Source of the DNA: Phycisphaerales bacterium
Lineage (GTDB): Bacteria; Planctomycetota; Phycisphaerae; Phycisphaerales; SM1A02
Assembly: GCA_009692045.1 (NCBI GenBank)
Contig: SIAA01000022.1
Location: 1-32,117, forward strand
Direction of reading: 5' to 3'
Length of the DNA stretch: 32,117 nt
The notes beneath the pieces are model-generated. The model was not told where the DNA came from, ran no database searches, and saw only the letters and a program-made list of their open reading frames with translations. Each line of letters opens with the position of its first letter. Positions within the stretch are counted from its first letter, which is position 1. Made by a program: the position numbers and the translations under genes. Shown one piece after another: positions 1-32,117 of this stretch.

Positions 1-418
<418 letters not shown>

Positions 419-547
419 GCCGACCATGATCCGTCCTCTTAGGCGGTGACTGGCTGGCACAAAAGCCATCAGAATTGTTCGTTGATTCTCAATCGAAATC
501 AGGTTTCCGTCGCAAGACGGGCCGACACCAACTCCTAAGACTTATTT

Positions 548-573
548 CTCTGCAAGCGGAAACGCTTGCAGAG
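548..573 (+). other. Perfect hairpin with GAAA tetraloop in 23S-5S spacer
   Basis: An 11-bp perfect stem (548-558 with 563-573) is closed by a GAAA (GNRA) tetraloop. It sits in the ~160-base spacer between 23S and 5S, which holds no tRNA. It is not followed by a T-run, so a terminator is unlikely. A processing signal or a spacer fold that separates the two rRNAs is more likely. Confidence 0.6.
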
Positions 574-578
574 GATTT

Positions 579-684
579 GTCGGTGACGATAGGCGGAAGG
601 AAACACCTGTTCCCATCCCGAACACAGCAGTTAAGCTTCTGCCGCCAATGATACTGCTCAGCGGGAAAGTAGGTCATCGCCGAC
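579..684 (+). rRNA. 5S ribosomal RNA
   Basis: About 106 bases with the hallmark 5S core (ACACCTGTTCCCATCCCGAACAC near 602-624, then the TTAAGCTTCTGCCGCC segment and GGGAAAGTAGGTC). Helix I forms between GTCGGTGAC at 579-587 and GTCATCGCCGAC at 673-684. It follows 23S on the same strand, so the two are very probably one transcript. The 16S gene is not in the window. Confidence 0.95.
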
Positions 685-689
685 TTTAC

Positions 690-728
690 GGGCTCCGTGG
701 GGTAAATCCCACGGAGCCCTTTCTGTTT
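690..728 (+). terminator. Rho-independent terminator of the rRNA unit
   Basis: A perfect 12-bp GC-rich stem (690-701 with 708-719) with a 6-base loop is followed by a T-rich tail (TTTCTGTTT). It starts six bases after the 5S end, as expected for the end of an rRNA operon. Confidence 0.93.
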
Positions 729-859
729 CAATTTCAGATTCGTTGCTAGACTCTCAATGTACTGCCAGGGGGCACAGCTTTTCCACCAATTCTGGGGCGA
801 CTCCAGCCTGCGATAGCTTGGGTCGAGTAACTCGGTCGCGAAGGATCAGTCCAGTGGCA

Positions 860-1561
860 ATGTTCAAGATCTATATCGGGAACCTCGACAAAAGGACGAC
901 TGCAGAACAACTCAAGATGCTGTTTACCGGCTTCGATGATCTGGATGATCTCGTCGTTGCAACAGATGATGTAGGTGCCAGCCGGGGATTTGCCATCGCG
1001 ATGTTTCGCGATCCAACCCGCGGTCAGTTGGCCATCGAGACTCTGCGCAACCGACGGATGAATGGCCGATCACTGATCGTGAATGAAGTTCTTAAGAAGG
1101 GACAGAAACTGCCTCCGCGCGAGGACGCGGGGCCACTTGGTCCGCGATCTGGCGGAGGTAGGTCAGGCGGCAGCAGCAGCGGCGGCAGTCGTGGCGGTGA
1201 CGGCGGCGGCTACCGCGCTGGCAGCAGCAGCGGCGGCAGTCGTGGCGGTGACGGCGGCGGCTACCGCGCTGGATTCCGAAGTGCGAGCGGCTCAAGTGCA
1301 GGAGCCGACGGTTCGGGCGGTCGCAATCCTCGGCGTGCTTCGGGTTTCACTTCTCGGCCAGCCGAAGGTGGTGGCGGAGCAGGCGCACCAGGAGACTCAA
1401 CCAATCGACCAGAGGGAGGTTCGCTACGTCCAATGCGGCCCCTTAGTAGCGGCGGGTTTCGTCCGTCTGTGCAAAGACCTCCAAGTGCCAAGCCTGGCGA
1501 TGGGACGTCTGGAGTCGGAGACTCCTCGACAGCGGGCCCAGACTCAGCGCCTACTCCCTGA
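860..1561 (+). CDS. RRM-domain RNA-binding protein with glycine/serine-rich tail
   Basis: A 233-aa predicted cytoplasmic RNA-binding protein. Residues 1-80 form one RNA-recognition motif, with RNP2 (IYIGNL) at 4-9 and RNP1 in a variant form (SRGFAIAMF) near 43-51. The rest is a low-complexity tail rich in Gly, Ser, Arg and Pro, including two identical 17-residue units. This layout resembles the small bacterial RRM proteins of cyanobacteria and planctomycetes, some of which are cold-inducible, and eukaryotic GRPs. The tail suggests RNA annealing or condensate-like behaviour (inference). The ATG at 860 is chosen because it opens the RRM and has AAGGA at 841-845, somewhat far upstream. A TTG at 743 in frame would add 39 unrelated residues. 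Its own transcription unit follows the rRNA terminator. Confidence 0.85.
   Translation: MFKIYIGNLDKRTTAEQLKMLFTGFDDLDDLVVATDDVGASRGFAIAMFRDPTRGQLAIETLRNRRMNGRSLIVNEVLKKGQKLPPREDAGPLGPRSGGGRSGGSSSGGSRGGDGGGYRAGSSSGGSRGGDGGGYRAGFRSASGSSAGADGSGGRNPRRASGFTSRPAEGGGGAGAPGDSTNRPEGGSLRPMRPLSSGGFRPSVQRPPSAKPGDGTSGVGDSSTAGPDSAPTP
1169..1270 (+). repeat. Two tandem 51-bp units inside the RRM gene
   Basis: The 51-bp unit at 1169-1219 is repeated directly at 1220-1270 with no visible mismatch. Each unit encodes 17 residues of the Gly/Ser/Arg/Asp-rich tail (SSSGGSRGGDGGGYRAG register), so copy-number change keeps the frame. It is coding, not a CRISPR or intergenic repeat. Confidence 0.95.
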
Positions 1562-1659
1562 TTTCAACTGGGTGTCAGCAAACAGTTCGCCGCGGATAGC
1601 AATCAGGTAGCAGCGATCAGCTAGCGGCAGGTTGCAAGCGCTCTAATTCGGGTTCGCCG

Positions 1660-1665
1660 TATTAT
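1660..1665 (+). promoter_or_regulatory. -10 box TATTAT, 7 bases before the ATG
   Basis: TATTAT ends at 1665 and the ATG of the FHA-ATPase gene is at 1673. The expected transcription start falls on or next to the start codon, implying a leaderless mRNA. No Shine-Dalgarno sequence is present. No good -35 box at 17 bp is visible. Confidence 0.5.
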
Positions 1666-1672
1666 CTTCGCC

Positions 1673-3388
1673 ATGGCGTTCTTAGAGATTCGCACTCCAA
1701 AGGGGATGCAGCGCGTAGAGCTGGGCTTTGACTCACTTACCGTCGGGAGGCTCAGCGACAATGAGATCCCCATCGAAGACAACAGCATAAGCCGTAAGCA
1801 CTGCATCTTTGAGCCGGTGCAGGAGAAGTGGCGGGTCCGCGACCTAGGGTCTCGAAACGGCACCAAACATAACGGCAAGGGCATCGATGAGCAGATCTTG
1901 GCTCCCGGTGATGTAGTGCGAGTAGGGGCAATCGAGATCACCTTCATCGACCCGGTTCTGCAGGAGCAGCCGAAATCGGATCGCCGAGAGACGCCTGACT
2001 ACGAAGCAATCGCCAAGGAAAAGGCCACTTCCAAGGGCAGTGTCGCCACCATCGACTGGGATTCGATGCCTAGCGCCGAGACTGACTATGAGGCGCGACT
2101 GCGCCGCATCATCGATGCCGCTCCCGACCAGCCCTTTAACGAGGGAGACATCGCGATCCTGGATGCTCGTGGGGTGACCCTGCATCAGGCCACCTCGTCA
2201 GGAGTGGGCGCCGGCAAGGACGAAGATGACACCGCTGAGTCGATCCGCGTGTTTCGGCAACTGTTGTTGGCATGCTTCCGGTCACGCGCTAGCGACCTGC
2301 ATCTAGAACCGCGCACCGAGCGCAGCGTTTGTCGATTGCGGGTTGATGGCATGATGGTGACGGCGACAGAGATTTCCACGACTCTGGCGCGGCGGCTGCT
2401 CGGTGTCGTGAAAGTCATATGCCAGATTGACACGACCCAGAAGGCTGTGGTTCAGGATGGACACTTCAGCGTGGCGGTGAAGGGCAAACGAGTTGACTTC
2501 CGCGTGAGCCTCACGCCCTCGGTGCACGGGCAGAAGTTGGTGATTCGGGTGCTGGATGCCGGTGGTGCGCCGACGCGCCTGCACGAAATGGGAATGCTGC
2601 AGTGGCAATACGAAAAACTTCGCGCCGCCACCCTTCGCGACAGCGGGATGGTGTTGGCGTGTGGGCCTACGGGTAGCGGCAAGACCACCACGATTTACTC
2701 CAGTTTGCGGGAGGTTGATGCGGAAACCCGCAACATAATCACCATTGAAGACCCGGTGGAGTACTACCTCGAGGGGTGTACGCAAATCCCCATCGACTCC
2801 AAGCAGGGCAACAGCTTTGGCTCGATCTTGCGCAGTGTGCTTCGTCAGGATCCTGATGTGATCTTCGTGGGGGAGATTCGGGACATCGAGACGGCCACGG
2901 TTGCCATGCAAGCCTCGATGACCGGGCATCTCGTTTACACAACTGTCCACTCGCGTGACACCATCGGCGCCATCTTCAGATTGCTGGACCTGGGGGTAGA
3001 GAGTTACCTAGTAGCCAACTCGATCAGCCTGATCGTGGCGCAGCGACTCTGTCGACTGCTCTGCCCGCACTGCAAGAAGCCGGTGCGCCCCACCCCGGCT
3101 CAGACGCTCAAACTCGGCAAGCACATGGCTGGTCTCAGCAGCGTGTTCATTCCCCAGGGTTGTGATGCCTGTTTGTCTACGGGCTATTGTCGGCGTCGCG
3201 CCCTCTTTGAACTGCTCGAGTTCACGGATCCGCTGCGCGATGTGGTGCTGCGCAAGCCAACTATAGGTGACATTCGAGAAATCCTCTCCCACGGTCTCTT
3301 CACTTCGCTGCAGGGCTTTGGGCTTTCCATGGTCGCCCAGGGCACAACGAATCTGGAAGAAATCGATCGGGTTGCCAGCGGAGAATGA
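1673..3388 (+). CDS. FHA-domain-fused GspE/PilB-type secretion or pilus ATPase
   Basis: A 571-aa hexameric traffic ATPase expected to power a type II secretion or type IV pilus machine at the inner membrane. Residues ~1-95 are an FHA domain (G25-R26, S40..H43, N62-G63), which binds phosphothreonine peptides. A linker at 95-185 follows, then the GspE core: Walker A GPTGSGKT at 331-338, Asp box E359-D360-P361, Walker B around DVIFVGE at 395-401, and a His box (TTVHS) near 423-427. A zinc-type module has C464/C467 and C497/C500. The usual N-terminal GspE_N/MshEN domain is absent and FHA takes its place. The ATG at 1673 is preceded by a -10 box with no leader. Its stop overlaps the next start (ATGA). 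PilB versus GspE cannot be decided here because no other machine genes adjoin. Confidence 0.9.
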   Translation: MAFLEIRTPKGMQRVELGFDSLTVGRLSDNEIPIEDNSISRKHCIFEPVQEKWRVRDLGSRNGTKHNGKGIDEQILAPGDVVRVGAIEITFIDPVLQEQPKSDRRETPDYEAIAKEKATSKGSVATIDWDSMPSAETDYEARLRRIIDAAPDQPFNEGDIAILDARGVTLHQATSSGVGAGKDEDDTAESIRVFRQLLLACFRSRASDLHLEPRTERSVCRLRVDGMMVTATEISTTLARRLLGVVKVICQIDTTQKAVVQDGHFSVAVKGKRVDFRVSLTPSVHGQKLVIRVLDAGGAPTRLHEMGMLQWQYEKLRAATLRDSGMVLACGPTGSGKTTTIYSSLREVDAETRNIITIEDPVEYYLEGCTQIPIDSKQGNSFGSILRSVLRQDPDVIFVGEIRDIETATVAMQASMTGHLVYTTVHSRDTIGAIFRLLDLGVESYLVANSISLIVAQRLCRLLCPHCKKPVRPTPAQTLKLGKHMAGLSSVFIPQGCDACLSTGYCRRRALFELLEFTDPLRDVVLRKPTIGDIREILSHGLFTSLQGFGLSMVAQGTTNLEEIDRVASGE

Positions 3389-3942
3389 ATTCCTCTTCGG
3401 TCAATGATCCATTCAGTGTTCTGGGAATGAGGCGATCCTTCGCGATTTCGATGACAGAGCTGCGCCAGAGCATGCTCCGCCAGGCCGTGGCACTGCATCC
3501 GGATCGATTCCCTGAACCAGTGCAGAGGGAGGCGGCGGAGAGGCAGATGGCCATGGTGACTGCCGCATCGACTGAGCTGGGCGATCCCGAGAGGCGAGCG
3601 CGTGCTCTGATGCGGCTGGCAGTAGGCGAGTCAGGGCAACCCGAACCCAAGATGGATCAGGCGTTTCTTATGGAGATGCTCGAGTTGCGGGATGCTGGCG
3701 ATTCATCGCCGGTTCGTGAGATGCAGCAGGGAATAGTTGCCCAGATCGCAGCTTTCTTCGAGGAGTGTCCCAATGCACTAACTGCGCCCGCGAGCACCCC
3801 AATCGAGCGCCCGAGCGCGGATGCCCGCCTGGGGGGGCCGGCCCAGACTCCGGACTGGGCGTATCTGCGCGCGCTTCTGAGCAAGCATCGGTACCTCACC
3901 AGATTGCTCGCACAGTTGGAGGGGCGGCCTGACCGAGGCTGA
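3385..3942 (+). CDS. hscB: HscB-like J-domain co-chaperone
   Basis: A 185-aa J-domain protein resembling HscB, which delivers the IscU scaffold to its Hsp70 partner (HscA/DnaK) for iron-sulfur cluster transfer. The N-terminus reads as an HscB J-domain (DPFSVLGMRRSFA at 8-20) with the HPD tripeptide at 38-40. The middle keeps the HscB pattern of a DP..RA.AL turn and a FLMEMLELRDA helix. The C-terminus (near 130-160) is Pro/Ala-rich and less typical. The ATG overlaps the ATPase stop as ATGA, so translation is probably coupled. No hscA, iscU or iscS lies nearby, so the context does not confirm an Fe-S role. A J-protein specialised for the ATPase is an alternative. Confidence 0.75.
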   Translation: MNSSSVNDPFSVLGMRRSFAISMTELRQSMLRQAVALHPDRFPEPVQREAAERQMAMVTAASTELGDPERRARALMRLAVGESGQPEPKMDQAFLMEMLELRDAGDSSPVREMQQGIVAQIAAFFEECPNALTAPASTPIERPSADARLGGPAQTPDWAYLRALLSKHRYLTRLLAQLEGRPDRG

Positions 3943-3947
3943 ACACA

Positions 3948-5213
3948 ATGGAGTTCTCCAATCCATGGACACTGTTGCTCCTGCTGCCGCTGATCGCGCT
4001 TAGCGCCCTGTGTTCATGCTCAGAAACCGTGCTGTTCGGTTTTTCCGCTGCAGAACGATGTGAACTGCGTCGGCGGAGTGCCATGGCCACGCACGCGGTT
4101 GACTACCTGCTGAGCCGGCCGAGTGAGTTGCTCGTGACGGTGCTCACCGTCAACATGGCGGTGAACACCCTCTACTTCGCAGCGGCCAGTGTGTATCTAC
4201 TGGAGTCCAATCTGTCCGGCACCACTCGTTCCTTAGTGGGCGCAGCTCAGTTTCTGGCCTTGGTTCTCTTTGGTGAAGTTCTTCCCAAGATGATCGGCAA
4301 CTCAGCTCGGGTACCTCTTGCGCGAGCCGTTGGTCCGGTGATGACGGTACTGAATGTGGCCATGCTGCCGGTGCGCTTGTTCATTGACCTCAGCATCCTG
4401 CGGCCACTGCATCGGATAATGTCACCGCGCCGCGGCGCCATGACCCGGGCTGATCTCGGGGCGCTGATCGATGGTTCCGAGGAGTCAAACGGCCTGGAGC
4501 ACGACGAACGGGAGTTGCTCAAGCGAGTTATCTCTTATCGGCGCCTCCGGGTCCGCGATGTGATGACACGGCGAGGGGAGATCGCGGCAATCACCTCCGA
4601 CTCCACGCGCGCAGCCGTGGTATCGATCGCGCGCAGCGCCGCGGTGTCGCGTTTGTTGGTTTACGACCACTCCCTTGATCGAATCGCAGGCGTGCTGCCC
4701 ATCAGGCACTTCCTGCTCGATAGCCGTGGTGATGCAACTCCTATCGCTGCCTACCTGATGCCGGCGAAGTTCGTGCCCGAGGCGGCGTCTATCGAGCAGC
4801 TCGGAGCGTTTTTCATCGCCAACCATTGTGATCTTGCCGTAGTGGTGGATGAACATGGTGGCACCAGCGGCATCGTGAGCGTGGAGGACGCCGTCGAGTC
4901 AGTCGTGGGCAACATTGCTGATCTAGGTGAGCGCACGGTCGATCCTGCCAAACATTTGCCGGATGGTTCGTGGCTGATTGATGCCGACACTTCCATTGTT
5001 GAGTTCGCCGATCGTTTCGGTTTGGAGATTGAGCAAGTGCGAGCTACGACGGTGGGCGGATTCATGCTCGAGACCAAGGGCGAGTTTCTGCCAGTTGGGA
5101 CCCGCATCGACATTGGCGGTCGCCGACTACAGATTGAGGCGGTTGTCGATGCACGACCGGCGCTAGTGCGAGTGTGGCCGCGGCAGAGAGAGAGGGGCGA
5201 ACATGAACACTGA
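3948..5213 (+). CDS. CNNM/CBS/CorC-domain membrane protein (HlyC/CorC family)
   Basis: A 421-aa inner-membrane protein of the CNNM (DUF21)-CBS family, whose members handle Mg2+/Co2+ efflux or haemolysin-type resistance. Order of domains: CNNM transmembrane domain at ~1-170, with hydrophobic segments at ~7-30, 55-80, 90-110 and 120-145 and the conserved GEVLPK near 108; a CBS pair at ~200-315 (starts RDVMTRRGE; includes VVVDEHGGTSGIVS); and a CorC_HlyC domain at ~335-415. Length and order are normal for the family. The start lies five bases after the hscB stop. The 3' end overlaps the next gene by 11 bases. The true transported ion is not visible from the sequence. Confidence 0.9.
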   Translation: MEFSNPWTLLLLLPLIALSALCSCSETVLFGFSAAERCELRRRSAMATHAVDYLLSRPSELLVTVLTVNMAVNTLYFAAASVYLLESNLSGTTRSLVGAAQFLALVLFGEVLPKMIGNSARVPLARAVGPVMTVLNVAMLPVRLFIDLSILRPLHRIMSPRRGAMTRADLGALIDGSEESNGLEHDERELLKRVISYRRLRVRDVMTRRGEIAAITSDSTRAAVVSIARSAAVSRLLVYDHSLDRIAGVLPIRHFLLDSRGDATPIAAYLMPAKFVPEAASIEQLGAFFIANHCDLAVVVDEHGGTSGIVSVEDAVESVVGNIADLGERTVDPAKHLPDGSWLIDADTSIVEFADRFGLEIEQVRATTVGGFMLETKGEFLPVGTRIDIGGRRLQIEAVVDARPALVRVWPRQRERGEHEH

Positions 5214-6273
5214 TCAGAGCCAACTCCGCGGCATTGAGCAGTGGTTGACCATCCTGACCGATGACTCACTGCTCACTCTCGCCAACTCGGTCACCCTGTC
5301 GAGCCCGTTCATTGGAGTTGCGTTGGCGGTGGCGGGTCTGGCGGGCTGCGCCTTCTGCGGTGGATTCGAAACCGGCGTCTACTCGGTGAACAGAGTCAGA
5401 CTTGCGGTGCGCGCCTCGCGGGGCGATGCTGCTGCTCGAGCCCTGCGCGAGGAACTCCTGCACCCCAACCGATTGCTTGCGACCTGTCTGCTTGGCAACA
5501 ATCTCTCCCACAATGTTCTGACTTTCGGAGTAGCAGCACTGCTGGTGCCCTACTCGTTGAGCGAGTCCTCAGAAGTGGCGGTCAACACACTGATAGTGCT
5601 CCCAGTGGTGCTCCTGCTGGGCGAGGTGCTGCCCAAGGAGCTGTTTCGCGCCTCCAGCAACTCATGGACATATTTGGCGGTGCGCCCCTTTCGTTTACTG
5701 CGCGGCGCGCTCACCTGGTGCGGTCTGGTTCCCGTCACTCATGCTGTTGGGGATGCAGCGGAGTGGATTCTTGGGCTTGGGCGGGCACCCCAAGCCACGG
5801 CGCGGCAGCGCATCAGTCAACTGCTACAGGAGGGTGCGGGAGTGGGTCTGCTCAGCGACGAACAGATGGCGCTGGCAGACCGCGCTCTAGCGCTGGCGGG
5901 GAGGAAAGTGGAGACGCAAATGGTGCCGTGGAAACGCGCCGTGACTGTTCTCGAACACGCCGATTCTGCGAACATCAGAAAGTTGCTGGCAGAGAGTTCT
6001 CACAGTCGCTTTCCGGTCGTGGCTGCGGATGGCTCTGTGGTTGGTGTGCTCGAAGCGAGAGATGCACTGGTCTCCCCTGAACAACTCCCCAAGGCGCTGG
6101 CACGGCCAGCGCTTCTCATTCTACAGGACACCCCCATCACCAAGGTTCTTCTTCGCATGCGGATCGAGCGAACTGCGATGGCGATCATCGTCGATGATCG
6201 TGGTTTGCCTCTGGGTTTTGCCACTCTTCGTGATCTGCTGCAGCCGCTCTTGGGACGACTGCCGGGGTGGTAG
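5203..6273 (+). CDS. CNNM/CBS-domain membrane protein, short paralogue without CorC domain
   Basis: A 356-aa second CNNM family protein overlapping the first by 11 bases, so the two are probably translated together and may form a heteromer. It has a CNNM domain at ~30-200 (FETGVYSVNRVRL near 64-76, GEVLPKE near 139-145) and a CBS pair at ~235-350, then stops at LLGRLPGW. The CorC_HlyC domain found in its neighbour is missing. The ~25-residue N-terminal extension is unusual. A later start is possible, but the first long hydrophobic segment begins near residue 30, so 5203 is acceptable. Tandem unequal CNNM pairs are seen in other planctomycetes and Bacteroidota (family knowledge, from memory). 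Confidence 0.87.
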   Translation: MNTDQSQLRGIEQWLTILTDDSLLTLANSVTLSSPFIGVALAVAGLAGCAFCGGFETGVYSVNRVRLAVRASRGDAAARALREELLHPNRLLATCLLGNNLSHNVLTFGVAALLVPYSLSESSEVAVNTLIVLPVVLLLGEVLPKELFRASSNSWTYLAVRPFRLLRGALTWCGLVPVTHAVGDAAEWILGLGRAPQATARQRISQLLQEGAGVGLLSDEQMALADRALALAGRKVETQMVPWKRAVTVLEHADSANIRKLLAESSHSRFPVVAADGSVVGVLEARDALVSPEQLPKALARPALLILQDTPITKVLLRMRIERTAMAIIVDDRGLPLGFATLRDLLQPLLGRLPGW

Positions 6274-6281
6274 GGGTGGGG

Positions 6282-6287
6282 TATACT
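6282..6287 (+). promoter_or_regulatory. -10 box TATACT for tRNA-Ile/mdh
   Basis: A near-consensus -10 box sits between the CNNM gene stop and the tRNA. The predicted start is near 6294, giving a ~5-base 5' leader for RNase P to remove. No clear -35 at 17 bp is visible. Confidence 0.55.
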
Positions 6288-6298
6288 TGCCGGGCTTC

Positions 6299-6372
6299 GC
6301 GCCAGTAGCTCAGTTGGCTAGAGCACACCCCTGATAAGGGTGAGGTCGAAGGTTCGATTCCTTTCTGGCGCA
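6299..6372 (+). tRNA. tRNA-Ile (GAT)
   Basis: A full cloverleaf: acceptor GCGCCAG (6299-6305) with CTGGCGC (6365-6371), D-arm GCTC..GAGC, anticodon stem CACCC/GGGTG with loop CTGATAA, and T-arm loop TTCGATT. Anticodon GAT reads Ile. Discriminator is A at 6372. The CCA end is not encoded. mdh begins 22 bases downstream with no terminator, so joint transcription is likely. Confidence 0.96.
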
Positions 6373-6394
6373 TTCATCAATAACGGAGAGTTCC

Positions 6395-7363
6395 ATGCGT
6401 CGCGCCAAAATTAGCGTAATCGGTGCCGGAAATGTGGGAGCAACTTGTGCGCATTGGGCGGCGGCGAAGGAGCTGGGAGACATCGTTCTGCTCGACATTC
6501 CCGATCGCGTTGGTGTTGCCAAGGGCAAGGCGCTCGATCTGGCTTGCTGCGGTCCGATCGAGGAGTTTGACTGTCGCATCACGGGCACATCGGACTACGC
6601 CGATACAACCGACAGTGATGTCGTCGTCGTCACCGCAGGGCTTCCGCGCAAGCCCGGCATGAGCCGCGACGATCTAATCCAAACCAATGTCAAGATTGTG
6701 CGCGAGGTGAGCCAGCAGGTCGCCAGGCACTCGCCCAACGCCGTGATGATCGTCGTCAGCAATCCTCTGGATGCCATGGTGTACACGGCTTGGAAGTCCT
6801 CGGGGTTTCCGACACACCGCATTCTCGGACAGGCGGGTGCTCTCGATGTGGCTCGATTCCGCACCTTTTTGGCGATGGAACTCGGTTGCTCGGTCGAGGA
6901 CATTCAAGCGCTGCTACTGGGCGGACATGGAGATGACATGGTGCCGCTGCCCCGATTCACCAGCGTGCATGGCATTCCCATCACCATGCTGCTCTCGAAG
7001 GAAAAGATTGACGCCTGCACCCAGCGCGCCAAGGTGGGTGGTGGAGAAATCGTGACTCTGATGGGCACAAGCGCCTACTACGCCCCGGCCTCCGGCACCA
7101 TTCAAATGGTGGAGGCGATTGTGAAAGACAAGAAGCGGATTCTGCCCTGCGCGGCTTACTGCGAGAACGAGTTTGGCGTAGCACCGGGTGCTGTGGGCAA
7201 GGGCTACTTCATCGGAGTTCCCTGCGTACTTGGATCAGGCGGCATGGAGCGGATTGTGCAGGTGGCGCTCGAGGGTGATGAGGCAAGGCTCATGACCGAG
7301 TCCATTAGCCATGTGAAGGACCTGGTGGCAACAGTGTGCCGAATCTTCCCGGAACTGGCCTGA
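6395..7363 (+). CDS. mdh: Malate dehydrogenase (LDH-like)
   Basis: A 322-aa cytoplasmic NAD-dependent malate dehydrogenase of the LDH-like group, converting malate and oxaloacetate in the TCA cycle. The Rossmann motif is GAGNVG at 10-15, followed by LLDI with the NAD-binding Asp. The substrate loop reads GLPRKPGMSRDDL, where Arg in place of the lactate-type Gln favours malate. VVSNPLD is the usual NAD/substrate loop. Catalytic His is H178 in LLGGHGDDM. Length is typical. A good GGAG Shine-Dalgarno lies at 6385-6388 before the ATG. Confidence 0.96.
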   Translation: MRRAKISVIGAGNVGATCAHWAAAKELGDIVLLDIPDRVGVAKGKALDLACCGPIEEFDCRITGTSDYADTTDSDVVVVTAGLPRKPGMSRDDLIQTNVKIVREVSQQVARHSPNAVMIVVSNPLDAMVYTAWKSSGFPTHRILGQAGALDVARFRTFLAMELGCSVEDIQALLLGGHGDDMVPLPRFTSVHGIPITMLLSKEKIDACTQRAKVGGGEIVTLMGTSAYYAPASGTIQMVEAIVKDKKRILPCAAYCENEFGVAPGAVGKGYFIGVPCVLGSGGMERIVQVALEGDEARLMTESISHVKDLVATVCRIFPELA

Positions 7364-7416
7364 TCCGAGCGAGCCTGACCAGCTGCAAAATCTGGCGAGC
7401 CGCACCTCGGTCGGTC

Positions 7417-7422
7417 GATACT
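7417..7422 (+). promoter_or_regulatory. -10 box GATACT, 6 bases before a GTG start
   Basis: GATACT ends six bases before the GTG at 7429, the same spacing as at several other genes in this window. It suggests a leaderless transcript starting at the GTG. Confidence 0.4.
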
Positions 7423-7428
7423 TGCACC

Positions 7429-7929
7429 GTGGAAACGCGGCGACAACTCTTCAATATCGACCCTGGCTGGTGCTACCTGATTGCCGGGCTGGCTCTGCTG
7501 GTGTGCGCTGCGGTTGTTCCCGAGCAGGCGAAAGTTCACAGGCTTCGGGAGGAGCTGGCGGCGCTCAAGTCGGTGGAGGCATCGGGCTATCGTCGCTTGC
7601 AGGCCTATGCCGAGTTTGCTGATGATGTAGAGGCTGGCGAACCCGCTTTGCTTCGCCGCCTCGCCGCGAGTCAGCTGAACTTGATGCCGGGTGGAACAAC
7701 TCCGGTTCTAATGGCGACATCGATTGATTCGACAGTGACCGACTGGGTCGAAGCAACTCTCCCCGAGTCCAACTTTGCCTACATGCCCTTCGCCGACAGC
7801 CTGCTGGCGCGCTGGGTACTCGGTCCATCAAAGCTCTGGCTCATTGCCCTCGGCGCATTCTGTCTATTCGTTGGGTTGATGATGGGAAACGGCACCACTA
7901 AGTCAGCGCTCGGCGTTCGAGCTGCCTGA
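7429..7929 (+). CDS. Unknown protein with two membrane segments
   Basis: A 166-aa protein I do not recognise. It has a hydrophobic segment at ~13-33 (CYLIAGLALLVCAAVV) and another near the C-terminus (~138-156, LWLIALGAFCLFVGLMMG). Between them lies a ~100-residue hydrophilic part that begins with a short helix likely to form a coiled coil (VHRLREELAALKSVE). It probably spans the membrane twice with the middle outside. The GTG at 7429 is chosen because a -10 box lies six bases upstream. In-frame starts further up would run back into mdh. It lies between mdh and dprA on the same strand. Confidence 0.65.
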   Translation: METRRQLFNIDPGWCYLIAGLALLVCAAVVPEQAKVHRLREELAALKSVEASGYRRLQAYAEFADDVEAGEPALLRRLAASQLNLMPGGTTPVLMATSIDSTVTDWVEATLPESNFAYMPFADSLLARWVLGPSKLWLIALGAFCLFVGLMMGNGTTKSALGVRAA

Positions 7930-7980
7930 GAATGCCCTGAAATTGCGGCCGAGTCGGGGGAGCCTGGTTCTTGATTCACT

Positions 7981-9135
7981 ATGGTGTGGAACATGCCGCG
8001 CCCCCCTGAGTCGATACCGGAAGGGTTGATGGCGCTGCTCTCATTCGAGTGGCTGAGAAGTCACGAGTTGGCCAGGTTGCGCGCTGAGCTGGGCGAGACC
8101 GAGCGGCTATGGCGTGCCGGGCACGGCGACATTTCGCGGGCGCTCGATAGCGAGGACAGCAGCAGTGACCGAGCTGCTCTGATTGCGTCGGCGCTGCGCA
8201 AGGCCGATGTCACTCGTGATCGGGCTGACATGGAGCGAGCTGGCGTGCGGCTGATCCTGCACGATGATCAGGATTATCCCTGCCTTCTCTCCACCATTGC
8301 CGATCCGCCGCCGGCACTGTGGGTGCAGGGTGACCTGGAAGAGCGCGACGGGTCCTCCGTGGCCGTCATCGGCTCGAGACGTGCATCCCCCTATGGAATC
8401 GTCAATGCCGGCCGCATTTCGCGAGCGCTGTCGGAGGCGGGGCACACGGTGATCAGTGGTGCCGCGATGGGAATCGACGCCGAGGCGCACCGCGGAGTGT
8501 TGCGATCAGGCGGAAGGACGATTGCCGTCATTGGCGGCGGACTCCACGAGCCCTATCCCCCGCAGAATCGGGGATTGATGCGGGCCATCATTGAGAGCGG
8601 CGGGGTGGTGATGTCGGAGAGTCCCATGCGAACTGAGCCGCGCGCTTCGGTCTTCCCTCGGCGCAATCGGGTCATTTCCGGACTTTGCGTAGGAGTGGTT
8701 GTCATTGAAGCCGCCGAGAAAAGCGGGGCGATGATCACCGCGCGGCTCGCTGCCGAGGAGCATCACCGCGAGGTAATGGCCCTGCCCGGTCCTGCTGATT
8801 CTCCAACTTCAGCCGGCTGTCACAAGATGATCCGCGAAGGGTGGGCTGCGCTTGTTCAGTCGGGAGCAGACTGCCTCAAACAACTCGAGTCATGTGGAGT
8901 GCTGCTCGCTGGCGCCCGCGAGATGGCACGCAAGCCCGCATTGCGGCCACAAGAGCGACTGGTGCAGCTAGCGATCGATGAGCTGGGCTCTGGTGCCACC
9001 ATCGACCAACTGTGTTCTCAGGTTGGACTGGCGCCAGCTCAAGTGCGGGTATCGCTGACAATGCTGGCGATGGCAACACGCTGCACTGCTACAGATTCGT
9101 CCCGTTCCAGCCGAGCGCGAAGAACACTGCCGTGA
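7981..9135 (+). CDS. dprA: DNA-processing protein DprA
   Basis: A 384-aa DprA/Smf protein, which loads RecA onto incoming single-stranded DNA during natural transformation. It has an N-terminal helical domain, then the Rossmann-like core with GSRRASPYG near 131-139, SGAAMGIDAEAH near 159-170, GGGLHEPYPPQN near 185 and FPRRNRVISGL near 224-234. A C-terminal winged-helix-like segment is at ~320-365. The last ~20 residues are Arg/Ser-rich and unlike the usual DprA end, and the gene runs 47 bases into the opposite-strand permease gene. ATG 7993 is an alternative start, with CACTAT at 7977-7982 as a possible -10. Neither start has a clear Shine-Dalgarno. Confidence 0.92.
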   Translation: MVWNMPRPPESIPEGLMALLSFEWLRSHELARLRAELGETERLWRAGHGDISRALDSEDSSSDRAALIASALRKADVTRDRADMERAGVRLILHDDQDYPCLLSTIADPPPALWVQGDLEERDGSSVAVIGSRRASPYGIVNAGRISRALSEAGHTVISGAAMGIDAEAHRGVLRSGGRTIAVIGGGLHEPYPPQNRGLMRAIIESGGVVMSESPMRTEPRASVFPRRNRVISGLCVGVVVIEAAEKSGAMITARLAAEEHHREVMALPGPADSPTSAGCHKMIREGWAALVQSGADCLKQLESCGVLLAGAREMARKPALRPQERLVQLAIDELGSGATIDQLCSQVGLAPAQVRVSLTMLAMATRCTATDSSRSSRARRTLP

Positions 9136-9934
9136 ATAGCAAGTCGGCGATGACGATGGTGATGATGGTCTGCACCACCGTAGCCGTGGTGGCACGACCT
9201 ACGCCCGCTGCCCCTCCACTCACCCGAAGTCCATTGCGGCAGGCGATGAGCCCCAGGATGATCCCGAACACTCCTGCCTTGAAGAGCCCGGTGAGAAAAT
9301 CGATCGGCGCCAACTGCATCAGCGTGTTGTCCCGGTAGACCGCATAGGGGATGCCCAAGGAGAGCACTCCGGTTGCTGCACCAGCAAGCACCGAGGTGGC
9401 GTCCGCGATCACCGCTAGTACCACGAGGCTGCTGGCGGTGGCGATCACTCGGGGCATCACTAGGTATCGGGTAGGCGAGAGCGCCATGGACTCGAGTGCT
9501 TCGATCTCCTCGCCGACCACCATCGTCCCCAGTTCAGCGGCGATGGATGCGCCCGCGAATCCGGTCAGCACAATCGCGGCGATCAGGGGACCGAGTTCCC
9601 GAGTGACCGCAACGCCGACCAGATTGGCCACCTTGTCGATCTGGCCGAACTGCTCAAGACTGGGCGCGGTTTGCAGAGCGAGAATAATGCCGATTGCCCC
9701 GGAGACGAGCATCACGATGCCGATCGACCTGATGCCAACCCTGTTGATCTGCTCGGTCAGTGAATGAAACCCGAACTTCTCCTGGCGCAGAATCGCCGTG
9801 CGCCACGCCCAGGTGACGACATCGCTCAGGAGGTACCAAAGCGATCCCAGGAATCCCAGCACATCAATCCACATATCGGCCCAAGCCATGGCCGGTTTCA
9901 TCAGAGGATTCGTGCGGGTGAGTGGCTGGGTCAT
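9089..9934 (-). CDS. MlaE/YrbE-type ABC transporter permease
   Basis: A 281-aa inner-membrane permease of the MlaE family, which moves phospholipids between inner and outer membrane with an ATPase (MlaF) and an MCE protein (MlaD). It has the long amphipathic N-terminal helix, about five membrane segments, and the family signature GEEIEALESMALSPTRYLV near the middle (the family norm is EIEALR.MGIDP..YLV). ATG 9934 has AAGGA just upstream and lies 16 bases after the STAS gene stop. No mlaF or MCE gene follows, because the next gene is the convergent dprA. The last 47 bases overlap dprA. Confidence 0.9.
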   Translation of the reverse strand: MTQPLTRTNPLMKPAMAWADMWIDVLGFLGSLWYLLSDVVTWAWRTAILRQEKFGFHSLTEQINRVGIRSIGIVMLVSGAIGIILALQTAPSLEQFGQIDKVANLVGVAVTRELGPLIAAIVLTGFAGASIAAELGTMVVGEEIEALESMALSPTRYLVMPRVIATASSLVVLAVIADATSVLAGAATGVLSLGIPYAVYRDNTLMQLAPIDFLTGLFKAGVFGIILGLIACRNGLRVSGGAAGVGRATTATVVQTIITIVIADLLFTAVFFALGWNGTNL

Positions 9935-9950
9935 TTGTCCTTGCTTGAAC

Positions 9951-10289
9951 TCAGCCGCCGGGGGTCTCGGAGATGGTGAATATCGAATACAACCGCGAGA
10001 TCTGAAAGATGCTCTTCACGCGCGGCGAAAGTCCGCAGAGAACGAGTTCTGTCCCCGCGCGGCTTGCTGACTGTAATGCCTCCACCAGAGTTGCCACGCC
10101 TGAGGAGTCCATGTAGGGGACGAGTGTGAGATCGACCACTACTCGCCTTGGTTGGGGCCGCGCCCTGAAGGCCTCCTGCAGTTTGGCTCGAAGGGCAGGC
10201 GAACGCGCCATATCAACCTCGCCGGATGGACGAAGCAGAACACCATCAGAGAGCAACTCCTGAACGATGACAATCGGGTGAATGGTCAT
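9951..10289 (-). CDS. STAS-domain protein (anti-sigma factor antagonist or MlaB-like)
   Basis: A 112-aa single STAS domain. The phosphorylatable loop reads MDSSGVATL at 60-68, so S62 is the likely target serine. In SpoIIAA/RsbV proteins the unphosphorylated form binds the RsbW-type kinase and frees a sigma factor. In Mla systems a STAS protein (MlaB) instead binds the transporter ATPase. Both readings fit, since the kinase-like gene is directly upstream (ATGA overlap) and the MlaE permease directly downstream. The intact Ser and the coupled kinase favour a phospho-switch (inference). Confidence 0.88.
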   Translation of the reverse strand: MTIHPIVIVQELLSDGVLLRPSGEVDMARSPALRAKLQEAFRARPQPRRVVVDLTLVPYMDSSGVATLVEALQSASRAGTELVLCGLSPRVKSIFQISRLYSIFTISETPGG

Positions 10290-10756
10290 GGAGTGGCGGA
10301 TCCGAGATATGGCGAGCTTGGATTGTGGATGGGAGTCGACGCCAGTTTCTTGGTCATGGACAGCCGCATTCCGCCCTCAGCGCGGGGAGTCCAGTGGCAC
10401 TCATCCATGATCTCCTGGATGAGATGAACACCCAGACCGCCCGGCCTTACATCGGTCAGGGCTCGGCTCTTGATGCTGGCCGGGTCGATGGTTCGCCCGC
10501 TGTCGGTAATGCAGATGGAAATGGCTGCTGGGTTGTGTTGGGTGGCAACTTCGACATCGATAGGTTTGCCTGCGACACCCTCATAGCCGTGGCGGATCAC
10601 ATTGGCGAGCGCTTCGTCGACCGCGAGTGCCAGCAGTCCCGCATCGTGCTGGCTGAATCCGATGCCGATGGCCGAGCCCTCGATCACTGAGCGGATGGGG
10701 GCCAGCGATTGAGGATCGCTCGTGAGCGAAACGTTTATGGTGGGCTCAGGCTCCAA
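10286..10756 (-). CDS. RsbW-type serine kinase / anti-sigma factor (HATPase_c)
   Basis: A 156-aa protein with the GHKL ATPase fold used by RsbW/SpoIIAB. The N-box is DEALANVIRHGY, the G1-like segment is ITDSGRTIDP, and the G2-like lid is RPGGLGVHLIQEIMD. The predicted role is to phosphorylate the adjacent STAS protein and/or hold a sigma factor. No sigma factor gene is nearby. The start is uncertain: TTG at 10756 lies just upstream of the HEAT gene stop (10746-10748), leaving a short overlap. A longer frame extends to 10921 but overlaps the HEAT gene and has no family similarity. The stop overlaps the STAS start as ATGA. Confidence 0.82.
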   Translation of the reverse strand: MEPEPTINVSLTSDPQSLAPIRSVIEGSAIGIGFSQHDAGLLALAVDEALANVIRHGYEGVAGKPIDVEVATQHNPAAISICITDSGRTIDPASIKSRALTDVRPGGLGVHLIQEIMDECHWTPRAEGGMRLSMTKKLASTPIHNPSSPYLGSATP

Positions 10757-11084
10757 CCGCAGCCGTTCGTTCCTTTGACCAAGCCTGCCACCGCAGGATC
10801 GCTTCGCGCCGCAGCGGCCAGGGGTCGTCAAAGTGGTATCCCAGAGTCTCTCCGGTGAGTCTTTGCAGCGCCATCGTGGCGTTGAAGCGCACCAGTTCGT
10901 CATCGGATCCGAGGCACTCAATCAGCTCTGGGATCGCAGCCATGTTCTTGGTACGCATGGCCTCATCGATGGCATAAAGTTTGGCGCCGGGCGCAGGATC
11001 CGAGAAGGAACCGCTCGTCGCCGAGGGCGCACAGGAGGTGCACACCATTCCCAGCGCGATCATCGTTGCTTGATGCCATGCCAT
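10746..11084 (-). CDS. HEAT-repeat exported or lipoprotein-like protein
   Basis: A 112-aa protein from the ATG at 11084 (MAWHQATM). The N-terminus has a short hydrophobic stretch ending in a Cys-Thr-Ser-Cys, a weak lipobox-like site. Residues ~40-105 look like HEAT/PBS-type repeats ([24 protein letters not shown]), a protein-interaction scaffold. A start at 11096 is four residues longer. 11084 is preferred because TATGCT ends 7 bases upstream. The 3' end overlaps the likely start of the RsbW-type gene, so it is the first gene of the leftward operon. Its role is not clear. Confidence 0.7.
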
Positions 11085-11091
11085 CGAGGGC

Positions 11092-11097
11092 AGCATA
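11092..11097 (-). promoter_or_regulatory. -10 box TATGCT for the leftward HEAT/RsbW/STAS/MlaE operon
   Basis: On the minus strand TATGCT is followed by seven bases and then the ATG at 11084. This is the same leaderless spacing seen at other genes. It lies in the short space between the operon and the divergent guaA. Confidence 0.45.
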
Positions 11098-11131
11098 TCC
11101 GCGCGCTGTTACCATGCGGGGCTTTCCTCCC

Positions 11132-12724
11132 ATGACGCAGCAATCCGCCATCGATCGATCATCATCCAATCAGGGAAAGTCAGCGGCCCAACTGGTGCTG
11201 ATCCTCGATTTCGGAAGTCAGTATGCCCAACTGATTGCTCGACGCGTGCGGGAAGCGGGGGTGTTCAGCCTCCTGGTCTCCCCCACGGAAACCGTGGAGC
11301 AGTTGCGGGCGCGCAAACCGACCGGCATCATTCTTTCGGGCGGACCGTCGAGTGTCCATGAGCAGGGCGCGCCTACCTGCGACCCGCGCATCTTTGAGCT
11401 GGGTGTTCCCATCCTTGGCATTTGCTATGGGATGCAGCTGGGTTGCAAGTTGCTCGGCAGCGAGGTGGGCAGCGCGCCGGCACGGGAGTACGGGCGATCC
11501 CGGTTGAACATTTCCGATGCGTCCGACCTCATGGCGGGGGTTCCCGAACACACGACCGTCTGGATGAGCCACGGCGATCAGGTGAGCAAACTATCCGGCG
11601 ACTTCTCCGTGCTCGCATCGACGGATACTTGCCGATTCGCTGCCGTGCGGCACAAGTCGAAACCATTCTGGGGCATCCAGTTTCACCCCGAGGTGACGCA
11701 CACTCCCCACGGAGTCGAGATTCTCCGCAACTTCCTCTTTGGTGCCTGCCGCTGCAAGGGTGTGTGGAAGATGGCAGACTTTCTCGAAGAGCAGTGCGAG
11801 TCGATCCGAGAGCGCGTGGGCACGGCGCGCGTCATCTGCGGGTTGTCAGGTGGCGTTGACAGCTCGGTGGTTGCCGCGTTGCTGGCGAAGGCGATCGGCC
11901 CCCAGCTGGCCTGCATATTTGTGGACAACGGGCTGCTGCGCAACAAGGAGCGCCAGTTTGTCGAGTCAACGTTTCGCGAGCACTTTGCCATTGATCTTCG
12001 AGTAGTGGATGCAGCCGATCAGTTTCTGGGCGACCTCAAAGGCATTGAGGAACCGCAAGAGAAGCGGCGCCGCATCGGTCACCGATTCATCGAGGTGTTC
12101 AAGGACGCGGCTGCCAGCGTGGCTGGTGGCGCGAAATTTCTAGCACAGGGAACGCTCTACCCCGATGTGATCGAGAGCGGTCACGGTCATGCCGGTACTG
12201 CGGCCAATATCAAGCTGCACCACAATGTTGGCGGACTTCCGGCCGACTTGGGATTCGAACTCATTGAGCCACTCCGCCACCTCTTCAAGGATGAGGCACG
12301 CCGACTCGGAGAAGTCCTGGGGCTTCCCCCCCAAATCGTCTGGCGCCATCCTTTTCCTGGCCCTGGGCTTGCAGTGCGGGTGCTCGGTGAGGTGACCGAG
12401 GAGAAGTTGGCAATCCTGCGGGAGTGCGATGAGATTCTGCTCGAGGAGATCGTGGCCAACGATCTCTACCGCGTCACCAATCAGGTGTTCGCGGTGCTGC
12501 TGCCGATCAGAAGCGTGGGTGTGATGGGAGACGGTCGCACCTACGACCGCGTGGTTGCCATCCGCGCCGTGGAGTCGCAGGACTTTATGACGGCTGACTG
12601 GGCTCGCCTGCCCCACGAAGTGCTGGCGGTGATATCCAATCGGATCATCAACGAAGTGAAGGGCGTCAACCGAGTGGTTTACGACATCTCGAGCAAGCCG
12701 CCGGCCACTATCGAATGGGAGTGA
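11132..12724 (+). CDS. guaA: GMP synthase (glutamine-hydrolysing)
   Basis: A 530-aa GMP synthase, which aminates XMP to GMP with glutamine and ATP. It has an N-terminal class I glutamine amidotransferase domain with the nucleophile in GICYGMQ and the His/Glu pair in FHPEVTHT. The ATP-pyrophosphatase domain follows with the PP-loop SGGVDSS, and the C-terminal dimerisation domain ends KPPATIEWE. Length matches the ~525-residue family. ATG 11132 gives this length, and 11114 would add six residues. TACCAT at 11110-11115 is a possible -10. It is transcribed away from the HEAT/RsbW/STAS operon. Confidence 0.96.
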
Positions 12725-13829
12725 CAGCCGAGCTGGTGGTCACTGATCCACTTTGAAATCCGGGACTGCTGCGGGGCATCGAGCCTGATGAGCGGTTGAA
12801 TCCTGAGTGAATGCCTGATGGGCCATACTCTGGTCCACCCACTCCACCAGCGGGATAACCCTCGATGTCGTGGTAGGGATCGCCATAGGTGTTCCAATAC
12901 GACCCGCCGTAGTAGCCATTCTGCAGGTTCTGCCCGTAGTTGGGGCCCTCATAAAGGCCCGGCACCATGATGTCACCGTAGGTTGGATTGGTGTTGTAGG
13001 GCTGGCCGCCGGCGACTTGGCCACTACCCGCAGTTCCAGTTTGGGCGAGGAATCCTGGGCCGCCGGTATTCGCCGTCTGGGAGAATTCTCCCGGCTGAGC
13101 GACTGACTGGCTGAAGTGATAGTTGTAGTCGATGCCTGAGCAGGAGTAGGCGACCTTGTCCCACTCTGATTTGAGGTCAGCCATGCGAGCCTTGATCTGA
13201 GCATCTCGAGCATGATCCGCGGCAACTGCCTTGGTGCGGAGTGCAGCCGATTGCGCCTTCTGACTTTCCAACTGCGCCTTGTGATATCCCGGAGCCCACT
13301 CTTGGTAGTCGTCGAACAGAGACTTGGAGCGCAGAAAGTCAGTACGGGAGGCGACCTGAGTCATGAGACTGTTGACTCCGGCCCAGGAGTTGTGAACCAA
13401 GGTCGTGGTGGCGCTGATCTCGCGCGCCAGAAGTCCGACATCCACAGTGGTAACTCGGGAGGTGCCGACGAGGAGTTCCGATCGGAGCGCCTCCTTGAAA
13501 GCGGAGTTGAATGGCATCGTCGGAACAACCGGGTTGTCGGTAGCGGCAAATGCCTTGTAGCTATCAGTGAGTTTCTGCTTGTCGAGAAATGCCTCCATTC
13601 CTTGGAGCCGCATATAGGCGTTCGTGATCAACTCGCCGGCAGCGGAGTTCATGGAGGTGAGCGCATCGAGTTCCTGCTGCAGCCCTAGAGCAACTGAGGA
13701 AACGGCTACGGGGCCTGTTGCTGCCGCTGGCGCCTGGGCTGTGGCCGTGGCAGTAGCCGCTAACGCGAGCGTGAGGGCGAGCGAAAGAGTTTTCAGAATG
13801 CTTCGACTGTGTGTGTGCAGATTGATCAT
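12708..13829 (-). CDS. Secreted protein with Ala-rich helical part and Gly/Tyr-rich tail, unknown function
   Basis: A 373-aa protein I do not recognise. A signal peptide is clear (hydrophobic core [19 protein letters not shown] near 15-33, with cleavage near TAQA-QAPA). Residues ~45-230 are helical, and a coiled-coil-prone stretch near 185-220 holds many Lys/Gln/Ala residues ([17 protein letters not shown]). From ~235 the chain is low complexity, rich in Gly, Tyr, Asn, Ser and Pro, with one Cys at ~225. It has no visible enzyme motif and may be a surface or matrix protein. The start ATG at 13829 begins the signal peptide. The 3' end overlaps guaA by 17 bases. Confidence 0.8.
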
Positions 13830-13887
13830 GTGGGGTACCAGATTGAACTTGTGGTGAATGGGTGATGCTAGCAGGGGCGCGGGGGGT

Positions 13888-13893
13888 TATCCT
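13888..13893 (+). promoter_or_regulatory. -10 box TATCCT upstream of the isomerase/tdh cluster
   Basis: TATCCT ends nine bases before the ATG at 13903, so the leader would be about two bases or none. The same hexamer precedes kbl at 16243. Confidence 0.4.
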
Positions 13894-13902
13894 GATCGCG
13901 CA

Positions 13903-14148
13903 ATGACAGCACCCAAATCTCCATGGCGATTCTTTCTGTTCAACCTAGTGCTGTTTCTGACCATCGGGTCATTCGCTGGATTTGAAGTCATGGACTTCCT
14001 GCCCGGCGACGGCAATATGCTCATTGGCATTCTGGTGGGGTCAGTGCTGGCCGCGATCATCTCGACCTCGGTGCACATGAGCTCGGCTTGCAAGGCGCAG
14101 GGGCATGATGCCGGTCACAAGCACGGCGCAGGTCACGGGCATGAGTGA
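13903..14148 (+). CDS. Small two-TM membrane protein with His-rich tail
   Basis: An 81-aa protein I do not recognise. Two hydrophobic segments lie at ~8-28 (FFLFNLVLFLTIGSFAGF) and ~38-58 (MLIGILVGSVLAAIISTSV). They are followed by a short tail ending in the His/Gly-rich HDAGHKHGAGHGHE with six His in the last 14 residues, which could bind a metal. It is likely an inner-membrane protein with the tail exposed. The next gene overlaps its stop (ATGAGTGA), so translation is coupled. ATG 13903 was chosen because it starts just after TATCCT and the frame upstream has no sensible N-terminus. Confidence 0.7.
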   Translation: MTAPKSPWRFFLFNLVLFLTIGSFAGFEVMDFLPGDGNMLIGILVGSVLAAIISTSVHMSSACKAQGHDAGHKHGAGHGHE

Positions 14149-15139
14149 GCAGGGCAGCGCCATCGATAGAAGGCGCGCCATCACAATGCTGGCAGTCGGG
14201 GCCACCGCGAGCGTAATGGGTCGTCTCTCCGCCGGGTCACAAGCCGTCTGTGCGGTGACTCAGGCCGAGAACCAGATGGCGAAAGGCGCAAACGGTGTGG
14301 ACGAGGCGGAGGCAGTGACGGCAGCCATAGCGCCGGAGAAGCTGAGCCTTGGTCAATGGTCGCTGCACCGAGCCCTCGGGGCAGGCACGCTCGATCCCCT
14401 AGATTTTCCTGCCTACTCTAAGGACACTTTCGGATTCCTCGCCGTCGAGTATGTCAACTCCTTCTACCGCTCGCTGGTTTCTCGTCCCGGGTTTGGGGAG
14501 GAACTGCGTCGGCGGTGTGATGACATCGGAGTTCGCAGCGTCCTCATCCTCTGTGATGGCGAGGGGGAGATCGCTGCCCCCGAGGGGACAGCGCGGCAGA
14601 AAGCCGTTGACAACCACCACCGCTGGGTCGACCTTGCCAAGTTGCTGGGCTGCCATTCCATTCGTGTGAACATTCGCGGGACAGGTGAGCGCGATGCCCA
14701 GACGCGCGATGCCGTGGCGGGCCTGCGCCTGATGGACAAAATTGGCGTTGAGTCGGGCATCGCCATTCTCGTCGAGAATCATGGCGGCCTCTCCAGCGAT
14801 GGCGAGTGGTTAGCTGGAGTGATGCGTGAAGTTGGTTCGACCAATGTGGGAACGATGGTGGACTTCAAGAACTTCGACATCGCTCCCGGCAATCGATACG
14901 ACTATTACAAGGGCGTGCAGGAACTGATGCCTTTTGCCCGAGGCATCAGTGCCAAGAGCCACGACTTTGACGCGCAGGGCGAGGAGGCGGGAGTGTCTTA
15001 TGCGCGGGTGATGCAGATCGTTCGCGCCGCCAAGTTCACTGGCTTCGTGGAGGTTGAATACGAAGGTTCTAGACTGGGGGAGGTCGAGGGAATCAAGGTC
15101 ACCCGCGATCTCCTTTTACGAAATGGCTGCACTCTCTGA
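14141..15139 (+). CDS. Tat-exported sugar phosphate isomerase/epimerase-like TIM-barrel protein
   Basis: A 332-aa protein. The N-terminus (to ~40) carries a twin-arginine-like signal: D-R-R-R-A-I-T-M-L and a hydrophobic core (LAVGATASVMG). Residues ~60-330 form the AP_endonuc_2 (xylose isomerase-like) TIM barrel, with metal-ligand-type motifs ILVENHGGLSSDG, GTMVDFKNF, ISAKSHDFD and FVEVEYEG. The substrate is unknown, and the relatives are a large planctomycete family (family knowledge). The ATG at 14141 overlaps the preceding small gene stop. Its export is inferred from the signal, which is not a perfect SRRxFLK. Confidence 0.85.
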   Translation: MSEQGSAIDRRRAITMLAVGATASVMGRLSAGSQAVCAVTQAENQMAKGANGVDEAEAVTAAIAPEKLSLGQWSLHRALGAGTLDPLDFPAYSKDTFGFLAVEYVNSFYRSLVSRPGFGEELRRRCDDIGVRSVLILCDGEGEIAAPEGTARQKAVDNHHRWVDLAKLLGCHSIRVNIRGTGERDAQTRDAVAGLRLMDKIGVESGIAILVENHGGLSSDGEWLAGVMREVGSTNVGTMVDFKNFDIAPGNRYDYYKGVQELMPFARGISAKSHDFDAQGEEAGVSYARVMQIVRAAKFTGFVEVEYEGSRLGEVEGIKVTRDLLLRNGCTL

Positions 15140-15148
15140 GAAATCGAA

Positions 15149-16222
15149 ATGACCACCGCCATGTCACCGACTCCTTCCGCAACATCCCGTCACACTTCAG
15201 GTCGCCAGCGTACTACTGCGGCTCTCGTCACCGGCGCCGGGGGAGAGATGGGGCATGGACTCATCCAGACGCTTGCTGCCGAGGGCGGCAGAGCGATTGT
15301 GGCGCTGGACATTCGCGAGTTGTCGTCTGAGATCCGGAGTAGTTGCGATGCCGCCTTCGCGGGTGACATCTGCGACGAAGGATTGCTCTCTAGGCTGCTG
15401 GCTCAGTATGAGATCAGCGAGATCTATCACCTGGCCGCGCTTCTCTCGACCCGCGGCGAGTTTGTGCCGGAGACCGCGCACCAGGTAAATGTCGTTGGCA
15501 CACTCAACATGCTCAAGTTGGCTGCCGAGGAGGCGCGAACCCACGGCCGCACGGTGCGATTCTTCTTTCCATCTTCGATCGCGGCTTATGGCATGGCGAC
15601 GCTGGCTCAGAAACGAGCGGCGGGAAGAGTTGCTGAAAACCAGTGCCTCGAACCCATCACCATGTATGGATGCAGCAAACTCGCGGGAGAGCATCTGGGT
15701 CGCTACTACGAACGACACTATCGCCTGCTGGCCAAGGATCGCATGGAGAAGCCCATCGACTTCCGCTCGATCCGATTCCCCGGGATCATCTCCGCGGACA
15801 CTGTCCCCTCGGGTGGCACCAGCGACTATGGCCCGGAGATGATTCATGCCGCGGCGCAAGGGCGCCCCTATGGATGTTTCGTGCGCGCCGATTCCCGTAT
15901 TCCGTTCATGACCATGCCCGAGGCGGTTACAGCGATTGTGGGAGTCATGCGCGCCGAGAAATCGGTTCTGCAGCGGCAGGTCTACAACATCTCCAGTTTC
16001 GCTCCCTCGGCGCAAGACTTCGCGTCTCTGGTGCTGCGCGAGTTCCCGGGCGCGATAGTCACTTGGGAAGTTGATGAGAAGCGGCAGGCGATTATTGACT
16101 CATGGCCCGAGGACATCGATGATGCCGCAGCGCGCGCCGACTGGGGTTGGAAGCCGCAGCATGATCTCGCCAGTGCGTTCTCGGGTTATCTGCTGCCCAG
16201 AATCCGCGCTCGCTACGAGTAG
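15149..16222 (+). CDS. L-threonine 3-dehydrogenase, SDR (NAD-dependent epimerase-like) type
   Basis: A 357-aa short-chain-dehydrogenase-type threonine dehydrogenase, which oxidises threonine to 2-amino-3-ketobutyrate. The NAD-binding motif is TGAGGEMG near 28-35, with D53 in VALDIRE. The catalytic set is SS in FFPSSIAAYG with Y..SK in MYGCSKLAGE (YxxxK). Family hallmarks of this epimerase-like TDH are present: FPGIIS, GGTSDYGPEM, DSRIPFMTMPEAV and DSWPEDIDD..AR.DWGW. It is distinct from the zinc MDR-type TDH. The N-terminal ~25 residues are Thr/Ser-rich, so a later start is possible. The next gene encodes the next enzyme of the pathway. Confidence 0.93.
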   Translation: MTTAMSPTPSATSRHTSGRQRTTAALVTGAGGEMGHGLIQTLAAEGGRAIVALDIRELSSEIRSSCDAAFAGDICDEGLLSRLLAQYEISEIYHLAALLSTRGEFVPETAHQVNVVGTLNMLKLAAEEARTHGRTVRFFFPSSIAAYGMATLAQKRAAGRVAENQCLEPITMYGCSKLAGEHLGRYYERHYRLLAKDRMEKPIDFRSIRFPGIISADTVPSGGTSDYGPEMIHAAAQGRPYGCFVRADSRIPFMTMPEAVTAIVGVMRAEKSVLQRQVYNISSFAPSAQDFASLVLREFPGAIVTWEVDEKRQAIIDSWPEDIDDAAARADWGWKPQHDLASAFSGYLLPRIRARYE

Positions 16223-16242
16223 GGTGGACAGGCTGCTCGCGG

Positions 16243-16248
16243 TATCCT
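16243..16248 (+). promoter_or_regulatory. -10 box TATCCT, 7 bases before the kbl ATG
   Basis: TATCCT ends at 16248, and seven bases separate it from the ATG at 16256. No Shine-Dalgarno is visible. kbl may therefore have its own leaderless transcript besides readthrough from the dehydrogenase gene 33 bases upstream. Confidence 0.45.
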
Positions 16249-16255
16249 CGCTCGC

Positions 16256-17479
16256 ATGACCACGACCATCGAGACATCGTTTCAATCGCGCACTAAGCAG
16301 GTGCTGGAGTCACTCCGCCAGAGTGGTCAACTGAAGCACTTGCAGACCATCGAAGGCCCGATGGATGCCACGGTTCGTGTACGCGGCTACGGAGAGGTCG
16401 CCTGCTTCTGCTCCAACAACTATCTCGGTCTTGCCAATCATCCTGAAGTAGTTGCGGCCGCTCACGAGGGTTTGCGGCAGTACGGCGCCGGCACCGCGAG
16501 CGTGCGCTTCATCTGCGGAACATTCGCCTGCCACGAGCGGTTGGAGCAACGCATAGCCGAGTTCTATGGCGTTGAGGCTTCCTACTCCTTCACCAGTTGT
16601 TGGAACGCCAACGAGGCGATTTTTCCCACCCTGTGCGAGCCAGGCGACATGATCGTCAGCGATGAACTGAATCATGCTTCGATCATCGATGGCATCCGAC
16701 TCGCGAGTGTTATCAAGCGAGGACTTCTCAAGTGCGTCTACAAGCACAATGACCTGGCCTCGCTGCGGGCCAAGCTGGTCGAGGCTCGGCAGAACACCGA
16801 ACTCACGGGCACCATCTGGGTTGTCACTGATGGCGTCTTCAGCATGGAGGGAGACATCGCGGATCTGCCGGGAATGCGCCAGCTCTGTGACGAGTTTCGC
16901 GCCCAGCTCATCGTGGATGACAGCCATGCCACTGGTGTGATGGGGCTGACTGGGCGAGGCACCCATGAGCACTGGGGCATGCCCGCAAGTGCCATCGATT
17001 ACTTCACCGGAACTCTGGGCAAGGCGCTCGGAGGCGCTGCTGGTGGCTATGTCGCGGGAAGCAAGGCGGCCATGGAGCTGCTCCTGCAGCGCGGCCGACC
17101 GACGCTTTTCTCCAACGCGCTTCCTTGCACCGTGGCCTGCAGCGCTGACAAGGCTATTGAAGTTCTCATGCGTGAGCCGCAGCGCGTGGCGCGGCTGCGT
17201 GCCAATGTTGCCGCCGCTCGCGTTGGTATTCGCGCGGCTGGTTTCACTGTTCTCGACAGCACGACGGCAATCTGCCCCATCATTGTTCATGACACCGCTA
17301 AGGCAATCGCCATGAGCAAGCGGTTGTTAGAGCTGGGCGTGTTCGTGATCGGCTTTGGTTTCCCCGTGGTGGCGGAGGGCCACGCGCGATTGCGGGTGCA
17401 GATCAGCGCCGCTCACGATGCGAGTCATATTGATGCTCTGTCACGGGCGCTCGCCAAACTGCGCGCAGAAATGGCCTGA
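16256..17479 (+). CDS. kbl: Glycine C-acetyltransferase (2-amino-3-ketobutyrate CoA ligase)
   Basis: A 407-aa PLP enzyme of the alpha-oxoamine synthase family. It splits 2-amino-3-ketobutyrate with CoA to glycine and acetyl-CoA. Clear family motifs: FCSNNYLGLANHP near 50-62, GAGTASVRFICGTFACHERLE, SDELNHASIIDGIR, VTDGVFSMEGDIADL, VDDSHATGVMG and the PLP lysine K256 in TGTLGKALGG. The SVRFICGT signature (with F-S-C context) supports KBL rather than ALAS, KAPA or SPT. Length is slightly above E. coli Kbl (398). The gene follows the threonine dehydrogenase. Confidence 0.95.
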   Translation: MTTTIETSFQSRTKQVLESLRQSGQLKHLQTIEGPMDATVRVRGYGEVACFCSNNYLGLANHPEVVAAAHEGLRQYGAGTASVRFICGTFACHERLEQRIAEFYGVEASYSFTSCWNANEAIFPTLCEPGDMIVSDELNHASIIDGIRLASVIKRGLLKCVYKHNDLASLRAKLVEARQNTELTGTIWVVTDGVFSMEGDIADLPGMRQLCDEFRAQLIVDDSHATGVMGLTGRGTHEHWGMPASAIDYFTGTLGKALGGAAGGYVAGSKAAMELLLQRGRPTLFSNALPCTVACSADKAIEVLMREPQRVARLRANVAAARVGIRAAGFTVLDSTTAICPIIVHDTAKAIAMSKRLLELGVFVIGFGFPVVAEGHARLRVQISAAHDASHIDALSRALAKLRAEMA

Positions 17480-17508
17480 GATTCAGCGCTTCAGTGCCTC
17501 ATTTCTGC

Positions 17509-17537
17509 TTGTAAGGTTTGAGTCGATGGGCTAGTGT
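17509..17537 (+). promoter_or_regulatory. Promoter: TTGTAA - 17 bp - TAGTGT, leaderless spacing
   Basis: A -35 TTGTAA at 17509-17514 and -10 TAGTGT at 17532-17537 are separated by exactly 17 bp. Only six bases (TAGAGC) separate the -10 box from the ATG at 17544. It is the best two-box promoter I see among the leaderless candidates here. Confidence 0.55.
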
Positions 17538-17543
17538 TAGAGC

Positions 17544-20500
17544 ATGGCGATTGCTGCCGCGATAGTCACGGGAGTCGCGCTCGCCGCAAGCGGCGAGATC
17601 CCTTGGTCCTTTGCCCCGCTCGTGCAGCCCGCTGTCCCTTCCGTTGTTGGCCGATCAGCGCATCCGATTGATGCCTTCATTGATGCCCGGCTCCGAGAGA
17701 CCGGGGTAGCGGCAACGGCGCCCGCCGATGCCACAACCAGTTTGCGCCGACTGAGTCTTGACCTGACCGGACTTCCACCGACGCCCGCAGAACTTGACGC
17801 ATTTGCTTCGAGCCCGCCGATCGGGGCCGCAGCGGCTCTCGACGCCGGCGCCTCGGCTTGGAGCCGTGAAGTAGAGCGGCTCCTAGCAAGCCCGCGCTTC
17901 GGTGAGCATCAGGCGCGCTACTGGTTGGACGCGGTTCGCTACGCCGATACTCATGGTTTCCACTTTGATAATGAGCGCAGCATCTGGAAATACCGCGACT
18001 GGGTGGTGAACGCTTTCAACAGCAACATGCCCTTTGATCGGTTCACCATTGAGCAGCTGGCTGGTGATCTTCTGCCCGATGCCACCGATGAGAACCGCAT
18101 CGCCAGCGGATTCATTCGCTGTAATCCCACGACCAATGAGGGTGGCTCGATCGATGATGAGGTCATATTCCGCAACGCCTCCGATCGCGCCGATACCTAT
18201 TCGACGGTGTGGCTCGGACTCACCATGCACTGTGCCCAGTGCCACGACCACAAGTTTGATCCGCTGGATCAGCGCGACTATTACTCTCTTTATGCCTTCT
18301 TCAACTCGACTCAGGAGGCATCGATGGATGGCAATCTGGTTGATCCCGAGCCGGTGCTTCGGGTAGCAAGCCAGGCGGACAACGCTGAGATTGCGCGGCT
18401 CCGAGAGGGAGTTGCCCAAGGCGCGAGTCTGATCGAGAGTCTGATTCCATCGCTCGCGGACGAACGGGCCCAGTGGATGCAATCAGAGGCGGAGGTCGCC
18501 GCGCGAAGGTGGCAGTCTCTCGCCATCTCGAGTGTGTCTGCTGAGTCGGGGACAGTGCTGACCGCGGCGGGAGGTGTGATAGCGGCGAGTGGGGAAGTGC
18601 CCGCTGCTGATACCTACGAAATCGTGTGCGCCGCGCCAGCGGGGCCGATCACGGCGCTTCGTCTCGATGCCGACTTGCCGGCGAACGGCGTAGGTCCGGG
18701 GCGAGCCCCCAACGGAAATTTCGTTCTCACCGAAATCGAGCTAGTGGCGCGAAATGCCGAAGGCGTGACCACTCCGATCAAACTTAGTGGTGCAGCGGCG
18801 ACGCGGGAGCAGCAGGGATATCCGGTTGCCAATGCCGTCGATGGTGTTGTCAATCATGACAACGGCTGGGCCTGTCTGAATACTGCTCAGCAGCCGGGAC
18901 CAGCCACCGCAGTATTCCGGCTGGAGGCACCAACAACCATCCCCGTCGGGTCACAACTAGTTGTGCGTCTTCTCTGCCGCAGCATGTTTGCCCAGCACAC
19001 ATTGGCGAGCATGCGGCTCGCGGTGCGAACTGAATCCGGAGCACCAGTTCTGCACCTTTCGCCCTGGCGGCTCTCCAAACCGCTGCCGGGAGCCTCGCGG
19101 CAGCAGGCGTACGGCACCGACTCGGCAGCGCTTGAAGTCCGGCGCGAAGCGGACCTCTCGTCGTCGCTGGAGATGCGCGAGGTGACTCAGCCAGATGGCG
19201 AGGTGATTGATATTCCCTTCACGCCGGTGGCTTCCGTGTTTGCGGCCAGAACCATTCGCACTGATCGACCCGTGAGCATGCGTGCGATGATCGCTCACGA
19301 TGACGCCTTGAAGGTATTCATCAACGGCAGGCTGGTGTTTGCCCGTGATGTGGATCAGGCAGTCACGGCGCCGCCGACTGCGGTGATTCTGCCTCTCGAT
19401 GCGGGAGAGAATCTGCTGGTACTCAAAATTGTCAATGGTGGAGGCGAGTTTGGTTACTCATTCAAGCTCGACGGAGAGTTCCCCGATCCGATGGAGTCTC
19501 GCGTGCACGGGTTGTTAGCCCTCGATGGCCCGGTATGTTCCGAGGCGCAAAAGCAGGAGATGGCGCGGTGGCATGCAGAAAGTGTTTGCCCCGAAGGCAG
19601 AGTTGCCGCCACGCAGGTGGCAACGCAGCGCAGCCGATTGCAGGGACTCGAATCGGCTCTGCCTCCGACTCTGATCGCACGGGAGATGGCGGCACCTCGG
19701 GCTGCACGCGTGCTCATGCGAGGTCAGTACGACAAGCCCGGGGATGTGGCCGAGCGCGCCACTCCCAAGTCACTGCCACCCATGCGCGACACTCAGCCGA
19801 AGGACAGGAGCGGGCTGGCGCAGTGGACCGTCGATCCCGCCAATCCGCTGACGGCGCGTGTTCTTGTGAATCGAATCTGGCAGCAGTACTTCGGAGTCGG
19901 GCTGGTTCGCACTAGTGAGGACTTTGGCGTGCGTGGTGAGCGCCCGAGTCATCCGGAACTGCTCGACTGGTTGGCAGCAGACCTCGTGGCCAATGGTTGG
20001 AACTTGAAGCGATTGCACACTCTGATTGTCACGAGTGCCGCCTACCGCCGCAGCGCGGCTGCCGAAGAAACGCAGCGCACCAGCGATCCGGAGAATCGAT
20101 TGCTGGCGCGCGGGCCGCGCTTTCGGCTGGATGCCGAAGTGATTCGGGATCAGGCTTTGTGGGCTGGCGGCATATTGGTGGAGCGGCTCGGTGGAGCCGG
20201 AGTTCGACCAGTTCAGCCGGATGGAGTCTGGGAGGTCGTGGCGTTTGTCGGCAGCAACACTCAGTTCTATCAAACCGGAAAGGGCGATGATCTGCACCGC
20301 CGCAGTCTCTATTCCTTCCACAAGCGCACCGCGCCACCGGCATCGATGTCGACCTTCGACGCGCCCAGCCGTGAGGCCAGTTGCGTGCGCCGCGAGCGCA
20401 CCAACACACCCCTCCAAGCTCTAGTCACCATGAACGACGCTCAGTTTGTCGAGGCCTCCCGCGCCTTGGCCCAGCGGATTCTGCTCGAGGGCGGAACAAC

Positions 20501-20753
20501 TGATAGCGAGCGAATGGAATTCCTCTTCCGCACGCTCACCGCAAGGTTTCCCCAGCCAAGAGAGAGCAGCGAAATGGCAGCGTTCCTTGCCGAATCGCGT
20601 AAGGCCTTCGCCAATGATCCCGCTCGCGCTCAGGCACTGTTGCAACTTGGAGCAACCCCGCGCGACCCGAACATTGACCCTATCGAGCACGCGGCATGGA
20701 CCATGGTGGCAAACCTAGTTCTCAATCTGGATGAGTCACTATGCAAGGGATGA
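17544..20753 (+). CDS. Large secreted DUF1549/DUF1553 (PSD1-type) planctomycete protein
   Basis: A 1069-aa protein of the planctomycete surface/periplasmic PSCyt2-PSD1 family. A short N-terminal hydrophobic stretch ([15 protein letters not shown]) may act as a signal. The DUF1549 (PSCyt2) domain begins near 60 ([21 protein letters not shown]) and contains CAQCH (C230, C233, H234), a haem-c-like motif followed by [20 protein letters not shown] middle region (~300-700) resembles a beta-sandwich/PA14-like spacer. The DUF1553 (PSD1) domain at ~760-1060 has [36 protein letters not shown] and [17 protein letters not shown]. The separate N-terminal PSC cytochrome domain is absent. It forms an operon with the DUF1501 gene. 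The function is unknown in the family, and a role in glycan or sulfated-polymer breakdown is often suggested. Confidence 0.9.
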
Positions 20754-22210
20754 TGTCAACAAATGAGGCTCAGCTAGGGATCAATCGCCGCCACTTTTTC
20801 TCCGGTTGCGCCGGTGGCGTTGCTGGTGCGCTCGGGGGAATGGCTCTCACTTCACTCCTCGCTCGCGAGGCCACGGCGAGCCCTCGCGGTGAGCCAGCAA
20901 AACGGCTGCCGCACTTTCCGCCTCGGGCCAAGCGCGTGATTTATCTGTGCCTTGCTGATGGTCCTTCGCAGATTGATCTGTTCGACTACAAGCCCAAGTT
21001 GGTGGATCACTTCGACAAGGACCTGCCTGAGTCAATAAGGCAGGGTCAGCGCATCACCACCATGACTAGCGGTCAGGCGCGATTTCCCGTCGCCCCGAGC
21101 AAGTTTGCCTTTCGTCAGCACGGCAAGAACGGTACCTGGCTGAGTGAGTTGCTTCCCAACATCGGAAGCATGGTCGATGACATCGCCATCGTGCGCAGCA
21201 TGAACACCAATGCCATCAATCATGATCCGGCTCTGACATTTCTCATGTCGGGACATGAGTTGCCGGGTCGGCCGAGTTTGGGCTCATGGCTCTCTTATGG
21301 TCTCGGCAGCGCTAACGCCGAGCTGCCGGCATTCGTGGTCTTGCACTCCACTTGGTCGAGTGGCACGGGCAGCCAGGCTCTGTTCAGCCGCCTGTGGGGC
21401 ACAGGCTTCCTGCCCAGCGAGTATCAAGGCGTGGCGCTGCGATCATCAGGCGATCCGGTTCTGTATCTAGGTGATCCCCCCGGTGTTGACGGCCTCATGC
21501 GCCGCCAACTCCTCGATCGCCTCGCCAATCTGAATCGAATTCAACATGCGGCGATCGGTGATCCCGAGACGGTGGCGCGCATTCAGCAGTATGAAATGGC
21601 CTACCGCATGCAGGCATCTGTTCCCGAGTTGATTGGTCGCGGCGATGAGACGGCGGAGACCTACGAACTCTACGGGCCCGATGCCAAGACTCCCGGCACA
21701 TTCGCCTCAAACTGCCTGCTGGCCCGTCGCCTTGCCGAGCGCGATGTGCGCTTCGTGCAGGTCTATCACCGCGGCTGGGACCATCACGGCGACCTTGCTC
21801 CCAATCTGCCCAAGCAGTGCGCCGATGTCGACCGCGCCTGCTACGCGCTGGTCACTGATCTCAAGCGGCGCGGGATGCTTGATGACACGCTAGTGGTATG
21901 TGGCGGCGAGTTCGGCCGAACCGCCTACTGTCAGGGGCCGCTCACCAAGGAAAACTACGGACGCGATCACCATCCGCGCTGCTTCACCATGTGGCTCGCC
22001 GGCGGCGGGGTACGCGGCGGCGTGGTGCACGGAGAGACTGATGACTTCTCCTACAATGTTGTCGACGCGCCCGTGCATGTGCATGATCTGAACGCCACCA
22101 TTCTGCATCTGATGGGATTCAATCACGAGAAACTCACCCATCGCTATCAGGGGCGCGACTTCAGACTTACCGATGTGCATGGCAATGTGGTCCACGACAT
22201 TCTTCTTTGA
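20750..22210 (+). CDS. Tat-exported DUF1501 protein
   Basis: A 486-aa DUF1501 protein, a member of the alkaline-phosphatase/sulfatase-like fold family that pairs with PSD1 proteins. The N-terminus has a twin-arginine signal (INRRHFFSG, then [16 protein letters not shown]). Typical DUF1501 parts: [68 protein letters not shown] and [21 protein letters not shown], with many conserved His/Asp residues likely to bind metal. It overlaps the PSD1 stop by ATGATG. Starts at 20741, 20750 and 20753 are all possible. 20750 or 20753 best fit the coupled start with AAGGGA just ahead. Confidence 0.92.
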
Positions 22211-22232
22211 CTGAGCCGCATCGGGGGCTCAG
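22211..22232. terminator. Weak hairpin between convergent DUF1501 and mrp genes
   Basis: CTGAGCC at 22211-22217 pairs perfectly with GGCTCAG at 22226-22232 (8-base loop) in the 18-base gap between the two converging genes, running into the mrp stop. There is no T-run on either side. It may still slow polymerase from both directions, but this is a low-confidence call. Confidence 0.25.
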
Positions 22233-23341
22233 CTGACTTTCAGAGTGGGCTGTTCGAGACGGCCGGCCAGAGTCGCAATCGATATCTGGGCAGCGACTCG
22301 TTGACACATGGAATCGAGGCACTGAGCCAGTTGCCGATCATCCCAGTTGCGGAGTGGAGTGCCGCCGTCACAGTTGTGCCGCAGTGCCGTGGTGATAGGG
22401 ATTCGGCCTAGAAACGGCAGCCCCATTGATCCCGCCATGGTCTCGGCTCCGCCGCGGCCAAAGAGGTCGTACTCCTTGCCATCATCTCCCACAAAGTAGG
22501 ACATGTTCTCCACCACGCCCAGAACTTCCACGCGCAGTTCCTGAAACATTCGCACAGCGCGGCGCGCGTCATCCTGAGCAACTCGTTGCGGCGTGCAGAC
22601 GATCACTGCTCCAGAGAGGGGGAGCATTTGCGCCAAGGTGAGAGGCACATCTCCGGTACCCGGGGGAAGATCAACCAGGAGGTAGTCAAGTTCGCCCCAC
22701 TGTGTCATGGTGGCGAGTTGTTTGAACGCACCTTGAGCTCGGGGGCCGCGCCACACCAGCGCTTGGTCTGGGTCAACGAGCTTGCCGATGGTGACAGCGC
22801 GAATGCCATGCACTTCGAACGGCAGCAGAGTCTGCCCGCGCAACTGAGCGCCCAGAGATTCAAGCCCCAGCATGGTGGGCATGCTCGGTCCGTACACATC
22901 GCCATCGAGCAGGCCAACTGACGCGCCCATTCTTGCGAGCCCAACGGCGAGAGTCACGCTGACCGTGCTCTTGCCCACGCCTCCCTTGCCGGCACCTACA
23001 GCGATGACATGTTTCACTCCTGGGATTCCGGCGGGGGCGGAGGCGCCATCGACGCCATGTCCTGAATCCGGTCGAGCCCGCACTCGTGCCGTAAAGGTGA
23101 GTTCCGTGCGAACGCCGGTCACACCTTTGCTTGATGCCGCCGCCCGCACCGCTGCTTCGACATCAGCCTTGATGCGATCCTTCATAGGGCATGCGGGCGT
23201 GGTCAACTCGATGGTGATATGCGCCGTGTCACCCTGCAGCTTGGCGTGGGGAACCATGCCGAGCGTAACTAGGTCCTTTCCTAGGTCAGGGTCGGGAACA
23301 GTGCGGAGCGCCTCGATTAGGTCTTGATCGGTAAGTGGCAT
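22229..23341 (-). CDS. Mrp/ApbC-type P-loop Fe-S carrier ATPase
   Basis: A 370-aa protein with an N-terminal MIP18/DUF59 domain (DLIEALRTVPDPDLGKDLVTLGMV, 7-31) and a Mrp ATPase domain with the deviant Walker A GKGGVGKST near 118-126. Other motifs: DGDVYGPSMPTML, LVDLPPGTGDVPL and GVVENMSYF. These proteins carry or transfer iron-sulfur clusters. The CXXC that follows ENMS-F in many Mrp proteins is replaced by GDDG, so the bridging cluster site may be missing. The start has AAGGG at a suitable distance upstream. The gene is divergent from the Lys-rich exported protein gene. Confidence 0.93.
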   Translation of the reverse strand: MPLTDQDLIEALRTVPDPDLGKDLVTLGMVPHAKLQGDTAHITIELTTPACPMKDRIKADVEAAVRAAASSKGVTGVRTELTFTARVRARPDSGHGVDGASAPAGIPGVKHVIAVGAGKGGVGKSTVSVTLAVGLARMGASVGLLDGDVYGPSMPTMLGLESLGAQLRGQTLLPFEVHGIRAVTIGKLVDPDQALVWRGPRAQGAFKQLATMTQWGELDYLLVDLPPGTGDVPLTLAQMLPLSGAVIVCTPQRVAQDDARRAVRMFQELRVEVLGVVENMSYFVGDDGKEYDLFGRGGAETMAGSMGLPFLGRIPITTALRHNCDGGTPLRNWDDRQLAQCLDSMCQRVAAQISIATLAGRLEQPTLKVS

Positions 23342-23415
23342 GGGATGGGGCCCTTCATGTTACGGCGTACGCTGAGTTCGCCGAATCGATGTCCCGTAGC
23401 CCAGTCGGGGAGGCA

Positions 23416-23421
23416 ATACAC
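23416..23421 (+). promoter_or_regulatory. -10 box TACACT upstream of the Lys/Gly-rich gene
   Basis: TACACT lies ~25 bases before the ATG at 23447, which has its own AAGGAG Shine-Dalgarno at 23432-23437. It contrasts with the leaderless genes by having a normal leader. Confidence 0.35.
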
Positions 23422-23446
23422 TGCACCTAACCAAGGAGCTTTAGCC

Positions 23447-24235
23447 ATGACCAAGTTCGTGTCAATCACTTCCATCTTCTGTGCCGCGTCGTTCTCATTC
23501 ATCTCACTGGCCGACGACACCAGGAACAGTCCGCCACCCGCAGATGGCAGCGGAGGTGCGTTGAAAGGTCCGCAAGTTCCTGACGATGCCACCAAGGGCA
23601 AGGGAAAGTTTGGCGATGGGATGCAGGACCGCGCCAAAGGCAAGGGCAAGGACGGCAAGGGCAGGGGCGGTGAGGGTGCCATGAGAGGAGGCCCGGGTGC
23701 CATGATGCTGCAGGTGCGCGGAACCCGTGAGGCTCTGAAGTCGGTGAAGGACGAACTCTCACCCGAGACCTGGACCGCCATCGAAGGCAAGTTCACCGCC
23801 TTCGAGACTCAGTCCAAGGCTTTCAAAGAGGCGAACAACGCCAAGATCGAAGCGATTCGCGAGAAGATGCAGGGCAGCATGGACTCTCCTCTCGGGCCAG
23901 ATCCCGCCGCCATGGAAGAGATGCAGAAGTTGATGGAGACCGCCCCCAAGTTTGAGGCGACGCAGACAGAGATCTACGCGATGCTCTCAGCCGATCAGCA
24001 GACCAAGGTGAAGGCTCGCTTTGAAGAGTTGAAGAAGGAACTATCCGAGCGCATGAAGCGGGGCGGGCCCGAAGGTCAGAGTCAGGATGGCAAGGCTCGC
24101 GGTAAGCGTCCTGACGGTAAGGGCACGGGCAAGAATCCAGGCGCCGATCGTCCAGCCAAGAGTCCACCCGGACAAGATCCTCCTGCGGATCCTCCCTTCA
24201 ACTTCGATGAACCTAAGCAGCCCAAGCTCAACTAA
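23447..24235 (+). CDS. Exported Lys/Gly-rich protein with Spy/CpxP-like helical core
   Basis: A 262-aa secreted protein. Signal peptide at 1-23 (MTKFVSITSIFCAASFSF, then ISLADD). A Gly/Lys/Pro-rich linker (25-80) is followed by a helical core at ~85-210 with LSPETWTAIEGKF and LSADQQTKVKARFEELKKEL. The LSADQQ motif resembles the LTXXQ repeats of Spy/CpxP-type periplasmic chaperones. The tail is again Lys/Gly/Pro-rich. The ATG at 23447 has a strong AAGGAG eight bases upstream, and an upstream in-frame frame back to 23324 gives no family similarity. Chaperone or metal-sensor activity is inference. Confidence 0.75.
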   Translation: MTKFVSITSIFCAASFSFISLADDTRNSPPPADGSGGALKGPQVPDDATKGKGKFGDGMQDRAKGKGKDGKGRGGEGAMRGGPGAMMLQVRGTREALKSVKDELSPETWTAIEGKFTAFETQSKAFKEANNAKIEAIREKMQGSMDSPLGPDPAAMEEMQKLMETAPKFEATQTEIYAMLSADQQTKVKARFEELKKELSERMKRGGPEGQSQDGKARGKRPDGKGTGKNPGADRPAKSPPGQDPPADPPFNFDEPKQPKLN

Positions 24236-24282
24236 GGGCTAGATATGGGCGCCGCGCCGCGCTCTCAATAACTCGAGTTGGC

Positions 24283-25305
24283 TCAGCCTCCGCCGAACAC
24301 CAGCAGGTCGTCGTACTCAACAACGACCTTGGGGTCGCCATAGGTTCCTGTGACGATATTCGTCACCGGCACCGCGGCGCTTCCTGGGCCATCCTTGCGC
24401 GAGAAGTAGATGGCATCAGGCCCCGCACTCAGCAAGAAGTACCGACCGCGCGCTGTCCCGGTTGTGCAGGGAATCGTCTTGGCACCGAGACCGGGATTGC
24501 GAATGATTTGCCCGAGTGTGCGATCGAAGGCGGAGAGTCCCAGACTTGAATCGGAGTCGACCGTTGCCGTAATCGTCGCCACCTGAAGAATGCTCTCGAG
24601 GCTCTGATTGAGGCTCGCTTCACCCAGTGCGGTGCTCTGCAGGTAGGGAAGCGCGCCCTTGCGAGTGAACTGGGGCAGGACGGTAGCGCTGGGCACACCA
24701 ACCATGGGGCCGGAGGCGCGCATCGAACGCAGGAAAATGATGGGCTGGCCCCACGCATCCTTGAGGTCAGGAAGTGCCGCGATCGCGCTCTCGCCGACTT
24801 GACCAACCACCGCGCCGATCTCGGCGGGCTTGGGTGTGTAGATCGGCGGATACTGCTTGCCGTTGACGCGCGGGCCCTTGCCGATTTCCTGAGGGTTGAT
24901 CTTCACTTCAAAGGTGTTGGGTGCTGTTCCAAAGGTATAGATGGTCCAGCCCGCTGCCGGAGTGAGGCTGGCGTACATCGGATCATCTTGGCGCACCGCG
25001 CCGCCCATCAGATGAAGCATCGCGTTCTCGGTTCCGGAAATCGGCGGCGCTGCGGTGGCGTTGTAAAAGTCCTCCGGTACGACTCCTGGGTAGTAACCGA
25101 ACTCCTGCATGAATGAATCGCAGGCCTTGCTGAACTCCTGCATGGTGCTCTGGGTCTGCGTGACCTTGGCCCGTTGCAGAGCCTTGCCCAGAGCAGGCAG
25201 CAGTAATCCCACGAGGAGCACGATGATGCCGATTGCCACCAACAGTTCGGTCAATGTAAAGGCGCGGCGACTGACAGGGGTGGGCGTAGGCATTCGTTGG
25301 TGCAT
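24283..25305 (-). CDS. Type IV pilin-like / type II pseudopilin protein
   Basis: A 340-aa protein with a typical prepilin leader: basic SRRA, then FTLTELLVAIGIIVLLVGLLLPAL. Residue -1 is Ala, where Gly is usual; E5 is present. The globular part (~55-340) contains a substantial Gly/Pro-rich beta portion and is long for a pilin, as in many planctomycete pseudopilins. A TATACT -10 at 25326-25331 and an AGGA at 25317-25320 precede the ATG at 25305. It ends the leftward flippase operon or has its own transcript. It may use the FHA-fused ATPase, but that is not shown by location. Confidence 0.85.
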   Translation of the reverse strand: MHQRMPTPTPVSRRAFTLTELLVAIGIIVLLVGLLLPALGKALQRAKVTQTQSTMQEFSKACDSFMQEFGYYPGVVPEDFYNATAAPPISGTENAMLHLMGGAVRQDDPMYASLTPAAGWTIYTFGTAPNTFEVKINPQEIGKGPRVNGKQYPPIYTPKPAEIGAVVGQVGESAIAALPDLKDAWGQPIIFLRSMRASGPMVGVPSATVLPQFTRKGALPYLQSTALGEASLNQSLESILQVATITATVDSDSSLGLSAFDRTLGQIIRNPGLGAKTIPCTTGTARGRYFLLSAGPDAIYFSRKDGPGSAAVPVTNIVTGTYGDPKVVVEYDDLLVFGGG

Positions 25306-25325
25306 TGAACTGGGTTTCCTACTGA

Positions 25326-25331
25326 AGTATA
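25326..25331 (-). promoter_or_regulatory. -10 box TATACT for the pseudopilin gene
   Basis: On the minus strand TATACT lies between the trmL stop and the pseudopilin ATG, giving a ~14-base leader with AGGA. Confidence 0.4.
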
Positions 25332-25353
25332 CGAGGGCAGATGCCGGAAGTTC

Positions 25354-25839
25354 CTAACGACATCGAACCTGGCGCATCCCTTCGTAGATCCCTACCGCCG
25401 CCGCCGTCGCCAGATTCAGACTGCGGGCGCGCTCATGGTCGACCATGGGGAGCTGTAACAGAGTTCCGGGGCCGAATCGGTTGGCCAACTGGTGGTGGAG
25501 TTCGGGAGGAACTCCGCCGTTCTCCTGTCCGAACAGCAGGTAATCACCCTCATTGAACTCCGCTTCCCAAAATGGCTTTCCGGACTGGGTAGTAAAGAGC
25601 CACATGCGGGCGGGCTTCTCATCAGCTAGAAACGAATCCCAGGTTTCATGCACTACGCAGTCGACAAACTCCCAGTAGTCGAGCCCGGCTCGGCGGCACG
25701 CCTTCTCATTCATCTCGAATCCAATGGGGCGAATGATGTGCAACCGGCAGCCCGTTGCCATGGTGGTGCGCCCGATGTTGCCGGTGTTGTTGGGAATCTG
25801 CGGTTGATACAGAACCACATTGAAGAGTGGATAGGCCAC
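25354..25839 (-). CDS. trmL: tRNA (cytidine/uridine-34-2'-O)-methyltransferase
   Basis: A 161-aa SPOUT methyltransferase of the TrmL/CspR family, which 2'-O-methylates the wobble base of tRNA-Leu isoacceptors. Motifs: QPQIPNNTGNIGRT at 12-25, GQENGGVP in the knot, and SLNLATAAAVGIYEGMR near the C-terminus. Length matches E. coli TrmL (157). The start is GTG at 25839, seven bases after the stop of the large secreted protein gene. It seems to be a housekeeping gene carried at the end of this operon. Confidence 0.94.
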   Translation of the reverse strand: MAYPLFNVVLYQPQIPNNTGNIGRTTMATGCRLHIIRPIGFEMNEKACRRAGLDYWEFVDCVVHETWDSFLADEKPARMWLFTTQSGKPFWEAEFNEGDYLLFGQENGGVPPELHHQLANRFGPGTLLQLPMVDHERARSLNLATAAAVGIYEGMRQVRCR

Positions 25840-25845
25840 GAGTGA

Positions 25846-28731
25846 CTAGTTCCCTTTCACGCCAGGCGGGAAAAACTCAACGACGGCGCGGTAGTAGAGC
25901 CTGCTCGAGTCTTCGATTCTGAGCGAGAGTTGCTGCAAGAAGGTCATATCCGACCAGCGGGGGTCCTGGGCAACGTTGTTGCTGCGGGGAAGAAAGGGCG
26001 TTCCATCGGCGTTACTGTCACGACCGGAGACAGTCAGTTGCTGGCGCAGCATGTCCCGCAGTCCCACGATTGACAAGCTGCCTTTGGCATCGACATCCTT
26101 GGAGTTGGCGATCCACTCCATGGCGAGGGGCAGATACCAATCCCAGATATACACCCCGTCCGCGCCTGCATCTTTGGCGGCCTGCAACTGCCCTTCGACG
26201 AACTCAGCAACCGTGAACGGGGGCAGTTGCGTTTGCTCGTTGATCAGCACGGTCGGATTGTGCCATCCCACTACGGGAAGAATGGGAAGCCGGCGGCCGG
26301 TGCGGGCGAGAACTGCAGCCTGCAGCACCCTCGCGCCCTCGACTTGCAAGTAAGTGTGCCAGTAGTTGCTGCTATGTCTACCCAGAGCCGGCAGGAGTGG
26401 ATCACCATAGACCGGTGTATCACGACCACCGATGCTGTGGATGGTGCCGGTGTACACGCGGGCATTCCAGGCCGCGAGATCCGGCCCCGGCGGTGCCGTC
26501 AGGAACCCTAGTGCCGCTGCGCGCGATCTCTCGGCATCAGTGGTTGCAGCGATGAGTTCGACGCGGTTCCATCCCGGCCGACCATCACTCTGCGACTTCA
26601 TGTAGCAAGTGGGAGTGATGGCATCGCAGCGACGGCCCACGAAATCAACAAACGAGTCTTCAAGAATGCTCGCGCGCGCCGTCGCTAGATTCTTGACAGC
26701 GCTCAGCAGTTGCTCGGCACCTAGCTTGCCGCGCGGAATTTGAACATGGGGGCTTCCACTGAGCACCGGATTATCCGCGAGGCCCATCATCGTGCGCAGT
26801 ACTCCGGCGCTGGCGGGGTTTCCCGGCCACCAGCCCTCGCACAGGCCATAGAAGGCGATGTGCGTCCGCGGGTACTTGTCGCGAATGGTTTGCAGCGCGG
26901 CATCGAACGCTGCCATCATCTTCCGGTCGCCATCAGAGCGTCCGCTAGGAATGGCGCCGCGCCACTCGGCGCACCAGCCCTCATAGTCGACATCGAGCAG
27001 TCCGGTCCAACTCTGGGGATCATGCAGAACTCGAAGAGCGGGGGAGTCTTCGACCCATCCATCAATAGAAGTGGATGTGACGCCTGAGACTGCCGTCGGT
27101 CCCCAGCCATAGGGCTTCTGAGGGAACTCTTGTATGTTCCACCCCGGAAATGATTGTTTACCTGCCTCCGGGCCAGCAGGATCGGACTGCCCTGCTTGCA
27201 TGCGTGCGACATCTCCCCACTGGGATGGATCGCCTTCATCCGGCGAGTTAGGGGGCGACTGTGGGTACATCTCCAGCACATTTGTTGAAACTTCGATCGA
27301 GCGCAGGAACTCGCTGAAGGTGCCGCTGTGAAAGGAAGTCGCACGGGTGGAGACGAGCGGCACCGGTTGCGCCAGGTCGAATGTCTCCACGAGGGGAGAG
27401 CCATCATCGTCGCGGGCAAGCATCTGAGTCTTGTCCAACTTCAACCAGACCCCCGTCGAGGTGAGGGGGACATCGAGTGAACGGGGTCGAGCGTTGATGA
27501 ACACTCGGATGCGGCGCACCTCGGGCGCGGTGGCGATCCGCCATACTTCGCCCGCGTCGACGCGAACGCCGGCGCAGAGTGCGGTGGAGGTCCATGTCGG
27601 CCTCGGCATTTCGATGGGCGCGAACTTCTGACCGACCTGCTGGAGCAAATCAGCCGCGGCAACCTCAGCAAGCGATGAGTTGGCGGCGCTACCCTCAAGG
27701 ACGAGGCCGGGAGCACCGTCGAGCAGAAGCAGTCTTGCCAATTCCGTGATGTACTTGGTTTCGCTGAAGGGGTTGAGAACTGCCTCATCTGCTCCCTCAA
27801 CGCTTGCGCTGATCCAGGGGCGAACCGGTCGCTGATCGCTGCCGCGAATGGATCGGGTGCGATGCACCAACTTGCGAACGGCATCGAAACCCGCCCCGCC
27901 AGCGGGGCCGAGATTTCCGCGCGACCAATCCACGGCGGATTTGTCAATCCGTCCCGTGACTGTTACGCCCGACTCCGGCAACTTGTCGGAGGTAGTGCGA
28001 ACATCTGGTGCTGCATGCGCATTGATGGAGGCGAGAGCGGGGGTGATCCCATATGAATCACGAACGCCGATGAGGAGGCCGGGGAAACTGGCCCGAATCG
28101 GCGCGACAATCGCGCTGGCAACGGCATCATCGAAAATTGTGCCGACTCCGTAGTCCCAGCGCAATCGGTCGGGAGTGCCCGAGGCGAGGTCCTGCAGCGA
28201 GTTCACACCCAGACGAGTTCGAAGTGCCGCAAACCGCGGGTCAGCGGCGATCGCTCCCCAGGTTGGATGTCCTAGGGGCGCGAGGCTGCCGACATCAAGA
28301 GTCCGTATCGGATCCACCAGCACGAGATCAGGCGCCACTCCGGTGGCTTTCAGTCGGCGGAAAAAGGTCTCAATCCGATCCTTGGTCGCTGCAGGCCCCG
28401 CCACGAGCCACGGTCCGGCAAACTCGTCGCGGAACCCGTCCTTGCGGATGCAGCCATCATCGAGGTGACCGACCAAGTCGAAGGCGAGGTCGCCGACCTC
28501 CAGCACGCGGGAACCCTCGGGAAGCGCCCGCAGCTCAAAGGCAATCGTGCTCGGATCTGAATCGCGCCTAACACGAAGAACGGCAGTGGCAGTAGCAGGC
28601 CCCGTTACCGTCACAGTCGCAAGCGGGGGAACTGAAGCGGCGGCTGAAGCGGGCGCGTTTGCTTGCGGCGCTTGCGCTTGAACCGATCCGGCAACAACGA
28701 GTGCGGCGACCCCCGATACACCGCGAGCCAT
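25846..28731 (-). CDS. Large secreted protein with glycoside-hydrolase-like (GH56-like?) features
   Basis: A 961-aa protein I cannot assign firmly. Signal peptide: MARGVSGVAALVVAGSVQAQ. The N-terminal half has a TIM-barrel-like mixed fold with VLVDPIRTLDVG. The C-terminal half has D582-Y-E584-G-W (in LLDVDYEGWCAEW), Y628 in HIAFYGLCEGWW, and GADGVYIWDWY at 856-866. This order, D-x-E then FYG, then G-A-D-G-x-x-I-W, resembles the GH56 hyaluronidase layout (DWE, FYG, GA.G.VIWG), where the E of DWE is the catalytic acid. This is inference, not a family assignment. The start at 28731 follows the flippase stop by five bases and starts the signal peptide. An earlier start at 28875 would overlap the flippase. 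Weak Shine-Dalgarno. Confidence 0.75.
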   Translation of the reverse strand: MARGVSGVAALVVAGSVQAQAPQANAPASAAASVPPLATVTVTGPATATAVLRVRRDSDPSTIAFELRALPEGSRVLEVGDLAFDLVGHLDDGCIRKDGFRDEFAGPWLVAGPAATKDRIETFFRRLKATGVAPDLVLVDPIRTLDVGSLAPLGHPTWGAIAADPRFAALRTRLGVNSLQDLASGTPDRLRWDYGVGTIFDDAVASAIVAPIRASFPGLLIGVRDSYGITPALASINAHAAPDVRTTSDKLPESGVTVTGRIDKSAVDWSRGNLGPAGGAGFDAVRKLVHRTRSIRGSDQRPVRPWISASVEGADEAVLNPFSETKYITELARLLLLDGAPGLVLEGSAANSSLAEVAAADLLQQVGQKFAPIEMPRPTWTSTALCAGVRVDAGEVWRIATAPEVRRIRVFINARPRSLDVPLTSTGVWLKLDKTQMLARDDDGSPLVETFDLAQPVPLVSTRATSFHSGTFSEFLRSIEVSTNVLEMYPQSPPNSPDEGDPSQWGDVARMQAGQSDPAGPEAGKQSFPGWNIQEFPQKPYGWGPTAVSGVTSTSIDGWVEDSPALRVLHDPQSWTGLLDVDYEGWCAEWRGAIPSGRSDGDRKMMAAFDAALQTIRDKYPRTHIAFYGLCEGWWPGNPASAGVLRTMMGLADNPVLSGSPHVQIPRGKLGAEQLLSAVKNLATARASILEDSFVDFVGRRCDAITPTCYMKSQSDGRPGWNRVELIAATTDAERSRAAALGFLTAPPGPDLAAWNARVYTGTIHSIGGRDTPVYGDPLLPALGRHSSNYWHTYLQVEGARVLQAAVLARTGRRLPILPVVGWHNPTVLINEQTQLPPFTVAEFVEGQLQAAKDAGADGVYIWDWYLPLAMEWIANSKDVDAKGSLSIVGLRDMLRQQLTVSGRDSNADGTPFLPRSNNVAQDPRWSDMTFLQQLSLRIEDSSRLYYRAVVEFFPPGVKGN

Positions 28732-28736
28732 CCAGT

Positions 28737-30263
28737 TCACAGTCTCAACAATCCGTTCAATCGTGGCTGAAAGCGCGCCGGCAGCACAGCGATAGTTGAT
28801 CGCAGCAGCGGTTCGCAGGCGACGCGCAGAGTGAAGAGAACGAGGGTCATATAGAGAGTTATGGTAATGGCGCACTCAAGCAGACCAACCAGCCGCAGGT
28901 CTACTTCGGCTGGGAGAATGCTCTTTACCGAGCTCGCTCCCAGCGAACTTGCGCCGACACCCGCGAGAGTGGCGAGAACTATGCCGTAGAGCATGTCTCG
29001 CATTGATTCATGTTTCCAAACACCATACCCCTTCATCAGAATCACCAGTTGTGCTGAGCTGACGAGCCCGGTGGTCAGGCCTACCCCAGCGGCGATGGCA
29101 ATGGCCGCATCACCGTCTGAGAGGTTTCTGCCATGTACATACCACCCGCCCGCGAGTGCGCCGATTGCCACGCTCGCCGCGCGCCAGAGATCGATGCGCA
29201 CCACCTTTCTGAATTCCTGCACGCCCATCAACGGACTAGCCATGATCGCCAACACCGTTGAAAACGCCAGACCACCAGAGAGCAGGTACACCGGATAAGC
29301 CGCCTGCGCCCACTTTCCCTTCCAAATCAGAAGCTCCATCGAAGGGAATACCGCAGCCATTCCCACCGACACGAGCGGGACGAAGACCATGCTGACGCTA
29401 AAGATGGTGCGCGCTGCCTTGGTAAGTCGAATCGGATCTTCCCGCAGGCGGGCTATAACCGGCACGAACACCCCCTGCAGGTTGTGGGTCATCATCATGG
29501 CGGGCTGACTGGCAAACTGATACGCGAAGTAATAGATACCGAGCGCACTCGAAGTGATGAACAACGATCCCACGAGGTAGTCAGCCTGCAGGGTGATGGT
29601 GGCAAGGACGCCAAGCAGCACTACCCACCGCATTGTGACTGAGGTCGGCTTGAACTTGGATGCGTCCCATTGAAATGCTCCTCTGCCGATTCCGCTGGCG
29701 AACAGACAGTAAATGGTCTCGATAAATGTTGCGAGGCACACCGGTACCGCCAGCGCCAGAGGTCCGTAACCCGACGTGGCCATGGCGATGGTCGCCGCCA
29801 ATCGCGCACCCGAGAGCGTCACTTCCAGTCGTGCCAGATCACGGAAGCGCAGGTCGCACTGCATCTTCGCGCGCGCGTGTTGGCCGATCGAGAGCAGAAA
29901 GAGCTGCAACCCCATCACGAAGAGGGTTGGGGACAGGCTCGGCTCTGAATACCACGACTCTGCCGGCAGCGCGACGCCCCAGGTGCCGATCGCGCCCATG
30001 GTTCCGCAGAAGAGCCCGAACCAGAAGAAGGGCCCTGCTGATTTCTCGAAATCTTCAGACTTGAATGTGGGAAGGTAGAAGTGAGTTCCGCCAGCTCGGA
30101 AGATGGCGGTGACGCCGATGATGCCCAGAGCCGTAGCGAATACGCCCACCTCTGAATCGGATAGGTATATCCCCACAACAATCTGGGAGCAGAACGAGAG
30201 CAGGCGCGTCACCACCGCGCCCATCATCGTCACCGCTACTCCGCTGGCTGTGTTCCGATCCAT
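28737..30263 (-). CDS. Polysaccharide/lipid-linked oligosaccharide flippase (Wzx/MATE-like)
   Basis: A 508-aa inner-membrane protein of the polysaccharide-synthesis (PST/Wzx, MOP superfamily) type, with 12-14 hydrophobic segments. It begins with TASGVAVTMMGAVVTRLLSF..VVGIYLSDSEVGVFATA, as in O-antigen flippases. It likely moves undecaprenyl- or lipid-linked oligosaccharide to the outer face. ATG 30263 is chosen over 30278 and 30344 because GGAG ends nine bases upstream. It is the first gene of a leftward operon with the secreted hydrolase-like protein (5-base gap), trmL and probably the pseudopilin gene. No glycosyltransferases lie nearby. Confidence 0.88.
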   Translation of the reverse strand: MDRNTASGVAVTMMGAVVTRLLSFCSQIVVGIYLSDSEVGVFATALGIIGVTAIFRAGGTHFYLPTFKSEDFEKSAGPFFWFGLFCGTMGAIGTWGVALPAESWYSEPSLSPTLFVMGLQLFLLSIGQHARAKMQCDLRFRDLARLEVTLSGARLAATIAMATSGYGPLALAVPVCLATFIETIYCLFASGIGRGAFQWDASKFKPTSVTMRWVVLLGVLATITLQADYLVGSLFITSSALGIYYFAYQFASQPAMMMTHNLQGVFVPVIARLREDPIRLTKAARTIFSVSMVFVPLVSVGMAAVFPSMELLIWKGKWAQAAYPVYLLSGGLAFSTVLAIMASPLMGVQEFRKVVRIDLWRAASVAIGALAGGWYVHGRNLSDGDAAIAIAAGVGLTTGLVSSAQLVILMKGYGVWKHESMRDMLYGIVLATLAGVGASSLGASSVKSILPAEVDLRLVGLLECAITITLYMTLVLFTLRVACEPLLRSTIAVLPARFQPRLNGLLRL

Positions 30264-30299
30264 AGTGCGAGTCTCCATGCCCGGAAGGAGAGTGGGAGT

Positions 30300-30305
30300 T
30301 ATACT
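30300..30305. promoter_or_regulatory. Divergent -10 region (TATACT / TATAGT-like)
   Basis: The sequence TTATACTAT is close to self-complementary. It gives TATACT on the plus strand for the 46-aa gene and TATAGT/TATAAC on the minus strand for the flippase gene, in the 68-base divergent gap. A small bidirectional promoter is a reasonable reading. Confidence 0.4.
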
Positions 30306-30331
30306 ATGAACCCACAAGCAAGGTCTTACCC

Positions 30332-30472
30332 ATGGGCGCAACACAAGTACTCATCGCAAACGGCATTTGGCTTCTATTCCTAGGCGGATGGTGCGTCGCC
30401 TACTTTCTTCAGGCGAGGGCAGACAAGGCCGCTGGTGGCAGGTTTGCGCCCGAGGATGAGCACTCCGCGTGA
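30332..30472 (+). CDS. 46-aa single-pass membrane peptide
   Basis: A 46-aa open frame: MGATQVLIAN, then a hydrophobic segment at 11-25 (GIWLLFLGGWCVAYF), then a basic/polar tail ending DEHSA. It starts 27 bases after TATACT and has AAGG about 11 bases upstream. It lies between the divergent flippase gene and tRNA-Arg, in a space too small for a larger gene. The pattern of a short N-terminus, one TM segment and a charged tail is typical of small regulatory membrane peptides, but the function is unknown. Confidence 0.5.
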   Translation: MGATQVLIANGIWLLFLGGWCVAYFLQARADKAAGGRFAPEDEHSA

Positions 30473-30487
30473 TCGCCTAGGCCAGTT

Positions 30488-30561
30488 GCCCGACTAGCTC
30501 AGATGGATAGAGCACCGGTTTCCTAAACTGGAGGTCGCGCGTTCGAGTCGCGCGTCGGGCG
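30488..30561 (+). tRNA. tRNA-Arg (CCT)
   Basis: A full cloverleaf: acceptor GCCCGAC (30488-30494) with GTCGGGC (30554-30560), D-arm GCTC..GAGC, anticodon stem CCGGT/ACTGG with loop TTCCTAA, and T-arm GCGCG-TTCGAGT-CGCGC. Anticodon CCT reads AGG. Discriminator is G at 30561. CCA is not encoded. Confidence 0.95.
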
Positions 30562-30613
30562 TTGTTCGACTCTAACAGATACATGAGAGCTTGCCTCCGG
30601 ATTCCACACTCCG

Positions 30614-32101
30614 ATGTCACTCGACCAACTCGATATCCGCACCGCGTCCTCCGATGGTCCGTCCTCAGGGTGGACCTCCCTTCGGCTCGCCACCCTGGTG
30701 GGTGGCCCGGCGATCGGGGCAGCACTATGGTTTCTGTTTCGCCCCCACGCGGGCGTGCCGGGGGCATTTAGCGAGTCAGGGTCGATCGTGCTGGGACTGC
30801 TGGCATGGATGGCGATCTGGTGGGCATGTCAGAGTGTCGAGCTTGCCATCACGGCGCTGCTGCCGGTGATCGTGCTGCCATTCACCGGCGCGGTTCCCGC
30901 CGATAAGGTTCTCACGCCGTATGCCAACGATCTCATCTTCCTCTTCGCCGGTGGCTCCGTGATCGGCCTCGCAATTGAACGGCACGGACTTGGGCAGCGG
31001 CTGTTGCAACTGGTACTGGCAAGGGTCGGCCGCTCGCCTGGGCGGGCGATCGCCTCGTTCCTTGTCGTCTCGGCAAGTGTCAGTGCCTGGGTCTCGAACA
31101 CCGCCACAACGCTCATGATGCTGCCGCTGGCGATGGCTGCGATTGCCCTCTATTCGCGAGGGGTCGACCGCAGCGGGCCCCTCGGCAAGCCCCTTCGCAA
31201 CTTTGAGACTTCGATCCTTCTCGCGGTTGCCTACGGAGCCACGATCGGTGGCGTGATCACGCTTCTAGGCAGCGCCCCCAATCCCATCGCGGCCGAATGG
31301 ATCCGCGGCAATGGCGGATCCATATCCTTCCTGCGCTGGTCGATGATCGGCCTACCGTGCGCCATCCTCATGATGATCGCGGCGCAACTGCTCTTTAGGA
31401 GACTGCTCCCGGTGCGGGGGCTTCCCTCGCCGCCAGATGACGACCCCTCGACCGGTGCAGCGCCACTGAGTCGCGCGGCTTGGGTCACGCTGCTCGTGTT
31501 CGGTCTGGCAGTGGCGGCGTGGATCGCGTCGCCGTTTCTCAAGTCTGCCGCTCCAGCTCTCGTGCTGCGCGATGGCATGATTGGAATCGCTGCGGCGATG
31601 CTGCTGCTTACTTTGCCCGCGCGAGGGGGGAGTGCCACACCCATCGTTCCCTGGAACCTCGTCGACCGTCTCCCTTGGGGCGTGTTCATTCTCTTTGGTG
31701 GCGGCATGAGCCTCTCCGAGGCGATGCAGTCAACCGGCGTGTCGGCGGCAATCGCCCAGAGCGTAGGGGGGATCAGCACGCTGCCTAGCATCGCAATCAT
31801 CGCGATCATTGTTGCCATACTCGCCTTTGCCAGCGAGATTGCCTCGAACACCGCGCTGACGGCGACAGCTGTACCAATTGTCGGAGCGCTTGCCCCTGGG
31901 CTGGGGATTCCCGCAGACAAACTGGTAGTCGCGGCGGCACTGGGCGCGAGCCTCGCCTTCATGCTGCCGGTGGGGACGCCACCGAGCGCGCTGGTGTACG
32001 CCACCGGCAAGATCAAGGTTCGCGACATGATGCGTCTGGGGTTCGCCCTCAACCTGGCCTCGATAGTCGTTGTGACGATCGTGTGCGGACTGTTGATGTA
32101 G
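30614..32101 (+). CDS. DASS/SLC13-family sodium:anion symporter
   Basis: A 495-aa inner-membrane transporter of the divalent anion:Na+ symporter family (dicarboxylates, sulfate or citrate). It has ~11-12 hydrophobic segments and both SNT motifs that form the sodium and substrate sites: S161-N-T in WVSNTATTLMM and S411-N-T in EIASNTALTATA. GTPPSALVYATGKI near 455 is the usual end. The substrate cannot be read; mdh elsewhere in the window makes C4-dicarboxylates plausible but is weak evidence. No Shine-Dalgarno is visible at the ATG. It starts 52 bases after tRNA-Arg with no terminator between. Confidence 0.9.
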   Translation: MSLDQLDIRTASSDGPSSGWTSLRLATLVGGPAIGAALWFLFRPHAGVPGAFSESGSIVLGLLAWMAIWWACQSVELAITALLPVIVLPFTGAVPADKVLTPYANDLIFLFAGGSVIGLAIERHGLGQRLLQLVLARVGRSPGRAIASFLVVSASVSAWVSNTATTLMMLPLAMAAIALYSRGVDRSGPLGKPLRNFETSILLAVAYGATIGGVITLLGSAPNPIAAEWIRGNGGSISFLRWSMIGLPCAILMMIAAQLLFRRLLPVRGLPSPPDDDPSTGAAPLSRAAWVTLLVFGLAVAAWIASPFLKSAAPALVLRDGMIGIAAAMLLLTLPARGGSATPIVPWNLVDRLPWGVFILFGGGMSLSEAMQSTGVSAAIAQSVGGISTLPSIAIIAIIVAILAFASEIASNTALTATAVPIVGALAPGLGIPADKLVVAAALGASLAFMLPVGTPPSALVYATGKIKVRDMMRLGFALNLASIVVVTIVCGLLM

Positions 32102-32117
32102 AGAAGGAGATGGGGGG

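Follow-up and report, generated by a model that had tools for sequence, protein, structure and literature searches.

A putatively secreted two-domain protein with a predicted GH56-like domain, encoded beside a polysaccharide flippase gene in a Phycisphaerales bacterium

The window (the whole stretch of DNA that was analysed) comprises 32,117 nucleotides of a Phycisphaerales bacterium genome (assembly GCA_009692045.1, contig SIAA01000022.1). It carries an ORF for a 961-aa protein at 25846..28731, which starts with an ATG at 28731 and runs down to 25846. The ORF is genuine and lies on the minus strand; an earlier sequence-only reading of this DNA had named no strand. An alternative upstream in-frame start (GTG at 28875) would make the gene overlap its neighbour. 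By eye, the first residues of the translation (1-20; 28672..28731, minus strand) resemble a signal peptide.

Directly upstream, also on the minus strand, a computed Pfam match places a MOP/Wzx-type polysaccharide flippase gene (28737..30344; PF13440, E 1.3e-28), one of two PF13440 matches in this genome. Since the flippase gene ends at 28737, the gap between the two genes is exactly five bases, as had been claimed. Directly downstream lies a SpoU-type RNA methylase gene (25354..25839, minus strand; PF00588, E 5.8e-28) and, two genes downstream, that of a prepilin-like protein (24283-25305, minus strand; N_methyl, E 0.0021, just under the cut-off). The flippase aside, no polysaccharide gene was recognised near the 961-aa gene within the window. 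At 17544-22210 two genes resemble the planctomycete DUF1549/DUF1553 and DUF1501 pair.

The protein is composed of two parts, which can be told apart by their separate sets of relatives: an N-terminal domain (residues ~57-450; 27382..28563, minus strand) and a C-terminal domain predicted to be GH56-like (residues ~460-900, boundaries approximate; 26032..27354, minus strand). The sequence-only reading had described a large GH56 hyaluronidase-like protein. The size of 961 aa is correct and the extra length comes from the second, N-terminal domain. The motifs D582-Y583-E584-G-W, F627-Y628-G629 and GADGVYIWDWY (856-866), on which that reading was based, are all found at these positions in the translation.

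Direct searches with the 961-aa protein found no Pfam, NCBIfam or PDB sequence match at E <= 10 and no PHROGs match at E <= 1, and none in viral contigs. PF01630, the Pfam model of GH56, does not match the protein at E <= 10 (0 families), so that GH56 membership in the strict Pfam sense is not supported; nor did a PF01630 search find a match in the window's own genome. A search of the phylum with A1 gave two weak hits besides the window itself (L019 and L020). These read like phosphoesterases and were set aside as chance.

The family of the C-terminal domain was reached through intermediates. Genome-level searches for relatives were made within the phylum, and a wider contig scan used two conserved patterns. 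In the second genome of the genus, two contig pieces carry the only close relatives of this domain (51 and 54% identity). One weak match (E 0.0017) led to a stand-alone protein, P0003 (the same in L013, L021 and L051), which in turn, at E <= 0.01, has matches in 40 of the 181 genomes of the taxonomic family. In 36 of these the match is below 1e-8; the remaining four, which include the window's own genome and its sister, lie near E 0.001-0.01. A profile of 30 stand-alone relatives (A3) was built with the window protein excluded and a partial sequence, L042, dropped. The D-x-E pair is invariant in all 30. Against the PDB, the top match of A3 is the bee-venom GH56 hyaluronidase 1fcq (E 0.0011), followed by an unrelated entry at 0.17; one of four GH56 proteins was found in this way, the others not being recovered at E <= 10. 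Taken one at a time, three of the 30 members touch the PF01630 model (best E 0.0019).

PF01630 itself, at E <= 0.05, has matches in 17 of the 181 genomes of the taxonomic family, seven of them over the cut-off, and in none of 14 control genomes. Among the 17, the match in L084 (G134) resembles an acyltransferase and was set aside as chance, so that at least one genome in this count is apparently false. From 11 of the 15 fetched PF01630 loci (L076, L084, L088 and L089 were dropped) we built an intermediate profile, A11. All 11 members match PF01630 at E <= 0.1, the same model having been used to find them. A11 recovers the human HYAL1, bee, wasp and PH-20 enzymes from the PDB at 1.9e-7 to 3.2e-5 (next entry 0.26), GH56 being the sole glycosidase family at E <= 1. 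It also aligns with A3, profile against profile, with Prob 99.6 over 211 columns and D-x-E on D-x-E. Much stronger PF01630 matches (3.1e-21 to 1.3e-25) occur in another family of the order, in four of 246 genomes of the phylum, and overlap A3 matches at about 1e-10. These are clear GH56 homologues (L069-L072 and L124-L127) in four near-complete genomes, two of which consist of 1-2 contigs, so that contamination is unlikely. By these profile computations, the C-terminal half of the window protein belongs to a divergent GH56-like family.

Predicted structures agree. The AlphaFold model of L051 (329 aa, 16 sequences) has a pLDDT of 90.7 and a pTM of 0.90. Foldseek places five GH56 chains on top (3.1e-9 to 4.2e-8; next 4.3e-5), with modest TM-scores of 0.44-0.49 by query length. 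In VIA-align, the top six rows are GH56 entries, representing four proteins, with Z scores of 21.1 to 18.7 and an rmsd of 2.9-3.8 over 248-257 residues; GH164 follows as the next family at Z 14.2. The model of residues 451-961 of the window protein is poor (mean pLDDT 47.3). GH56 is nevertheless on top in Foldseek (1.8e-3) and occupies rows 1-6 in VIA-align (Z 12.1 to 11.3; next 9.0), a ranking that is not independent because the alignment behind the model contained the relatives. We consider a GH56-like fold of the C-terminal domain very likely.

The window protein can be placed in this family by several comparisons of differing reach. Among 1853 ORFs the A3 model scores it at E 2.5e-6, through two collinear pieces with modest scores; in the genome search A3 finds it only at 8.9e-4, over a short stretch. 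The protein and its counterpart in the second genome of the genus, taken as a pair, align with A3 at Prob 97.0 over just 63 columns, with A11 alone at Prob 51, and with the merged A3 and A11 profile at Prob 96.9 over 192 columns, all values for single comparisons. The 192 columns lie within residues 572-868 and the named motifs are in register. D582-Y583-E584 (26980..26988, minus strand, as are the following) falls on the GH56 catalytic D-x-E, which is D73-F-E75 in the family, F627-Y628-G629 (26845..26853) on the family FYG, Y710 (26602..26604) on the invariant Y165 of SxSxY, and W863, in the last-strand motif GADGVYIW (G856-W863; 26143..26166), on W249. Beyond the aspartate and glutamate, the GH56 signature includes supporting tyrosines and a last-strand tryptophan; in the computed alignment D582/E584, Y628, Y710 and W863 occupy these places.

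A plain MAFFT multiple alignment shifts the D-x-E by two residues, to D580-x-D582. We favour the D582/E584 register because of the profile comparison and because a strand ends at D582 in the weak 451-961 model, as one does at D73 in the L051 model. The A3 score and the merged-profile alignment indicate that the motif resemblance is more than chance, and a catalytic role of D582 and E584 is likely. The GH56 call made by eye stands for fold and active site, as far as profiles and structures of relatives, the intermediates and the D582/E584 alignment can tell; it is not supported for strict PF01630 membership.

The gene neighbourhood provides a second line of evidence. In the second genome of the genus a flippase-type gene again lies directly upstream, with a gap of 38 bases, and downstream of the gene's end, which lies on another contig, come methylase-like and prepilin-like genes (named by likeness to those of the window) in the order seen in the window. 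We also surveyed the loci of 15 relatives using blastp clusters of roughly called ORFs, each cluster being named from one representative. A flippase cluster is present at 13 of the 15 loci, a Wzy-like cluster at 13 and both at 11 (counts taken with no random-locus baseline). A glycosyltransferase cluster is present at ten and an asparagine-synthase-like cluster at nine. A GDP-mannose-dehydratase-like cluster is found directly upstream on the same strand at 11 loci; two of the others start at a contig end and two have another gene there. The Wzy_C match of the Wzy-like representative is under the cut-off (21.2 versus 31.7 bits). Both the recurrence of the flippase neighbour in the second genome and the polysaccharide clusters around the relatives support the proposed link to polysaccharide export. 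With a flippase gene five bases upstream and such clusters around its relatives, the gene is encoded together with polymer export or polymerisation genes, as are the hydrolases of exopolysaccharide operons.

Enzymes of such operons include PelA, which sizes Pel, and AlgL, which clears alginate (PMC9894940 and PMC8829089). The likeness to PelA, PslG and AlgL of Pseudomonas is one of role only: a polymer-cutting enzyme is encoded with export or polymerisation genes. Those enzymes belong to other families and act on other polymers, whereas here the fold is predicted to be GH56-like. In GH56, as passages of PMC13080975 and also PMC12254123 describe, the acetamido oxygen of the substrate is the nucleophile, a glutamate the acid/base, and an aspartate stabilises the intermediate; in a snake GH56 enzyme these are Glu112 and Asp110 (PMC13080975). 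From this mechanism and the PelA and AlgL precedent we propose a secreted HexNAc-directed hydrolase that acts on the cell's own exported polysaccharide.

As a GH56-like domain with its catalytic acids apparently in place adjoins a polymer-export gene, the protein probably cuts the cell's own slime polysaccharide. An exported GH56-like hydrolase that trims this polymer is the best reading, with a probability of roughly 0.6. Activity, bond type, substrate and the role of the N-terminal domain are inferred as follows. The 961-aa protein would be exported and its C-terminal half would form a GH56-like (beta/alpha) barrel glycoside hydrolase. E584 would be the general acid/base, D582 would position the substrate's own 2-acetamido group, and a beta-linked HexNAc residue would be cleaved by the substrate-assisted retaining route of GH56. 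The substrate would be a HexNAc-containing exopolysaccharide, made by the cell itself and moved by the neighbouring Wzx-type flippase. The enzyme might trim, size or clear this polymer, as PelA or AlgL do elsewhere, while the N-terminal domain, having lost its own D-x-E, may hold or guide the chain. Hyaluronan as substrate found no support, and we lean slightly towards the cell's own exopolysaccharide in its place.

The same fold and chemistry could instead serve scavenging, with HexNAc polymers of foreign origin, such as algal, animal or bacterial glycans, broken down as food and the flippase an accidental neighbour. It is a single flippase gene that adjoins, with no recognisable polysaccharide cluster in the window, and a relative of the N-terminal domain in the same genome adjoins a PIG-L de-N-acetylase-like gene. 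The flippase neighbour recurs, however, in the second genome of the genus, and the loci of relatives of the C-terminal domain are biosynthetic clusters, with a flippase at 13 of 15; we therefore regard scavenging as unlikely.

The N-terminal domain bears on whether the protein is an enzyme at all. At E <= 0.001 its homologues, several of them short fragments, are present in 39 of the 181 genomes of the taxonomic family, and one, of 587 aa, is encoded in the window's own genome. The alignment contains 36 rows, 33 of them distinct, three being from two-domain proteins. D-x-E is kept in 29 of the 30 distinct relatives outside two-domain proteins. In the DNA examined around these 30, where positive controls worked, no C-terminal GH56-like domain was found, although some of the ORFs end at the edge of the locus. 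In the window protein the corresponding site is DPI (residues 140-142; 28306..28314, minus strand). The five two-domain proteins keep the N-terminal D-x-E in no case (DPI, DPR, GVV, DEV and EGE) and the C-terminal D-x-E in every case; as they come from two genera, they represent at most two independent cases. Compared with GH56-like profiles, the N-terminal family gave Prob 6 and 10.6 with eight sequences, and with 36 rows Prob 59 against the merged GH56-like profile, with D-x-E in register, which is suggestive of a second, related barrel. The sole hits of a profile of the N-terminal domain were designed WD-type repeats, matched through a short stretch and rejected as an artefact; no known fold was assigned to the domain.

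Other arrangements of this domain were also seen. Single-domain relatives at L002 1096-2859 (contig 46 of the window's own genome, where the PIG-L de-N-acetylase-like gene adjoins) and L010 1033-2778 keep D-N-E. The N-terminal family also occurs within proteins of 1455-1593-aa open frames (L098 610-4635 and L100-L102); the examined part of L098 has no Pfam match and its C-terminal part resembles, by eye, a polysaccharide lyase. A two-domain relative, L122 2040-5273, has dockerin type I repeats between its domains (Dockerin_1, E 4.3e-5 in the L008 copy).

The loss of the N-terminal D-x-E could mean that the protein has no catalytic activity and serves for binding or as a scaffold, with both of its barrels degenerate, in keeping with a C-terminal domain that is strongly diverged, has long inserts and lacks a direct family match. 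We consider this improbable: the C-terminal domain retains its D-x-E, both tyrosines and the tryptophan, and the second genome of the genus has this D-x-E too, even though other parts have diverged to ~51% identity. GH18 chitinases and related hydrolases share the barrel, the D-x-E and the substrate-assisted chemistry, and DxDxE is their signature motif. A barrel of another family such as GH18 (a chitinase or peptidoglycan hydrolase) is nevertheless very unlikely: the D580-x-D582-x-E584 of the two genomes of the genus is reminiscent of DxDxE, and GH18-type chains appear in the VIA-align list for L051 (4s3j at Z 12.4, 6k7z at Z 11.2), but these scores are clearly below those of GH56, the A11 search of the PDB recovered no glycosidase other than GH56 at E <= 1, the GH18 Pfam model does not match the 961-aa protein at E <= 10, and in alignment FYG and SxSxY fall on those of the GH56-like family.

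A copy of the domain was also encountered in phage DNA. In IMG/VR contigs, a 653-aa phage protein (L066 2674-4635, identical in L067) carries a GH56-like domain (L066 3001-3831, about 30% identical). Its first 100 residues match the baseplate wedge family phrog_232 (1.8e-6), and for the following gene similar genes were found in 75 records, from T4-like Synechococcus and other phages. This is likely to be a baseplate-borne polysaccharide depolymerase. Neither the stand-alone domain nor the phage copy has a match in phage records.

Among known enzymes, those of GH56 (human HYAL1 2pe4, PH-20 9jub, bee 1fcq and wasp 2atm) match the relatives best, both by structure and by profile, and the order of the D-x-E pair, FYG, SxSxY and the tryptophan of the last strand is shared. 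There are also differences: the window protein has no PF01630 match, its relative L051 is ~13-15% identical to the GH56 chains, and the protein is bacterial, with a second, N-terminal domain, long inserts and a gene beside a flippase. As Pfam recognises the stronger relatives, the superfamily as such is already known; the divergent branch, its gene context and the two-domain form look new. In the passages concerned, one review describes GH56 as mammalian and venom enzymes and places microbial hyaluronan-degrading enzymes in other families (PMC11669647), and GH56 genes, among others, are reported absent from one planctomycete genome (PMC5352709). Within limited open-access literature we found no paper on what a GH56-like enzyme does in planctomycetes or other bacteria.

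A wider reading joins these observations and is speculative; we think it doubtful as a whole. The Phycisphaerales might harbour an ancient bacterial lineage of the hyaluronidase superfamily that natively processes Wzx/Wzy-type exopolysaccharide. The window protein would then combine an inactive and an active barrel, descended from a common ancestor and working in tandem, a phage would have taken the domain into its baseplate, and the animal GH56 enzymes may descend from bacterial enzymes of this kind that trim polysaccharide.

If a GH56-like bacterial family is indeed tied to polysaccharide clusters, the origin and the ancestral role of the animal hyaluronidases would become testable, and new candidate enzymes for HexNAc polymers would be at hand. 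The finding also provides a lead to the function of a family that many planctomycete genomes carry and that has no Pfam name.
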